Positions 1 through 64,000 of a stretch of DNA of 64,000 nt are shown here, in pieces. The stretch is from Bacteroidota bacterium (GTDB lineage: Bacteria > Bacteroidota > Bacteroidia > NS11-12g > UBA955), in the NCBI GenBank assembly GCA_027621365.1, contig JAQCBH010000010.1, forward strand, positions 1-64,000, in the 5' to 3' direction. Made by a program: the position numbers and the translations under genes. Numbering within the stretch: the first letter of the stretch is position 1; every line of letters begins with the position of its first letter. The notes under the pieces were generated by a model. That model was given only the letters and a program-made list of their open reading frames with translations. It searched no databases and was not told the origin of the DNA.

Positions 1-410
1 AACTGCTCGATTGAATTTTATCTCCTAGTCCATCAATAAGGGCTATACCCATTTTTTCACAGATTGGGCGTTCTGGTATAATGTCATTGTTTTGATCGCC
101 ACCATTGGCGAAAGCCAACTCGTAACTTTCGCCGTATTCCTTAGCTATTTTTTCTAGCGTCGCACAAACAGTACGGTCTTCATCTACAGAAAGAATGACC
201 TGATCCACACACAGCCTTGATGTTCGAGACGATAATCATTCGCTCTTCTGCCCCTTGGAACTCTTTGCTGCCTTTTAGAGCTCTTTGGTAATCACTATTC
301 ACAATCACAAAAAGCTCATCAGCCATAGCCTTGGCGTTGTTAAAATACTCCAGATGTCCCTTGTGAATTGGGTTAAAGTATCCGGATACTATAACTGCTC
401 TTTTCTTCAT
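1..410 (-). pseudogene. Cytidylyltransferase-like nucleotidyltransferase (glycerol-3-P cytidylyltransferase / RfaE2-like), frameshifted, runs off left edge
   Basis: N-terminus MKKRAVIVSGYFNPIHKGHLEYF carries the nucleotidyltransferase GxFxxxHxGH motif. Reading breaks in a (CA)4 tract at 206-213 and resumes in another frame as VDQVILSVDEDRTVCATLEKIAKEYGESYELAFANGGDQNNDIIPERPICEKMGIALIDGLGDKIQSS. Confidence 0.75.
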
Positions 411-1524
411 GTCAATACGATGTCTATCGCCTGTTTATCCTTGTCTTTTACAGGATAATATGCCTGCAACCGGGCAATCACCCCTTCCACATCATATTAG
501 AATAGCCTCGCTTTCCTAATAAGATCAACATTAGAACAAAAACACCCCCAAACCCACCTAATACAAGCGCCAAGAGGCGGCTTAGTCTTTTTGTTTCAAG
601 CGGGTAAACCGGTCGATCGATGATTTCAAACAACGGCTCTTGTTGGGCCATGAGGGTTTTTTGAAGTTCGGCGTTTTTGACCAGTTCGGCGTGCATGGTC
701 CCCAACACTTGTGCTTTGTATTGGCTGCGCACTTGGCCCACCTGAGGGGTGCTTCTGATGTACAAAGACCCTTGGTCTTCTTGAGCGGCCACCGAATACA
801 TCGATTTGCGCAATTCAACCTCTACGCTATCGATCTTTTTGTCGAGCAGCTGCACGGTAGAAGAAAAACGCTTCATTTTAAGCTCTCTATAGAGCTCGGT
901 GGCTTGGTAGACCAACCCTTCAACAAACACTTTGGAAACGGTGTCGTTTTGGCTGGTAAAGCTCACCTCAACAAAAGCCAACTCGTCGTCTTTTTTCGAA
1001 ACCGCTAGTTGGTTGTTTTCTAATATCGCCCGATGGTAAACCCCAAGAAAGGAGTCGCCAAGAAAAAACCGGTTGCTGTCTTTAAAGAGCACATCGTGCT
1101 GCCGCTCTTCTTTGGTTTCGCCCCTCTTATATTCGTGACGAATGATGTGGTTGACCAGAAAGTCGGTTTTGCCGCCCACCTCGGCTTGTTGCATCAGAGC
1201 TTTTTCTACCAAGGTTCGGCTTTTCATCAACTCCAACAAGTTGTCGCCCTGAAAGGCCCCTTCGCCGCCGCCGCCCAGATTGACACCAAACTGTGAGGCA
1301 ATGCCGCTTAGGCTAGATTTGGCATCTGGACTCTCAGAAAAAGCAAACACCAGGGTTGCGGTGTGGGTCAAGGGCTTGAATTTGGCATATAAGTAGCCCA
1401 AGACAGAACCCAATAGTCCGGCCAACAGCAAAAACAACCATTTGGTTTTAAGGTAGCGCAACGCCCCTTGTACAGAGAGCACAATGTCGCGCAAGGTGAT
1501 TTCGTCTTGGTTTGCTTCAGCCAT
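407..1524 (-). CDS. Chain-length determinant (Wzz-like) family protein, apparently frameshifted near 494-499
   Basis: Track ORF 478-1524 has two TM segments with a central periplasmic region. Beyond the track stop another frame continues as DVEGVIARLQAYYPVKDKDKQAIDIVLT*, whose TGA (407-409) overlaps the next ATG as ATGA. Confidence 0.7.
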
Positions 1525-1525
1525 C

Positions 1526-3949
1526 TTATTGGGTCAATAGTGCCCACAGGGTCGCAAACGCGGTGAGCTTGGTGGTAATGGAGTTGATGACATTTTCCCA
1601 GTTGACGGGGTCGGTCGCTTTTTTGAGCTTCTCCTTGTTCTTGTCTTTGGTCTCTTTGTTCAACACAAACACCTCTGCCCCGGGTTCAACCTTGGGGCTT
1701 ATGCGAAACACATAGGCATTGAAGGTTCGGTGAAGCTGCCCGTTTTGGGCCAGTACGTAGGTTTTCGAACGCCATGCCCGCGGCGTGTATCCGTTGCCAA
1801 AGTGGCGAACATAGTAGGCGGCTCGCTTGCCGCTCACGTAAGGGGTGTTGAGTATGTTTTTTGAGTTGGTGTTGTCTTCGCTGTATTTCAAGGCTGAGCC
1901 GTAGACTGTCACAAAATCTTGGGTGGTGGGTATGCGTAGCACATCTCCCCCCTCGAGCTTGTAGTTGTATTCTGATCGTTTGTTTCTCAGGGCCTTGGGC
2001 AAATCAAACACGAACCATTGCCCTGGTGCTGTTGGGCGTTGAAAGCGCGCACCCTGGGCGAAGGCATAAGGGGTCAACCCCCCCGCCTGCACAACGAGGT
2101 CTTGAATGCGCATGTTCTTGTTGAGCAACACATAGGTGCCGGGGTATTTGACCTCGCCCAACACCTGAACGGTTTGTTGCAACTCGTAGTTGGGAACGCG
2201 ACGAACCGAGACAATGTCTTGAGGGTACAAGGGGGTTTGCCACACAGTGTTGGCCTCGGCGGGGTTTTTGCTCACCACGAGGCTGATGATTTCAGTTTTG
2301 TAGGCTTCACCCGAAACGTAGTTGGGAGAAAATAGGTTGCTGCGCGCAATCTCTACCTTTTCGATTTCAGCACCCATGGCCAAGCCGCCGGCCAACAAAA
2401 CCACATCACCCAAGGTCATGCCCTCTTTGTAGGCAAAACTACCGGGTTTGCGCACCTCGCCATTGATGGCAACCTGAAAATCATCGGTGTATTCAGAAAG
2501 GGCAAACACCAGCAATTGGTCACGCTTTTGAAGGGTATAATTGGGCTCAAGCTTGTTTAGGTCTATGGGCATGTGCGAAACCGTACCATCATCAAAACGG
2601 CGCACCAAAAAGGCTCTGGCGGTAAACGCTTCGGGCTTCAAGCCGCCGGCTTTTTGTAGCAACTCGGTCACCCGGTCGCCCTCTTCGAGGGCATAGGGTC
2701 CAGCGAAATAGACAGGGCCCGATACGCTGACTCCATTTTCTACATCGGCGCTGTTCTCTTGCACATACACCCGATCGCCATTTTGAAACAACAGCGATTG
2801 TCCTGCTTGTTTCAAACTGTCGTAGTTCACGGTGTATACCCGCTGTGATTTGTTTTCGTAGCGCTGCACATACACAATGGGCAAATACGCATTGGCGGTT
2901 GCGCCGCCAGCATAGTCCAACAACTCAGCCATACCCTCGCCCGCTTTTAACTCATACGAAGCGTTTCGCTTGACCGCTCCTGTTAGGTTGACCACGGCAC
3001 CCATGGGCTTGACCAAGATGTAGTCATTGTCTTGCAAAAAGACGGCATTGCTGGGGTCTTTCAAAAACGAATAGGTGTCGAAGATATGCACGACTTCGCC
3101 GTTTCGGCGCACTTCGATTTGGCGAAGAGAACCCATGTTTGATGGGCCACCGGCGGCCAACAAGGCGTTGAACACGGTATTCATGGCGGGTATTTTGTAA
3201 CTGCCCGGATTGCTCACCTCTCCGACCATATGCACGACAATGCTGCGCGAATAGGCCAGCGAAATTTCCAGTTGACTGCCCGACAAATTGGAGGTAGAGG
3301 CCAGTGCTGAGCGAATAAGCGCCTTGGCGTTTTCAAAGGTGACCCCCTTCACATAGACCGAGCCCAAGTTTCTCCCTAACTCGATGCGCCCGCGGTTGTC
3401 TACGGGGCAGACTTGGTTGTAATACGAATTTCCAAAGAGAGAGATGCCAATCTCGTCGCCTATGCCAATCTCGTAATTGGCCGGCGCTTTGGCATCTAGG
3501 CTTCTGTCGTAAACCGCCAGGTTGGTGTTGCGATACAAGCCCTGGCCAAACACCTCGTTGCTCGCGCTGGGTTTGGGTGTGGTGAACACCTCGTTGCTCG
3601 CGCTGGGTTTGGGTGTGGTGAACACCTGCTCTTCAATGGCTTCGTTTTGGTTGGTGGCGGCTATTACACTAGCGGCATTGGCTTCGCTTGTCACGCTCGT
3701 TGGGGTTTGGGTCAACCCTGAAACGCGTGCTTTAAAGGCGGCTACTTCAGACGCGGCCATTCCTTGGGCCAATGCCAATTGTTCAACCTGGTCGGGCGAA
3801 AGCCCTTGCGCCTGGGCTTTTTCTACCAAAGCCAAAATGTCGGCATCAGAATAATCGCTTGCTTTCAAGCTAGAGGGTACCGGTTGGGCAAACGCCAGTG
3901 CACTGCACAAGAAAAAGCCCAAACACAGAGAAAAACCACGGGTTTTCAT
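1526..3949 (-). CDS. Polysaccharide export protein with multiple SLBB domains (Wza-like)
   Basis: 807 aa, signal peptide, NYEIGIGDEIGISLFG plus repeated V.GEV..PG.Y SLBB motifs; adjacent to the Wzz-like gene. Confidence 0.85.
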   Translation of the reverse strand: MKTRGFSLCLGFFLCSALAFAQPVPSSLKASDYSDADILALVEKAQAQGLSPDQVEQLALAQGMAASEVAAFKARVSGLTQTPTSVTSEANAASVIAATNQNEAIEEQVFTTPKPSASNEVFTTPKPSASNEVFGQGLYRNTNLAVYDRSLDAKAPANYEIGIGDEIGISLFGNSYYNQVCPVDNRGRIELGRNLGSVYVKGVTFENAKALIRSALASTSNLSGSQLEISLAYSRSIVVHMVGEVSNPGSYKIPAMNTVFNALLAAGGPSNMGSLRQIEVRRNGEVVHIFDTYSFLKDPSNAVFLQDNDYILVKPMGAVVNLTGAVKRNASYELKAGEGMAELLDYAGGATANAYLPIVYVQRYENKSQRVYTVNYDSLKQAGQSLLFQNGDRVYVQENSADVENGVSVSGPVYFAGPYALEEGDRVTELLQKAGGLKPEAFTARAFLVRRFDDGTVSHMPIDLNKLEPNYTLQKRDQLLVFALSEYTDDFQVAINGEVRKPGSFAYKEGMTLGDVVLLAGGLAMGAEIEKVEIARSNLFSPNYVSGEAYKTEIISLVVSKNPAEANTVWQTPLYPQDIVSVRRVPNYELQQTVQVLGEVKYPGTYVLLNKNMRIQDLVVQAGGLTPYAFAQGARFQRPTAPGQWFVFDLPKALRNKRSEYNYKLEGGDVLRIPTTQDFVTVYGSALKYSEDNTNSKNILNTPYVSGKRAAYYVRHFGNGYTPRAWRSKTYVLAQNGQLHRTFNAYVFRISPKVEPGAEVFVLNKETKDKNKEKLKKATDPVNWENVINSITTKLTAFATLWALLTQ
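3549..3620. repeat. Exact 36-bp tandem duplication inside the SLBB protein gene
   Basis: aacacctcgttgctcgcgctgggtttgggtgtggtg occurs twice back to back (3549-3584, 3585-3620), encoding VFTTPKPSASNE x2. Confidence 0.95.
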
Positions 3950-3953
3950 AATT

Positions 3954-3961
3954 CAAAAATA
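3954..3961 (-). promoter_or_regulatory. -7 element TATTTTTG, 4 nt before ATG of the SLBB gene
   Basis: TAnnTTTG consensus; spacer AATT. Confidence 0.75.
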
Positions 3962-3976
3962 CGGCTTCGCCCTTTG

Positions 3977-3993
3977 GGTCACAGGGGGTGACC
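3977..3993. promoter_or_regulatory. Candidate operator, inverted repeat GGTCAC-AGGGG-GTGACC
   Basis: Perfect 6-bp arms with 5-nt spacer, 15 nt upstream of the -7 element of the polysaccharide export operon. Confidence 0.4.
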
Positions 3994-4113
3994 TAGGCAA
4001 TAGACAGAACCTCGACAAGCGTCATGGTTTCTTCCACAAAAATATAGGGGTTTTGAGGGGCTTTTGTCCCTTAGTTGTACACGATACTCCTTTTTTGGCG
4101 GGGGGCTAAGCCG

Positions 4114-4845
4114 TTAATTGAACGAGCACAGGGTCATCTCTCCCGAGGGCTCTAGGCGAGCGTAGCGAGCCGGCCCCAACCAGGTACCGGGGTTGATGTA
4201 ACGAGACTTGTTTGAAAGCACCAAGTCAAGGGCAAGGTGTCGGTGGCCAAGCACATAGTAATCAGCATGATGGCTTTTCTTAATGAGGTTCTCGCAATGC
4301 GTGTACAAGAGTTCTTGCTCGTTTTGGGTAAACACCGGTGGCCTTTGTTTTTTTCGGCTGTTTCGGCTCAGGTTTTGCGCCAGGGCAGTGCCGACATCAG
4401 GGTGCAACCAGCGAAAGAAAAACTGGGCGGTTTTGGCATGAAACAACTTTCTCAAGACCTTGTACCAGCGATCACCAGGGCCCAATCCGTCGCCGTGGTG
4501 CAAATAGAGCGTCTTTCCATAATGGTCTACTTCGAGCGGACCGCTGATCACTGTGGCTCCGCATTCCTGTTCCAGGTAACTTTTCATCCAAGCATCGTGG
4601 TTTCCACGAAAGACAGTGATGGGGCATAGTTGACTGGTTTCGGCCAACTTAGCCAAAAACCTCACGCAACCTTTGGGAACGACCGTTTTGTATTCAAACC
4701 AGAAGTCAAACAAATCGCCCATCAAGTAAATGTGTTCGGCGTCTTTAGAAACTTGATCCAACCATCGGCATATTTTCATTTCTCTTTCTCGAGAACTGCT
4801 GAGGCCGTCGATGCCGAGGTGAAAGTCGCCGGCGAAATAGATCAT
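4114..4845 (-). CDS. lpxH: UDP-2,3-diacylglucosamine diphosphatase (LpxH-like)
   Basis: GDFHLG, GDLFDFWFEY, GNHDAW, HHGDGLG and GHRH metallophosphoesterase motifs. Confidence 0.85.
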   Translation of the reverse strand: MIYFAGDFHLGIDGLSSSREREMKICRWLDQVSKDAEHIYLMGDLFDFWFEYKTVVPKGCVRFLAKLAETSQLCPITVFRGNHDAWMKSYLEQECGATVISGPLEVDHYGKTLYLHHGDGLGPGDRWYKVLRKLFHAKTAQFFFRWLHPDVGTALAQNLSRNSRKKQRPPVFTQNEQELLYTHCENLIKKSHHADYYVLGHRHLALDLVLSNKSRYINPGTWLGPARYARLEPSGEMTLCSFN

Positions 4846-5840
4846 AAGCCGCCAAATTGTTGCAACATGCGAACATCTCCGCTGAAAAAGTCACGAATGT
4901 CAGAAATGCCGTATTTGAGCATGGTCAAACGATCGATGCCCATGCCAAAGGCGAAGCCGGAAAATTTTTTAGCATCTAGCCCACATGATTCGAGCACATT
5001 GGGGTGAACCATGCCGCAACCCAAGACTTCCAACCACCCCGTTCCTTTGGTCAAACGGCGATTTTCTTCGGTATCAAGTCCAGCCCATATATCCATCTCT
5101 GCACTGGGTTCGGTAAAGGGAAAATAGCTGCTTCGAAAACGTATCTGGGTTCCTTCTCCGAAAAACTGCTGCACGAAATAATACAGGGTTTGTTTGAGGT
5201 CTGTGAAACTTACTCCTTCGTCTACATACAAGCCCTCAATTTGATGAAAGAAACAATTGCTTCGTGAGCTGACGGCTTCGTTGCGGTATACTCGTCCAGG
5301 CATCACCAAACGAAACGGCGGTTGTCCTCGCTCCATTTCCCTCACTTGAACCGAACTGGTATGTGTTCTCAATACATGTTCGGCAATAAAAAAGGTGTCC
5401 TGCATATCACGAGCAGGGTGATCGTCAGCAAAGTTCAAGGCACCAAAGTTGTGGTGGTCGTCTTCGATTTCTGGCCCTTCAGCCAAATCAAAACCAAGTT
5501 TCGAGAATATGCCTACCAACTCATCTTCAACCACCTTTAAAGGATGTAGAGAACCGTAGGGTATTTGTTGCAGCAAAGAAGCATCGTAGTCGACTTCGAG
5601 GTTTGAATCATTTGACTCATGTGCGGCCGACCATTTTTCTTCTGCTTTGCGTTTGAGAAGATTCAACCCCTTTCCTACTGTTCGCTTTTCTTCACCCTCC
5701 AAGGTTTTGAACTCATCAAACAAGACCGACACTTTTCCCTTTTTAGACAAATAGGCCAAACGAAACGATTCGGCCTCTGCCCCATTGTTGATCACAATGG
5801 CATCTATTTCGTGTTCTAGGTCTTGAATGCGCTTGAGCAT
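4842..5840 (-). CDS. pheS: Phenylalanine--tRNA ligase alpha subunit
   Basis: HPL..V..E....F..LGF, DDHPARDMQDTFF, GMGIDRLTMLKYGISDIRDFF; start at MLKRIQDLEHE. Confidence 0.95.
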   Translation of the reverse strand: MLKRIQDLEHEIDAIVINNGAEAESFRLAYLSKKGKVSVLFDEFKTLEGEEKRTVGKGLNLLKRKAEEKWSAAHESNDSNLEVDYDASLLQQIPYGSLHPLKVVEDELVGIFSKLGFDLAEGPEIEDDHHNFGALNFADDHPARDMQDTFFIAEHVLRTHTSSVQVREMERGQPPFRLVMPGRVYRNEAVSSRSNCFFHQIEGLYVDEGVSFTDLKQTLYYFVQQFFGEGTQIRFRSSYFPFTEPSAEMDIWAGLDTEENRRLTKGTGWLEVLGCGMVHPNVLESCGLDAKKFSGFAFGMGIDRLTMLKYGISDIRDFFSGDVRMLQQFGGL

Positions 5841-5844
5841 TGTA

Positions 5845-5852
5845 CAAAAATA
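5845..5852 (-). promoter_or_regulatory. -7 element TATTTTTG, 4 nt before ATG of pheS
   Basis: TAnnTTTG; spacer TACA. Confidence 0.75.
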
Positions 5853-6101
5853 CAGCTTGTTTTCAGAATCACCGGTTTGGTTTTCCCCTCGGTTTTCCCT
5901 CGTCCTGTAATTCAATAATATTCTTCTTTAAAATGAATTGTATTAGGTATTATAGCTGTGTGGAAATGTGAATATGAGTTGGTTTTGATGCTTAAGTCAT
6001 TCATTTTGAATGGTTTTTTGTTTTGCTTTTTTCCCGACACCCTGATGACTGGTGTTTGGGTTATTGGCCCTTCATCAACAAGGTTTCGTTTCTTGATTTT
6101 G

Positions 6102-6117
6102 TTTTTCACGTGGAAAC
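6102..6117. promoter_or_regulatory. Weak parS-like site (TTTTTCACGTGGAAAC)
   Basis: 12/16 match; TTTCACGTG followed by a 1-nt shifted GAAAC half-site; intergenic between pheS and the Ig-like lipoprotein gene. Confidence 0.3.
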
Positions 6118-6121
6118 ACAA

Positions 6122-7093
6122 TCATCGTAAGATCTCCCCAACGAAATCGACAGTGATTTCTTCTTTTTTCACAATGATTTCATTGATGAGTCCGGGTTTG
6201 CAAATGACCTCGTGTATCTCATAGTGGTCTGGCCAGTCGAGCACATGGTTGTTGTTTTCGTCCTTATAAGTGACGAGTATGTATGTACCTTCTTTTAATT
6301 CCAATTGTAGGGAATCGTGAAACTCTCCATTGGGTTGGTTGACCCATGTCTTGGGCTCTTTGAAAAAGTAAGAGCCCTCCCCTTTTAGCATCAATTGGGC
6401 AATCGTCGAATCTGCTGGTTTTGTATGGCTGCTATCGGCTTTTGTGACAAGTGGCGGGTATTCGAAACTTTGGGTTGTGTTTGTTTCGGCTTCCAATATT
6501 CCACGGCCATACACTTCTGTAGAGTCGTATTGTTTATTGGCGTTGGCATCCAAAAAGAATATATACTGTTTGCTTTGATCAGGTGCGGGGTCAGAATACC
6601 GATAGCTTAAGCCTGTTGGGCTGCTTTCGCTCGGCAGGACCCAATGGGTTTCATGATTGGTTTGGAGTGTAAGCACCCACTGTCCTTTTGCGTTGCGCAA
6701 GCTTTTGGCGTCTTTGAAAGAGACTTGAATGTGCAGCTGATGGGAATCAAGCGCTTTGTAGAGGTTGTTTTCATTCAAATCGCTCAATGACTTCCCTAAT
6801 GAAAGTTGTTTCACGCTTAAGGGCACGTCAAAACTCACTTCGTTTCTGTGAACCTTTCCTCGCTGTTCCAAATAGTCATCTGAGGGGTTTAGTAAAACAG
6901 AACCTTTGCTTTGCATATTTTCGTCGAACACAAATGTCCAGCGTTGCAGTTGTGTGTCTTTGCGTTCTATCAGCGTCTTGTCTATTCGAATCAATACAGG
7001 AGATGTTGTGTCTTTGGCTCCCCCGGTTGGGCTTACAGGGTTGGCGCATGACGCTAGGGCGCTTAGGATCAATATGGAGAGGGTAGTTCTCAT
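6122..7093 (-). CDS. Ig-like-domain lipoprotein of the Bacteroidetes 'CANPVSPTGGxKD' type
   Basis: Lipobox ALASCANP followed by GGAKDTTSPVLIRID; overlaps mnmG by 4 bp. Confidence 0.7.
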   Translation of the reverse strand: MRTTLSILILSALASCANPVSPTGGAKDTTSPVLIRIDKTLIERKDTQLQRWTFVFDENMQSKGSVLLNPSDDYLEQRGKVHRNEVSFDVPLSVKQLSLGKSLSDLNENNLYKALDSHQLHIQVSFKDAKSLRNAKGQWVLTLQTNHETHWVLPSESSPTGLSYRYSDPAPDQSKQYIFFLDANANKQYDSTEVYGRGILEAETNTTQSFEYPPLVTKADSSHTKPADSTIAQLMLKGEGSYFFKEPKTWVNQPNGEFHDSLQLELKEGTYILVTYKDENNNHVLDWPDHYEIHEVICKPGLINEIIVKKEEITVDFVGEILR

Positions 7094-8958
7094 CGTCCAA
7101 AATGAACCAAAAGTACAGAAACATCTGAGGGGCTGACTCCCGAAATGCGTTGGGCTTGGCCAATGGTTGCTGGGCGCAGTTTTGATAGTTTTTCTCGGCT
7201 TTCTATACTCATGGCTCTGAGTTGCTTGTAATCGAAGTCTAGGGGTATACTCAGCGATTCGAGGCGCTGCAGCTTGAGGGCATTTTCTTTTTCCCGTTCT
7301 ATATAGGTGTGGTATTTGGCCAGAATTTCTGCTCGCTCTATGGCTTCTGGGTCTTGGCTGATGGAGTTAAGCTGCTTTGCTATTTCTGGGTCTTGACTCA
7401 AATCCTGAAGGCTGATTTCGGGCCGGAGTAAGAGTTTGTGCAAACGAGTCTTTTCGCTAATGGGGGCAGACTGTGTGTTCTGGGCGTTGAAATTTTCAGG
7501 TGAAGCGTTATGGGTCTGTAAGTATTCGCTTATAGCCCGAGTTTCCTGTTGCCTCTTTTCAAACTCTTGCAGCCGCTCTTGCGAGGCCAAACCAATTTCA
7601 GCGCCAATGGGAGTGAGTCGCTCATCGGCGTTGTCTTGGCGCAAGCTGATGCGGTATTCGGCTCTAGAGGTAAACATTCGGTACGGCTCATCTGTGCCCT
7701 TGTTGACCAAGTCATCGACCAAAACCCCAATGTAGGCCTGATCCCTTCTTAAAACGATGGCGTTTTGTTCTTGCACTTTCCGTGCCGCGTTAATGCCAGC
7801 CACCAATCCTTGAGCAGCGGCTTCTTCGTAACCCGTGGTACCGTTGATTTGCCCAGCAAAAAACAAGCCATCTATGAGTTTGGTTTCAAGCGATAGTTTG
7901 AGTTGAGTGGGTGGAAAGTAGTCGTATTCTATGGCATAACCGGGTCTAAATATTTTAGCCTTCTCGAATCCGGGTATTTGCCTCAAGGCTTTTTCTTGAA
8001 TGTGATCTGGTAAAGAGGTGCTGAACCCGTTGACATAAACCTCTATTGTGTTCCAACCTTCTGGTTCTACAAAGATCTGATGGCGGTCGCGCTCGGCAAA
8101 GCGGTTGATTTTATCTTCAATCGAAGGGCAATAACGGGGCCCTAAACTCTGAATGGTGCCGTTGTACATGGGCGAGTCTTCAAAGCCCTCGCGAAGGGTT
8201 TCGTGAACCTGACCGTTGGTATAGGTGATGTAGCAAGAACGTTGACGGGAGAGAGCTCGGCTGCTTTTCAAATAGGAGAACTTGGCCGGGTTTTCGTCTC
8301 CTGGTTGTTCCTCCATTTTAGAGTAGTCAAGGCTACGGCCGTCAACGCGTGGGGGCGTGCCTGTTTTCATGCGGCCCGACTCAAAACCCAAGTCTTTGAG
8401 TTGTTTGGTGATGCCAAACGAGGCCGATTCGCCCATTCGGCCGCCACCAAACTGTTTTCTTCCTATATGAATGAGGCCCGAAAGAAAGGTACCCGTAGTC
8501 AACACTACGGTTTTGCCCTTGAATTCTACCCCCATACCGGTTGTTACCCCTGTGATTTTGTTGTTTTCAAGCGTTAAACCCGTAACCGAGTCTTGAAAGA
8601 AGTCGACATTGGGGTTCTGTTCAAGGGTCAAACGCCACTCTTCAGAAAAGCGCCAACGATCGCTTTGAGCACGGGGGCTCCACATGGCTACTCCTTTGCT
8701 GCGGTTGAGCATGCGAAACTGTATAGCGGTGCGATCGGTGATGAGACCACTCATGCCCCCTAAGGCGTCTATCTCTCTGACTATCTGTCCTTTAGCTACC
8801 CCACCCATCGCAGGATTGCAGCTCATTTTGGCAATGGTTTCCATGTTCATGGTCACCAACAAGACCCGCGAACCCATGGTAGCGGCTGCGTGAGCGGCCT
8901 CGCAACCCGCATGGCCCGCACCCACCACAATCACGTCGTATGTTTCGCTTTTGAGCAT
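7090..8958 (-). CDS. mnmG: tRNA uridine-5-carboxymethylaminomethyl modification enzyme MnmG (GidA)
   Basis: YDVIVVGAGHAGCEAA, SCNPAMGGVAKG, GQINGTTGYEEAAAQG. ATG at 8958 preferred over the upstream TTG. Confidence 0.97.
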   Translation of the reverse strand: MLKSETYDVIVVGAGHAGCEAAHAAATMGSRVLLVTMNMETIAKMSCNPAMGGVAKGQIVREIDALGGMSGLITDRTAIQFRMLNRSKGVAMWSPRAQSDRWRFSEEWRLTLEQNPNVDFFQDSVTGLTLENNKITGVTTGMGVEFKGKTVVLTTGTFLSGLIHIGRKQFGGGRMGESASFGITKQLKDLGFESGRMKTGTPPRVDGRSLDYSKMEEQPGDENPAKFSYLKSSRALSRQRSCYITYTNGQVHETLREGFEDSPMYNGTIQSLGPRYCPSIEDKINRFAERDRHQIFVEPEGWNTIEVYVNGFSTSLPDHIQEKALRQIPGFEKAKIFRPGYAIEYDYFPPTQLKLSLETKLIDGLFFAGQINGTTGYEEAAAQGLVAGINAARKVQEQNAIVLRRDQAYIGVLVDDLVNKGTDEPYRMFTSRAEYRISLRQDNADERLTPIGAEIGLASQERLQEFEKRQQETRAISEYLQTHNASPENFNAQNTQSAPISEKTRLHKLLLRPEISLQDLSQDPEIAKQLNSISQDPEAIERAEILAKYHTYIEREKENALKLQRLESLSIPLDFDYKQLRAMSIESREKLSKLRPATIGQAQRISGVSPSDVSVLLVHFGR

Positions 8959-8961
8959 ATG

Positions 8962-8969
8962 CAAAGATA
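8962..8969 (-). promoter_or_regulatory. -7 element TATCTTTG, 3 nt before ATG of mnmG
   Basis: TAnnTTTG; spacer CAT. Confidence 0.65.
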
Positions 8970-8975
8970 AACCGA

Positions 8976-9407
8976 CTAGGCTTGCTCCCGCCAGAGCTTC
9001 AAGGCCTCTTCTTCAGCGGCCCTCATTATGGCTTGATCATTGGGGCTCTTGTCTTTGTGGCCCAGCAAATGGAGCAGGCCATGAAAGACAACACGGGCCA
9101 ATTCTTCTTCGGGTTTCACGTGAAACGCAGCCGCGTTTTCTTTTGTGCGGTCTACTGAAATGTAAATCTCCCCATCAATGGAGTTTTGTTTGTCTCCCAA
9201 GTCAAAGGTGATGATGTCGGTGTAGGTGTTGTGTTGCAGGTGTTCCTGGTTCATTTCAAGCAATTCTTCGTCATTGCAAAACACGTACGTCAAGTTTTCA
9301 ATGCGTTTGTTTTTGTTCAAACACAATTGATGCAATGTTTTTCGAAAACGATTTCGTTCAGTTTGGTTCAAAAAACGAGAACGACCGAGAAATTGAATGG
9401 AGTTCAT
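8976..9407 (-). CDS. ybeY: Endoribonuclease / rRNA maturation factor YbeY
   Basis: HGLLHLLGHKD metal-binding motif. Confidence 0.93.
   Translation of the reverse strand: MNSIQFLGRSRFLNQTERNRFRKTLHQLCLNKNKRIENLTYVFCNDEELLEMNQEHLQHNTYTDIITFDLGDKQNSIDGEIYISVDRTKENAAAFHVKPEEELARVVFHGLLHLLGHKDKSPNDQAIMRAAEEEALKLWREQA
9112..9127. promoter_or_regulatory. parS-like site 1 (GGTTTCACGTGAAACG, inside ybeY)
   Basis: 14/16 match to the ParB parS consensus TGTTTCACGTGAAACA; 14-bp perfect palindrome GTTTCACGTGAAAC at 9113-9126. Confidence 0.75.
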
Positions 9408-9413
9408 GATATT

Positions 9414-9429
9414 GTTTTCACGTGAAACT
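9414..9429. promoter_or_regulatory. parS-like site 2 (GTTTTCACGTGAAACT, between ybeY and the M16 peptidase gene)
   Basis: 13/16 match to parS consensus including the core TTTCACGTGAAAC. Confidence 0.65.
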
Positions 9430-10715
9430 TAGAGAGCACCCGCTTGGGCGAGGTGATAATCTTGAGGTTGGAGGTATTGTTCAGCCAACGATAGCAGGGT
9501 TTGGCTTGTGCAAGACCAGAGGGTATCGAGTGTTTGGCCGAGTTCGGCTTCGTCTTGGCCGCGAACCCAAAGCTGTTTGGCACGTGCGGCAGAGGCAAAA
9601 GGCCCATCAAATTGAGCCCTAAAAGCGCCCGCGAAGTAGGCTTTGGCCCGATTGAGCTCCTCTTTGGGGATGGCTTTTTTCATCAAGGCCTGCATGTTTT
9701 CCTGAATGGCGGTCTTGGCCAAGTCTTTGCTTTCGGCCTTCATTTCTGACGAAATGGACCAGGTATATCCCGAAAGTGCGGGGCTGATTCGCGAACCGAT
9801 TCCATAGGTGAGACCTTTGCTTTCCCTCAAATCTTGCATGAGGCGGGAGCCGAAGTATCCACCCAAAACCGTGTTGAGCAGGCTAAGGGCTATTCGGTCG
9901 TTGAAAGCGAGGTTGTCGAGATGCCGAGCCAAAACCAGGCTCACTTGGCTACTTTTGGGTAGCGTTTGGCTGGTTTCGGCGGGGTTTTGAATGTTAATTT
10001 CCGGAGTGTTTTTTTGTCTTAAATAGTTGTTATTCAATTTGTTGAATATGTTTTCTTCAAGCAAAAAATGTACGAGATTCAAAAAATCATCATCGTATTG
10101 GCCAGACACCAAGATTCGGGCCTTCTCGTAGCCTATGTTTTGGGTTCTAAAATCTAGCAGTGGCTCGGGGTTTAGTGATTGAAAATCGACAGCATCGGCC
10201 TGTGTGCCCAAAAATGAATTTTTTCCGTATAAAGATTCAAATACTTGTCGGTTGGCCCAATAAGAGGGTGTGCTTTGTCGGCGAGCCAATGAGGCAAGTT
10301 GAATTTGTTTGTAACTGTTCAGCCGGTCTTCCGGGAATTGGCCCAATTGCAACTGTTCGAGCAAAAAGGGCAGAGCTTCTTGGGCCACTTCAGGACGAAA
10401 GATGAACACGAGCGAATGGCTTTCGTTTTGTACCTCGGTTTGAAAGCGCAGGCCCCAGGAGTCAATTTTCTTCAGCAATTGGGACTCGGTAATTTGGGAA
10501 TGGCCGCTCAGAAGCAAGTTGAGGCAGGTGCTGGCTTGAAGGAGTTGGTTTTGGACTGCGCGACCACCGGGGAATAGCAATTCCAGTCGTGTGAGGCCAA
10601 TGTTTCGTTGGGGACCAAGGTGCAGCCAGCGGCCGTTTCGCTGCTCGAAACCGCAAGAGGGCGGCGTAAACTCGGTGACTGCCTGGGTGATGGGTTTTTG
10701 GCTACGATCAAGCAT
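9429..10715 (-). CDS. M16 family peptidase-like protein, non-catalytic partner
   Basis: Insulinase/processing-peptidase fold similarity (GGYFGSRLMQDLRESKGLTYGIGS) without an HxxEH motif; overlaps the catalytic M16 gene. Confidence 0.8.
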   Translation of the reverse strand: MLDRSQKPITQAVTEFTPPSCGFEQRNGRWLHLGPQRNIGLTRLELLFPGGRAVQNQLLQASTCLNLLLSGHSQITESQLLKKIDSWGLRFQTEVQNESHSLVFIFRPEVAQEALPFLLEQLQLGQFPEDRLNSYKQIQLASLARRQSTPSYWANRQVFESLYGKNSFLGTQADAVDFQSLNPEPLLDFRTQNIGYEKARILVSGQYDDDFLNLVHFLLEENIFNKLNNNYLRQKNTPEINIQNPAETSQTLPKSSQVSLVLARHLDNLAFNDRIALSLLNTVLGGYFGSRLMQDLRESKGLTYGIGSRISPALSGYTWSISSEMKAESKDLAKTAIQENMQALMKKAIPKEELNRAKAYFAGAFRAQFDGPFASAARAKQLWVRGQDEAELGQTLDTLWSCTSQTLLSLAEQYLQPQDYHLAQAGAL

Positions 10716-11940
10716 GGTGAGGGGAATAAAAGAGAAGACGAGCTGAGTCGGCTTTTAAGAAAGTCTGGGCTGCGCGTTGGCAATTGGTTAGGCTTACCGT
10801 TTCTAACATTTCAGCTTCTTGATCAAACCACTGGGGCTTTTCCAAGGCTGCGTAGTAGGCCATTTTTTGGGCTTGTTGGGCGGGGCTGATGCGCTCGTAC
10901 AAAAGTTGGGTAAGCAATCGGTTTTTAACCGAAGCCAAGTCGTCATCTGCAGCCGTTTTTATGGTTTCCTTGAGTACCCGCATCAAGGCTTCTTGGCCCG
11001 CTTGGTGAGAAACGCCTTCTGCCAAGATGCCGTAGAGGACGAAAAAACCTTCGCCGAGGCCTTTCATGCAGAAACATTCGGCTGCCGACATGATACCCTC
11101 TTGTTTGACCAAGGTTTCATGTAGGGGAGAGGCGTCTGAGCCACCGAGAATTTCAGCAAATAGATCCAGGGAGTTCGAGGCGGGATCAGCATGACTGGGT
11201 GTGGGCCAAACCAGAAAAACCGCCTTGTCGGGAGACAGGTCCTGCTGCTCTTGAGGCGCTTGAACAGGGGCGGTTGTCGTGTTGTAGGTGCGGGGGACAA
11301 GGGCTTGGGTGTTGGCAATGTCGCCAAACCATTTTTCACTCAGGCGGCGGGCTTCTGTCTCGTTTATGGCGCCAGCCAAGCTGAGAATGGCGTTGCAGGG
11401 CTGGTAAAAGCGATCGTAAAAGGCGCGAACATCGTCTAGGCTCGCGGTTTCAATTTGTTCGAAGTTGAGCCCAATAGTAGGCCAAGAATAGGAGCTTTCA
11501 GGAGAGTATAAGAGCGAGCGAACATGGTGCCACAACTGGCCGAATGGCGCGTTGAAGCAGCGCTGCTTGAACTCTTCAACCACCACCCCTTGTTGCACCC
11601 GCAGCGAATCGGGGTTGATGTTCAGGCCCCGCATGCGGTCACTCTCCAACCAAAAGGCGGTTTCGGTGTTTTCGGCGGGAACCAGTATGTAGTAGTTGGT
11701 GAACTCGTTGTTGGTAAAGGCGTTGTTTTGGCCGCCAGCCCCTTCGATTTCTTTGTCAAATGAAGGCACGTTGGCAGAGCCCGCGAACATCAAATGTTCA
11801 AACAAATGGGCAAAGCCGGTTCTCTCAGGCGACTCGTCGCGAGCCCCCACTTTGTACAAGAGGTTGAGCACCACCTGCGTTGAGTCGGGGTCTTGAATGT
11901 GGTATACTTGAAGGCCGTTGGCCAGGGTCCAATGATTCAC
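10708..11940 (-). CDS. M16 family zinc metallopeptidase
   Basis: HLFEHLMFAGS (HxxEH) and VLNLLYKVGARDESPERTGFAHLFEH; GTG start. Confidence 0.88.
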   Translation of the reverse strand: MNHWTLANGLQVYHIQDPDSTQVVLNLLYKVGARDESPERTGFAHLFEHLMFAGSANVPSFDKEIEGAGGQNNAFTNNEFTNYYILVPAENTETAFWLESDRMRGLNINPDSLRVQQGVVVEEFKQRCFNAPFGQLWHHVRSLLYSPESSYSWPTIGLNFEQIETASLDDVRAFYDRFYQPCNAILSLAGAINETEARRLSEKWFGDIANTQALVPRTYNTTTAPVQAPQEQQDLSPDKAVFLVWPTPSHADPASNSLDLFAEILGGSDASPLHETLVKQEGIMSAAECFCMKGLGEGFFVLYGILAEGVSHQAGQEALMRVLKETIKTAADDDLASVKNRLLTQLLYERISPAQQAQKMAYYAALEKPQWFDQEAEMLETVSLTNCQRAAQTFLKADSARLLFYSPHHA

Positions 11941-11991
11941 ATACCAAAGATCGCTAGGCCGCGGCAGAGGCTATCCCCAACCTTGGTGGCG

Positions 11992-13401
11992 CTACATCGA
12001 AATGGACAGTTGGCCCTTGATGTGGGTTCTTAGGAGTAGGTGTTGTGGCCTTAACTGATAGTCTGTCAATTCAATGTGCTGTACCCCTCCTTTGCTTTGG
12101 GCCCCATTTTCATAGCGCTGATTTAGGGCTTCATTGACGCTTTCTTCGGTCAGGGTAAACAAATCGCCTACGTCAAACCAGAGGTTTTCTTCCAGGTTTT
12201 GGCGAACGGTCTCGTCCAGCAACCAGGAGGCACTTTTGAGAAGCACGTTTTTGCTTTGTAGGTCATAGTCGACGTTTGTCAAGCGCACGATTCGCGTGGC
12301 GTTGTCAAACACAGGGTCACCAACCAGGTACAAGGAACCTGATTTTGTGCCAATTACATCGACCCGAATGCCAAGTCGGGTTTGGGAATCTTGGTAGGTG
12401 GGAAATAGCCTCAGGCTCGAGAGTTCCACACTGTCTTTCTTGTAGCCAAATTTTTCCCCCTTCATGTAGGTGAGAATTTGGCACGAGAGGCTGTCGTAGT
12501 CCAGCTTTAGATCGGTATAAACCCGAAAACCGCTTCCTGATTTGTACGGGCTTAGGTTGGGAACGGGGCTGGGGTTTTTGGGGCCACCTATACTGCTAAT
12601 AATGGGCTGGGCTGAGATGCCGGCATTAAATTGAAGAGTCGTGCCATTTAGGTTTATAGTCGAAACAGACACCGCCCTGGGTTGCAAGCGCAACTCCCCA
12701 ACATAGTCTATTTGCATGGGCTCTGCCAAGGTGTTCCAGAGGTCTTGCACTTCAGCTTTGAAGGAAAGAGCATATACTTGTGAGTCTACTTCAGAACACA
12801 ATTCGCCCATCAACGGCGCTACCGTGTTCATTAGTTTGTCGGTTATATCAATCCCAAAACTCACCTTGCAGGGGTTGAGTGCCTTGAGTTCTTGAACCGT
12901 TGTTTTGGATACAACACGGTAGTCGGGACTGATGGACAACTGGCTTTGAAGCGTCAAGGTGGCTTGACGACGAGCCTCCTCCCACCCACAGGAAAAAGGA
13001 ATGATTGGGAGCGCGCAACTCCCCATAAAACAAGCCGCGCAGTATTGGCCCTTGAGGCCGTATGCCACCTGTACTGACGTAGTGAGTGTTTGGTTGAGCC
13101 CAACAAAGTTTAGGTTGCCGCGGTCAAGCCTGTACTGGTACCGCACTCCTTGGCACGGAGACTCGCCCCCAGCCATGTGTTTGTCAATACTGTTGTTGGC
13201 TAGCTCAAAATAAGGCTTCAGGTCAACACTCACGGGCACGTCGATTTGCGACAATACCGAAGGCAGAGGTTTGGTCGCGGGAATAGCCAAGCCTTGTTGC
13301 TGCTGCTCTTGCAAACTGAGAAGAGCTTTGGGGTTGATGGTTTTGGTGCTCGAGCAAGCCACAAACAACACAGAAACCCATGTCCAAAACCAACGCCTCA
13401 T
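11992..13401 (-). CDS. DUF4403 family lipoprotein
   Basis: Lipoprotein signal FVACSSTKT, then LSQIDVPVSVDLKPYFELANNSI resembling DUF4403. Confidence 0.65.
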   Translation of the reverse strand: MRRWFWTWVSVLFVACSSTKTINPKALLSLQEQQQQGLAIPATKPLPSVLSQIDVPVSVDLKPYFELANNSIDKHMAGGESPCQGVRYQYRLDRGNLNFVGLNQTLTTSVQVAYGLKGQYCAACFMGSCALPIIPFSCGWEEARRQATLTLQSQLSISPDYRVVSKTTVQELKALNPCKVSFGIDITDKLMNTVAPLMGELCSEVDSQVYALSFKAEVQDLWNTLAEPMQIDYVGELRLQPRAVSVSTINLNGTTLQFNAGISAQPIISSIGGPKNPSPVPNLSPYKSGSGFRVYTDLKLDYDSLSCQILTYMKGEKFGYKKDSVELSSLRLFPTYQDSQTRLGIRVDVIGTKSGSLYLVGDPVFDNATRIVRLTNVDYDLQSKNVLLKSASWLLDETVRQNLEENLWFDVGDLFTLTEESVNEALNQRYENGAQSKGGVQHIELTDYQLRPQHLLLRTHIKGQLSISM

Positions 13402-16400
13402 CGTTGCAAAACAAGGGCGATGGCCATTCGATTCGGCAGGTATAGCCAATAGGTTCCGTTGGGTAGGTTGGACGCCAAACGCAGTTCTTCGGCCGCGGTT
13501 CCCGATTGAACCAATCGCCCAGAGTTGTCGTAAATCTGATAGACCTCTTCCTTGTGGTTTTCCAAAGAGAAGCGGCCGTCTTTGCTGGGTTGTGGGTAGA
13601 CCCGAAAGGTTGCCATGTTTGGGGCGATAGTGTTGTTTACTCGAACTGCGAAACGGTGTTTGAGGCTGTCGTTCAATGGGAACGAATCAACGGCGCTGAG
13701 AAGATAGGCGCTAAGCGTGTAGCTACCGGGAAGCAGACCCTTGATCGAGTCTTGGGTTTCCTGTGTGAGGCTGTCACCGAAGTCAAGGGTCGCGACTTGG
13801 AGAGTGTCGTCGAGCAGGGTTTCTGTGTTGTTGCTCAATGTGATTCTGAGCCAGGCAGAATCTGTACCCAATTTGGGCCCCATGCTTTTGAGTTTTACCG
13901 AGGCTTTCCAACCCACAAAGCCTTCGGTTAAGGAATCGGTTTTGGGTGATAAGTCTGTAAGGGCAAGATCGCGGAAGGCGGCAACAGGCAGCGTGAAAAA
14001 GAGGCTGTCGTTTTCTGGGTGTTTGTCTAGCGTGTCGTGTTGCCAATAGGCCCGAAGATGCAAATCGCCGAGTTGGCTCGCCATCAGCGTTTGGGCAAAC
14101 GTCACGGTGTCGGTTTGGGCCGAATCAAGGCTGCGATAAGCGCTGCTTTGATACACGCGTTGGTTGTTTTGATAGGCTTCGCAAATCAAGGTGCCTAAAA
14201 GAGGCGAATAGCCGCCGTTGTGAATGACCATCGAGGGGGCGTAGGGGCCAGAGCCCCATTCCAGAGTGTCGGAACCGATGGGCCACAACCACTGTTTTGT
14301 TTGCAAGTCGACCGCACGACCGACGGTAAACGCCCAAATAAACGAGTCGTTGAATTTATACGGGTCAAACTCATAGCGAACCCGAGCCAAACCGCGGTAT
14401 TCTCCGGCGCTGCTGAGGGTGGCGTTTTTCCATTGCTCTAGGAACGCTTCGTTTGCCCCAATATCGAGTTTGATGCTGTCGAGGTAAAACAATTGGCCAG
14501 CGGGATTGTAGAGTTCCACGAAGTATTTGGCGCCGAAAGCGCCCACAATGCCATCGTTGAAAATGCGCAGTCGAACCGGTTGGCTGCTGCCGGGTGTGTA
14601 TTCCACTCCTGCGCGCGGGCTGGCCGCTGAATCGAGACCCAAGTCTACCTGTTTGGAAACCCAAATTTGCCGCTTGAGCGTATCGTTTTTGGAATAGGAA
14701 TCGCCCGCCATTTCGGTAGTGAAGACCACGTCAAAGCGCCCGGTGTCGGTGCATTTCCAGGTGGGCCACCAGAGAATTTGCGACAAAAAGCGGTCAAGTT
14801 GCAGCGTTTGCGCTTGGTTGTACACCACTTTGCCGCCGCGGTGCACGATTTGGCAGCGGGCGATGAAATTGCTGGAGTTGGTGTAACTGGGGTTTTGAAC
14901 CGTAGCCACCGGCATCAAAGTATCAAGCAAGTAGCGGTACGAAAATCCCTGCGGAGGGTCATATATAGTGGCGACCATCACGTCATTTTTCACGCCGACA
15001 TAGAATCTGCTTTCGGCTGTGTCGTTGTCGCCGATGCTGTCTTTCAGGTGCTTGACCATGATCAATTGCCGGTACTCACCGAGTTGCGAACAAACAAGCT
15101 TTTTGGGGAACGTATACTGTCGGCTTTGCCCGGTGCTCAAGGTGTCAAACAGGCTCTCGCGGTAGAGTTTGGTTTGGGGACCCCAGACTTCGCAAATGAC
15201 CTCCAGCGAATCGGGTTTGATGCTTTGTACTCCTAGGTTTTTAATGGTTCCCTTAGGGGCAAGGGTATCTGTGGTGTATTGGTTGAGCGTGTCTTTTGGA
15301 AAGTCAGAGCTCAGTGCAGCCAGGTCGTATTCGGCTTGCAGGCGGGGCTCGATTAAGAAGCGAAAGGGCGCGTCGGGGGAAAAGTCGTACCAAGTGGTGT
15401 CGCCCAGGGGCGCGGCATAGAAAAAAGTGAGCGGGCGAACGGGTTCTTCCATTTGGTAACCAAAGGCCACGTTGCTGGTGCCCAATTGGCGCACACCGAC
15501 AAAGAAGGGGCCGTTGACCTGAACAGGATTGGGTATATCCAAAATGTTGCTACCGGTTCCCGACACCAAGGTGTCGCTTTGCCAAATCAGCGATCCGGGC
15601 TGGCGGGTACTGGCGTTGTAGGCCCAAATACCCAAGCGGTATTGGCGGTTGCCGGCGCCAAAGGTCACGTTGATTTGGTTGAGGTATTTGGTTTGGGCGG
15701 CGTAAAAGCGGGCCACAAAATCTCCGGTTTCCCCGTTGAAGCCAATTCCACCAGGAGCAGGGCCATCGTTTACTTGGCGATAGGAATAGACATTTTCATT
15801 CGCCAAACGCAGCGACCAAGCCTTGTTGTTGTCTTTGTTAGCATCGGGACTTTCGACCCAAATGGTGTCTAGGCCGCGTTTGGCTGGGGTTAGCGAAGGC
15901 ACAGCAAAAAAGTCCGATTGCCGGCGCGTCAAATTAACTGTGAAACTATCCTTTTGAGCATTGGCGCCTTTTGAATAGGTGTAGACTTTTTGGCCGCTAA
16001 TGTCTTTTTTTCCCACGTTTCTGAGCAAGACCTGCACCGAATCGGGTCGGCCCAAGGGTACGGGCATTTTGCCCAAGGTATACACCTTTTGAACCTGTAG
16101 GTCAACATCGGCTCGTGGGTAGTGGAAGCGAATGGTGGGATGGTATTGGGTGGTGTTGGGAAGGCTATCGGGAACCGAGGCGCCATAGGCGTAATGCACC
16201 TGAAGCAGCGAGTAGCCGGTTACAGTAAATCCTGATTCAAAGTAAAACTGGGGTGGCCCGCCCTGGGTGTCGCGCTGTTCGTATTCGCACATCAACACCA
16301 GTGATTTGCCTTTCGTACTGTCGTAGAAATAAGCGTCGCCGTTGAAGTTGAGCTCACACCAGCCGCCATCAGCAGGAAACAAATCAGCGGGCTTGCCAAA

Positions 16401-16757
16401 CGCCACCAAATGTTCGCTTAGGCTGCGTGCAGTGAAGGGAAACTTGGTGGAACCCAGGTCGGTTCCGGGGTCGTTCATCAGCCAGAACTTGACATCGCAG
16501 GCGGTGTCAAAGGCCCTTCCGGGTGTGCGGTAAAACTCGATCGAGGATATCGAGTCTCCGTGTTTCATGTTTCCCAACAAGCCGTAGGGAAACAGAATGG
16601 CAAAGCGCGAATAGTGGTTGCTGGTCGTGGCCGAGGGAACAAAAGGCCCACCCGTGTTGCCAGAATAAGAGGCGTCGCCCAGCTGCAAAAACTGCGCTTG
16701 AGCGAATTGACTCGCACACAACACCAAGCCAAAGAGGCTTCTTTTCACTATGCCCAT
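13398..16757 (-). CDS. Large secreted protein with CARDB-like repeats and T9SS type A C-terminal sorting domain
   Basis: Signal peptide; C-terminus FRVYPQPSKDGRFSLEN...YQIYDNSGRLVQSG...LPNGTYWLYL. Confidence 0.85.
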   Translation of the reverse strand: MGIVKRSLFGLVLCASQFAQAQFLQLGDASYSGNTGGPFVPSATTSNHYSRFAILFPYGLLGNMKHGDSISSIEFYRTPGRAFDTACDVKFWLMNDPGTDLGSTKFPFTARSLSEHLVAFGKPADLFPADGGWCELNFNGDAYFYDSTKGKSLVLMCEYEQRDTQGGPPQFYFESGFTVTGYSLLQVHYAYGASVPDSLPNTTQYHPTIRFHYPRADVDLQVQKVYTLGKMPVPLGRPDSVQVLLRNVGKKDISGQKVYTYSKGANAQKDSFTVNLTRRQSDFFAVPSLTPAKRGLDTIWVESPDANKDNNKAWSLRLANENVYSYRQVNDGPAPGGIGFNGETGDFVARFYAAQTKYLNQINVTFGAGNRQYRLGIWAYNASTRQPGSLIWQSDTLVSGTGSNILDIPNPVQVNGPFFVGVRQLGTSNVAFGYQMEEPVRPLTFFYAAPLGDTTWYDFSPDAPFRFLIEPRLQAEYDLAALSSDFPKDTLNQYTTDTLAPKGTIKNLGVQSIKPDSLEVICEVWGPQTKLYRESLFDTLSTGQSRQYTFPKKLVCSQLGEYRQLIMVKHLKDSIGDNDTAESRFYVGVKNDVMVATIYDPPQGFSYRYLLDTLMPVATVQNPSYTNSSNFIARCQIVHRGGKVVYNQAQTLQLDRFLSQILWWPTWKCTDTGRFDVVFTTEMAGDSYSKNDTLKRQIWVSKQVDLGLDSAASPRAGVEYTPGSSQPVRLRIFNDGIVGAFGAKYFVELYNPAGQLFYLDSIKLDIGANEAFLEQWKNATLSSAGEYRGLARVRYEFDPYKFNDSFIWAFTVGRAVDLQTKQWLWPIGSDTLEWGSGPYAPSMVIHNGGYSPLLGTLICEAYQNNQRVYQSSAYRSLDSAQTDTVTFAQTLMASQLGDLHLRAYWQHDTLDKHPENDSLFFTLPVAAFRDLALTDLSPKTDSLTEGFVGWKASVKLKSMGPKLGTDSAWLRITLSNNTETLLDDTLQVATLDFGDSLTQETQDSIKGLLPGSYTLSAYLLSAVDSFPLNDSLKHRFAVRVNNTIAPNMATFRVYPQPSKDGRFSLENHKEEVYQIYDNSGRLVQSGTAAEELRLASNLPNGTYWLYLPNRMAIALVLQR

Positions 16758-16761
16758 GTTC

Positions 16762-16769
16762 CAAAGATA
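16762..16769 (-). promoter_or_regulatory. -7 element TATCTTTG, 4 nt before ATG of the T9SS cargo gene
   Basis: TAnnTTTG; spacer GAAC. Confidence 0.75.
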
Positions 16770-16807
16770 GAAAGGACCCCTGCTTTTTCGCGTAATTTGC
16801 AAAAGCA

Positions 16808-17623
16808 ATGAACAGGACGGAGCTTTTTTCGCAGATTTCGCAAAAGCGTAGCTACCTCTGCACGGGGCTGGACACGCAAATTGAAAAACTTCCGCAAGGA
16901 ATTTCCCGCGATTTGCGCGGTGTGGTGGAGTTCAATCGCCGCATTGTTCAAGCGACCGAAGCCCATTCGGTTTCGTACAAAATCAACACGGCCTTCTACG
17001 AGCAGTACGGCCCCGCCGGTTGGTCGGCCATGCAGGAGACCCTGGCGCACCTGCCCCAAAACAGCTTTCGAATTGCCGATGCCAAGCGCGGCGACATTGG
17101 CAACACTTCGTCCATGTATGCCAAAGCTTTTTTTGAGGCCCTGACTTTTGACGCCGTCACCGTAGCTCCTTATATGGGCAAAGATTCCTTGCGCCCCTTC
17201 TTGGAGTTCGAAAACAAATGGATCATTTGCCTAGCCTTGACCTCCAACCCAGGCCACGCTGACTTTCAATTGGGCGAATACGAGGGCAAAAAGCTCTACG
17301 AACGGGTCATTGAAACGGTCTGCAAATGGGGCAACCCCGACAACCTGATGTTTGTGGTAGGGGCCACCCGCGCCTCTTTGGTGGGCGACATTCGCTCCTT
17401 GATTCCTGAGCATTATTTGCTTGTGCCTGGCGTGGGTGCCCAAGGCGGCAGTCTGCACGACATTTCCAAGGCGGGCTTCATAGGCGAGGCCAATCCTGGC
17501 CTTTTGGTCAATTCCTCGCGCGGCATTTTGTATGCCTCTTCGGGCGAAGATTTTGCCGAGGCCGCAAGCCAAGAAGCCTCTAAACTGGCTGCCGAGATGG
17601 CTAATTTGATGCAACATGACTAA
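16808..17623 (+). CDS. pyrF: Orotidine-5'-phosphate decarboxylase (type 2)
   Basis: LCTGLDTQIEKLP, DAKRGDIGNTSSMYAKAFF, VPGVGAQGG. Confidence 0.93.
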   Translation: MNRTELFSQISQKRSYLCTGLDTQIEKLPQGISRDLRGVVEFNRRIVQATEAHSVSYKINTAFYEQYGPAGWSAMQETLAHLPQNSFRIADAKRGDIGNTSSMYAKAFFEALTFDAVTVAPYMGKDSLRPFLEFENKWIICLALTSNPGHADFQLGEYEGKKLYERVIETVCKWGNPDNLMFVVGATRASLVGDIRSLIPEHYLLVPGVGAQGGSLHDISKAGFIGEANPGLLVNSSRGILYASSGEDFAEAASQEASKLAAEMANLMQHD

Positions 17624-17798
17624 GCTCTCTTCTTTGAATCACTGGCTCAACGGGCCCAACACCGAGCGCATGCCGTTTCCGGCGCGGACGTACCCTTGGC
17701 CATTTTCAACGACAAGGCCTTGGCGGGATCGCTGGCGATGACGAGTTTCCGCATGGGCTAAGCCGCTTGGCGGGCAGATTTTTCGCATCTTTGTAGCT

Positions 17799-20117
17799 AT
17801 GAACATTTCCACGCAGTGGTTGCGCGATTTGATAGACCTGGAACTGAGTGCCCAGGAGATGGCCGATCGCCTGTCGGTGTCAGGCCTTGAGGTGGAACAC
17901 TTAGAAAACTGGGAGTCTCTGCCCGGTGGCCTGCGCGGATTTGTCATTGGCCAGGTGTTGACCTGCGAAAAACACCCCAACGCCGACAAGCTTTCCTGCA
18001 CCACGGTTGATGTGGGAGCCGGCGAGTCCCTTTCGATTGTCTGTGGCGCCCCCAATGTGGCAGCCGGCCAAAAAGTGGTCGTCGCTACGGTAGGTTCGGA
18101 AATTTGTATGCCGGGCAAAGAGCCCTTTTTGATTGGCAAGAGCAAGATTCGCGGTGAGGTGTCTGAGGGCATGATTTGTGCCGAAGACGAGATGGGTTTA
18201 GGAAATAACCACGACGGAATTATGGTTCTTCCCGACGATGTTTCGGTGGGAATGTCGGCAGCTGATTATTTTGGTATTGTGCGCGACCAGGTGATGGAAA
18301 TTGGCTTAACCGCTAACCGCGGTGATGCCGCCTCTCACTTAGGGGTGGCCCGAGATTTGGCCGCATTGTTTGGGGCTAAGTTGAGACCAACGGCGCAAAC
18401 CGCCGCTCCTGGAGAGTCGGTAGCCCGAAAAATAGTAATTGAAAACGGCGAAGACTGTCGTCGCTACCGACTCATGGAGTTGACGGGTGCCTTTGTAAAG
18501 GCCTCATCAACGGTTGTTCAAAACCGTTTGCTCGCCATTGGCCTAGAACCCAAAAACAACTTGGTCGATTGCACCAACTATGTGCTTCACGAAACGGGCC
18601 AACCGGTTCATGCGTTTGATGCCGATAAGGTAGCTGGCGATATCCAGATTCGATTGGCCAAAAGCGGGGAAACCTTGGTGGTTTTAGGTGGCACCGAATT
18701 GAAGTTGAACATTGAAGATTTGGTGATTGCCGACGACAATGGCCCTATTGCCTTGGCTGGCGTCATGGGCGGCTTGCATTCGGCTGTCAACGAAAACACT
18801 CAGCGAATTTTGGTCGAAGTAGCCGACTTTCACCCCACCCGGGTGCGAAAAAGCGCCAAACGCCACACCTTGAACACCGACGCGTCTTTTCGTTTTGAAC
18901 GAGGAATTGATCGCAACGCGATACCCGAAGTAGCTTCTCGTTTGGCCTTTTTGATGCAGCGTGAGTCAGGAGCAGAGTGGCGTGGTTGGCGCGAGGAGTG
19001 CCCTGTTCCTTTTGAGCAAAAATACATAGCCCTTTCATTGGAATCATTGAATCGTTTTGCTGGATATGAAATTGAACGCGAAACGGTTTCGGCGGTTTTG
19101 AGCGGCTTGGGTTTTGGTTTAAAACCCAACCCCAAGGGTTTTGAGGTGGCGGTGCCGGCTTGGCGAAACGACATAGAAATTGACGTTGACCTGTATGAAG
19201 AGGTCATGCGCATTGACGGGTTTGACAAGGTGCCCATGTCGGGCAAAATGCAAGCCTCGTTGGGAGCCTTTTCGGGCATGGCCCAGCGCAAGCGTTTGAA
19301 TCGAGTTCGCCATTTCTTGGCTGGAGCAGGGTGGAACGAAGCGTCTACCAACTCCTTGACTTCGGCCTCTTGGTACAAGGGCCGTACGGATTTGGTGGAA
19401 TTGACCAACCCCTTGAGTAGCGACATGGCTGTCATGCGCGCCTCTTTGGTACCTGGCTTGTTGCAGTCTTTGGCTTTCAATGCCAAACGCCAGGCAGACC
19501 GTGTGCAGTTATTTGAAATAGGCAAGACCTACCACAAAACCGAAAATGGGTTCAAAGAAACTCCCACCCTGTGCATCGCTGTTTGGGGACGAGCCCTTCC
19601 CGAATCTTGGGAGAATGGCAACCAAAAAGTGGGGTATTACGATCTTCAGAAAGTGGCCTTGGGTATATTGGCCGCCTTGCGCAGCAAGGCGCGTTTGGAA
19701 GACTTTGTCATTGGTCAAGCTTCAGCTACTTGGTGCAAGCAAGCCGAATTGAAAGGAGAGGCTTGGACCATGGAAATACCCTTGAAGAAGCTGTTGGCTC
19801 AGCCCAACGAGGCGGTCAAGTATCAAGCCCCAGCCAAATTCCCTACGGTTCGTCGGGACTTGAGTTTGGTCGTTGACAAGGCCAAGAAATTTGCCGATTT
19901 GGAATCGGTGATCAAAGCCCAAAAGGTGAAAATCTTGCGTGATACTCGCGTGTTTGACATTTACGAAGGCAAACCCTTAGAGGCCAATCAAAAGGCCGTT
20001 TCTCTGTCCTTTTTCTTGAGTCGCCCCGATGCCACCTTGACCGACAAAGAGGCCGACGCAGCCATGGAAAAACTCATGAAAGCGTTTGAAGAAAGTGGGG
20101 CGCTGATTCGCCGCTAG
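17799..20117 (+). CDS. pheT: Phenylalanine--tRNA ligase beta subunit
   Basis: MNISTQWLRDLIDLELSAQEMADRLSVSGLEVE, tRNA-binding domain, B3/B4 and C-terminal FDX-ACB domain. Confidence 0.95.
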   Translation: MNISTQWLRDLIDLELSAQEMADRLSVSGLEVEHLENWESLPGGLRGFVIGQVLTCEKHPNADKLSCTTVDVGAGESLSIVCGAPNVAAGQKVVVATVGSEICMPGKEPFLIGKSKIRGEVSEGMICAEDEMGLGNNHDGIMVLPDDVSVGMSAADYFGIVRDQVMEIGLTANRGDAASHLGVARDLAALFGAKLRPTAQTAAPGESVARKIVIENGEDCRRYRLMELTGAFVKASSTVVQNRLLAIGLEPKNNLVDCTNYVLHETGQPVHAFDADKVAGDIQIRLAKSGETLVVLGGTELKLNIEDLVIADDNGPIALAGVMGGLHSAVNENTQRILVEVADFHPTRVRKSAKRHTLNTDASFRFERGIDRNAIPEVASRLAFLMQRESGAEWRGWREECPVPFEQKYIALSLESLNRFAGYEIERETVSAVLSGLGFGLKPNPKGFEVAVPAWRNDIEIDVDLYEEVMRIDGFDKVPMSGKMQASLGAFSGMAQRKRLNRVRHFLAGAGWNEASTNSLTSASWYKGRTDLVELTNPLSSDMAVMRASLVPGLLQSLAFNAKRQADRVQLFEIGKTYHKTENGFKETPTLCIAVWGRALPESWENGNQKVGYYDLQKVALGILAALRSKARLEDFVIGQASATWCKQAELKGEAWTMEIPLKKLLAQPNEAVKYQAPAKFPTVRRDLSLVVDKAKKFADLESVIKAQKVKILRDTRVFDIYEGKPLEANQKAVSLSFFLSRPDATLTDKEADAAMEKLMKAFEESGALIRR

Positions 20118-20125
20118 GGAGTTGA

Positions 20126-21196
20126 TTAATTCCCCATCTCTTTCAAGCGTTCGGCATTTTCTGCCACGCTCAAGGCATTGATGACCTCGTCTAGGTCGCC
20201 GTTGATGATGGCGTCCAAGTTGTAAAGGGTCAAGTTGATGCGGTGGTCGGTAACCCGGCCCTGGGGGTAGTTGTAGGTTCTGATTTTGGCTGAACGATCG
20301 CCACTTGAAACCAAGGTTTTGCGTTTACTGGCAATGGCCTCATTGTGTTTTTGCAGCTCCATTTCGTAGAGTTTGGTAGCCAGCATTTTCATGGCCTTCT
20401 CGCGGTTTTTCAGCTGGGTTCGCTCGGTTTGGCAAATGACCACAATGCCCGTGGGCTTGTGGGTCAACTGTACTTTGGTTTCTACCTTGTTCACGTTCTG
20501 ACCACCAGCACCACCGCTACGAGAAGTGTGCAACTCCACGTCAGACTCACGCAAATTGACATCAACTTCGTCTGCTTCAGGCATCACCACTACGGTAGCG
20601 GCTGAGGTGTGAATTCGGCCCTGGCTTTCGGTGGCCGGAACGCGCTGCACGCGGTGGGCGCCGCTTTCGTATTTCAAAACGCCATATGAACCGGGCTCGT
20701 TGATTTCGAATGAGATGCGGGAGTAACCGCCAGAAGAGGATTCGTTGTCCTCCAAGACCGAGGTTTGCCAGCCTTTGGTGTCGCAGTATCGCTTGTACAT
20801 GCGATAGAGGTCGCCGGCAAAAATGGCCGCTTCGTCGCCACCGGTACCCGCCCGAATTTCCACCACAGCCGGTTTGGCGTCTTCGGGGTCTTTGGGTAGC
20901 AATTGCAGTCGAATGCGTGACTCTAGATCCTCTTGTTGGGCCTCGAGCAACTCAAGCTCTTCTTTGGCCATGTCCTTGAGTTCCTTGTCCTTCTCATTTT
21001 TGAGAATGTCGCGGGCTTCGGTGATTCCCTCGTGCCAGGCCTTGTATTCGAAATAACTATCGACAACCTCTTCTAGGTCGCGGTATTCTTTGTTGAGCTG
21101 CGCAAAACGCTTTTGGTCGACCACCACTTCGGGCGAGCCGAGCAAGAGCTCAATTTCTTTGTATCGGGCGTGTATGGCTTCGAGTTTATCGAGCAT
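20126..21196 (-). CDS. prfA: Peptide chain release factor 1
   Basis: [44 protein letters not shown] (GGQ motif). Confidence 0.96.
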
Positions 21197-21779
21197 GGTT
21201 GAATTGGTTGTGAAGGGTGAGAACCTGTTCAATTAGGCTTTCAGACCCGTTGTTTTGAATGAGGTGTTGACACAAAGGTTCCCAGCGCTCTTGGGGCCAT
21301 TGGGCGTTCATGCGGGCTTCAATGGCGGCCTCATCCAAGCCGTCGCGTTGCATGACACGGTCCAAGCGAACAGACGTGTTGGCCAGCACCCCGACTACGG
21401 TGTCTACGGTTTTGTCAGCCCCGCTCTCAAACAGAATGGCGGCTTCTTTGATGGCGTATGAATGGCCTTCGCCTTGTCGTTCGGCGCACCAGGCGTCCCA
21501 ACGAGCGAATACACGAGGATGAACCAGGGCGTTGAGTTGTTCGCGCAAGGTGGGTTCATCAAAGAGGCGTTTTCGCACTACGCCAGCCTGGAATTGGCCA
21601 CCCTGGTATACCTCTGGGCCGAACAAATAAATCAGCGGCTCGCGCAGACTGGCATCTTCGTTGTAAAGGGCCTTGGCCTCTTTGTCAGCTTCGTAAACAG
21701 GCACACCGAGTTGGGCAAAAATCTGGCAAACGGTCGATTTGCCGCTGCCAATTCCCCCGGTTACCCCAACGCGCAGCAC
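21186..21779 (-). CDS. coaE: Dephospho-CoA kinase
   Basis: [34 protein letters not shown]. Confidence 0.94.
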
Positions 21780-21782
21780 GGT

Positions 21783-22094
21783 TTATTTGCTTTCGGTAGC
21801 GGCAGGGTAGTGGGCCTGGGTCAACTCCATGCTCACGGCGCTTTTTTCAATGCGCAACTTGCCTTCTTCTACCTCGATAACGAAGTGGGTGTCGGCCACG
21901 GTGGTGATTTTGCCATGAATGCCACCAGAGGTGACGATTTTGTCCCCTTTGCTCAGGCTTTCCATGTGGGCCTTGGCCTTTTTTTGCTTGCGCATTTGGG
22001 GCCAAATCATGAACAAAAAGAAAACAGCCATGATCAGCAACATGGGAATCATGTCCATGCCGCCTTGGCCTTGTAGTATGGTGTAAATAGTCAT
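21783..22094 (-). CDS. yajC: Preprotein translocase subunit YajC
   Basis: Single TM then MIWPQMRKQKKAKAHMESLSKGDKIVTSGGIHGKI. Confidence 0.93.
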   Translation of the reverse strand: MTIYTILQGQGGMDMIPMLLIMAVFFLFMIWPQMRKQKKAKAHMESLSKGDKIVTSGGIHGKITTVADTHFVIEVEEGKLRIEKSAVSMELTQAHYPAATESK

Positions 22095-22097
22095 GTT

Positions 22098-22592
22098 TTA
22101 GTGAAAGTCGTCGTGGTCTTCGGTGGCTAAAATGTGGGCCCTAAAAATGAGGGTTTCTAGCCGGTTTTCGGCATTGTCAAAAACCACATTGATGCTCTTT
22201 TCCACCAGCGGATTGTCAGTACCGCCTTTGCCATTCGAGTCAAAAGTGGCGGTAATGCTGCCTTCCCCACCAGGTGGGATCAAGTCTTTGGTCCAGTTGG
22301 GAGTGGTGCATCCGCAGGAAGCTTGAACATTGGCGATGCTCATGGGGCCGTCGCCGGTGTTTTTGAATTTGTAGACGTGCTGCACCTTTTCGCCGTCGTT
22401 GATTTGGCCAAAGTAGAAAGCGGTGTCCTCGAACACGGCACGACCTTGGGGCCCAGCGGGAACAGCGGGGTTGTCAAGCGTAGCGGGGTTGTCTTCGATG
22501 TCTTCGGCGTCAAAACTGCGATTGCCCGAGCCGGAGCAAGAGGCCAAGGCCACAAGGGTAAGGGCCGCCAGGGTGTGCAAAACCTTGTTCAT
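22098..22592 (-). CDS. DUF1573 domain-containing lipoprotein
   Basis: Lipobox LASCSGSG; FGQINDGEKVQHVYKFKNTGDGPMSIANVQASCGCTTPNW. Confidence 0.88.
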   Translation of the reverse strand: MNKVLHTLAALTLVALASCSGSGNRSFDAEDIEDNPATLDNPAVPAGPQGRAVFEDTAFYFGQINDGEKVQHVYKFKNTGDGPMSIANVQASCGCTTPNWTKDLIPPGGEGSITATFDSNGKGGTDNPLVEKSINVVFDNAENRLETLIFRAHILATEDHDDFH

Positions 22593-22596
22593 GAGA

Positions 22597-22604
22597 CAAA
22601 AATA
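22597..22604 (-). promoter_or_regulatory. -7 element TATTTTTG, 4 nt before ATG of the DUF1573 gene
   Basis: TAnnTTTG; spacer TCTC. Confidence 0.75.
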
Positions 22605-23537
22605 TCAATTCTGCTTGAGACCGCGGCCGCTCTTGACGATTTTGCCTTCGGCTTCGAGCTGTATGCGCAAGCGATCCAAAACGCCGTTGATGAAGCGAGA
22701 AGAATTGGGCGTGGAGTAGTTCTTGGTGATTTCCAGATACTCGTTGATAGTCACCTTGACGGGAATCTCGGGGCAGTGCAGGAATTCGGCCAAGGTCAAC
22801 TTGATGATGAGCAAGTCCAAAATGGCAATGCGGCCCGGGTCCCAGTTGGTGGTTACCCCCGACACCAACTGCTCGTACTCTTCGCCCTCTTGAGCGCAGT
22901 GCTTTAGCAGGTTCTGGGCGAAGATCCAATCTTCGTGACCGGCGCTTAAGGCGGCAGGGGTATGAATCTTGCCGGGCTTGGCAGAGGCAAGGGTTTTGCC
23001 AATTTCGCGCGACACATAGGGATCATCGTCCGTCCACAAGGGGTAGTACTCAACCAAAGCGTCGTGAAACGGTTCGTAGGCTTCAAACAGGTGTGTGAAG
23101 AGGTTCTCCAAGAAATATTGCTGCTGCTCAAAGTTGGGCTCGTCAAAAATGGAAAAGTCCTGCCAGAAGGGCTGGGCGCTTAATTCTTTGATCCACTCTT
23201 CGATGTTCTTCTGCAAATCGCTCCAATCAAAGGGTGACGATTTGCCGCTCAAGGAAGCGTTGTACAGATCTTGAACCAAACCGCTGTGGTTCAAAATGCC
23301 GTAGGCGCGAATCTTCGCGGCATCGGGGTAAAATTTGGATTTTTCTAGGCCTTGTTTCTCCGAAAGATGTTCTTGCAGGGCGTGAGGCAGAGCCAATAGG
23401 TGCAAGTAAAAAAGGTGGCTTTCGTTGAGTCGCTCTTTGAGCTGATCAATTTCGGGGGCCAGGGCACCGCTGCCGCTTTGCTGCCAAGCGTACAAAGACT
23501 GCAAAGTCTTTACGCGTACGAGTCTTCGGGATATCAT
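22605..23537 (-). CDS. nusB: Transcription antitermination factor NusB
   Basis: RRLVRVKTLQSLYAWQQSG...KVTINEYLEITKNYSTPNSSRFINGVLD. Confidence 0.93.
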   Translation of the reverse strand: MISRRLVRVKTLQSLYAWQQSGSGALAPEIDQLKERLNESHLFYLHLLALPHALQEHLSEKQGLEKSKFYPDAAKIRAYGILNHSGLVQDLYNASLSGKSSPFDWSDLQKNIEEWIKELSAQPFWQDFSIFDEPNFEQQQYFLENLFTHLFEAYEPFHDALVEYYPLWTDDDPYVSREIGKTLASAKPGKIHTPAALSAGHEDWIFAQNLLKHCAQEGEEYEQLVSGVTTNWDPGRIAILDLLIIKLTLAEFLHCPEIPVKVTINEYLEITKNYSTPNSSRFINGVLDRLRIQLEAEGKIVKSGRGLKQN

Positions 23538-23594
23538 AGGACGTTAGAACGAGGCCACAAAGATAGGGCTCGTTCTTGGAATTTGGTTTTTGAA

Positions 23595-24275
23595 TTAGGC
23601 GAGAAGCCCGTCAAAAACAGAGCGACCATCCAGGTTGCGCAAGAAATCGGTGGCACAGCGCTCGGGGTGTGGCATCATGCCGAACACGTTTTTACCCGCA
23701 TTGCAAATGCCCGCAATGTGGTTCAAGGAACCATTGGGGTTGTGCTGGTCGCCTAGTTCTCCCTCGGGAGAGCAATAGCGAAAGACTACCTGACCATTGG
23801 CCTCTAGTTTCGCCAAGGTTTGTTCATCGCAATAGAAACGGCCCTCACCGTGGGCGATGGGAACTTCAATGGCTTGACCCATTTCCAAACTCTTGGTAAT
23901 GGCCAATTCGGTATTGCCTGGGGTCAGGTGAACGTTTTGGCAGATGAATTTCATGCTGGTGTTGCGAAGCAATGCACCGGGCAGAAGGCCGCTTTCGCAG
24001 AGAATTTGAAATCCGTTGCAAATGCCCATAACAAAACCGCCGTTAGCGGCATGCTCAGCCACAGCATCCATGACGGGAGACAATTTGGCAATGGCACCTG
24101 AACGCAGGTAGTCGCCATACGAAAAGCCACCGGGAAGAAAAATGTGGGTGCAGCCCTTCAAGTCGCTGTCCTTGTGCCAGAGTTTTTCAACAGTCTGGTC
24201 GCTGTAGGTCGACAACACCTCGATGAGGTCTTGATCGCAATTGGAGCCCGGAAATACGACTACACCAAATTTCAT
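23595..24275 (-). CDS. purQ: Phosphoribosylformylglycinamidine synthase subunit PurQ
   Basis: FGVVVFPGSNCDQD, GICNGFQILCESGLLPGALL, MPHPER. Confidence 0.95.
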   Translation of the reverse strand: MKFGVVVFPGSNCDQDLIEVLSTYSDQTVEKLWHKDSDLKGCTHIFLPGGFSYGDYLRSGAIAKLSPVMDAVAEHAANGGFVMGICNGFQILCESGLLPGALLRNTSMKFICQNVHLTPGNTELAITKSLEMGQAIEVPIAHGEGRFYCDEQTLAKLEANGQVVFRYCSPEGELGDQHNPNGSLNHIAGICNAGKNVFGMMPHPERCATDFLRNLDGRSVFDGLLA

Positions 24276-25261
24276 GGTGCAAATATAGCCTTCAAGGCCC
24301 GGCGGTTCACCTCAGAAATGGCCTCAGGTTTCAAGTCGTGGAAAAAAGGGTGCTTGCTTTTGTAAATGGAGTCGCTGTGCGTGGAGTGAAGCGCTTGTCG
24401 AGAGATGAAAAATGGAATTCGAAGCCAGGCGCAAAATGTACTTAAGGCAAAAAAGCTTTTCAGCCAAAGCCCATCCAATCGTAAGGGGGGTCGGCGAACA
24501 CCCAAATGATTGGCGATGTCGCCAAACAGCTCGGCATAGGTCATTGTCTCAGACACGCAGATCTCTCGCGTTTCCCAACGCTGCTTTTCGTATAGGTCCA
24601 GCATGTGGCGGCATACATCTTCAACGCCCACAAACCCATTAGTACCGGTGGGCATGAAGGGAATCTTGTTTTTGACCATTCGGTACAGCTGATTGCTGCC
24701 GCTGTGGCCGTCGCCAAAACCCAGAATAATGCCGGGGTTTACACAGGACGCTTGAAGCCCCTCTTCTACCCCGCGCCAGAGTTCCAATTCGGCTAGGTAC
24801 TTGGACACGGCGTAGTCGGTGTTGTATTTGCTCTCCTTGTATTCGGTGTCCTCACTGATGGGTGCGCGGCTTCCGGTTCGGCCAATAGCCGCCACCGATG
24901 AGGCAAGAATCAGCGGCTTTTGGGTTCTCAAACAGGCATTGACCACGTTTCGTGTTCCTAGCACGTTGGTTTCCATCAACTCATCAAAATCAGCCTTGCG
25001 AAAACTCACTTTAGCGGCACAATGAAACACGGCATCAACGGTGGCAAATGCCTTTTCCAATTCTTCCCCGTCTTGCAGATCCAAGTCTATCCACGTGGGT
25101 TTGGTGCTGCTGTTACGAAAGTTTCGAACGCGTTCAAACAAGGCCAGAGACGAGTGTTCGCGCTTAGCGGCTAGGACCTCGTAACCCTTTTCGAGAAGGG
25201 TGCATACAAGATGCGAGCCCAAAAAGCCTGTTGCCCCGGTGACTAATGCTCGTTGAGCCAT
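24272..25261 (-). CDS. NAD-dependent epimerase/dehydratase (extended SDR)
   Basis: ALVTGATGFLGSHLVCTLLEKGYEV; YxxxK in YAVSKYLAELE. Confidence 0.88.
   Translation of the reverse strand: MAQRALVTGATGFLGSHLVCTLLEKGYEVLAAKREHSSLALFERVRNFRNSSTKPTWIDLDLQDGEELEKAFATVDAVFHCAAKVSFRKADFDELMETNVLGTRNVVNACLRTQKPLILASSVAAIGRTGSRAPISEDTEYKESKYNTDYAVSKYLAELELWRGVEEGLQASCVNPGIILGFGDGHSGSNQLYRMVKNKIPFMPTGTNGFVGVEDVCRHMLDLYEKQRWETREICVSETMTYAELFGDIANHLGVRRPPLRLDGLWLKSFFALSTFCAWLRIPFFISRQALHSTHSDSIYKSKHPFFHDLKPEAISEVNRRALKAIFAP
24280..24287 (-). promoter_or_regulatory. -7 element TATATTTG, 4 nt before ATG of purQ, embedded in the 3' codons of the upstream epimerase gene
   Basis: TAnnTTTG; spacer CACC; encodes part of ...AIFAP*. 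Confidence 0.6.
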
Positions 25262-25265
25262 GGTT

Positions 25266-25273
25266 CAAAAGTA
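25266..25273 (-). promoter_or_regulatory. -7 element TACTTTTG, 4 nt before ATG of the epimerase gene
   Basis: TAnnTTTG; spacer AACC. Confidence 0.75.
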
Positions 25274-25343
25274 CACCGAAGGGTGTTTGCTAAAAAACAG
25301 GTTTCAACACAAACCCAGTCAACAATCCCAATTTAAATATTAA

Positions 25344-25351
25344 TACTTTTG
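25344..25351 (+). promoter_or_regulatory. -7 element TACTTTTG, 4 nt before ATG of the FN3-like lipoprotein gene
   Basis: TAnnTTTG; spacer CGAG. Confidence 0.75.
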
Positions 25352-25355
25352 CGAG

Positions 25356-26975
25356 ATGAAATACGCTGCTTTTGTGCTTCTCGTTGGGTTGGCATTCGTC
25401 GCCTGCGAAAAAGAAGAGGGACTACTCTCGAAGAAAGAAAAAAAAGGAACAGGCATCCCAGTGGTGGAATGGGTTGACACCCTTAACACAGATAGCTTGT
25501 ACTACAAAAAAGCGTTTGCTCAAGCGGTTGTTGTTGCCGATAGTGGCCTCCCTGTGAGCGAACGGGGGTTCGTGATTTCTACATCTGAAGCACCTAGCAT
25601 TGACGACCCTAAAACCCAATGCGGCCAAGGCCTAGGCGTGTTTCAAGCCTTCGTTAAAAACTTGGACTATGGGCAGACCTACCATCTTCGCGCTTATGCG
25701 ATCAACGAGCTTGGGGTCGGATACAGCGAAGAACTTTCATTTGAAAGTTACAAACTAGACTTGCCTACGGTCACAGCCAAGAGCACAGTGGCCAATATTA
25801 AAATAGACGCGACAGCAGAAGTGTCTGGCGAGGTTGTTTCGTCAAACGGAGGAACAGTCACCGAGCGTGGGGTGGTTTGGTCAAGTAGCCCTAACCCAAC
25901 CATTAACGATAACAAAAAAAGCAATGGTTCTGGCTTGGGGAAATTTAGCGTTGTCCTGACTGGGCTTCAGTACAGCACAAAGTATTACTACAGGGCCTAC
26001 GCCATCAATGAAGCAGGAACCGCCTACAGTGACGAGTATTCGTTTGACAGTTATGCGCTACAGTTGGCATCTGTATCTGTTGGAAGCGCCCCTACGGTCA
26101 TTTCCCAAGGTGGAGCACAAATTACCGGAAATGTAACCTCTGCGAATGGGGGTACAGTGAGCGATCGAGGCATCGTGTGGTCGACTAGCCCCAACCCAAC
26201 AACAAACAACAAAAAAGCGAGTAGCGGAAGCGGAGTTGGCAGCTTCAACGCCACATTGTCTGGATTAAGCATCAACACAAAGTACTATTATCGGGCCTAT
26301 GCCACCAACGAGGCGGGTACCGCATATAGTTCGGAATATTCGTTCAACAGCAAAACAGTAAACCTGCCCTCTGTTTCTGTAAATAGCAGCCCCAATAGCG
26401 TGGGTTCGGGCACCGCACAAATTTCGGGCAATGCAACCTCTGCGAATGGGGGTACAATTAGCGAGCGCGGCATTGTGTGGTCGACGAGCCCCAACCCAAC
26501 AACGAGTAACAACAAAGTGAGCAGCGGTAGCGGAACAGGCACCTTTGCAGGAAACCTGTCGGGATTGAGCAACTTTACAAAATACTATTATCGGGCCTAT
26601 GCCATCAATGAGGCAGGCACCGCCTACAGTTCTGAGTACTCGTTCAATAGTTACGAACCCCCATGCACGATTAATCAAGGCACAACGGGGTCGACCTACT
26701 CCATACAGATCACGTCAAAAAGCTCTTTTCAACCAGGGGAGTCAATCAAGGTAACCATGTACAGTTCCATATATTCGTTCGGTCAGGCGTCTTCTGTGAA
26801 ACTATACAACGGCGATAACCTCGTTTATACATTTGGAAGTTGGTTGGTTTTTGACAGCAACAACAGCCGACAGTTTTCTCTGCCTAGTTCACTGGCTACA
26901 TCTAACTGCTATAACATACGGGTCTATAAAGGAAGTGATGTTTATGTATCCCCAAAATTCACCGTTAAACCCTAA
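25356..26975 (+). CDS. Lipoprotein with about four tandem fibronectin-like repeats and a unique C-terminal domain
   Basis: Lipobox LAFVACEK; repeats GGTVTERGVVWSSSPNPTINDNK...TKYYYRAYAINEAGTAYS. Confidence 0.8.
   Translation: MKYAAFVLLVGLAFVACEKEEGLLSKKEKKGTGIPVVEWVDTLNTDSLYYKKAFAQAVVVADSGLPVSERGFVISTSEAPSIDDPKTQCGQGLGVFQAFVKNLDYGQTYHLRAYAINELGVGYSEELSFESYKLDLPTVTAKSTVANIKIDATAEVSGEVVSSNGGTVTERGVVWSSSPNPTINDNKKSNGSGLGKFSVVLTGLQYSTKYYYRAYAINEAGTAYSDEYSFDSYALQLASVSVGSAPTVISQGGAQITGNVTSANGGTVSDRGIVWSTSPNPTTNNKKASSGSGVGSFNATLSGLSINTKYYYRAYATNEAGTAYSSEYSFNSKTVNLPSVSVNSSPNSVGSGTAQISGNATSANGGTISERGIVWSTSPNPTTSNNKVSSGSGTGTFAGNLSGLSNFTKYYYRAYAINEAGTAYSSEYSFNSYEPPCTINQGTTGSTYSIQITSKSSFQPGESIKVTMYSSIYSFGQASSVKLYNGDNLVYTFGSWLVFDSNNSRQFSLPSSLATSNCYNIRVYKGSDVYVSPKFTVKP
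25495..26660 (+). repeat. Tandem repeats of about 300 bp encoding FN3-like modules (three strong copies and one degenerate N-terminal copy)
   Basis: Near-identical blocks around 25810, 26110 and 26410 (tctgcgaatgggggtac, gtgtggtcgac-agccccaacccaac). Confidence 0.85.
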
Positions 26976-26986
26976 ACACCTAAAAA

Positions 26987-29317
26987 ATGAAACAACTGAA
27001 CTCAATAAAACTTATTGCTCTTTTGGTACTAGGGTTGTCAAGTTTGGCATTGTCGGCCCAAGAAGCTGAAGAACCAAGCGGCCAAATCCTGAAAAACGAG
27101 ATTCAGGATGAGCTCAACAGCAAAGGCCTCAATTGGGAACAATTAGAAACGAGATACACCCAAATTGAAGCTACATCAGAAGCGGTTTATAGCCAAGAAT
27201 TGACCTTAGAGCAAGAAAGATTAAAGGGCCTCTTGGCTTCAAAAGAGACGTTGAAAGCCGAGGTCAATGATGCAAGAAACCAATGTGGCGCAATGTGGAA
27301 TAAAAAAGAACAGCAGCGCAGAGCCAGGGGGTTGGTTGTTGGTTTGGCTACAACGAACTTAGGATTCGTTGAACGAGGGCCTGTGCTGTCAGCAATGATC
27401 AATGGGGGATTCCCGACCTGTCGGTTTGTGGCATTTGACTTTGTTAAAGGAGTTTTTGTTGGGGTTGATTCTGATGGGAAAACACTGACTATCTCTGAAG
27501 GAATGTCGAACCACGCCCAATTGGTTTTGGCTATGGAAAAAACTCCTTGGGGCAAGAGTATTGAAGCCGCAACCGAGGACGAAATTGGAAAAACGCTGGA
27601 TCGTATTTTTTATAACCCCAATGACAATGTTTTGAATGCAAAGTTTGAGGAAAAACAATATCGATTGAGCGTTGTGGACCAAGAAATAGAAGAGACAAGA
27701 TTGGCCATCCAAGCGCTGCAAACGGCCCAATCCCAACTCAACGGCAAGCTTTGGAACAACCGGGTTAAAGACTCGTCACTTATTTTGTGGAGAAGAAACT
27801 ACCTTGAAGAGACTCTCGCCGAAATTGCTCAGATTGACAGCGCAAATGATGCGGAACAAAAAAGATACAAAAAGGAAGAAGCCGCATACAATGTGGAACT
27901 CAAAAAGTACAACTCAAAAATGGCCTCTTTTGGTTCTCTCAAAGTAAGCAAAGCAAGAGCTAGTTCCTTAGCCGGCTTTGCCTCTCGGTACATATACGGG
28001 TCTTCCTCTATTTTTGATCAGTATACATATTTTACTGAACTGACCGAAAGCGAAGAATACGGTTCTTGTTTGACGGCGTTTGGTTTTGATTGGGACCAGG
28101 GGTATGGTTTGTGGGGTAGTTACGTGGTAATTTTGTACAAAGGCAAACCCGTATACGCCCAAGAGTGGAGCTCCTACAACAGAATTTCGGGATCTGATCT
28201 TTCGCTCGCCATTGCCGCTTATGAAGCAACCACCGAGTTGAGTTGCCCAGTGCCACCCGATGAGCCATACGATACAGAACTTTTGGGGTATCCTCGCTTG
28301 GTTTCGACACCTGACTTTGTCTTAAATGTGAACAAAGAGGAGCCTGTTCAAAAGCCCATTTCACGTGTAACCGAAATACAAAACCTGCTGTATGTGTCTG
28401 ATGAAGACTTTGAAACTCAACATTCCCTTCTCTCAGAAAGCGCTTACAACCCCATTGCTCGCCATCAATTATTGGGAATAGAGCCATCAACCACAGTTTT
28501 TCAATCATCAAACATCAACAAAGCCTTTACAGATATGGCTCGGCTTTCTGCACTTGCAAGAATTGATTCGTTGTTGGGGTATGGGGACCAAGGTCAACTC
28601 AAGACCACCATTATGTTTTTTGGTGTAGGTAAGGCAAATGATCTTTCTTTTGAGACGCATATTTCTTCGTCTTCCATGAATATTGTAGATACAACCTCAA
28701 TGATCAGCAAAGACAATCGCGTGTTTGTTCGGAAGGATTTTTCGGTAACTCCATTTGAGCAAACACTAATCCACAAATGGACAACCACCAATCTTCATGT
28801 CTACTCTGATCATTCGGGCCTATATTCAGATTGTCAAGATGCGAGAGCCATGGCTCTTGTTCGGCTTGGTATTGGGTCTTCTGATATGCCCTATGGAGAG
28901 TTTGATTGGTCTATTAAGCAAACAATCGTAGGTGGCGACACCAGCATTGAAGTGTTATTGGTGAATCACGAGCCAACCGTAAGAGGGAGAGGCAAGGCTT
29001 TTGTTCCAGGGTTTTCAACTCATACTTCGTCTTTTAAATCTAAAGGCGGGGCGATTCGTTCAATCAACGCCTTGACGTGGATAGGTGCCGCTGCATGTGC
29101 TGTACTTGCAGAACAATTTTACCAAAACCACTTGTCTGCAACCACTTTATCGGATATCGATGCGAATTACAACCAATACAACCAATTTAGAACCTTGGGT
29201 CTTGGGCTTGGCGGGTTGGGCGCGCTGTTGACGACCTCAGACCAGCTAGTGGGTTCAAAAAAGAGAAAGAAAAATGCCCAATCGAAAAACCAACCGGGTT
29301 TGTATTTGAGTTTGTGA
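26987..29317 (+). CDS. Large secreted orphan protein (coiled-coil N-terminal half, hydrophobic C-terminal segments)
   Basis: 776 aa, signal peptide ending LALSAQ; coiled-coil stretches; hydrophobic RSINALTWIGAAACAVLAEQ and TLGLGLGGLGALL. No family recognised. Confidence 0.8.
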   Translation: MKQLNSIKLIALLVLGLSSLALSAQEAEEPSGQILKNEIQDELNSKGLNWEQLETRYTQIEATSEAVYSQELTLEQERLKGLLASKETLKAEVNDARNQCGAMWNKKEQQRRARGLVVGLATTNLGFVERGPVLSAMINGGFPTCRFVAFDFVKGVFVGVDSDGKTLTISEGMSNHAQLVLAMEKTPWGKSIEAATEDEIGKTLDRIFYNPNDNVLNAKFEEKQYRLSVVDQEIEETRLAIQALQTAQSQLNGKLWNNRVKDSSLILWRRNYLEETLAEIAQIDSANDAEQKRYKKEEAAYNVELKKYNSKMASFGSLKVSKARASSLAGFASRYIYGSSSIFDQYTYFTELTESEEYGSCLTAFGFDWDQGYGLWGSYVVILYKGKPVYAQEWSSYNRISGSDLSLAIAAYEATTELSCPVPPDEPYDTELLGYPRLVSTPDFVLNVNKEEPVQKPISRVTEIQNLLYVSDEDFETQHSLLSESAYNPIARHQLLGIEPSTTVFQSSNINKAFTDMARLSALARIDSLLGYGDQGQLKTTIMFFGVGKANDLSFETHISSSSMNIVDTTSMISKDNRVFVRKDFSVTPFEQTLIHKWTTTNLHVYSDHSGLYSDCQDARAMALVRLGIGSSDMPYGEFDWSIKQTIVGGDTSIEVLLVNHEPTVRGRGKAFVPGFSTHTSSFKSKGGAIRSINALTWIGAAACAVLAEQFYQNHLSATTLSDIDANYNQYNQFRTLGLGLGGLGALLTTSDQLVGSKKRKKNAQSKNQPGLYLSL

Positions 29318-29366
29318 TATGGGTTCAAAAACGGATACCCAGGGGTTGGTTATCTATTAATAGCCG

Positions 29367-29374
29367 TAGATTTG
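29367..29374 (+). promoter_or_regulatory. -7 element TAGATTTG, 4 nt before GTG (7 nt before ATG) of aroQ
   Basis: TAnnTTTG; spacer GCTC. Confidence 0.7.
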
Positions 29375-29378
29375 GCTC

Positions 29379-29807
29379 GTGATGAACACCATGAAGCGTT
29401 TGGCAATCGTTAACGGACCCAATTTGAACTTGCTTGGAAGCAGAGAACCTCATCTTTATGGAGGTCAATCTGTAGAGGAGCTGTTGTCAAGTTTAACTTT
29501 GCGATTCCCAGAGGTAGACTTTGTGCATTACCAAAGCAATATTGAAGGGGAACTGATTGATTTCATGCAACAATTTGCGGGTGATGGAATTGTTTTAAAT
29601 GCAGGGGGCTATTCCCACACTTCAGTGGCAATAGCTGATTGCGTTAAGGCCATTGCTGTTCCGGTCATTTCTGTTCATATCACCAACATTTACGCCCGTG
29701 AAGAAGCACGACACCACGACCTAATCTCTGCCTACAGCATGGGCCAAATTACAGGTTTGGGTACAGAGGGGTATGGGTTGGCCGTTCAGCGCTTTTTGAG
29801 CCTCTAA
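29379..29807 (+). CDS. aroQ: 3-dehydroquinate dehydratase, type II
   Basis: IVNGPNLNLLGSREPHLYG, QSNIEGELIDFMQ, NAGGYSHTSVAIAD, EVHIT-like SVHITNIYAREEARHH. Confidence 0.95.
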   Translation: MMNTMKRLAIVNGPNLNLLGSREPHLYGGQSVEELLSSLTLRFPEVDFVHYQSNIEGELIDFMQQFAGDGIVLNAGGYSHTSVAIADCVKAIAVPVISVHITNIYAREEARHHDLISAYSMGQITGLGTEGYGLAVQRFLSL

Positions 29808-29823
29808 ACGACCAACTCGTAAC

Positions 29824-30168
29824 TCAAGACTCGCGTTTGTAGATAGACTGGTATACCACTGCGAAAATCAGTGTAATCAAACTATTGGCAATTACAAACA
29901 GAGGGGTTGTAAATCCAATTGTGGCGAACAGTAGGTTTACTGCAATGACCAGCCCGACAAAAAGCATGGCGACCAAGCGCAAGTTTACGCTGTGTCTTCC
30001 ATTTTCGTGAGATACAGCTAGAGCTAAAACCCAAGATATGGCAGAGGGTATTCCTGAGCCAATGATCAGCGTTTGAAGGGAATCACCCGAATAAAGAACA
30101 CTGTTTAAATAAGTGAACAAGGCTGAAAAGGCTAGTGCCAATAAAAGAGATACAGGATTGATTTTCAT
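29824..30168 (-). CDS. Small multi-TM membrane protein
   Basis: About four hydrophobic segments (ISWVLALAVS, LVGLVIAVNLLFATIGF, NSLITLIFAVVY); last gene of the SPFH/PH cluster. Confidence 0.65.
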   Translation of the reverse strand: MKINPVSLLLALAFSALFTYLNSVLYSGDSLQTLIIGSGIPSAISWVLALAVSHENGRHSVNLRLVAMLFVGLVIAVNLLFATIGFTTPLFVIANSLITLIFAVVYQSIYKRES

Positions 30169-30175
30169 GGTTGAG

Positions 30176-30553
30176 TTATTTGCAAATGTATTTGGCAAGA
30201 GTTTTCTGCAATCCAACGACATCGATCCCTCTTTTTAATTCTTGTTTGAACGGAGTGGCCACACCAGACACCCAAATTTCTAGCTCACAATCACCGTCAA
30301 AAGTTCCGGCTGTCTCAACTAAAAAATGGGTGATGGCTCTGTATGGCAAAGAATGATACTCTTTTTTTGACCCCGTCATACCTTGAATGTCTTGCATGAT
30401 CAAGCGACGATTGGTGAACACCCATTTGTCTCTCCAGAGCTTGAATGCAGCTTCTATTTGTTCCCCTTCGCAAAGAATGGGTCCAAATTCTTTTTCCAGT
30501 TCTTCGGGCTTAAGCTCAGAGGCGTTGCCCATCAAGTTTGATAATAGTCCCAT
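30176..30553 (-). CDS. Bacterial PH-domain protein
   Basis: LCEGEQIEAAFKLWRDKWVFTNRRLIMQDIQGMTGSKKEYHSLPYRAITHFLVET. Confidence 0.85.
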   Translation of the reverse strand: MGLLSNLMGNASELKPEELEKEFGPILCEGEQIEAAFKLWRDKWVFTNRRLIMQDIQGMTGSKKEYHSLPYRAITHFLVETAGTFDGDCELEIWVSGVATPFKQELKRGIDVVGLQKTLAKYICK

Positions 30554-30556
30554 GAT

Positions 30557-31900
30557 TTAACCTACTGGTGGTGGAGGAGGGGTTGGTGGTGTGGCACCGA
30601 ACATTGAGCTAACTTCTGGCATTTCTGCTGCTTTGACCCAATTGGCCATGCCAGCCTTCCAAACAAAAGATTCGGGAGTCAATTGCCCATTTTGGATCAT
30701 TTGCTGCAGTTGTTGGGCTCCAAAGGGCCCGGCGTTTTGACCATTGACAGTCACATGAACTTGTAGAGTAGGTGGTGGAGGTGGTTGGTTCATACCCGCA
30801 TTCACTTGTTGGCCCATTTGGTTCATCATTTGACCCATTTGACCACCCATGGCACCGCCCATGGCCATGCCGGTCATCATGCCGGCGACATTCATGCCGC
30901 CACCGCCGCCGCCGCCCATGTCACCCATGGCACCAAGGCTATCTGCCGCTGTTTTCAAAACTTCTGTTTGTTGGTTCAACGCATGAGCGCCCATGAAGTT
31001 GGTTTCGGTTTGCAACTTTTGAGCACGTTGCCCTTCTTCTCTTTGAATTCTCAGCGATTCTTCCATGTTTTCGGCTTGAATTCGTTGAGTATCTTGTAGG
31101 TTTTTGATGTTTACATCTGTTTGGGCCACAGTTGATTTCGTGGCCTGTTCTTGCGTAACCTTTAGAAGGGAACGATAACCATCGCTTTCTTTATCGGCTT
31201 CTATGCTGGAAAGGTCCAAGCCCTTCATGTTTACCCCAAAGTCGTCAAACAAACGAGGTTTCAAATATTCAGCAACGGCATCGTTGATGTCCATGATTTT
31301 CCGTTCCATTTGCATCACCGGTATGCCTTTGTCTTGGGGAATGTTTGTGATAACGCCCTTTACATACTTGATGACCGCATCTTTGATCTGTTTCTTAAAA
31401 TCTTCCAACTCAAAATTGATCAAGCGATTCAGCTTGATAAACCCTTGATAGTCGGTCACATTGAAGGTGATGGTACCTCTTGCAGACATGGGTACAGAAA
31501 AATCCATAAAGCGGGGATCAAACACATCAAAATAGGGTACACCAAAACGAATTTGATTGTTCCCGGCTAAGTTGATAAAATAAATTTCTGCCTGGAAAGG
31601 TGACGCACCACCAAAAGCGGCTCCAACAATGCCCGTCAGAACAGGAAAGTTGGCCGTTTTGATGGTTTCATCATAGGGCCCCATGATGTAATCATGCATG
31701 GACCCGTCTTTCTGTTTGTAAACAAAAACAGCCATTTCACCATCTTTGACTCGCAAACTTGAGCCGTAGCGAATGGCGTTTTCTTTGTTGGTTGAATTGG
31801 CTTCTCCTGACGGACGCCACTTCCATACCAAATACTCTTGTTCATCACAGCGAATGACATCCATCAATCCGCCTTCTGATTTTTTTCCAAAAAGTCCCAT
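30557..31900 (-). CDS. SPFH-domain ('virion core protein'-like) with Gly/Met/Pro linker and C-terminal GYF_2 domain
   Basis: MGLFGKKSEGGLMDVIRCDEQEYLVWKW, coiled coil, GGGGGGG linker, PFGAQQLQQMIQNGQLTPESFVWKAGMANWVKAAE. Confidence 0.85.
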   Translation of the reverse strand: MGLFGKKSEGGLMDVIRCDEQEYLVWKWRPSGEANSTNKENAIRYGSSLRVKDGEMAVFVYKQKDGSMHDYIMGPYDETIKTANFPVLTGIVGAAFGGASPFQAEIYFINLAGNNQIRFGVPYFDVFDPRFMDFSVPMSARGTITFNVTDYQGFIKLNRLINFELEDFKKQIKDAVIKYVKGVITNIPQDKGIPVMQMERKIMDINDAVAEYLKPRLFDDFGVNMKGLDLSSIEADKESDGYRSLLKVTQEQATKSTVAQTDVNIKNLQDTQRIQAENMEESLRIQREEGQRAQKLQTETNFMGAHALNQQTEVLKTAADSLGAMGDMGGGGGGGMNVAGMMTGMAMGGAMGGQMGQMMNQMGQQVNAGMNQPPPPPTLQVHVTVNGQNAGPFGAQQLQQMIQNGQLTPESFVWKAGMANWVKAAEMPEVSSMFGATPPTPPPPPVG

Positions 31901-31906
31901 TGTATG

Positions 31907-32623
31907 TTATTTAATTCCTAGTTCGTTGGCGTAAGCCATGATTTCTTCTAAAGTGCGCTTGTCTTCCTTCATGGAAAACTTGGCTTTCATGATGATTTGT
32001 TCGCACTTTGATTTCCACGTAGGGGCAAGATCATTGTGTGATTTGTTCTCAGGCTGGTTTTTGGTCATAAAATTCCCTTTTTGTTTCGCGTTGGGAATAG
32101 CCAAAGACAAAAACTCCAAAATGTCATCTTTGGTGTTTGGGATGGGAAATCCAGAAATAATCGACTTCTTTTTCTCTGTGATCTTATCCCCACCCAAAGC
32201 TTGGTTCATCATTGAGCCATAGACGCTGAGAATGTTGGTGCTAGCTTCTTTGCGTTCAGCCTCGCATGCGTTGAGCATTTCGAACAACTTTCCAATAGAA
32301 ACATTGGCTCCAATGTTGCTAAACTCATGGCCACAATCGGGGCATTTGGTTTGAAAAGATTGTGCAATAGCACCACAACCCGGACACTTTTTTACATCGC
32401 CAAACTTGTCTGATTTTGGCGCAGATGTTGCCGCCGCGGCAGCATCGGCTTTTTTCATGTCTGCCTGTTTTTCGAAAAGCTTAGCATCCAAAACCATTTC
32501 GAATTCATCCAAATCAATTCCTGCATCTTCTGCTTTTTTATACAGGATCTGTTTTTCCTTCTCTGTCAACTCACCATCAGCGAGTGCGAGTTCAATGAGT
32601 TTTTCTATTCTCTCGTCGTACAT
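31907..32623 (-). CDS. TerB-like N-terminal helical domain plus zinc ribbon
   Basis: IEKLIELALADGELTEKEKQILYKKAEDAGIDLDEFE; CPGCGAIAQSFQTKCPDCGHEF. Confidence 0.75.
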   Translation of the reverse strand: MYDERIEKLIELALADGELTEKEKQILYKKAEDAGIDLDEFEMVLDAKLFEKQADMKKADAAAAATSAPKSDKFGDVKKCPGCGAIAQSFQTKCPDCGHEFSNIGANVSIGKLFEMLNACEAERKEASTNILSVYGSMMNQALGGDKITEKKKSIISGFPIPNTKDDILEFLSLAIPNAKQKGNFMTKNQPENKSHNDLAPTWKSKCEQIIMKAKFSMKEDKRTLEEIMAYANELGIK

Positions 32624-32714
32624 AATTTGTGATTAGTTCCAATATACAGTTTTTGTTTTAAATCATGCGTTTGTTTGGGTCAACGCTTATTGAATGACTT
32701 GTGTTTTTTGTGGT

Positions 32715-35039
32715 TTAAAGAGTCTTCAACACCGCCATCAATGCTTCTGGGTCTTTTGATGCCCCTTTGATGGCTTTTTTGTTTTCTTTGGTTAGTGGTT
32801 TGGAAAGGACCGATTGTAGGAGTACAAAAGGCTCCATTGCGGCGGTTAGATTGGTTGTGGCTGTTGCAATTTCTGCTTGGTATGCCGAGAGTGTTGTAGC
32901 GCTAGAGGGAGTAGAGTCAAGTTCTTTGAATTTAGCGGCCAACGTTTTGTCGAACAAAGAGAAGCATGATGCAAATTCCTTCACTCCCGCAGCTTCGGCC
33001 AGAGCTAAGGTTGATGCCTTAACTGAGTCGAGGCGGACTCGCTCTTCTTTGATTTTTTTAATGGCTTTGTTTGTGTTGTTAACCGAATTGTTAGCATCTA
33101 TCCATTTTTCAGTTAATATATTTATAGCGTTTTCAAATGAAACTAACGACGTATTTAATGTGTCTTCTGTTTCAGTGATTGACATAACAGAAGATGTAAG
33201 GTTTAATGATAACGTGTGTCCTGACTTATAGAGCGCATTTTTCTCTGCAGATTGTGCTTCTTTGGATTTTAAATTGGTTGTTATCAACTCAAGCTCCAAG
33301 TTTTGTAGTTCTTTTGTTTTTGCTAGCAAAAGTTCTAATTTTTCTAAAGATTTCAGGTAGGTCTCTGTTGTTGTTTTTAGGCTATCTGTTAAGTAAAAGG
33401 GTATATCGCACCTTGAACAACCGTACACCGATTTGGCCACCTCTCCGAAAACATTATATGCTGAAAGCACTTGTGATTTAGTTACAGAACTTTTTTTAGT
33501 TGATTTTATGAGCAAGATTAAAGAGTCATAGACCATTTCTTCTTTTTGCAATGTTGTTAGACACAGTTTTGAGACTAAGTTGTTTTGATAAGCTGGGTTT
33601 TTGCTTGAGGTAGGAGTAAATGGATAATAAGTAAAATATTCGTAACCATATCTCAAGTAAAACCTGTTAGACTTTTTTGCCAACTCATCTTTTACAGATT
33701 GGGATGTATAGATGGAGTTAGCTAGAAGTGCATACGCAGGAGTGGCCGCATTTAAACGGGTTGTATAAAAATCTCTATTGGGCAACTTGAATTCTTCTGT
33801 AGTTACGTAGTACACCTCTTTATTACCTGTTTTAAATATTTTGTCTGCGGGGTAAATTTTGTCATTTGATAAAGAATTACCGCCGTTAAGAGAATTGTAT
33901 ACGTTTGCTGCGTGTTTAAGGCTGGTATCCAACTGGGCAGAAATTGTTATGTAGTCGGATTTTGCTGATTCAAAAAGAGTCTCTATTGAATCTTTTAATT
34001 CGTTGATTCTGTTGCGCTCACTGGGCTTAACCTTGTCCATATCAATTTCATTCAATTCTTTTAAGACCTTGAAAATATCCTCACTTTCATGTACGGTGTT
34101 TAAATATGGAGCATAGCTGTAGGATGACCGATAATCACTAATAAAATTTACACAACCACCCCAATCAGAGTTACTCTGATTGCTTAGGTCGCCTTCTAGT
34201 TTATTTGTTAGGTTTCCATCTTCATAGAAATTAAGAATTTTCTGAATAATTCTGTAGGTTGTATATCCGGAGTTTTCATCACAAAGTTTGTTGACTTCGA
34301 AGTCGTTTTGTAATTGGACTTCTGCTGATTGAGATATAAATGGTTCGAAATCATTATATGTGTTGATGTAGTTTTTGCTTTTATCTAATAATTGACCATC
34401 TTCATCTCTAAAACTTCGGGATATTAAATAGGTGTTTTTGTAAACATGAGTTTCGTAAATGTCTTCGCTAGGTTTTCTTATTGTCCACGTTCCAGTACAA
34501 TAAGAATCATCTGTGTACTGCCCTTTAATTTCAAGGTCGTCTTCTTTGACATAGGCAGAGCCAACCAATTTGCCATTGTTGAAATTAACCTTTACGGTTA
34601 AATTGACGTTTTTGCTGAACAATGGCTCATTGCCACCCCATCTGTTTTTTGCGGTAGTTTTAAAGTTTTTAATGATCGAAAATGCCCCGTGATACAATCC
34701 GTCTTTGTAGTTAACTGTTATGACCTCTGATCCGTTCACCGTTACATACAGGGGCTCGCTTCCAATATATCGAGTCGTTTTGGCGTTTGACGCTGTTGTT
34801 TTGAATACCCAATTGCCATTGCGTTTTCCGTGGGTAAAACTCCCAGTTATGGTGAAGCCACTACCGGTTTTATAATTAAAGGAGCCGTGTTTAACGTAAT
34901 TTTGAGTTTCTGGATCAATGTAATACGAATAAGTAGCTGTTCCGTTAGCATAATCACCTTTAAACTGTTTCGTAGTTTGTGCGTTTACAGCCGCCCATGT
35001 GGCCAGGGCGCAAACACCCAAAGCAAGTAATTTCTTCAT
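32715..35039 (-). CDS. Large secreted orphan protein with N-terminal MORN-like motifs and C-terminal coiled coil
   Basis: Signal peptide; HGKRNGNWVFK, KDGLYHGAFS, NNGKLVGSAYV; long helical C-terminal half. Confidence 0.7.
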   Translation of the reverse strand: MKKLLALGVCALATWAAVNAQTTKQFKGDYANGTATYSYYIDPETQNYVKHGSFNYKTGSGFTITGSFTHGKRNGNWVFKTTASNAKTTRYIGSEPLYVTVNGSEVITVNYKDGLYHGAFSIIKNFKTTAKNRWGGNEPLFSKNVNLTVKVNFNNGKLVGSAYVKEDDLEIKGQYTDDSYCTGTWTIRKPSEDIYETHVYKNTYLISRSFRDEDGQLLDKSKNYINTYNDFEPFISQSAEVQLQNDFEVNKLCDENSGYTTYRIIQKILNFYEDGNLTNKLEGDLSNQSNSDWGGCVNFISDYRSSYSYAPYLNTVHESEDIFKVLKELNEIDMDKVKPSERNRINELKDSIETLFESAKSDYITISAQLDTSLKHAANVYNSLNGGNSLSNDKIYPADKIFKTGNKEVYYVTTEEFKLPNRDFYTTRLNAATPAYALLANSIYTSQSVKDELAKKSNRFYLRYGYEYFTYYPFTPTSSKNPAYQNNLVSKLCLTTLQKEEMVYDSLILLIKSTKKSSVTKSQVLSAYNVFGEVAKSVYGCSRCDIPFYLTDSLKTTTETYLKSLEKLELLLAKTKELQNLELELITTNLKSKEAQSAEKNALYKSGHTLSLNLTSSVMSITETEDTLNTSLVSFENAINILTEKWIDANNSVNNTNKAIKKIKEERVRLDSVKASTLALAEAAGVKEFASCFSLFDKTLAAKFKELDSTPSSATTLSAYQAEIATATTNLTAAMEPFVLLQSVLSKPLTKENKKAIKGASKDPEALMAVLKTL

Positions 35040-35114
35040 TCCCGCATATTAACCCTTAATGGTCACAAATGTGAGGCGATTGCTTAAATGAAGTTATTTG
35101 AATTCACTGATTGC

Positions 35115-36041
35115 TCAGTGGTTTTGCAAGAAATCTTGGTAAGCCAAGGCAACTCCTTCCTCTAGGGCAATGCTGGGTTTCCAGCCGGCGGCGAACAAAC
35201 GAGAGGAATCCATCAACTTGCGAGGAGTGCCATTGGGCTTGCTGCTGTCGTATTCGATTTTGCCGTCAAAGCCCACCACTTTGGCTACCGTAGCGGCTAG
35301 GTCGGCAATGCTGATGTCGCTGCCGTAGCCTACGTTCACAAACTCCTTTTCGTTGTAGTGTAGCATCAAGTGCACCAAGGCCGAAGCCAGGTCATCGGCG
35401 TACAAGAACTCACGCAAGGGGCTTCCGTCTCCCCAAACGGTGACTGATTCAGCGTGGCTGGATTTGGCCTCGTGAAACTTGCGTATCAACGCCGGCAGCA
35501 CGTGGCTGTTTTCGGGGTGGTAATTGTCATTGGGCCCATACATGTTGGTGGGCATGGCCGAAATGAAGTTGCAGCCGTACTGGTCGCGGTAGGCCTCACA
35601 CATCTTGATGCCGGTGATTTTGGCGATGGCGTAGGGCTCGTTGGTGGGTTCTAAATATCCGCTGAGCAAATATTCTTCCTTCAGAGGCTGAGGGGCCAAC
35701 TTGGGGTAGATGCAGGAAGAGCCTAAAAACAGGAGCTTAGTCACTCCAGACACGTAGGCCCCGTGAATCAAGTTGTTCTGAATCTGCAAGTTGTCGTAAA
35801 GGAATTCGGCGCGGTAGGTGTTGTTGGCCAATATTCCTCCCACCTTAGCCGCGGCTACGAATACGTAATCGGGACGCTCTTCTTCGTAAAAGGCATGTAC
35901 GGCAGCTTGGCTGCGCAGGTCGAGCTCAGAAGAGGTTTTGAGCAGCAGGTTTTCGTACCCTTGCTTGATCAACTCGCGCACGATGGCCGAACCCACCATG
36001 CCGCGGTGACCCGCCACGTATATTTTGGCCGATTTTTCCAC
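35115..36041 (-). CDS. fcl: GDP-L-fucose synthase
   Basis: [57 protein letters not shown]. Confidence 0.95.
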
Positions 36042-37178
36042 TTATTCGAAGTAGTTGTGGGGCTTGTAGCCGCCTTCTTTTAAGTAGCGATCTTTTTGCA
36101 TCAGCTTGATGTCAGACTTCATCATGTCTTCTACCAACATGGGCAAAGTGTATTTGGGTGTCCAGCCCAACTTGGTGCGGGCTTTGGTCGCGTCTCCAAT
36201 CAGCAACTCTACCTCAGTGGGTCGGAAATAGCGAGGATCAACGTGCACCAATTCTTGCCCTTCTTGCAAGGCGCAAGCTTGGCCACAAGTTTCTTCAAAG
36301 CGTTTGTTGTCGATGCTTTGCACGTAGCCGATTTCCTCTACCCCTTCGCCTTTGAAGGCCATGCTCACGCCCAATTCAGCGAATGCCATGCGCACAAACT
36401 CGCGAATCTCGGTGGTGATGCCCGTGGCGATCACAAAGTCTTCTGCCTGTTCTTGTTGCAACATCAAGTACATGGCCTCAATGTAGTCCTTGGCATGGCC
36501 CCAGTCGCGCTTGGCGTTGAGGTTGCCCAGGTACAATTTGTCTTGCAGCCCCAGGGCAATTTTGGCCACCGCACGGGTGATTTTGCGCGTCACAAAGGTT
36601 TCGCCGCGCAAGGGGCTTTCGTGGTTGAAGAGAATGCCGTTGCAGGCGTACATACCATAGGCCTCACGGTAGTTGACCGTAATCCAGTATCCGTATAACT
36701 TGGCCACCGCATAGGGAGAACGGGGGTAAAAAGGCGTGGTCTCGCTTTGGGGAACCGCCTGTACCAAACCGTACAACTCAGAGGTAGAGGCTTGGTAAAT
36801 GCGGGTCTTTTTTTCCAAACCCAAAATGCGAATCGCCTCTAACAATCGCAAGGTGCCGATGCCGTCGGCGTTGGCAGTATACTCGGGCGTATCAAAGCTC
36901 ACGTGCACATGGCTCATAGCCCCCAGGTTGTAAATCTCATCGGGCTGCACATCTTGAATAATGCGAATCAAATTGGTCGAATCGCTCAGGTCGCCGTAGT
37001 GCAACTTGAATTTGCGGCCGTCGACGTGTGGATCTTCGTACAAATGATCGATGCGATCGGTGTTGAAGAGCGAGCTTCGGCGTTTGATGCCGTGTACTTC
37101 GTAACCCTTTTTCAGAAGAAATTCAGCCAAATATGCTCCGTCTTGGCCTGTGATTCCGGTGATGAGTGCAACCTTCAT
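36042..37178 (-). CDS. gmd: GDP-mannose 4,6-dehydratase
   Basis: [45 protein letters not shown]-like; adjacent to fcl. Confidence 0.96.
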
Positions 37179-37206
37179 TATTTTGCACAAAGTTAGCCAA
37201 TTTTCC

Positions 37207-38460
37207 ATGCTCCTTGTTTTCGCTCACCAAGACAGTCCCCGCCTGCGCTATGTTCTATCAGAAGTATTTGGCAGACGATTGGGTTTGAGGGTTTCGATTG
37301 AGACCAATTTGTCGGTGTTTGAAGCCTCTCTAGAGCCAAGGAAGTTGGCCTATTCTTTTGAACCCGTTTTGGGTTCGGTGTGGATTTGTCCTTGTGGTTT
37401 GTTGTCTGAAGGAGCCACCCTGGTACCCAAGATTCAGGTTACAAACGGATTGACAGTGTTGTATCCTGGTCCAGGTGACTTGGGTTATGACGCACTTGCT
37501 ATGGCTTTTTGGAGCCTATCGCGAATGGAGGAGTACGGTGTGGTTTCGCGTGATTCGTTCGGCCGCTTCGCGGCCGCCAGCTCTCTTTTCTACCGAAGCG
37601 GCTGCCTGGAAGAACCCGTCTTGGATGCCAGCCTAGCCCTCCTTTACGAGGCCTTGGGGCTCACCGCCCCTGCGGCCGTCACCACCCAACCCAGCATCGA
37701 CATCGACATCGCCTATCAGTTCAAGGGCAGGGGTGTGGGCCGCGCCTGCGGCGCGGCCATCAAACAACTCCAATTCACCCAAAGGCGAATTAAAGCCCTC
37801 TTGGGTGGTCCCGATGCTCACGACCCCCAAACTACCGTCCAGCCCACCCTAAAAGAGCACCCTAAAACCCGGGTCTTTTTACTGGCCAACAAACGTCCCA
37901 ACGCTTTCAACAAGCAGGTGCGCCGTCAGTTCAAGCCCTTCCAACAAGCGGTAAAAGACATGGCCCAAACTGGGCTTTTGGGCCTTCATCCCTCGGTGCA
38001 AAAACGCCGAGTGGAAAGCCATTGGGCCGACGAAAAAGCTTGGATCGAGCAGACCGGCGAGCGCGAGCTGACTCATAGCCGCCAACACTACATTCACCTT
38101 TCCTTTCCAAACACCTATCGCCAGCTCATTCAGCTTGGAATCAAGCACGATTACAGCATGGGTTACCCCGAGACCCCTGGTTTTCGAGCCGGAACAGCTC
38201 ACCCCTTTGCCTGGTACGACTTAGAAAACGAAGCGGTGACCGAGCTCATTGTTCACCCCTTCTGCTTGATGGATGTCACTTGTAAGGGCTACCAAAAACT
38301 CTCGGTAGAAGGCAGCATCGAATTGGGAGAACTCCTCAAATCGCGGGTTCGAGCCACGGGCGGTGAATTTGGTTTTATCTTCCACAACGAATCCCTGAGT
38401 GACTCCGGCCCCTGGAAAGGCTGGCGCCGCGTTTTCGAATCTTGGGCCCATGACGGCTAA
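37207..38460 (+). CDS. Polysaccharide deacetylase-like protein with DUF7033-like N-terminal domain
   Basis: [38 protein letters not shown]; divergent from gmd. Confidence 0.7.
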
Positions 38461-39328
38461 TCGCTTCATATATCGCTCCCGCAAGCAGCTCGAATTAGAG
38501 CGCTACAACGCCTGTCTGGAAGAGGCTGCCAAAGCCGGCGGTTTTGCTACCATTTATGCCCACTCTAACTATTTAGACGCTCTTTGTGCTGGGAATTGGG
38601 GAGCCTTGGTGGCGGGTGATTACGATCAGGTATTTCCTTTGCCGTTGAAGCGTTTTCTGGGCCTTCCTTATGCCGTTCAGCCTCCCTTTTGCCAACAACT
38701 GGGTTTGATGGGCGGGCCTGGACCATTGAGCGAAAAAGACGCCATAAACGCCATTCCCTCTTTCTTGATTCGGGTTCGATTGTGGGCAAACTCCGAGCAT
38801 GCTCAGGCAGAAGAAGGCAGCCGCGTGAACTTTGTCATTCCTGTCGAAGAGAACCGCCTAGAAAACCTCGACAAAGACGCCCGAAAGAACATCCAAAAGG
38901 CGCGCGACAAAGGTTGCGTCATTCGACCCATGGTCAACCTCAACATGGGCATTGAAACCTACCGAAAGGCTTGGGGCGAGTTGAACGAAAACCTCAGCGA
39001 CGACGATTACAACCGCTTTTTACAGGCCTGCAAGAACTTGCAAGCCATCGATCGTTTGCACGCCATCAAAGCCATGAGCGCCGAGGGAGAATTGCTGGCA
39101 ACGGCCATTTTCCTCAAGGGCTATGGGCGGCTTCACTACGTATGCGCCGCCCCCACCGACGCTGGCCGGCCCATGGGAATCATGCACTTAGTCATCGCTG
39201 ATACCCTGGAGCAATTCCCCGGTTGGGAACTCGATCTAGAGGGGTCCAGCATCGATTCGGTGGCCAGTTTTTACATAAAATTCAAGCCGGAGAACCACCC
39301 CTTTCATTTTATCAAGAGAGGCCTCTAG
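38450..39328 (+). CDS. GNAT/FemAB-like acyltransferase
   Basis: RKNIQKARDKGCVIRPM, GELLATAIFLKGYGRLHYVCAA; start [10 protein letters not shown]. Confidence 0.65.
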   Translation: MTANRFIYRSRKQLELERYNACLEEAAKAGGFATIYAHSNYLDALCAGNWGALVAGDYDQVFPLPLKRFLGLPYAVQPPFCQQLGLMGGPGPLSEKDAINAIPSFLIRVRLWANSEHAQAEEGSRVNFVIPVEENRLENLDKDARKNIQKARDKGCVIRPMVNLNMGIETYRKAWGELNENLSDDDYNRFLQACKNLQAIDRLHAIKAMSAEGELLATAIFLKGYGRLHYVCAAPTDAGRPMGIMHLVIADTLEQFPGWELDLEGSSIDSVASFYIKFKPENHPFHFIKRGL

Positions 39329-39343
39329 CCTTTTTGGCTAACC

Positions 39344-39351
39344 TATATTTG
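39344..39351 (+). promoter_or_regulatory. -7 element TATATTTG, 4 nt before ATG of menA
   Basis: TAnnTTTG; spacer AAGC. Confidence 0.75.
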
Positions 39352-39355
39352 AAGC

Positions 39356-40342
39356 ATGAACGCTTGGATCCAAGCCGCCCGTTTGCGAACCCTTCCTTTG
39401 GCCCTTTCGGGCATCGGTTTGGGCTCAGCTTATGCGTATTTGTTGGGCCTTTTCCAACTGGAAATCATGGCTTGGGCTTTGCTTACGGCTACGCTTTTGC
39501 AAGTGTTGTCCAACTTCGCCAACGATTACGGAGATTTCGCCAAAGGCACCGACCAAGGACGAAACGACCGCAGTTTGGCTAGCGGAAGTTTGTCGCCTGC
39601 AGCCATGAAGCGTGCCCTATTCATCACGGCCTTGTTGGCCCTTGTGAGCGGTCTTGTGCTTTTGTTCCGCTCACAAGTTTTGGGCCTCATTCAAATGCAT
39701 CATTTGTACCTATTGCTGGGCTTGGGCCTTGCGGCCATTGCGGCGGCGATTTTGTACACCGTGGGCACCTCTGCCTACGGCTACAAAGGCCTTGGCGACT
39801 TGTTTGTCTTTGTCTTTTTCGGGGCTGTCCCCGTCTTGGGTACTGTGCTGCTCATGGGGGGCGACCCTTACTTGCCTTACCCACCCAAATGGTTCACCAC
39901 GGCTCTTTACCCGGCCATTGCCATGGGTTGTTTTTCGGTGGCCGTTTTGAACGTGAACAACTACCGCGATTTGGATAGCGATGCCGCCGCTGACAAACGC
40001 ACCTTGGCGGTTCGATTGGGCGCTTCCAAAACCTTACATTACCACCGCATTCTCTTGATTTTGGGATGGATTTGCCTGGCCTATTCCTTTCACGAGCAGA
40101 TGCGCGAATTCTTCCAAATTCCCGCCTTGGGAAGCGGCGAATCAGCCCTGGTTTTCGGTCTGTTTGTACCTATTGCCTTGCTTTTGGCCCAGCATTTTTC
40201 AGCGGTCAAGCGCTGCCAACCCGGCGATCGTGAAGCCTTAAATGCCCAATTGAAAAAACTGGCCATCAGCACTTTGCTGGCGGTCATTCTCTACAGCCTA
40301 TTGGCTCTTTACGTTCGCGAAGCCCTAGCCTCTCCCTTTTGA
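39356..40342 (+). CDS. menA: 1,4-dihydroxy-2-naphthoate polyprenyltransferase
   Basis: UbiA-type ANDYGDFAKGTDQGRNDR and NNYRDLDSDAAADKRTLAVRLG; next to menC. Confidence 0.93.
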   Translation: MNAWIQAARLRTLPLALSGIGLGSAYAYLLGLFQLEIMAWALLTATLLQVLSNFANDYGDFAKGTDQGRNDRSLASGSLSPAAMKRALFITALLALVSGLVLLFRSQVLGLIQMHHLYLLLGLGLAAIAAAILYTVGTSAYGYKGLGDLFVFVFFGAVPVLGTVLLMGGDPYLPYPPKWFTTALYPAIAMGCFSVAVLNVNNYRDLDSDAAADKRTLAVRLGASKTLHYHRILLILGWICLAYSFHEQMREFFQIPALGSGESALVFGLFVPIALLLAQHFSAVKRCQPGDREALNAQLKKLAISTLLAVILYSLLALYVREALASPF

Positions 40343-41403
40343 TGTTCACCCTCGACATATTGCCCCACACCTTGAAGTTCATCAAGCCGGCCAAAACTAG
40401 CCGTGGGGAGTATGCCGAGAAGACCGCTTGGATTTTGGTCTTGCGCGACGAAAAAGGCGCATTTGGTTTGGGCGAAGCCTCGCCCTTGCACGATTTGAGC
40501 GTTGACGGCAAGGCCGACTACGAGGCCATTGTTCGAGCGTTGGGCCCTCTGAGTCAAGGCGATCTACTTGACTTGCTCGATCGCTGGGCCCCTGGCGGTC
40601 CCGAAGCTTTGCCGGCCCTTCGTTTTGCCCTGCACTGTGCCATGCGCCACTACAAATCGTTCGACGACACCCTGGGCTACGCGGGTTCCTTTTCAAAAGG
40701 CGACAGCGCGATAGCCATCAATGGCTTGGTCTGGATGAACGAGCTGGATGCCATGTGGGAAGAGGCCGAGGCCAAGTTTCGCAGCCGATATTCATGCCTG
40801 AAATTCAAAATTGGCGCTCATGACTTTGACGCCGAATGCCGGTTATTAGAGCGTGCTCGTAAAATGGCCAATGCCTTTAAACTCGAAATTCGGGTAGATG
40901 CCAACGGTGCTTTCAACGGTTACGAGGCCCTTGAAAAATTGCGCGAGCTCTCGCGGTTTGAACTGCACAGCATCGAGCAACCCATTGCCGCCGGCCAAGG
41001 CGAAATGATGGCTGAACTCTGTGCCCAATCGCCCATAGACATCGCCTTAGACGAAGAGCTCATAGGGTTTCACCCACAAAAACATGGATTTTACTTTCAG
41101 CAAATTGGGGCCCAATACTTGATTCTCAAACCCACCTTGTTGGGCGGCTTGGACTTAGCCTCTGAATGGGTCAGCCTAGCCCGCAAAGAGGGCATGAAAT
41201 GGTGGGCGACCTCAGCCCTAGAGGGCAACATTGGCCTGTCTGCCATTGCCCAGTGGGTGTCCAGTTACGATTTGGATTTGCCCCAAGGCCTGGGAACGGG
41301 ATCCTTGTTTGTCGAGAATTTCCCGGCCCAAACTCGCCTAGAAGGCCCATCCATGCGTTTCAATCCCTTAGCGCCGCTCATCCCGCACCCTGTAGCCCAA
41401 TGA
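40342..41403 (+). CDS. menC: o-succinylbenzoate synthase
   Basis: Enolase-superfamily LKFKIG...DANGAF...EQPIA...DEELIG...KPTLLGG; overlaps menA stop. Confidence 0.87.
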   Translation: MFTLDILPHTLKFIKPAKTSRGEYAEKTAWILVLRDEKGAFGLGEASPLHDLSVDGKADYEAIVRALGPLSQGDLLDLLDRWAPGGPEALPALRFALHCAMRHYKSFDDTLGYAGSFSKGDSAIAINGLVWMNELDAMWEEAEAKFRSRYSCLKFKIGAHDFDAECRLLERARKMANAFKLEIRVDANGAFNGYEALEKLRELSRFELHSIEQPIAAGQGEMMAELCAQSPIDIALDEELIGFHPQKHGFYFQQIGAQYLILKPTLLGGLDLASEWVSLARKEGMKWWATSALEGNIGLSAIAQWVSSYDLDLPQGLGTGSLFVENFPAQTRLEGPSMRFNPLAPLIPHPVAQ

Positions 41404-42746
41404 AGAGTTTCGAAGAATCTTTGTTGGCCGTCATGAGCCAGGCTGAAGCCCGAGAGTTGTTGGCGGTCTTGAAAGCCGGGGAAACACCCAAAACCATACG
41501 CCTCAACACCGCAAAGAAGGCCCAGCTCAACCCCAAGTTCAAACAAGCCGACTTCTTTTCAGACGCCCTTCAACTGAAGTCTGAACGGCCTTTGTTCGCA
41601 CAAGATCCGGCCTGGCACGCCGGCGCCTACTACGTCCAAGAAGCCAACTCCATGTGGGTAGGGCGCTGCGTTCAAGAACATTTGTCAACCCTTTACGGCG
41701 CCGCGGCCGTCCTTGATTTATGCGCCGCACCCGGTGGCAAAAGCACGCACTTGTCATCTGTTTTGCGGCCCGGAGACATCCTGGTAGCCAATGAAGTCAT
41801 TGCTTCCCGGGCCGCCATTCTCCACGAAAACGTTAGCAAGTGGGGTTTGGGAAATGCGGTGGTTACACGTGCCGATGCCGAGCGATTCGGCGAGGCCGGC
41901 CCTCAATTTGACATTATCTGTGTAGATGCCCCTTGCAGCGGGGAAGGCATGTTCCGCAAAAATGAAGAGGCCCACGAGGAGTGGAGTCCCGAAGCGGTTC
42001 AGCTTTGCTCTGCCCGGCAGCAACGCATCGTTCACGACGTATGGCCAGCCCTAAAACCCAGTGGTTTGTTGGTCTATTCCACCTGCACCTACAACCGCCA
42101 CGAAAACGAAGAGAACGTGCTGCGTTTTGAACGAGACTTTGGAGCCAAGCGAGTGATTCCGAACATTCCCGCCGAAGCAGGAAGCTTGCAATTGGAGGAG
42201 GGTATGCATCGCTTTTACCCGGGCCGAACCGCTGGCGAAGGCTTCTTTTTGGCCTTACTTCAAAAACCCGAAGGGGAGTGGATCGCGGCCAAACCAGGAA
42301 AAAAGAAAAAGGATGCGGTTACTCCGGTTTTGGAACAACTGCCCGCTTCAGACTGGGTCTTGACCCAAGCAGGGTCTAGCCTATATGCGGTTCGCAACGG
42401 GGCTTGGGCTCAGACTTTTTTCCTCTCTCGGTTGCCGGGTTTGCTTCATCCAGGAGTCGAGGTAGGAGATGTGTTCAAAGGAAAGTGGAAACCCCATCCC
42501 GCCATGGCCTTGTTGGCTGATTCTCCAATAGCCAATTGGGTTGACTTAGACGACCAACAAGTGATGACCTATCTGCGCCGCGAATTTGTGAGTGGCAGCT
42601 TTGGTCAAAAGGGACCCGTTGGGGTTCGCTGGAAGGGAATATCAATAGGCACAGCCAATGCCCTGGGGCACGGCCTCAACAACCTCTGGCCACAGGGGTG
42701 GCGATTGAGAAATTCAGAGTTTCAGGCGAAGAGCCTTTTGCTTTAA
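41400..42746 (+). CDS. RsmF/NSUN-like rRNA cytosine-C5 methyltransferase
   Basis: YVQEANSMWVG, DLCAAPGGKSTHLSS, VDAPCSGEGMFRKNE, YSTCTYNRHENEENV; ATG overlaps menC stop (ATGA). Confidence 0.9.
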   Translation: MKSFEESLLAVMSQAEARELLAVLKAGETPKTIRLNTAKKAQLNPKFKQADFFSDALQLKSERPLFAQDPAWHAGAYYVQEANSMWVGRCVQEHLSTLYGAAAVLDLCAAPGGKSTHLSSVLRPGDILVANEVIASRAAILHENVSKWGLGNAVVTRADAERFGEAGPQFDIICVDAPCSGEGMFRKNEEAHEEWSPEAVQLCSARQQRIVHDVWPALKPSGLLVYSTCTYNRHENEENVLRFERDFGAKRVIPNIPAEAGSLQLEEGMHRFYPGRTAGEGFFLALLQKPEGEWIAAKPGKKKKDAVTPVLEQLPASDWVLTQAGSSLYAVRNGAWAQTFFLSRLPGLLHPGVEVGDVFKGKWKPHPAMALLADSPIANWVDLDDQQVMTYLRREFVSGSFGQKGPVGVRWKGISIGTANALGHGLNNLWPQGWRLRNSEFQAKSLLL

Positions 42747-44512
42747 CCGCGGGTCTGACGCTTCAAACGCTCGATGTAGCGAACCTCTTTTTCGTTCAAG
42801 AAGCGCCACTTGCCACGGCCCAACTTAACCTTGTCAAACTCGCCCATCAGCACGCGATCCAAAGACACCACCTCGTAGCCGAAGTGTTCGAACATGCGGC
42901 GCACGATTCGGTTTCGTCCCGAGTGAATCTCCAATCCTAGAATAGTCTCATCACCCTCTTCGACAAAGCCAATTTGCTCAAAGCTCATCGGTCCGTCTTC
43001 GAGTTCGATGCCGTTCACCCAATCGAGCATGTGTTCTTTGCTGGGCTTCTTATCCAATTCTACGCGGTAGATTTTTTTGATCTCAAACGATGGATGAGTC
43101 AAGGCCTGGGCCAATTCACCGTCGTTGGTCAACAACAAAACTCCAGTGGTGTTGCGGTCCAAACGGCCCACGGGGTAGATGCGTTCGCGGCCTTCGATGT
43201 CGAGCAAATCCATGACGGTTTTGCGCTCTTCCGGATCGCTAGTGGTCGTGATGTAGCCCTTGGGCTTGTTCATCAAGATGTAAACAGGCTTATCAGGGGT
43301 AATCTTGCGACCATCGTATTGCACCTTGTCCTTAGGTCCAACTTTGGTGCCCAATTCGGTCACGACTTCGCCGTTGACACGAATCAAACCTTGCTCGATG
43401 AGGGTATCGGCTTCGCGGCGAGAACACAATCCGCTGCTGGCCAAATAGCGGTTCAAGCGAACCACACCACTGATCAGCTCAGAACCTTTGGCTAACGATT
43501 CTTCGTTGCGATCGAAATCGCGGCCTCGGCCTTTGTAGTTATCGGGTCTTTCCCCTCTTGGGTACGCTGCTTTTTTTTTAGGAAAGGAATCCTTGCGGAA
43601 ACCTCCTCGAGGACTGTCGTTGTAAGAACGCCCGCGAAACTCGCCTTTGGGGCGGTCGGCATCGCCAAAATTGCGCTTGGGACGGTCTTCGCCACCTTCA
43701 AAACGGCGTGGAGGACGATCACCAAACTCACGGCGAGGAGGCCTATCACCGAAATCGCGGCGTGGGCCACGGTCACCAAAGTCGCGCTTGGGTCCGCGAT
43801 CGCCAAACTCTTTGCGGGGAGGACGATCACCGAACTCACGACGAGGGGTTCTATCACCAAAGTCGCGACGAGGCCCGCGATCTTCACCAAAATTGCGCTT
43901 CGGGCGGTCGCCGAAGTCACGACGAGGCCCGCGATCACCGAAGTCACGTTTGGGTCCACGATCGCCGAATTCTCCGCGTGGAGGACGATCACCAAAGTCG
44001 CGACGAGGAGGACGATCGCCAAAATCACGACGAGGCCCGCGATCTTCACCGAAGTTGCGCTTGGGGCGGTCACCAAAATCTTTGCGGGGTCCGCGATCGC
44101 CAAATTCACCTCTGGGGGGACGATCACCAAACTCACGACGAGGAGGTCTATCGCCGAATTCACGGCGGGGAGGACGATCGCCAAAATCGCGGCGCGGGCC
44201 GCGGTCACCGAAGTCACGCTTGGGTCCGCGATCACCGAACTCTCCACGAGGGGGACGATCACCAAATTCACGACGGGGAGGACGGTCGCCGAACTCTCTA
44301 CGAGGGGGGCGATCTCCGAAGTCACGGCGTGGGCCACGATCCTCTCCAAAGTTGCGTTTAGGGCCGTCGAAACGACGAGCACCGCTAGCGTCTCCCGACG
44401 GGCGGTTTGAAGCCGGGCTCTCCGACTTGTTGACGACTCTCATGCGGGGTTCCCCGTCTTGTCGTGCTTGGAATTTTTTACCACCCTTCTGGGGGTTTGA
44501 AGAATCAGACAT
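42743..44512 (-). CDS. RsuA/RluB-family pseudouridine synthase with long Arg/Gly/Asp-rich repeat N-terminus
   Basis: S4 domain VRLNRYLASSGLCSRREADTLI; IYPVGRLDRNTTGVLLLTNDGELA; N-terminal FGDRPPRRE repeats. Confidence 0.9.
   Translation of the reverse strand: MSDSSNPQKGGKKFQARQDGEPRMRVVNKSESPASNRPSGDASGARRFDGPKRNFGEDRGPRRDFGDRPPRREFGDRPPRREFGDRPPRGEFGDRGPKRDFGDRGPRRDFGDRPPRREFGDRPPRREFGDRPPRGEFGDRGPRKDFGDRPKRNFGEDRGPRRDFGDRPPRRDFGDRPPRGEFGDRGPKRDFGDRGPRRDFGDRPKRNFGEDRGPRRDFGDRTPRREFGDRPPRKEFGDRGPKRDFGDRGPRRDFGDRPPRREFGDRPPRRFEGGEDRPKRNFGDADRPKGEFRGRSYNDSPRGGFRKDSFPKKKAAYPRGERPDNYKGRGRDFDRNEESLAKGSELISGVVRLNRYLASSGLCSRREADTLIEQGLIRVNGEVVTELGTKVGPKDKVQYDGRKITPDKPVYILMNKPKGYITTTSDPEERKTVMDLLDIEGRERIYPVGRLDRNTTGVLLLTNDGELAQALTHPSFEIKKIYRVELDKKPSKEHMLDWVNGIELEDGPMSFEQIGFVEEGDETILGLEIHSGRNRIVRRMFEHFGYEVVSLDRVLMGEFDKVKLGRGKWRFLNEKEVRYIERLKRQTRG
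43650..44385 (-). repeat. 27-bp-unit tandem repeats encoding [KR]RDFGDRxPRRE
   Basis: Continuous run of FGDRPPRRE / FGDRGPRRD / FGEDRGPRRD nonapeptides. Confidence 0.9.
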
Positions 44513-44574
44513 GGCTTGGCCTTGTAAAATGGGCTGCAAAGGTACGGCTTTTATCGCTTCATTGTCTTTTTGGG

Positions 44575-44937
44575 TTAAAACAAAAGCAGGGCTAGGCGGC
44601 CGTCTTCTTCTTCCATTAGACCCAAATCATACCAATACTGGATGCGCCGTCCATTGGAATCGGAACTTTGGTGCGTGTGAAAATCAAAGACAAAGCCTTG
44701 CTGCAATAGAGACATTCGTTGAAGCAGGAGCTTGGGATCTTCTGATTTTTTACTCTGCCAGAGTCGAGCCAAAATCTGGCGGTTTTTTTTCAGCAAAGCG
44801 TTGATTTGGCGCAGGGAACCCAGCTCATCTTGGGCTTTTTGTTGGTGATGCATGCTGCGACAGGCGTCGTCGCAGAACTTTTTATCGCTGCGGCCGCGCA
44901 GCGTTTCTTGGCAAGTCAGACAGGTTTTGGAACTCAT
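44575..44937 (-). CDS. Small zinc-ribbon protein
   Basis: CLTCQETLRGRSDKKFCDDACRSMHHQ. Confidence 0.65.
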   Translation of the reverse strand: MSSKTCLTCQETLRGRSDKKFCDDACRSMHHQQKAQDELGSLRQINALLKKNRQILARLWQSKKSEDPKLLLQRMSLLQQGFVFDFHTHQSSDSNGRRIQYWYDLGLMEEEDGRLALLLF

Positions 44938-44966
44938 AAAAAGAAAACCCCCGCAAAGCAGGGGTT
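44938..44966 (-). terminator. Rho-independent terminator of gap, abutting the start codon of the downstream zinc-ribbon gene
   Basis: Minus strand: AACCCCTGCTTTGCGGGGGTT then TTCTTTTTA. Confidence 0.8.
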
Positions 44967-45018
44967 CCCTCAATTCGCCGAAGCGTTTTATTCGTGTGTG
45001 ATTTGCAAAAAATGCAAA

Positions 45019-46005
45019 TTAGGCTCCAATGCGGGCGATCAAATCGGCCACGCGGCTAGAGTATCCGGTTTCGTTGTCGTACCAACCGACAACCTTAGCC
45101 GTGTTGCCAATGACCATGGTCAAGTCAGAGTCGAAAATGCAAGAGTGCTGGTTTCCAACAATGTCAATGCTCACGATGGGATCGGTGCAATATTCCATGA
45201 TGCCCTTCAAAGAGCTTTCAGCAGCAGCCTTCATAGCAGCGTTGATCTCAGCGGCGGTAGCGGGCTTCTTCAGGGTTACGGTGAAGTCTGTTACCGATCC
45301 GTCGGGAATGGGAACACGCATGGCGTTTCCGTTCAACTTGCCAGCCAAATGGGGCAACACCAATCCTACCGCCTTGGCAGCACCTGTGCTGGTGGGAACG
45401 ATGCTGTAAGCAGCAGCGCGGGCACGGCGCAAGTCCTTGTGGGGAGAATCTTGCAAATTCTGGTCAGAGGTATAAGCGTGAACGGTGGTCATGAAACCGT
45501 GCTCAATGCCGAAGTTCTCGTCCAATACTTTTACCATGGGAGCCAAGCAGTTGGTGGTACAGCTCGCGTTAGACAATACAGTCTCGGTTCCGTCCAAGAT
45601 GTTGTCGTTCACACCCAAAACAACGGTTTTGCAATCGCCAGTAGCGGGGGCAGAAATGACCACCTTTTTAGCACCAGCGGTGATGTGCATAGAGGCTTTG
45701 GCGGCATCGGTGAAGAAGCCAGTTGATTCCAAAACGACATCAACACCCAACTCAGCCCAGGGCAAAGCCTCGGGGTTGCGCTCGGCCAACGCTTTGATTT
45801 TCTTGCCGTTGATGATCAAATGATCCTCGTCGCTTTCTACGGTTCCAGGGAACTTGCCGTGTACAGAATCGTACTTGAGCAAGTGGGCCAAGGTGGCGTT
45901 AGAAGTCAAGTCGTTGATGGCAACAACTTCTACTCCGGGTTTGTTGATCAAGAATTTGAAGGCGTGGCGGCCGATTCGGCCGAATCCGTTGATGGCTACT
46001 TTCAT
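45019..46005 (-). CDS. gap: Glyceraldehyde-3-phosphate dehydrogenase, type I
   Basis: [49 protein letters not shown]. Confidence 0.97.
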
Positions 46006-46194
46006 ACTACTATGTGCTTGGAATAATCTGGGGCAAAGGTAGGCATTCCCTTTCGGTTTTATCCGCTTGTCGTACGGCTAAAGGGTAGGCAGTGAATGAG
46101 TTTTGCAGCAGTACTTCCCGCTAAAAACCGAAGGCCAAGGAATTTGACGGAATGTGCTGTGTTCAACTTTTTTTAATAAAACAGATAGACTTTT

Positions 46195-46545
46195 ATGCAA
46201 GCATTGATGAATTCCGTACGACTGATCGGAAATGTGGGCACGGAACCCGAATTGAGAGAACTTTCCGAAGGCAAGAAAATCGCCAAGATTCGACTGGCGA
46301 CCAATGAGCGTGTGCGAACCAAAGAGGGTTTGATCAGCGAAAACACCCAATGGCACAATTTGGTGGCCTGGGATGCGCTGGCTGACGTGATGGTGAAGTA
46401 TGTCGCCAAGGGGTCAAAAGTCGCGGTTGAAGGCCGCTTGAGCCACCAGGTTTACACTGATTCAGAGGGACAGCGCCGCGAGCGCTCGGAAATCGTGGTC
46501 AGCAGTTTTCTAACCATTGACGGCAAAAAGCCGGAAATCGCCTAA
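46195..46545 (+). CDS. ssb: Single-stranded DNA-binding protein
   Basis: NSVRLIGNVGTEPELREL...WHNLVAWDALADVMVKYVAKGSKVAVEGRL. Confidence 0.92.
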   Translation: MQALMNSVRLIGNVGTEPELRELSEGKKIAKIRLATNERVRTKEGLISENTQWHNLVAWDALADVMVKYVAKGSKVAVEGRLSHQVYTDSEGQRRERSEIVVSSFLTIDGKKPEIA

Positions 46546-46556
46546 GTCAAAAGACC

Positions 46557-46589
46557 AAGCCCAGGGGGCCTAGCTCCTTGGGCTTTTGT
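46557..46589 (+). terminator. Rho-independent terminator downstream of ssb
   Basis: AAGCCCAGGGGGCCTAGCTCCTTGGGCTTTT hairpin plus T-rich tail. Confidence 0.7.
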
Positions 46590-46603
46590 CTATCTTTGCT
46601 CTC

Positions 46604-47338
46604 ATGGCCTCCTTGTGGCAATACCGCGCAACAAACATTCAATCAGCCTCTGACAGGCCTGGTTTGTTGTGCGAACACGAAGGGCATTTTCACCACATTC
46701 GATTGAGCGAAAGCGGCGAATTGGCCGAACACCACATTGAGTCTGAACGCCCGGAAGGCGATTTCAAAACGGTTTTGTGGCAACCTGTTTTTGAGTTGTT
46801 GCCTAAGCAGTTTGATAAGGCGGGTTTGCTCGAAGGGGCGAACCAAAAGCAGGCGGTAGGAGAATCCATGTCCCTGCATTTTGCGGGAGAATATGGTGCT
46901 CTGCATTTAGCAGGTGGGCTGATTTCGCTGAGCAAGCGCTTGGATCAAAACAGAAGCTGGTCGAACGAAATGGCGCTGCGCCAAGCCGAGGGCCTGAGTT
47001 TTGTTTGGGTTCACGAAAACACGTCCCATGTATTGGTTTATCAAGAAGGAGATCTGCTGCTGGCCAATTCGTACCCGGTGGCCAACAACGCCGAAGTTCT
47101 GTATTTCGCTTTGGCTCCCTTTCACATGGAAAAGATTCATCCCAGCAAAGTGGCCATCGTCGTTTGGGCCGACGAAAACCGCCAGACCATTTTGGAAAAT
47201 GAAGGCGATCGAATGGGCATTCGTGTCTGTTCGGCTCCACAATCAGCCGTTTATGGCCCGAACAAAAGCGTTCCCTTTTCTCATTTCTTGGCTCCTCTAC
47301 TCGAATTGGCCGCATGCGAATTACCGGAGGGGAACTGA
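46604..47338 (+). CDS. DUF3822 family protein
   Basis: Bacteroidetes-type ASKHA-like protein immediately upstream of rsmD and coaD, a typical neighbourhood. Confidence 0.7.
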   Translation: MASLWQYRATNIQSASDRPGLLCEHEGHFHHIRLSESGELAEHHIESERPEGDFKTVLWQPVFELLPKQFDKAGLLEGANQKQAVGESMSLHFAGEYGALHLAGGLISLSKRLDQNRSWSNEMALRQAEGLSFVWVHENTSHVLVYQEGDLLLANSYPVANNAEVLYFALAPFHMEKIHPSKVAIVVWADENRQTILENEGDRMGIRVCSAPQSAVYGPNKSVPFSHFLAPLLELAACELPEGN

Positions 47339-47835
47339 GCAGTTTGCGCATACCTACGCGCTTCGCCTCTCATGTGAGGCCTTCGACCGACCGGGTGCGG
47401 GAATCCTTGTTCAATAGTTTGCAAAACCAAGGCCTCATTGAAGGGGCTCAAGTGTTGGACTTGTTTGCGGGCTCGGGCATTATGTCGGCCGAGTTTGTTT
47501 CTCGCGGCGCCTCTGAGGTGACAGCCCTGGATCGTGATGGCAAGAACATTGCCAACTTGAAAGAGCTAAAAGCCATGCACCCTTTGTTGAGCGCTTTGTA
47601 TATAGTCAAAGGAGATGTGTGGAAGTGGAACCCGGAGCAAAGCTTCGATTTGATTTTTGCTGATCCCCCGTACGATATGCCGGGCATTCAAAGCTTGCCT
47701 GATCGCTTGTTGCCTTATTTGAAACCAGGCGGTAAGTTGTTGATTGAACACAAGCCTCAAGTACAGTTTGCTCAGCCCTATGAGCAGACCCGAACCTATG
47801 GAAGCACGACAATTACTATCTTCGTTCAAGCATGA
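47314..47835 (+). CDS. rsmD: 16S rRNA (guanine(966)-N(2))-methyltransferase RsmD
   Basis: RPSTDRVRESLFNSL, VLDLFAGSGIMSAEFVSRGA, DLIFADPPYD. Confidence 0.94.
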   Translation: MRITGGELSSLRIPTRFASHVRPSTDRVRESLFNSLQNQGLIEGAQVLDLFAGSGIMSAEFVSRGASEVTALDRDGKNIANLKELKAMHPLLSALYIVKGDVWKWNPEQSFDLIFADPPYDMPGIQSLPDRLLPYLKPGGKLLIEHKPQVQFAQPYEQTRTYGSTTITIFVQA

Positions 47836-48293
47836 GCAAGCGCATCGCGGTATTTGCTGGAACTTTTGACCCCATTACCCTGGGCCATGTTGATATTGTT
47901 CGCAGGGCTTTGGACCTCTTCGACGAAGTGGTGGTAGCCATTGGGGTGAATAGCAACAAAAAGACGCTTTTCAGCACTGAACAGCGCATGGCTTGGGTCA
48001 AAGCCTGCTTTCCCGGTGAGTCTCGCTTGACGGTTGATAGCTACGAGGGCTTGACGGTCGAATTTTGCAAGACCAAAGGAGCCAAGTTCTTGGTTCGAGG
48101 TTTGCGCAACGGGACCGACTTTGATTACGAGGCGCACATTGCCCAACTCAACAAATCGCTTTGGAACGAGGTAGAAACGGTATTCGTTTTGTCGGCTCCT
48201 GAATTGAGCTACATCTCCTCAACCTTGGTGCGCGACGTTATCGCCCATAAGGGTAACTACCGGCAATACTTGCCTGAGGCCGTTCAGTTTTAA
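47832..48293 (+). CDS. coaD: Phosphopantetheine adenylyltransferase
   Basis: AVFAGTFDPITLGHVDIVRRAL; YISSTLVRD. Confidence 0.96.
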   Translation: MSKRIAVFAGTFDPITLGHVDIVRRALDLFDEVVVAIGVNSNKKTLFSTEQRMAWVKACFPGESRLTVDSYEGLTVEFCKTKGAKFLVRGLRNGTDFDYEAHIAQLNKSLWNEVETVFVLSAPELSYISSTLVRDVIAHKGNYRQYLPEAVQF

Positions 48294-48979
48294 CCGCGCG
48301 GTTTCAGGGGACGAATTTCCAAGTTTACGTTGTGGAAATTGTCGGGCGTTTGCAGGGTAAACAGTATTTGAGAAGCCACATCTTCAGGCATGAGCATGTT
48401 GTCATGGGCCTTGATGTTTTCGCTGTGACGGAAGAAGTCGGTCTTGACACTTCCAGGGTATACACAAGTAACCTTCACTCCAAAATCACGCACTTCCTTG
48501 TACAAGGCGTCGCTGAATCCGCGAACGGCAAACTTGGTGGCGCAATAGGCTGAAACCTGTTGGTAGCCCTCCAAACCGGCGATAGAGGAAATGTTGATGA
48601 TGTGGCCAGACCCTTGTTTTTTCATGGAAGGAAGGGCCAGTTTGCACCCGTAGAAAACGCCACTCACGTTTGTGTCGAACAATTGGTGCCACTGTTCAAG
48701 GGAAAGGTCTTCGCAATAGCCAAAGTAACCCAATCCGGCATTGTTGATCAGCACATCAATGTGTCCATGAGCCTCCAAAACTGTGTTGATGGCCTTCTCC
48801 ATTTGAGCAAAATCCCGAACATCTGCCATCAAGCAAGTGTATCGCTCGTGTTTGACGCTGCACCCGCTGCGGCACAAGCCGTAAACGACGGCACCCGCCT
48901 CCAACAAGTGTTTGACACATTCTTCGCCGATGCCTTTGTTGGCACCGGTCACCAGGGCAATTTTATTCTCGAGTTTCAT
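48290..48979 (-). CDS. Short-chain dehydrogenase/reductase
   Basis: ALVTGANKGIGEE, NNAGLG, YCATKFA. Confidence 0.92.
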   Translation of the reverse strand: MKLENKIALVTGANKGIGEECVKHLLEAGAVVYGLCRSGCSVKHERYTCLMADVRDFAQMEKAINTVLEAHGHIDVLINNAGLGYFGYCEDLSLEQWHQLFDTNVSGVFYGCKLALPSMKKQGSGHIINISSIAGLEGYQQVSAYCATKFAVRGFSDALYKEVRDFGVKVTCVYPGSVKTDFFRHSENIKAHDNMLMPEDVASQILFTLQTPDNFHNVNLEIRPLKPRG

Positions 48980-50000
48980 GGATCTTTTTCAGTAACGCTT
49001 CAATTGAGGCTTCGGTTTGTGACCAGTCGAATTCTTGCGATTCGATGTTGCGCCCCAATCGGCCGTGTTCGTAGGCTTTGTCGTAGTAGTCGAGCAAGAT
49101 GAGCATCCAGTCCATCATGCGGTCAGCGGCCAAGGCCTCTTGGGCGGCTTTTTCGTGTTGCGGACCCATTCGGCGCTGCAGGGCGGCTGTTTTTTCGCTC
49201 AATAAGGCCTTGTCGAAGTGGCCGTATTCGTTCAGTAGGCGTTCGGCTCTTTGCTCTCGGCTGACTTCAACAGCCAATACTGGAGCCTCTGAAAGGGCCT
49301 TGTAAAACCCGTTGGGCAGGGCGCATTTGCCGATGTTTCGGCTCTCGTTTTCCACCCAAATGGGCGCCGTACCGTTCAAGCGCTGATGCCACCAAAGGCT
49401 CAAAGCCAGGGTATTTTCAAACTGCTCGTTGCTGGGCTGTTCCTTCTGGCCCAATCCCCCAAAGGCGCTTCCCTTGTGATGGGCGAGTCCTTCTAGGTCC
49501 AAGGCGGGAATGCCTTGGGCTTGCAGACGGTGCAAGAGTTCTGTTTTTCCTGAGCCTGTATGCCCTCCAAGTACCCTCATCGCCGGCGGATGCTGCAGTT
49601 GTTCCAAAGCCCAGGTTCGGTAAGTTTTGTATCCGCCCGTCAACAAATGAACGGGTTGGTTGTTCCAGGCCAGCAAGGTGGAGGCGATGTGAGAGCGCAG
49701 GCCACCGCGCCAGCAATGAATCAATACTGGGCGGTTCTTGCTCAAGGACAAAAGCTGATCGAAGTAGCGGTCAAACTCCGGGCCCATCAACTGTAGACCC
49801 AAACGAACGGCAGCGGTTGAGCCATTCTGTTTGTAGCGTAGTCCGACCTGATGACGGTGATCGTTGTTCAAAACCGGAGCATTGATGGCACCAGGCACGT
49901 GGGCTTGGGCGTATTCGCCTTCGCTTCGCACATCGATCCATGCGTAGTCACCCGACAGGGCCTCTTCTAAGGAAATGGGTATGGGCAGGTAACCAGCCAT
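48963..50000 (-). CDS. mnmH: tRNA 2-selenouridine synthase (rhodanese plus P-loop)
   Basis: IDVRSEGEYAQAHVPGAINAPVLNNDHRHQVG, VLIHCWRGGLRS, GGHTGSGKTELL. Confidence 0.93.
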   Translation of the reverse strand: MAGYLPIPISLEEALSGDYAWIDVRSEGEYAQAHVPGAINAPVLNNDHRHQVGLRYKQNGSTAAVRLGLQLMGPEFDRYFDQLLSLSKNRPVLIHCWRGGLRSHIASTLLAWNNQPVHLLTGGYKTYRTWALEQLQHPPAMRVLGGHTGSGKTELLHRLQAQGIPALDLEGLAHHKGSAFGGLGQKEQPSNEQFENTLALSLWWHQRLNGTAPIWVENESRNIGKCALPNGFYKALSEAPVLAVEVSREQRAERLLNEYGHFDKALLSEKTAALQRRMGPQHEKAAQEALAADRMMDWMLILLDYYDKAYEHGRLGRNIESQEFDWSQTEASIEALLKKIHETRE

Positions 50001-50009
50001 GGGGCTAAG

Positions 50010-50315
50010 TTACAGAAGCTCCAACAAGCTTCGGTAAGCCAAAATGCGATCGCCGTAACGCTCGCGGGTTTTTTGCTGCAAGGCGGGACCGTGCTCATCG
50101 CGGTAGTGGTGGTAGTGATCCAAGCTTTCAGCGGTGTATTGAATGGCGTAATTGATGCCTTCGTTGCCATCGGCTTCGGTCATCAAACGCATGATTTTGT
50201 GTTCGATGAAGCAGCCCGTGGCCATCACCTCAGGGATGTGCTCGGTGCGCATCCACTGCAACCATTCTTCAGCCATGGAGGCATCCAAATTGCAGGTGAC
50301 GTTGTAGACAATCAT
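50010..50315 (-). CDS. DUF4286 family protein
   Basis: MIVYNVTCNLDASMAEEWLQWMRTEHIPEVMATGCF. Confidence 0.85.
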   Translation of the reverse strand: MIVYNVTCNLDASMAEEWLQWMRTEHIPEVMATGCFIEHKIMRLMTEADGNEGINYAIQYTAESLDHYHHYRDEHGPALQQKTRERYGDRILAYRSLLELL

Positions 50316-50317
50316 GA

Positions 50318-50569
50318 TTACAGGGCTTTGACGCGAACGGTGTAGCTCTCCATGATGAGGTTGGCCAACAACTTTTTGCTCGCGGTTTCGGCGGCTTCTG
50401 TTGCTTCGGCCTCGCTGCCGGCTTCCAATTCGAGGGTGATGAATTTGCCCACCCGAACGTCGCTTACTTGGGGCAAGCCAATCTGGCTCATTCCGTGCAA
50501 GACGGCTTTACCTTGAGGATCCAACAAACCCTTTTTGGGCAGAATCTCGATTTCGGCTAGGAATTTCAT
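50318..50569 (-). CDS. purS: Phosphoribosylformylglycinamidine synthase subunit PurS
   Basis: EIEILPKKGLLDPQGKAVLHGMSQIGLPQVSDVRVGKFITLELE. Confidence 0.92.
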   Translation of the reverse strand: MKFLAEIEILPKKGLLDPQGKAVLHGMSQIGLPQVSDVRVGKFITLELEAGSEAEATEAAETASKKLLANLIMESYTVRVKAL

Positions 50570-50573
50570 GCTG

Positions 50574-50581
50574 CAAATATA
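50574..50581 (-). promoter_or_regulatory. -7 element TATATTTG, 4 nt before ATG of purS
   Basis: TAnnTTTG; spacer CAGC. Confidence 0.75.
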
Positions 50582-50608
50582 ACCCTAGGGCTCACCTAAC
50601 TTCGCAAC

Positions 50609-51280
50609 ATGCGATTGGGTTTTTTCACACTCACGGCCATTGCTTTGGCCGCTTGCACCTCAGGTGTTAAAGAGACCTTGGTTTCTGTTGACCAAGAGAC
50701 CGATACCGTTCAAAGCCCCGAAGCCGCTGAGCTATGGGTAGTCAACGGGGAAGATTTTACCTGCCAAAAGCAAGAGCGCGAGGAACTTTTGTTGGTTTGT
50801 TTGCCCTATGAAGGACCCTATTCCAAGGTCATGAACAACATGAAGGTGGCGGCCATGAAAATTATGGAGTCGGCTTATAAGCAGCGCTGGGTAATGGCTG
50901 GAGGCATTTACATTGCCATGAATGAGTTGCCTAAAGGGTCTGCGCCCTTTTCCTATCGAGTTGGCGTGCCGATGAAATTGCTTAAAAACAGCCGCTTGCC
51001 CGAGTTTACCGCTCAAGTAGAAAAGGCGGGTTATTCGGTGTTGACCATGACAGCCGGAGAATACGTGCACGCGCTGACCAATGCTGAACCCGGAACAGCG
51101 TCAACCACCTGGACCAAGGTTCTTGCTGCTGTTTCAACGTCTGGAATTCCTTCCAATGGGCCCTATTTTGAATACCACAGCGACTCCCGCAACGCCGAAA
51201 TGACCACGGTCATTAGTCAGAGTCATTTGGTGTACAAGGCCCAAGGCGAGCCGAACGGAACTTTGCAGCCCCAACCCTAA
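50609..51280 (+). CDS. Lipoprotein with GyrI-like ligand-binding domain
   Basis: Lipobox IALAACTS; VCLPYEGPYSKVMNNMKVAAMKIM...SYRVGVPM. Confidence 0.7.
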   Translation: MRLGFFTLTAIALAACTSGVKETLVSVDQETDTVQSPEAAELWVVNGEDFTCQKQEREELLLVCLPYEGPYSKVMNNMKVAAMKIMESAYKQRWVMAGGIYIAMNELPKGSAPFSYRVGVPMKLLKNSRLPEFTAQVEKAGYSVLTMTAGEYVHALTNAEPGTASTTWTKVLAAVSTSGIPSNGPYFEYHSDSRNAEMTTVISQSHLVYKAQGEPNGTLQPQP

Positions 51281-51300
51281 CTTTGAAAAAGGGGTCTCGG

Positions 51301-51477
51301 TTAGCGACGCTTCTTGTACAAATAAAGACCCCCTAAAGGAAGGACTATGAGAGCCAAACCACCCAAGCCCAACATCAGTAACTGGTCGGCTCCTTGCAGG
51401 TGCATCAGTTTGAACAAGACGCTGAGAAGGGTGGCAGAAACCGAAACAACCGCTGATGTATAAAGAACTTTGCGCAT
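51301..51477 (-). CDS. 58-aa two-TM small membrane protein (absent from the ORF track)
   Basis: MRKVLYTSAVVSVSATLLSVLFKLMHLQGADQLLMLGLGGLALIVLPLGGLYLYKKRR*; TAAATTTG -7 element exactly 4 nt before ATG. Confidence 0.75.
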   Translation of the reverse strand: MRKVLYTSAVVSVSATLLSVLFKLMHLQGADQLLMLGLGGLALIVLPLGGLYLYKKRR

Positions 51478-51481
51478 AGTC

Positions 51482-51489
51482 CAAATTTA
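51482..51489 (-). promoter_or_regulatory. -7 element TAAATTTG, 4 nt before ATG of the 58-aa ORF
   Basis: TAnnTTTG; spacer GACT. Confidence 0.7.
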
Positions 51490-51516
51490 ACCAAAACCCA
51501 ACAAAACAGCCCAACC

Positions 51517-52398
51517 ATGATCAAACCCCCATCCCTTCAACCCGGCGATACCATCGCTTTGGTGGCTCCAGCCAGAGCCGTCCAACCCGAAGAGGTTTTG
51601 GGCTTCAAATCTTGGGCTCAGCACTTCGGTTGGTCGGTGCTAGAAGCGCCCAACCTCTTTGGCCGGGAAAACCAGTTTTCGGGCTCCCACGAGCAGCGCG
51701 CCGCCGACCTTCACTGGGCGGCCCAGCACCCCGAGGTCAAAGCGGTACTATCGGCGCGCGGTGGTTATGGCTGTATGCCCCTTTTGCCTCTCTTGCAACC
51801 CCAAGTGTTCCAACAAAACCCCAAATGGTGGTGCGGCTACAGCGATATCACTACCCTTCACCTTTGGCTTCAAAAGCTGGGCCTTGCCAGCTTACACAGT
51901 CCTATGGCCACACGGGGTTTGTGGGAAAATCATGCCCCGACTGAAGATGGGGTTGCGCTGGCCCGAGCCCTTCAGGGCGAGGGCATAGAGATCGAGTTGG
52001 CTCCTGGGCAGCCCTTTGATGGGGAACTCGTAGGCGGCAATTTTAGTTTGGTGTACGCCTCTTTGGGCACGCCCGAACAACCTGACACCAAGGGAAAGGT
52101 GTTGTTCTTGGAAGACTTGGATGAGTACCTGTACCACATCGATCGAATGGGTCAATCCATGCAGAGAGTCGGCTTGTTTCAGGAACCTGCCGCGGTTTTG
52201 TTCGGAAGCTTGATCGACATGAACGACAATGCGGTGCCTTTTGGTCGCTCAGCGCAGCAGATTATGCGGGACTTATTAAAGACAAGCCCGTATCCGCAGC
52301 AATTTGACATTCCCGTGGGGCATGCCATCCCAAACAGAACAATTGCCTTGGGTTTGCGTTGTACCTTTGATGGGCTCACATTGAGACAGGACACGTGA
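51517..52398 (+). CDS. LD-carboxypeptidase (peptidase S66)
   Basis: GDTIALVAPARAV, SARGGYGCMPLLP, GYSDITTLHLWL, GHAIPNRTIALG. Confidence 0.92.
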   Translation: MIKPPSLQPGDTIALVAPARAVQPEEVLGFKSWAQHFGWSVLEAPNLFGRENQFSGSHEQRAADLHWAAQHPEVKAVLSARGGYGCMPLLPLLQPQVFQQNPKWWCGYSDITTLHLWLQKLGLASLHSPMATRGLWENHAPTEDGVALARALQGEGIEIELAPGQPFDGELVGGNFSLVYASLGTPEQPDTKGKVLFLEDLDEYLYHIDRMGQSMQRVGLFQEPAAVLFGSLIDMNDNAVPFGRSAQQIMRDLLKTSPYPQQFDIPVGHAIPNRTIALGLRCTFDGLTLRQDT

Positions 52399-52856
52399 TT
52401 TCGCGCGACACATACATTGCATTGACCAAGTTCGGCATCGTCGGAGGCCTCAGCTTTTTTGTCGATCTGAGTGTGTACTATGGCCTGAGTCAGTTCATCG
52501 CCACCTGGATGGCGAAATCGGCGGGTATCATCGTGGCCACCTACGTCAATTATCAGCTCAATAAACATTGGACTTGGGGCGCCAGCGATCGCAACACCAT
52601 GCGCCTGGCCAAGTATTTGCTGCTCTATACCTTGTCGGGTTCAGCGAATGTCATTTCCAATGAATTCCTCTTGGCGGGCCTTCCCAAAATGGAGCTCAAC
52701 GCCATGGTTACCATTCTCAACAGCAATTACGAATTCGGTCTTGCTGCAGTGAAAATTCACAAATTCGTGGCCGTCATTGCCGCTACAGCCCTGGGTATGG
52801 TCATCAATTTCCTGGGCCAGAAAATCTGGGTTTTTAAGGCTGAAAGCGAGGACTAA
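52395..52856 (+). CDS. GtrA family membrane protein
   Basis: FGIVGGLSFFVDLSVYYGLSQF...ATYVNYQLNKHWTW; 4 TM. Confidence 0.85.
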   Translation: MISRDTYIALTKFGIVGGLSFFVDLSVYYGLSQFIATWMAKSAGIIVATYVNYQLNKHWTWGASDRNTMRLAKYLLLYTLSGSANVISNEFLLAGLPKMELNAMVTILNSNYEFGLAAVKIHKFVAVIAATALGMVINFLGQKIWVFKAESED

Positions 52857-52863
52857 GTTTGCG

Positions 52864-52871
52864 TACCTTTG
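52864..52871 (+). promoter_or_regulatory. -7 element TACCTTTG, 6 nt before ATG of ricT
   Basis: TAnnTTTG. Confidence 0.65.
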
Positions 52872-52877
52872 TGCATT

Positions 52878-54551
52878 ATGGCTTGTTCATCATGCGGTAC
52901 GAAAGGCTCTAAACCCGGCGGGTGCAAGAGCAACGGGAACTGCGGAACGAGCGGCTGCAACGCGCTGAATGTGTACGATTGGTTCCGCGACATGGAACTA
53001 CCGGGGGGTGACAAACCCTTCAATATTGTTGAAGTTCGATTCAAAGGCAGTCGCAAGGAGTTTTTCCGCAACCCTGAGTACCTGGATATATATACGGGAG
53101 ACCAAATCGTGGTCGAAAGCAGCGTCGGATACGACGTGGGCACTGTCTCAGCTTGGGGCGAAATCGTTCGTTTGCAGCTGAAGAAATACAAGGTTTCAGA
53201 AGACTCTGAGCAAATGCGCAACATCGTTCGCATGGCCAATGAGAAAGACCTGGAGCTCAAAAAGGAACAGGACGAGCGCGAAGCGCAAATCTTGGAACGC
53301 GCCCGCACCATCAGCTTCGACTTGAAGCTGGCCATGAAGATTTCGGATATCGAAATTCAAAGCGACGGCCGCAAGGTGATTTTCTTCTATACGGCTGAGT
53401 CTCGTGTTGATTTTCGCGAATTGATTCGCCGTTATGCCGACGAGTTCCGCATGAAAATCGAAATGCGCCACATCTCCTATCGCGAGGAAGCTTCTCGTTT
53501 GGGGGGCATTGGCGATTGCGGTCGTGAACTCTGCTGCTCGACCTGGTTGACCGATTACAAAATGGTAGGAACGGGTGCGGCACGTACCCAAAACCTAGCC
53601 ATCAACATGGAAAAGTTGGCCGGACAATGCGGACGTTTGAAGTGCTGTTTGAACTTCGAGTTGGACCAATACGTGGAAGCCGCTTCTGAGTTCCCCAAGG
53701 GCAAAGTCATCAAGATTGACACCACTGCGGGAATGGCCTATGCGCGCAAATCTGACATCTTGAAAAAACTCATGTGGTTCGCCTATGAGGAAGAAGATGC
53801 CTGGATTGCACTTCCCGTAAACACCGTAAACGATTTGATTGCCCAGAACAAGGAAGGCCAACAAGTGGCCCACTTGTCTGAGTTTGCACCCGCTGCTGAA
53901 TTGCTCAGCAAAGTGGTGGAGGAAGAAGTTGATTTCATCGAAGGTGCCGAACTGTTGAAAGGCGCCATTGGCGAATTGAAAGATCCCGATCGCAAAGGTC
54001 GCCGTGGCCGTGATCGCAGTAGTGGAGGTCGCGATGGCGGAGAGCGCCGTGACCGCAACCGAGGCGGTAACCGCGAAGGCTCTGAAAACCGTGGACCTCG
54101 CCCCGAAGGTGAAAAGCGCGAAGGTGGTGAACGCCGTGACCGCAACCGAGGCGGTAACCGCGAAGGCTCTGAAAACCGTGGACCTCGCCCCGAGGGTCAA
54201 GGAGGCGAGAATCGCAACCGAGGTAACCGAGAAGGCGGCAACCGCAACGAAAACCGTGGTCCCCGTTCTGAAGGTGAAAAGCGCGAAGGTGGCAACCGCA
54301 ACCGCGGCAACCGAGAGGGTGGCAACCGCAACGAAAACCGTGGCCCTCGTCCTGATGGCGAAAAACGAGAAGGCGGCGAACGCCGTGAAGGTGGCAACCG
54401 CAACCGCGGCAATCAAGAAGGTGGCAACCGCAATGAAAATCGCGGTCCCAAACCCGAACGAGGCCCCCGCCCAGAAGGCAGCAAACCCAACCGCGAACCC
54501 CGAAAGTTCAATGCGGTTGACAAGGGGAACTCAGGTTCTCCAGAAGCATAA
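52878..54551 (+). CDS. ricT: PSP1-domain protein (RicT/YaaT-like) with Arg/Gly/Asn-rich C-terminal tail
   Basis: GTVSAWGEIV, YTAESRVDFRELIRRYADEFRMKIEMRHISYREEASRLGGIGDCGRELCCSTWL, AGQCGRLKCCLNFELDQY. Confidence 0.9.
   Translation: MACSSCGTKGSKPGGCKSNGNCGTSGCNALNVYDWFRDMELPGGDKPFNIVEVRFKGSRKEFFRNPEYLDIYTGDQIVVESSVGYDVGTVSAWGEIVRLQLKKYKVSEDSEQMRNIVRMANEKDLELKKEQDEREAQILERARTISFDLKLAMKISDIEIQSDGRKVIFFYTAESRVDFRELIRRYADEFRMKIEMRHISYREEASRLGGIGDCGRELCCSTWLTDYKMVGTGAARTQNLAINMEKLAGQCGRLKCCLNFELDQYVEAASEFPKGKVIKIDTTAGMAYARKSDILKKLMWFAYEEEDAWIALPVNTVNDLIAQNKEGQQVAHLSEFAPAAELLSKVVEEEVDFIEGAELLKGAIGELKDPDRKGRRGRDRSSGGRDGGERRDRNRGGNREGSENRGPRPEGEKREGGERRDRNRGGNREGSENRGPRPEGQGGENRNRGNREGGNRNENRGPRSEGEKREGGNRNRGNREGGNRNENRGPRPDGEKREGGERREGGNRNRGNQEGGNRNENRGPKPERGPRPEGSKPNREPRKFNAVDKGNSGSPEA
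54010..54500 (+). repeat. RNRGGNREG-type low-complexity repeats, including an 87-bp-period near-exact duplication (54045/54132)
   Basis: cgccgtgaccgcaaccgaggcggtaaccgcgaaggctctgaaaaccgtggacctcgccccga occurs at 54045 and 54132. Confidence 0.9.
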
Positions 54552-54587
54552 CAAAAAGGCCCAGATCATCGTCTATGCCTTTTTGTT
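54550..54587. terminator. Bidirectional terminator between convergent ricT and Spy-like genes
   Basis: Perfect 11-bp stem AACAAAAAGGC / GCCTTTTTGTT with 16-nt loop. Confidence 0.85.
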
Positions 54588-54595
54588 AACATTCC

Positions 54596-55009
54596 CTATT
54601 CGGGTGATTCCATTGGAGCTTCGGGCATCACATTCCCTCGCTGCTGCCGCATGGCTTCGCGTTGCGCTTTCATGATGGCTTGTTGCTCCGGCGTTAGCAA
54701 GGCTTTGATGGCCATTTTGTGCTCCTGATTCAAACTTTGAATGGCTTCCCGGTGCACGCGATTCAGTTCTCGAATCTGGGCCTCTTGTTCATCGCTTAGG
54801 TTCAAGATAGAATCCATGTGCTCCAATTGACGTTCCATTCGCATTTCGGCCGCATGAGCGCCTCCCATGTGTGCGTGGTTGGATCCAGGGTGGGGACGCG
54901 AACATTGGGTACTATCACAAGCGGCGGGTTTTCTTTTTTTGTGCTCTTGGGCGGTGGCGGCAGTCACCAAGGCCAGGCCGAGCAGGCCTATCGTCACAAA
55001 TTTTCTCAT
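54596..55009 (-). CDS. Spy/CpxP-like periplasmic protein
   Basis: Signal peptide; LDSILNLSDEQEAQIRELNRVHREAIQSLNQEHKMAIKALLTPEQQAIMKAQ. Confidence 0.75.
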   Translation of the reverse strand: MRKFVTIGLLGLALVTAATAQEHKKRKPAACDSTQCSRPHPGSNHAHMGGAHAAEMRMERQLEHMDSILNLSDEQEAQIRELNRVHREAIQSLNQEHKMAIKALLTPEQQAIMKAQREAMRQQRGNVMPEAPMESPE

Positions 55010-55090
55010 CTTTAATAGGATGACTTGAGCTGCTTAGAAGTTTAATCCTCTCCAACAAATTCCCGCTTTTGCTTGTTTACTTGTAAGCCC

Positions 55091-57517
55091 ATGCCCAGCG
55101 ATTCTTCTACTTGGAAAACCCTTTGGAACCCATGGTTTCAGGCCAGAAATTGGCAGGGTCATCGCTTTCAAGAAGACTGTGCTGAGCAGTATTTCAAGGG
55201 CAAAAGTGGGTTGTTGAATGCACCCACAGGCAGCGGCAAGACCTTTGCTTTGGCCTTGCCTGCCTTGATTGACGCGAAGCTTCGCCATCACAAGAAAGGC
55301 CTTTTCTTGCTGTGGATTACCCCGCTCAAAGCCCTCAGCAAGGACATTCGTTCGGCCATTGACGGCGCTGCCCAAGAATTGGACTTGAACTTTACGGTGG
55401 CCTTGCGAACAGGAGACACCTCAGCAGCTGAGCGACAAAAGATCAAAACCCAAGGAGTGCAGGTCTTGATCACCACTCCTGAATCTCTTCATCTATTGAT
55501 TGCCAGCCCATCGGCCTCTGACTTTTTCAAGCACCTGGAATGCGTGGTCTGCGACGAGTGGCACGAATTGATCGGTTCCAAACGAGGGGTTCAAGTGGAA
55601 TTGGCCTTGGCATATTTGCGGCGCTTGAGACCCTACTTGAAAACCTGGGCCATCTCGGCGACCATTGGCAACTTGGAAGAGGCCAATCGGGTTTTTTTAG
55701 GCCCTGGCCGGAAGGGAGTTCAGGTCAAAGCCGATATTCAAAAAGAGATTCAGGTGCATACCATCATGCCCGATACCATCGATCGTTTTCCTTGGTCAGG
55801 ACACATGGGAACCGCCTTGTTGGCCAAAGTCATTCCCTTGATTGAAGAGGCCAGAACCACGCTGATCTTCACCAATACCCGCAACCAAAGTGAAGTCTGG
55901 TACCAGCAGCTCTTAGACGCCAATCCCAGTCTAGCGGGCCGCATGGCCTTGCACCACGGCTCTCTCACTCGGGAGGTGCGCGATTGGGTGGAGAATAGCC
56001 TGCACGAAGGCAGTTTGAAGGCGGTCGTCTGTACCTCCAGCCTAGATTTGGGCGTTGATTTTCGCCCCGTTGACCGAGTTATCCAGATCGGTAGCCCCAA
56101 AGGGGTAGCCCGTTTTTTGCAAAGGGCGGGCCGCAGCGGTCATGGCCCGGGAGAAGTCTCCGACATTCATTTTTTGCCCACTCACTCACTGGAGCTTCTC
56201 GAAGCTGCGGCCCTCAAACAAGCCGTCTCCGAACAGCGCATCGAGTCCAGAGTACCCGTATTGCGCGCCATGGATGTGCTCATGCAGTACTTGATGACTT
56301 TGTCAGTGGGTGAAGGGTTGCATCCCGATTGGGCTTTTGCCGAAATACAGAGCACCCACGCTTTTGCTTCGGTCACGCGTGAAGAGTTCGACGACATGAT
56401 TCGCTCTTTGGAGCTTGGCGCCCCCAGTTTAGAGGCTTACGACGAGTACAAGAAAATCACTTGGGTTGATGATCGTTACAAGGTCATCAGCCGCAAGCTA
56501 GCCATGATGCACCGCCAAAGCATTGGCACCATTGCCGCCGACCAAACCCTATGGGTGAAACTTCAAGGCGGCAGTACCCTGGGCTCAATGGAGGAATACT
56601 TCCTATCCAAACTCAAAGAAGGCGACGCCTTTGTGTTTGCGGGCCGGGTTTTGGAGTTTGTGCGCATTGACGGAAACACTGCCGTGGTTCGCAAAAGCAA
56701 AAAGAAAAAGGCAGTTGTCCCCAGTTGGATGGGGGGTAGAATGAGTTTGAGTAGCGAACTCTCAACCGTACTTCAAAGCAAATTGGAATCCTGGAAAGAA
56801 GCCGTTGATCCCGAAGTGGAACTGTTGCATTCGTTGTTTGAAATTCAACAGGAACGCAGTGCCGTGCCTAGCAGCGAGGAACTTCTCATTGAGTTATTTG
56901 AAAGCTGCGAAGGCCACCACCTCTTTGTTTTTCCCTTCGAGGGCCGCATGGTCAATGAGGGAATGGGTATGCTCTTGGCCTACCGATTGAGCCAGATTTC
57001 GGCCCAAACCTATTCGATTGCCATGAACGATTATGGATTTGAATTGCTCAGTTCGGAGCCCATACCCTTGGAAGAAGCCTTGGAGCTGGACCTATTCAGT
57101 GCCCAAAATTTGACCCGTGATTTGCAAGAGTCGACCAACTATTCGCTCATGTGCCAGCGAAGATTTGCCGATATCGCCGTCATCGGTGGTTTGCTGTTCA
57201 AAGGAACCCAAAACAAACCCGTGAAAAACCGCCATTTGCAGTCATCGTCCCGTTTGATGTACCAAGTGTTCAGCGATTTTGAGCCCAATAACGTTTTGCT
57301 TCAACAAGCACGCGAAGAAGTATTGTCCAATCAATTGGAAGAACGTCGATTGCGTTTGGCATTAAACAAGGCAGATGCACAAAAATGGGTCATTCAAAGA
57401 CCCCAGAGACCGACTCCTTTTTCCTTCCCCTTGATGGTCGATCGCCTTCGCGAAACCTGGAGCTCAGAGAAAATCGAAGATCGCATCGCTCGAATGCTAA
57501 ACGAGGCAGAGGCCTAA
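55091..57517 (+). CDS. Lhr-type 'ligase-associated' DEXH-box helicase
   Basis: NAPTGSGKTFALALPAL, CDEWHELIGSKRGVQVELAL, SATIGN, QRAGRSGHGPGEVS; C-terminal SRLMYQVFSDFEPNNVLLQQAREEVL. Confidence 0.9.
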   Translation: MPSDSSTWKTLWNPWFQARNWQGHRFQEDCAEQYFKGKSGLLNAPTGSGKTFALALPALIDAKLRHHKKGLFLLWITPLKALSKDIRSAIDGAAQELDLNFTVALRTGDTSAAERQKIKTQGVQVLITTPESLHLLIASPSASDFFKHLECVVCDEWHELIGSKRGVQVELALAYLRRLRPYLKTWAISATIGNLEEANRVFLGPGRKGVQVKADIQKEIQVHTIMPDTIDRFPWSGHMGTALLAKVIPLIEEARTTLIFTNTRNQSEVWYQQLLDANPSLAGRMALHHGSLTREVRDWVENSLHEGSLKAVVCTSSLDLGVDFRPVDRVIQIGSPKGVARFLQRAGRSGHGPGEVSDIHFLPTHSLELLEAAALKQAVSEQRIESRVPVLRAMDVLMQYLMTLSVGEGLHPDWAFAEIQSTHAFASVTREEFDDMIRSLELGAPSLEAYDEYKKITWVDDRYKVISRKLAMMHRQSIGTIAADQTLWVKLQGGSTLGSMEEYFLSKLKEGDAFVFAGRVLEFVRIDGNTAVVRKSKKKKAVVPSWMGGRMSLSSELSTVLQSKLESWKEAVDPEVELLHSLFEIQQERSAVPSSEELLIELFESCEGHHLFVFPFEGRMVNEGMGMLLAYRLSQISAQTYSIAMNDYGFELLSSEPIPLEEALELDLFSAQNLTRDLQESTNYSLMCQRRFADIAVIGGLLFKGTQNKPVKNRHLQSSSRLMYQVFSDFEPNNVLLQQAREEVLSNQLEERRLRLALNKADAQKWVIQRPQRPTPFSFPLMVDRLRETWSSEKIEDRIARMLNEAEA

Positions 57518-57855
57518 ACTCCAAGATCAAACACGTCGGCCAGTTTTTGCTTGATGGATGCGCGATGGCATTCATCTAGGGTGCCCAGATGGGTTTTCAA
57601 TCTTCTATTGTCAATGGCGCGCACTTGATCGATCATGATTTCAGAATCTTTCTCAAGCCCGGCAATTCCTTTTTTCAAGAAGTATCGAAGCGGGTTGTCT
57701 TCTCCGATTATTTGAGTAGAGATAGGGCAAACCAAAGTTGATTCCAACAAGCCATTCAGCAAATCAGTCTGCACGATCAATACGGGTCGCACCTTTCCTG
57801 CTTCAGTGCCCATTCGTGGGTTTAAGTCAGCAAGGAAGAGATCAAATTGCTTCAT
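57514..57855 (-). CDS. MazF/PemK-family toxin
   Basis: MKQFDLFLADLNPRMGTEAGKVRPVLIVQTDLLN...LVCPISTQ...MIDQVRAIDNRRL. Confidence 0.92.
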   Translation of the reverse strand: MKQFDLFLADLNPRMGTEAGKVRPVLIVQTDLLNGLLESTLVCPISTQIIGEDNPLRYFLKKGIAGLEKDSEIMIDQVRAIDNRRLKTHLGTLDECHRASIKQKLADVFDLGV

Positions 57856-58075
57856 CATCCAGGGCATCAAATTCGTCTATCACTTCTCGTGAACTCTTTT
57901 TGATGGCTGCTGCCGCCGCTTCCATTTCTTTGGCCAGCAGTTCGCGACGAACCGTTTTGGAGTAAGCGATAACGGCATCATTGATGAATCGATTGCGGCT
58001 AATGTTGAGCTTATCGCTGAGCTCATCGGCCTCGGCTGCCAGTTCTTCATACAATTTAAGTGATACCATTTTCAT
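57842..58075 (-). CDS. CopG/RHH-like antitoxin partner of the MazF-like toxin
   Basis: MVSLKLYEELAAEADELSDKLNISRNRFINDAVIAYSK; overlaps the toxin start. Confidence 0.85.
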   Translation of the reverse strand: MKMVSLKLYEELAAEADELSDKLNISRNRFINDAVIAYSKTVRRELLAKEMEAAAAAIKKSSREVIDEFDALDDEAI

Positions 58076-58079
58076 ATAT

Positions 58080-58087
58080 CAAAAATA
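58080..58087 (-). promoter_or_regulatory. -7 element TATTTTTG, 4 nt before ATG of the antitoxin gene
   Basis: TAnnTTTG; spacer ATAT. Confidence 0.75.
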
Positions 58088-58144
58088 GATATCTTTTTTA
58101 AAATTCGCGCTCCATTTTCTCAAATCACCTATGGCAGCAGGGGC

Positions 58145-58152
58145 TATCTTTG
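58145..58152 (+). promoter_or_regulatory. -7 element TATCTTTG, 7 nt before ATG of pth
   Basis: TAnnTTTG. Confidence 0.65.
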
Positions 58153-58159
58153 AACTCCC

Positions 58160-58726
58160 ATGAAGTTCCTCTATGTCGGCTTGGGCAATCCTGGTGCTGA
58201 GTACGATCGTACCCGTCACAACATTGGCTTTGCTGTGTTGGATGCGCTTGCGGCAAAGCTGGGAGGAACCTGGGAATCGGTGAAGCACGGTCACATGGCC
58301 GTGGTGAGCCACAAGGGTCGAAAGTTGCACCTGCTCAAACCCAATACGTACATGAATTTGTCGGGTAAAGCCGTGGCTTATCACATGCAGCAAGAGAAAA
58401 TGCCTCTTGGAAACATCGTGGTCATCACCGACGACATTGCCTTGCCTACCGGGAAGCTGCGTCTGAAAGAAAAAGGCAGCGATGGGGGTCACAACGGATT
58501 GAAAAGCGTCAACGCCTCCTTGAACACCCCCAACTACGCACGCCTTCGATTTGGAGTGGGCAATGATTTTCCCAAAGGCCGTCAAGCCGAATTCGTGTTG
58601 AGTCCTTTTCCTACTGAGGAAGAAGAGGCGGTTAACAATGCCATTGAACGCTCCATGAACGGCCTTTTATCCTACTGCACCCAAGGCCCAGGCCGTACCA
58701 TGACTCAGGTCAACGCCCAGAAATAG
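58160..58726 (+). CDS. pth: Peptidyl-tRNA hydrolase
   Basis: YVGLGNPGAEYDRTRHNIGF, KPNTYMNLSGKAV, GSDGGHNGLKSV. Confidence 0.95.
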   Translation: MKFLYVGLGNPGAEYDRTRHNIGFAVLDALAAKLGGTWESVKHGHMAVVSHKGRKLHLLKPNTYMNLSGKAVAYHMQQEKMPLGNIVVITDDIALPTGKLRLKEKGSDGGHNGLKSVNASLNTPNYARLRFGVGNDFPKGRQAEFVLSPFPTEEEEAVNNAIERSMNGLLSYCTQGPGRTMTQVNAQK

Positions 58727-58735
58727 ACATTTCCC

Positions 58736-59455
58736 ATGCCCAAGATAGAAACCCTGCTCAGCCCAGCCTTGTTCCACCTTCACAGCGAAGGTTTGGAAGA
58801 CAAACAAGTAGTTATCATTGACATTTTGCGAGCTACCACTACGGTTGTGGTCGCCTTTGAAAATGGTGTTGATCATGTTGTAGCCTCGGCCAGTGTAAAA
58901 GATACGCTCACTTACCGTGACAAAGGTTATTTGGTGGCTGCCGAGCGCAATGGAATCATGGTCGAAGGCTTTGATTTGGGCAACTCACCCCAAGATTATA
59001 CACCCGAATTGGTGACAGGGCGCAACATTGCTTTGACCACCACCAACGGCACTCGCGCCTTGAACATGGCTGAAGAAGCCGAAACCGTTTGGGTAGCCTC
59101 TTTCCGCAACTTGTCGGCTACGGCTGAGGCCTTGACTCAGAACGGCCGTGATGTGCTCTTGTTCTGTGCCGGTTGGAAAGACCGTTTCAACATGGAAGAT
59201 ACCTTGTTTGCCGGTGCACTAGCCGAGCAATTGTTGACCATGGGCTGGACCACTGACGATGACGCCACTTTTGCAGCCATCGATTTGTATTCCCAAAACA
59301 GCCATCGCCTGGAAGCCTTTTTGGAAAAAGCCTCTCATGTGCAGCGTTTCAAAACCTTGCACATCGAAAGCGATCTGCAAGTCTGCTTCAAGATTGATAG
59401 CAGCCGAACTGTGGTCTATCTTCAAGACGACAAATTGGTCGGCAAAACCCTGTAA
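58736..59455 (+). CDS. comB: 2-phosphosulfolactate phosphatase family protein
   Basis: VVIIDILRATTTVVVAFENGVDHV, LTTTNGTRAL, FCAGWKDRFNMEDTLFAGAL. Confidence 0.88.
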   Translation: MPKIETLLSPALFHLHSEGLEDKQVVIIDILRATTTVVVAFENGVDHVVASASVKDTLTYRDKGYLVAAERNGIMVEGFDLGNSPQDYTPELVTGRNIALTTTNGTRALNMAEEAETVWVASFRNLSATAEALTQNGRDVLLFCAGWKDRFNMEDTLFAGALAEQLLTMGWTTDDDATFAAIDLYSQNSHRLEAFLEKASHVQRFKTLHIESDLQVCFKIDSSRTVVYLQDDKLVGKTL

Positions 59456-59457
59456 CC

Positions 59458-60129
59458 ATGATTAGCGAAGCGTATTACGAATTTCTCATTGACCTGACCC
59501 TCAACAACCAGAAGACCTGGTTTGATGAGAACCGCAAACGCTACGAGCGCGACGTAAAAAAGCCCTTTGAGCAGTTTGTTGCTCAATTGATTGAAGCGGT
59601 TTGCGCCGTCGACGGTCGTTACGGTGGCTTGGAGCCCAAAGACGTGATTTTTCGCATCAATCGAGACATTCGTTTCTCGAAAGACAAGACCCCTTATAAG
59701 ACCAATCGCTCCTGTTTGATTGCCATTGGGGGGCGTAAAAAAATGCAGCCCGGCGGCCTGTATTTGGAACTAGGCCCTGAGCGTTGCGGCATTTACAGCG
59801 GATGGTACATGCCTGACCGCGACCAACTCTTGCGCATTCGGGAACATTTGGCGGCCAACATTGACCGCGCCAAGGCCATTCTGAGTGCCCCAACATTTGT
59901 CCAAACCTTTGGTGAAATTAGAGGCGAATCGCAGAAACGCATTCCATCGCATTTGAAAGAGGCGGGTGAGGCCTTTCCTCTGATTTACAACACCCAGTTT
60001 TATGTAATGCATGAAATAGAGCCCGAGCGAAGCCTTGAACCCGATTTCATTCCTTACATCGTTGGTAGCTGGAAAGCCATTGAACCTTGGAATGCTTTCT
60101 TAGGCGAAGTGCATCGCCAAGAGGATTAG
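59458..60129 (+). CDS. DUF2461 family protein
   Basis: FLIDLTLNNQKTWFDENRKRYE, RINRDIRFSKDKTPYKTN, YSGWYMPDRDQLLRIREHL. Confidence 0.9.
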   Translation: MISEAYYEFLIDLTLNNQKTWFDENRKRYERDVKKPFEQFVAQLIEAVCAVDGRYGGLEPKDVIFRINRDIRFSKDKTPYKTNRSCLIAIGGRKKMQPGGLYLELGPERCGIYSGWYMPDRDQLLRIREHLAANIDRAKAILSAPTFVQTFGEIRGESQKRIPSHLKEAGEAFPLIYNTQFYVMHEIEPERSLEPDFIPYIVGSWKAIEPWNAFLGEVHRQED

Positions 60130-60131
60130 GG

Positions 60132-61106
60132 CTACAATCGCAGCCCCAACCATTCTTTTTTGGTTCTGTACTCTTGCCTCAAGAATCGAGAACGAGGCCC
60201 GCTACCGGAGTGACTCAATAGGGTTCCCGAGGCGATGCAAGACTCTATCCACCGGCGGGTGGCACCCACCCAAGACTCGCAATCTGAAGTGATGACCCCA
60301 CTCAAGGAGGAGCAAACGACAGCCACTTGGTCCTTGCTGCTTTCGAACACCATGCTGTTGTCCACGCTGGTCAAGGCATTGAAATACAACTTGTATTTGG
60401 CTCCTTTCAATTTGGGCAGATAGGGATTGATTTTCATGCCCTTTTCGGCTTGCTCGAAAATCAGATCGACCAAGGCGTCGTATTCGCCCAGGACTCTTCG
60501 ATAATCTTGCTCATCAGCAAAGAGACCGCACTCTTTGTAATGTTGAATTTGGTAGAGGGTAGAGAACAGCGTTTCAAAGCTCCAAACCTCCTCACTGGGA
60601 ATGCGCAAGTAGCGCTCTGCCAAGGCGATGTATTTGGGTTGTGCTTGGGGATCGGTCTGGAACAAACAACCAGCCAATTGGGTTTGCTTGAGGAAATCGC
60701 GGTTCCATACGAACTCCTTGAATGCGCTCAAATGAGGGAACCACATCGTGTAGAAAAAGGGTATTTCTTTGGCGCCATAGAACACTTTTGGATGGTCCAA
60801 ATTCAAGGTTCTGTCCAAGCGCTGTTTGAGCAATTCATAGAAATTTTCAGCCGACAGGTTTTCTTGATCAAACCCGACATAATTGCCTTGTAGCCAATCG
60901 TTTTGTGTCTCAACTAAATTGTTGAGGTTGATCCTGAATTCGCGGGCCAAGAGCACCAGTTCATCGGCCCGAAAGGATTGGGGACGCTTGATACGGCGAT
61001 AAGCAGAGTCTTCAGAAATATTGAGTAAGTCGGCGACAATGGCGGCGGTTCGGAGTCCGCGTTGGCGGGATTTTTCATGCAGGATTTGGGGTAATTTTTT
61101 TATCAT
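60132..61106 (-). CDS. Putative regulator with N-terminal HTH and large uncharacterised C-terminal domain
   Basis: AAIVADLLNISEDSAYRRIKRPQSFRADELVLLAREFRINLNNLV helix-turn-helix-like start; rest unknown. Confidence 0.6.
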   Translation of the reverse strand: MIKKLPQILHEKSRQRGLRTAAIVADLLNISEDSAYRRIKRPQSFRADELVLLAREFRINLNNLVETQNDWLQGNYVGFDQENLSAENFYELLKQRLDRTLNLDHPKVFYGAKEIPFFYTMWFPHLSAFKEFVWNRDFLKQTQLAGCLFQTDPQAQPKYIALAERYLRIPSEEVWSFETLFSTLYQIQHYKECGLFADEQDYRRVLGEYDALVDLIFEQAEKGMKINPYLPKLKGAKYKLYFNALTSVDNSMVFESSKDQVAVVCSSLSGVITSDCESWVGATRRWIESCIASGTLLSHSGSGPRSRFLRQEYRTKKEWLGLRL

Positions 61107-61269
61107 ACGCTATCATTTGGTGTTCTTCCCTACACACATTTTTTGCGGTGTATCCCCCAAGGCTTTTTAAAAATTGCCGAAAATATTTAGTGAACGATTA
61201 ACTGTTTGCAAGTCGCGCCACAGACTGCCATTTACGGTTTCTGAGTTTTGAAGCCTAATCCAAGTTATT

Positions 61270-64000
61270 ATGATGATTGAATTTAGCCATTCGGGAACTT
61301 GTGCAGTTTTGTGCCCAAACCCGACTCCGAATCCTCGGCGATTGTACCAACTGATAGCCTTGACCTTTTTCGCTTTGCTTCCTGTTTTGGGCAAAAGCCA
61401 AAGCGCAGATTTTTTAAGCGAATACCAGTCCTTTTTTCAAAACGTCCCGACCCATACAGGTCGCTTATACGAGGCGACTTTCCCTCAAATGGATCCTTGG
61501 CGATTTTCTGGAGGAATGGGCGATGACACTCTGAATGCTACCCGATCCAAAGAACTGCTTCGCATAGCCCAATGCTGGGACAATGGCCCCGGCCCAACCC
61601 TGGCTCAAGACAGTTTGGTCCGTCAGTATGTGAGCCAAGGAATCATGCCCTTATGGATATTGGACCTGAGCTACGATCGACTGGGAACAGACAGCGCTGT
61701 GCTTTCTCAATTGCGACTTTCAGACAGCGATTCCACCTTGATTTCCGACCGCATCGTTAGCCAAAAACAGTTGCTGTTCGCAGCGGTTCCAGCCCTTCAA
61801 AATTTGTCATCCCGCATTCACAGCGTGGTCATTGATGAGCGCTTGATGATTCGTCGTGGATATGGTCATTATCCCACTGATTTTGTGTTGATTCAGAATG
61901 GAAAAGAGAGCCAATTGAACCTGCGCCAACCGGTGTTGATTGACAAATCAGGGAGCGATGATTGGCACTTTGCCTTGGCTCTGACCCTTGACAAATCTGA
62001 CCCGCGCTATGACTTTGTCAGCAACCCTTGGAGTTTTTCGCCTACCCAATTTCGCATGCTCACCTTGGGAGCACTCAAGAAGGTAAAAATTCCCCTATTG
62101 GATTGGCGTGACAAGTTGAAAGACAGCCTTTTAACCGTGCACCAATGGCATTGGGATTTGGGCCCTGAACAGGCCAAAGTTCAGCACGGCGCGCAAGTAA
62201 GCATACACCGCAGCCGTGCAGGCGGTACATGCTTGAAACGACCTTTGGTCTTGGTTGAAGGCATCGATTTTGGGTATTCTGATCTCTGGGCTGGAGAGCG
62301 AGATGGGAAGTGCGGCTCCATGGGATACCTAGACCTCCTTCACGGGCAGCTTTGGAATTCAGAACTGGAAACCTGGGAAAAGTGGAATGCCATTTCGGCC
62401 TCTCCAAAGGCCCTTCAGCAATGCCGAGACTCAGGTTACGACATCGTCTATGTAGACTTTTGGGATGGAGCCCAAGACATGCACTTGAATGCCGAAGTGT
62501 TGGCCCATGTGTTGGAGCGTTTGCAACAGGAATATTGCACTGGGCCTATGCACATTCTGGGGGCCAGCATGGGAGGTGTATTGGCCAAACGGGCCCTTCG
62601 CTTACTAGAAATGAGGGGATCCTACTTATGCATTTCCAGTTTGACGGCGTTTGACAGTCCCTTTTTAGGGGCGAACATTCCCTTGTCCTTGCAGGCCTTT
62701 GTATCCTATTACAAGGGGATTTTACCGGGTTCCAAAGATGCCTTGGAGAGACAGTTGAACCGCCCGGCCTCCAAGCAGTTGTTGGCTGAACATCACCTGT
62801 CCAAAATGGGCCCGCACGAGGATCGCGCTTTGTGGGTTCGGGAAGACAGTTTGTTCGGCGGTTTTCCCCACAAACCTTGGCTTTTCTCCATTTCCAGTGG
62901 CTCCTATCAAGGCAGAGGGGGCCGACAAATTCGAGACAGCTTTGGCCTGCTTAGCCCAGGAGACCTGATGGCTTCCCTGCACACGAATAACCAGTGGAAA
63001 CAAGGCATCATGGAAGCCGTGGGTACCAACAGTAAATGGATCAAATGGTTGTTGATTGCCATTCCAGAAGCCCATGCCGACTTGTTTGCCAACGGCCAGT
63101 TGATCGAAGGTTCGAAACCACTGTCCAACTTGATAGCCAACCTGAATTTCACCTACAAGAAGCGCCAATTGGTGGGTGCTCCACGACGCGAACCCAGCTT
63201 GGACCACTTGGCGGGAGGTTTTCACTCGGGCATGTCGACCTTGAGCATTCACAAGCTCTTGGCTCAGGTTTTTATCCAGTCAAACATCATTCAGCCCAAT
63301 ACCTGTTTTGTACCCTTGGCTTCGGCTTGGTCATTACCGGTAATCGACCAAGAACAATACATGAGCAAATCCAGTTGGAACCAATTGGATCGCTCGCCCT
63401 TTCACCGGGTATTTGCGGCCGAAGAAAACCAAGAACACTGCTTTTTTGATACGGTCAAAGGGGGAAACATCGATTGGTATCTGCAACAGTTGAACTGGGT
63501 AGACAAGAACAAGCCCCTGAGCATATCAGACACCATATACTTCACAGCCGAAAAGCAACGATTTGTCTCCTCCATGGAAATCCCGGCCAAGAGCACAGCT
63601 CTTTTTCGGGCTCAGGAAAATATTTCGGCGTTTGTACAGCGTGATTCCTTGAGCCGCCGAGCGTCTCTGCCCGTTTTACGCACCGGTCCCTGTCCCAACC
63701 AAGTCATTGATGTAAAGGGCCAGTTGCTCATTCAAAACAACTGTGATTTCCGAGTTTCGGAATATTCCACACTGCATCTGTTTGAAGGATCCCGCACTGA
63801 ATTGGAGGGGTCTACCTTGCACCTTGAGTCTGGCAGCCAGCTTTGGGTGGACAGTGCGGCTGTGTTTCAAGTGTCAAATGAAGCCACCTTTGAGGCTGAT
63901 TTGGGCACAAGCATTGTGCTGGAAAAAGGCGCCATTTTGGAGCTAGAAGGCTCAGGTCGAATGTTGCTGGATGGCCGAGTGATCTTGATGAATGGAGCCG
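61270..64000 (+). CDS. Large secreted alpha/beta-hydrolase-like protein, open at right edge (absent from ORF track)
   Basis: Uninterrupted frame 61270 to window end (>910 codons); signal-like LYQLIALTFFALLPVLGKSQS; PLVLVEGIDFG...MHILGASMGGVLAKRAL (GxSxG nucleophile elbow). Confidence 0.85.
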   Translation, partial: MMIEFSHSGTCAVLCPNPTPNPRRLYQLIALTFFALLPVLGKSQSADFLSEYQSFFQNVPTHTGRLYEATFPQMDPWRFSGGMGDDTLNATRSKELLRIAQCWDNGPGPTLAQDSLVRQYVSQGIMPLWILDLSYDRLGTDSAVLSQLRLSDSDSTLISDRIVSQKQLLFAAVPALQNLSSRIHSVVIDERLMIRRGYGHYPTDFVLIQNGKESQLNLRQPVLIDKSGSDDWHFALALTLDKSDPRYDFVSNPWSFSPTQFRMLTLGALKKVKIPLLDWRDKLKDSLLTVHQWHWDLGPEQAKVQHGAQVSIHRSRAGGTCLKRPLVLVEGIDFGYSDLWAGERDGKCGSMGYLDLLHGQLWNSELETWEKWNAISASPKALQQCRDSGYDIVYVDFWDGAQDMHLNAEVLAHVLERLQQEYCTGPMHILGASMGGVLAKRALRLLEMRGSYLCISSLTAFDSPFLGANIPLSLQAFVSYYKGILPGSKDALERQLNRPASKQLLAEHHLSKMGPHEDRALWVREDSLFGGFPHKPWLFSISSGSYQGRGGRQIRDSFGLLSPGDLMASLHTNNQWKQGIMEAVGTNSKWIKWLLIAIPEAHADLFANGQLIEGSKPLSNLIANLNFTYKKRQLVGAPRREPSLDHLAGGFHSGMSTLSIHKLLAQVFIQSNIIQPNTCFVPLASAWSLPVIDQEQYMSKSSWNQLDRSPFHRVFAAEENQEHCFFDTVKGGNIDWYLQQLNWVDKNKPLSISDTIYFTAEKQRFVSSMEIPAKSTALFRAQENISAFVQRDSLSRRASLPVLRTGPCPNQVIDVKGQLLIQNNCDFRVSEYSTLHLFEGSRTELEGSTLHLESGSQLWVDSAAVFQVSNEATFEADLGTSIVLEKGAILELEGSGRMLLDGRVILMNGA

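Follow-up and report, generated by a model that had tools for sequence, protein, structure and literature searches.

Genes of the cassette

The window (the whole stretch of 64,000 nucleotides of Bacteroidota DNA that was analysed) contains a cluster of minus-strand genes that we refer to as the SPFH-GYF2 cassette:

29824-30168, minus strand: small TM gene, 114 amino acids, four predicted TM segments; conserved part of the cassette
30176-30553, minus strand: bPH_1 (bacterial PH domain) gene, 125 amino acids; accessory in a variable slot
30557-31900, minus strand: SPFH-GYF2 gene, 447 amino acids; conserved scaffold
31907-32623, minus strand: TerB-like/zinc-ribbon gene (TerB-Zn), 238 amino acids; putative adaptor
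32715-35039, minus strand: MORN-like gene, 774 amino acids, with signal peptide, MORN-like beta-sheet and helical region; probable fifth cassette gene

As originally predicted, the first four genes listed form a tight run on one strand, with gaps of 6, 3 and 7 nt from TerB-Zn to the TM gene. The start of the TM gene at 30168 is favoured over a longer alternative at 30222, because most relatives are 113-115 amino acids long and share the same start point. A promoter scan at the cassette performed no better than scans of shuffled sequences.

Domain calls made earlier for three of these proteins are borne out. The 447-amino acid protein exceeds Pfam cut-offs for SPFH/Band_7_1 (PF13421; 1.1e-23, 84.5 bits against a cut-off of 24) and for GYF_2 (6e-18), and is arranged as an SPFH (Band_7_1) domain, a Gly/Met linker, a Pro-rich segment, GYF_2 and a poly-Pro tail, with no TM segment. 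The 125-amino acid protein matches bPH_1 over its cut-off (PF08000; 2.8e-48, 163 bits), and the 114-amino acid protein has four hydrophobic segments and matches no Pfam family over cut-off. The description of the 238-amino acid protein as TerB-like with a zinc ribbon is sustained in part: Pfam scores lie under the cut-offs for TerB (17.9 versus 24.4 bits) and Zn_ribbon_3 (22 versus 27 bits), but the four ribbon cysteines (C80, C83, C94 and C97) are invariant in 48 aligned homologues. Its layout comprises a TerB-like N-terminal helical tag (residues ~1-50), a CxxC...CxxC ribbon (78-101) and a helical C-terminal domain. The AlphaFold model has a pLDDT of 83, and a fold search against the PDB gave no match; the best hits, 14-3-3 helical lookalikes at E 0.6, were set aside. 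With regard to Ter (tellurite/TerB) systems, besides the sub-threshold TerB score, no TerC, TerD or TerY partner occurs in the adjoining genes that were scanned or in the neighbour tallies, which list 25 families. None of the four proteins scores over cut-off in NCBIfam or has a confident match in PADLOC 2.0 (best E 0.013).

A conserved core with replaceable slots

A search for SPFH-GYF2 in a collection of 84,980 genomes returned 131 matching stretches, and 80 loci were kept. Gene maps of these loci were built with home-made HMMs, and presence was counted only where a locus had enough sequence. The conserved order is one to four TerB-Zn genes, whose copies within a locus are divergent, followed by SPFH-GYF2, a small GYF_2 gene (~117 amino acids) and the 114-amino acid TM protein. 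The clustering exceeds chance: among 78 related loci, TerB-Zn is in the same-strand cluster at 65 of the 73 that are testable, with a median gap of 18.5 nt to the SPFH gene; the TM gene is in the cluster at 60 of 72 testable loci, and the small GYF_2 gene is present at 51 of the 72 with enough sequence. In contrast, only 3 of 78 loci have a gene closely related to the bPH_1 gene of the window, always right after SPFH, and one of these is the congener's own copy (L046). The neighbourhood that had been proposed is therefore conserved in its TerB-Zn and TM genes but not in its PH gene, and the four-part combination does not hold as a unit: the PH gene belongs to the replaceable accessories, outside the conserved core, a small GYF_2 gene is normally included, and a secreted hypervariable protein had been overlooked.

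Elsewhere, the PH slot or an upstream slot is filled by a 320-amino acid family, 101-amino acid TM proteins, a MORN-like protein, YidD with a 230-amino acid family, a CASTOR/POLLUX channel (RCK), GIY-YIG proteins or restriction enzymes. Because other loci fill these slots differently, the window is read as one version of a modular cassette. Cultured strains that have a complete cassette include Gelidibacter gilvus IC158 and Flavobacterium supellecticarium. Two accessory families appear PH-like by eye, but their PH nature is unproven because PDB profile searches were empty and Pfam did not place the members tested. YidD and the conserved ~230-amino acid family lie directly upstream of the cassette at L036, L056, L058, L062, L071, L076 and L077, which represent several phyla, and our literature search found no description of a YidD-SPFH connection. 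At L010, a 576-amino acid protein (5486-7216) combines DnaJ-like CxxCxGxG zinc motifs with a TerB domain over cut-off (42.7 bits), and its gene sits 1 nt upstream of TerB-Zn.

The window's cassette has no small GYF_2 gene. This genome's copy is on another contig, where it adjoins a second TerB-Zn gene and a gene for a 388-amino acid protein (L090 9440-12451, contig C25, G000). The second TerB-Zn protein is 67% identical to the window's over the first 127 residues. This TerB-Zn variant has TM segments, and there is no SPFH gene at the locus.

A rapidly diverging secreted protein

The MORN-like gene lies directly upstream of TerB-Zn in the window, across a 91-nt gap. Its 774-amino acid product starts with what resembles a signal peptide, followed by a MORN-like beta-sheet (about residues 21-185) and an extended helical region; the AlphaFold model is reliable only over the N-terminal sheet (pLDDT about 75-90 over most of 21-175; mean 50). 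Four other lineages have homologues within or next to the cassette: in L081 and L102 the gene precedes TerB-Zn by 16 and 24 nt, in L055 it lies two genes upstream, and in L035 it stands between the SPFH and small GYF genes. This recurrence suggests that 32715-35039 probably belongs to the cluster as a fifth gene, although the 91-nt gap could house a separate promoter.

Compared between congeners, two genes of the system have changed much more rapidly than the others. The core proteins share 97-99% identity with those of congener G002, and identity in the flanking DNA is 89% and 93%, whereas the MORN-like protein is 15-35% identical in its centre, between a conserved start (90% over the first 40 residues) and end (80-93% over the last ~50). 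The other is the gene for the 388-amino acid protein of L090, which is 62% identical to the congener's copy, versus 94-98% for its neighbours. The G002 copy of the MORN-like gene is interrupted by an in-frame stop, which may reflect decay or an assembly error.

Distribution and probable mobility

The SPFH-GYF2 protein is found (E below 1e-60) in 2 of 393 genomes of the phylum and 3 of 65 of the order, this genome counted; Band_7_1 as a whole, in contrast, exceeds its cut-off in 61 of 148 genomes. SPFH-GYF2 proteins from four phyla (Bacteroidota, Pseudomonadota, Spirochaetota and Bacillota) share 51-84% identity, with a mean column identity of 65% in the four-phylum alignment, and Bacteroidota and Pseudomonadota are intermixed in the tree. 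GC3 is 0.36-0.46 in the cassette versus 0.55-0.70 in a sample of seven more distant genes, and cassette flanks include integrases, invertases, transposases and an AbiD-like gene. Such sequence features point to horizontal transfer of the cassette, with massive loss as a less economical alternative. A second congener, G001, has no cassette and almost no alignable DNA at the site, so no clean empty site can be read.

The low-GC3 stretch in the window (25356-35039) takes in aroQ (29379-29807) and two genes beyond it, besides the cassette; aroQ was not found in G001. A 539-amino acid protein with repeated FN3-like domains is encoded at 25356-26975, where the congener has two tandem versions (639 and 580 amino acids), a difference that suggests repeat-driven variation.

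Viral contigs contained no relative, and plasmids contained only distant SPFH domains (<30% identity). One record labelled "Bacteriophage sp." (MT835670.1, L117) was rejected as a phage-borne copy, as its sensor-kinase-like and ABC-transporter-like genes make it look like a misassigned fragment of a bacterial chromosome.

Comparison with known systems

The PspA-YdjGHI system of B. subtilis (ydjFGHI) resembles the cassette in that one operon contains a Band_7_1-type SPFH protein without TM segments, a zinc ribbon and an integral membrane protein. YdjI lacks its own membrane anchor, depends on the integral proteins YdjG/H for recruitment, and influences membrane fluidity (PMC8581546). The parallel is a natural one because the cassette also pairs an SPFH protein that has no TM segment with a conserved TM partner. 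However, the cassette has neither PspA nor a TPM (YdjH) protein, and no TPM domain was matched by Pfam in the four proteins or the neighbouring proteins scanned. Its SPFH protein bears GYF_2 where the Bacillus protein has a C-terminal zinc ribbon, a TerB-like adaptor replaces the ZnR-NTF2-TM protein YdjG, and the cassette is patchily distributed and apparently mobile. The original observation that PspA is missing extends beyond the window: PF04012 has no match in 20 genomes (this one and 19 relatives), and controls were positive in B. subtilis and E. coli. As the PspA partner, the defining feature of that family, is missing, the cassette may work like PspA-YdjGHI, but we do not call it a member of that system.

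It is possible, if somewhat doubtful, that the cassette is a non-defence envelope-stress module of this type, in which a small membrane protein brings in the SPFH protein to repair or fluidize stressed membrane, and PH, YidD and channel proteins tune the response. The precedent of YdjI, the assignment of the window's SPFH protein to PF13421, a family that also matches in B. subtilis, and the membrane-related character of YidD, RCK channels and PH domains are all consistent with this explanation, but the lack of PspA in 20 of 20 genomes, the extreme patchiness and spread across phyla, the hypervariable secreted protein and the linkage to GIY-YIG genes described below are not readily accommodated by it. 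The earlier guess of a membrane-microdomain or envelope module was reasonable with regard to protein family and the B. subtilis control, but its phage-shock analogy did not predict mobility or occasional ties to defence genes.

Flotillin/stomatin-NfeD operons (SPFH1, 2 and 5) also combine an SPFH scaffold with a membrane protein. In the cassette, however, the SPFH protein has no N-terminal TM segment, the 114-amino acid protein has no Pfam match over cut-off, and no NfeD-like protein was matched by Pfam among neighbouring proteins. SPFH8/9 lack TM segments, and the small groups SPFH9-12 are scattered over unrelated phyla (PMC2636767); unlike the cassette, these small, soluble, laterally moved subfamilies were not described with a GYF_2 fusion or a cassette operon, and GYF is not mentioned in that study. 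A catalogue of Band-7 operons (PMC11237479) mentions neither GYF nor TerB. The nearest GYF relatives in NCBIfam and among solved structures are the GYF domains of the Myxococcus gliding proteins GltJ/AglX, but the cassette GYF is fused to SPFH and the rest of GltJ is unmatched. The cassette is real and is conserved as a modular unit, and it is undescribed in Pfam, NCBIfam and PADLOC and in the literature searched, which includes no account of SPFH with GYF, TerB or YidD.

Links to defence genes and phage

The accessory proteins in line with the cassette number 106; three of them match PD-T4-3, a GIY-YIG phage defence, and one matches a methyl-directed restriction enzyme; one further accessory protein carries an Mrr-type nuclease domain. 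PD-T4-3 is rare (six genes in 5 of 297 genomes), and a GIY-YIG gene of its type adjoins the cassette at 3 loci versus about 0.001 expected, a rough estimate that assumes ~3,000 genes per genome and uses 117 flanking proteins. In L015 and L067 the gene precedes TerB-Zn by 49 and 59 nt, and in L016 it shares a 4-nt overlap with the TM gene. At L016 (3056-5915), cassette and GIY-YIG gene are followed by a phage tail tape-measure gene (E 1e-60), and this cassette is apparently prophage-borne.

The PD-T4-3-like gene lies outside the cassette core and is absent from the window's cassette; this genome's homologue instead adjoins a MORN-like paralogue. The locus in question (L133 5198-8310, contig C21, G000) encodes a 784-amino acid MORN-like secreted protein and a convergent PD-T4-3-type GIY-YIG gene, whose ends overlap by 4 nt. 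The overall density of PADLOC matches is no higher close to the cassette than at a distance, where many of the matches are generic kinases, and at most loci the cassette has no recognized defence gene next to it. It may simply be that GIY-YIG and restriction genes occupy the same genomic islands as the cassette.

We consider it unlikely that the cassette is a narrow anti-phage system of the abortive type, which itself kills or arrests infected cells: the PD-T4-3-type neighbour, the prophage-borne copy and the channel and nuclease accessories would fit, but the core has no recognizable toxic effector, and nuclease-fold accessories are found only in a minority of loci. Less probable still is genomic-island cargo for niche-specific physiology (e.g., transport or surface structure) with no function in stress or conflict, for although accessory genes vary widely and many flanking genes are metabolic, the same accessory types are recruited repeatedly and the core is strongly conserved.

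A proposed platform model

The cassette likely acts in envelope stress or conflict. The reading that we prefer, to which we give an even chance, is a horizontally mobile, modular SPFH platform at the inner membrane, whose probable job would be to sense or counter envelope attack by phage, toxin or membrane damage. Gene content, conservation, patchy occurrence, exchange of accessory genes, hypervariability and linkage to a defence gene are observed; we infer its membrane location, oligomerization, every contact and biological role as follows. SPFH-GYF2 would oligomerize at the cytoplasmic side of the inner membrane, and as it has no TM segment, we propose that the small four-TM protein tethers it there. 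Eukaryotic GYF domains bind poly-proline motifs, and the same is plausible here: of 79 SPFH proteins, 72 have PPP within the last 25 amino acids and 77 have a proline run immediately ahead of GYF, and 45 of 59 small GYF proteins carry a terminal PPP. The GYF domain would most likely bind its own C-terminal tail and that of the small GYF_2 protein, which could create a multivalent hub. TerB-Zn adaptors might then dock on this hub and connect interchangeable partners, such as PH-domain proteins, the CASTOR/POLLUX-type RCK channel, YidD, small TM proteins and nucleases. We propose that the secreted MORN-like protein would encounter a target beyond the inner membrane and that it changes quickly because this target changes.

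A more specific form of this model is tentative. The cassette could be an undescribed mobile conflict system, in which the SPFH-GYF platform and TerB-Zn adaptors link exchangeable effectors to a diversifying periplasmic sensor that tracks phages or toxins.

SPFH proteins are widespread and come in many kinds. As a compact unit of four to six genes, the cassette can be directly cloned and tested. If the model is true, bacterial membrane platforms would be tied to biological conflict through a mobile, modular SPFH cassette that combines a domain-swapped GYF hub with a secreted partner undergoing diversification.
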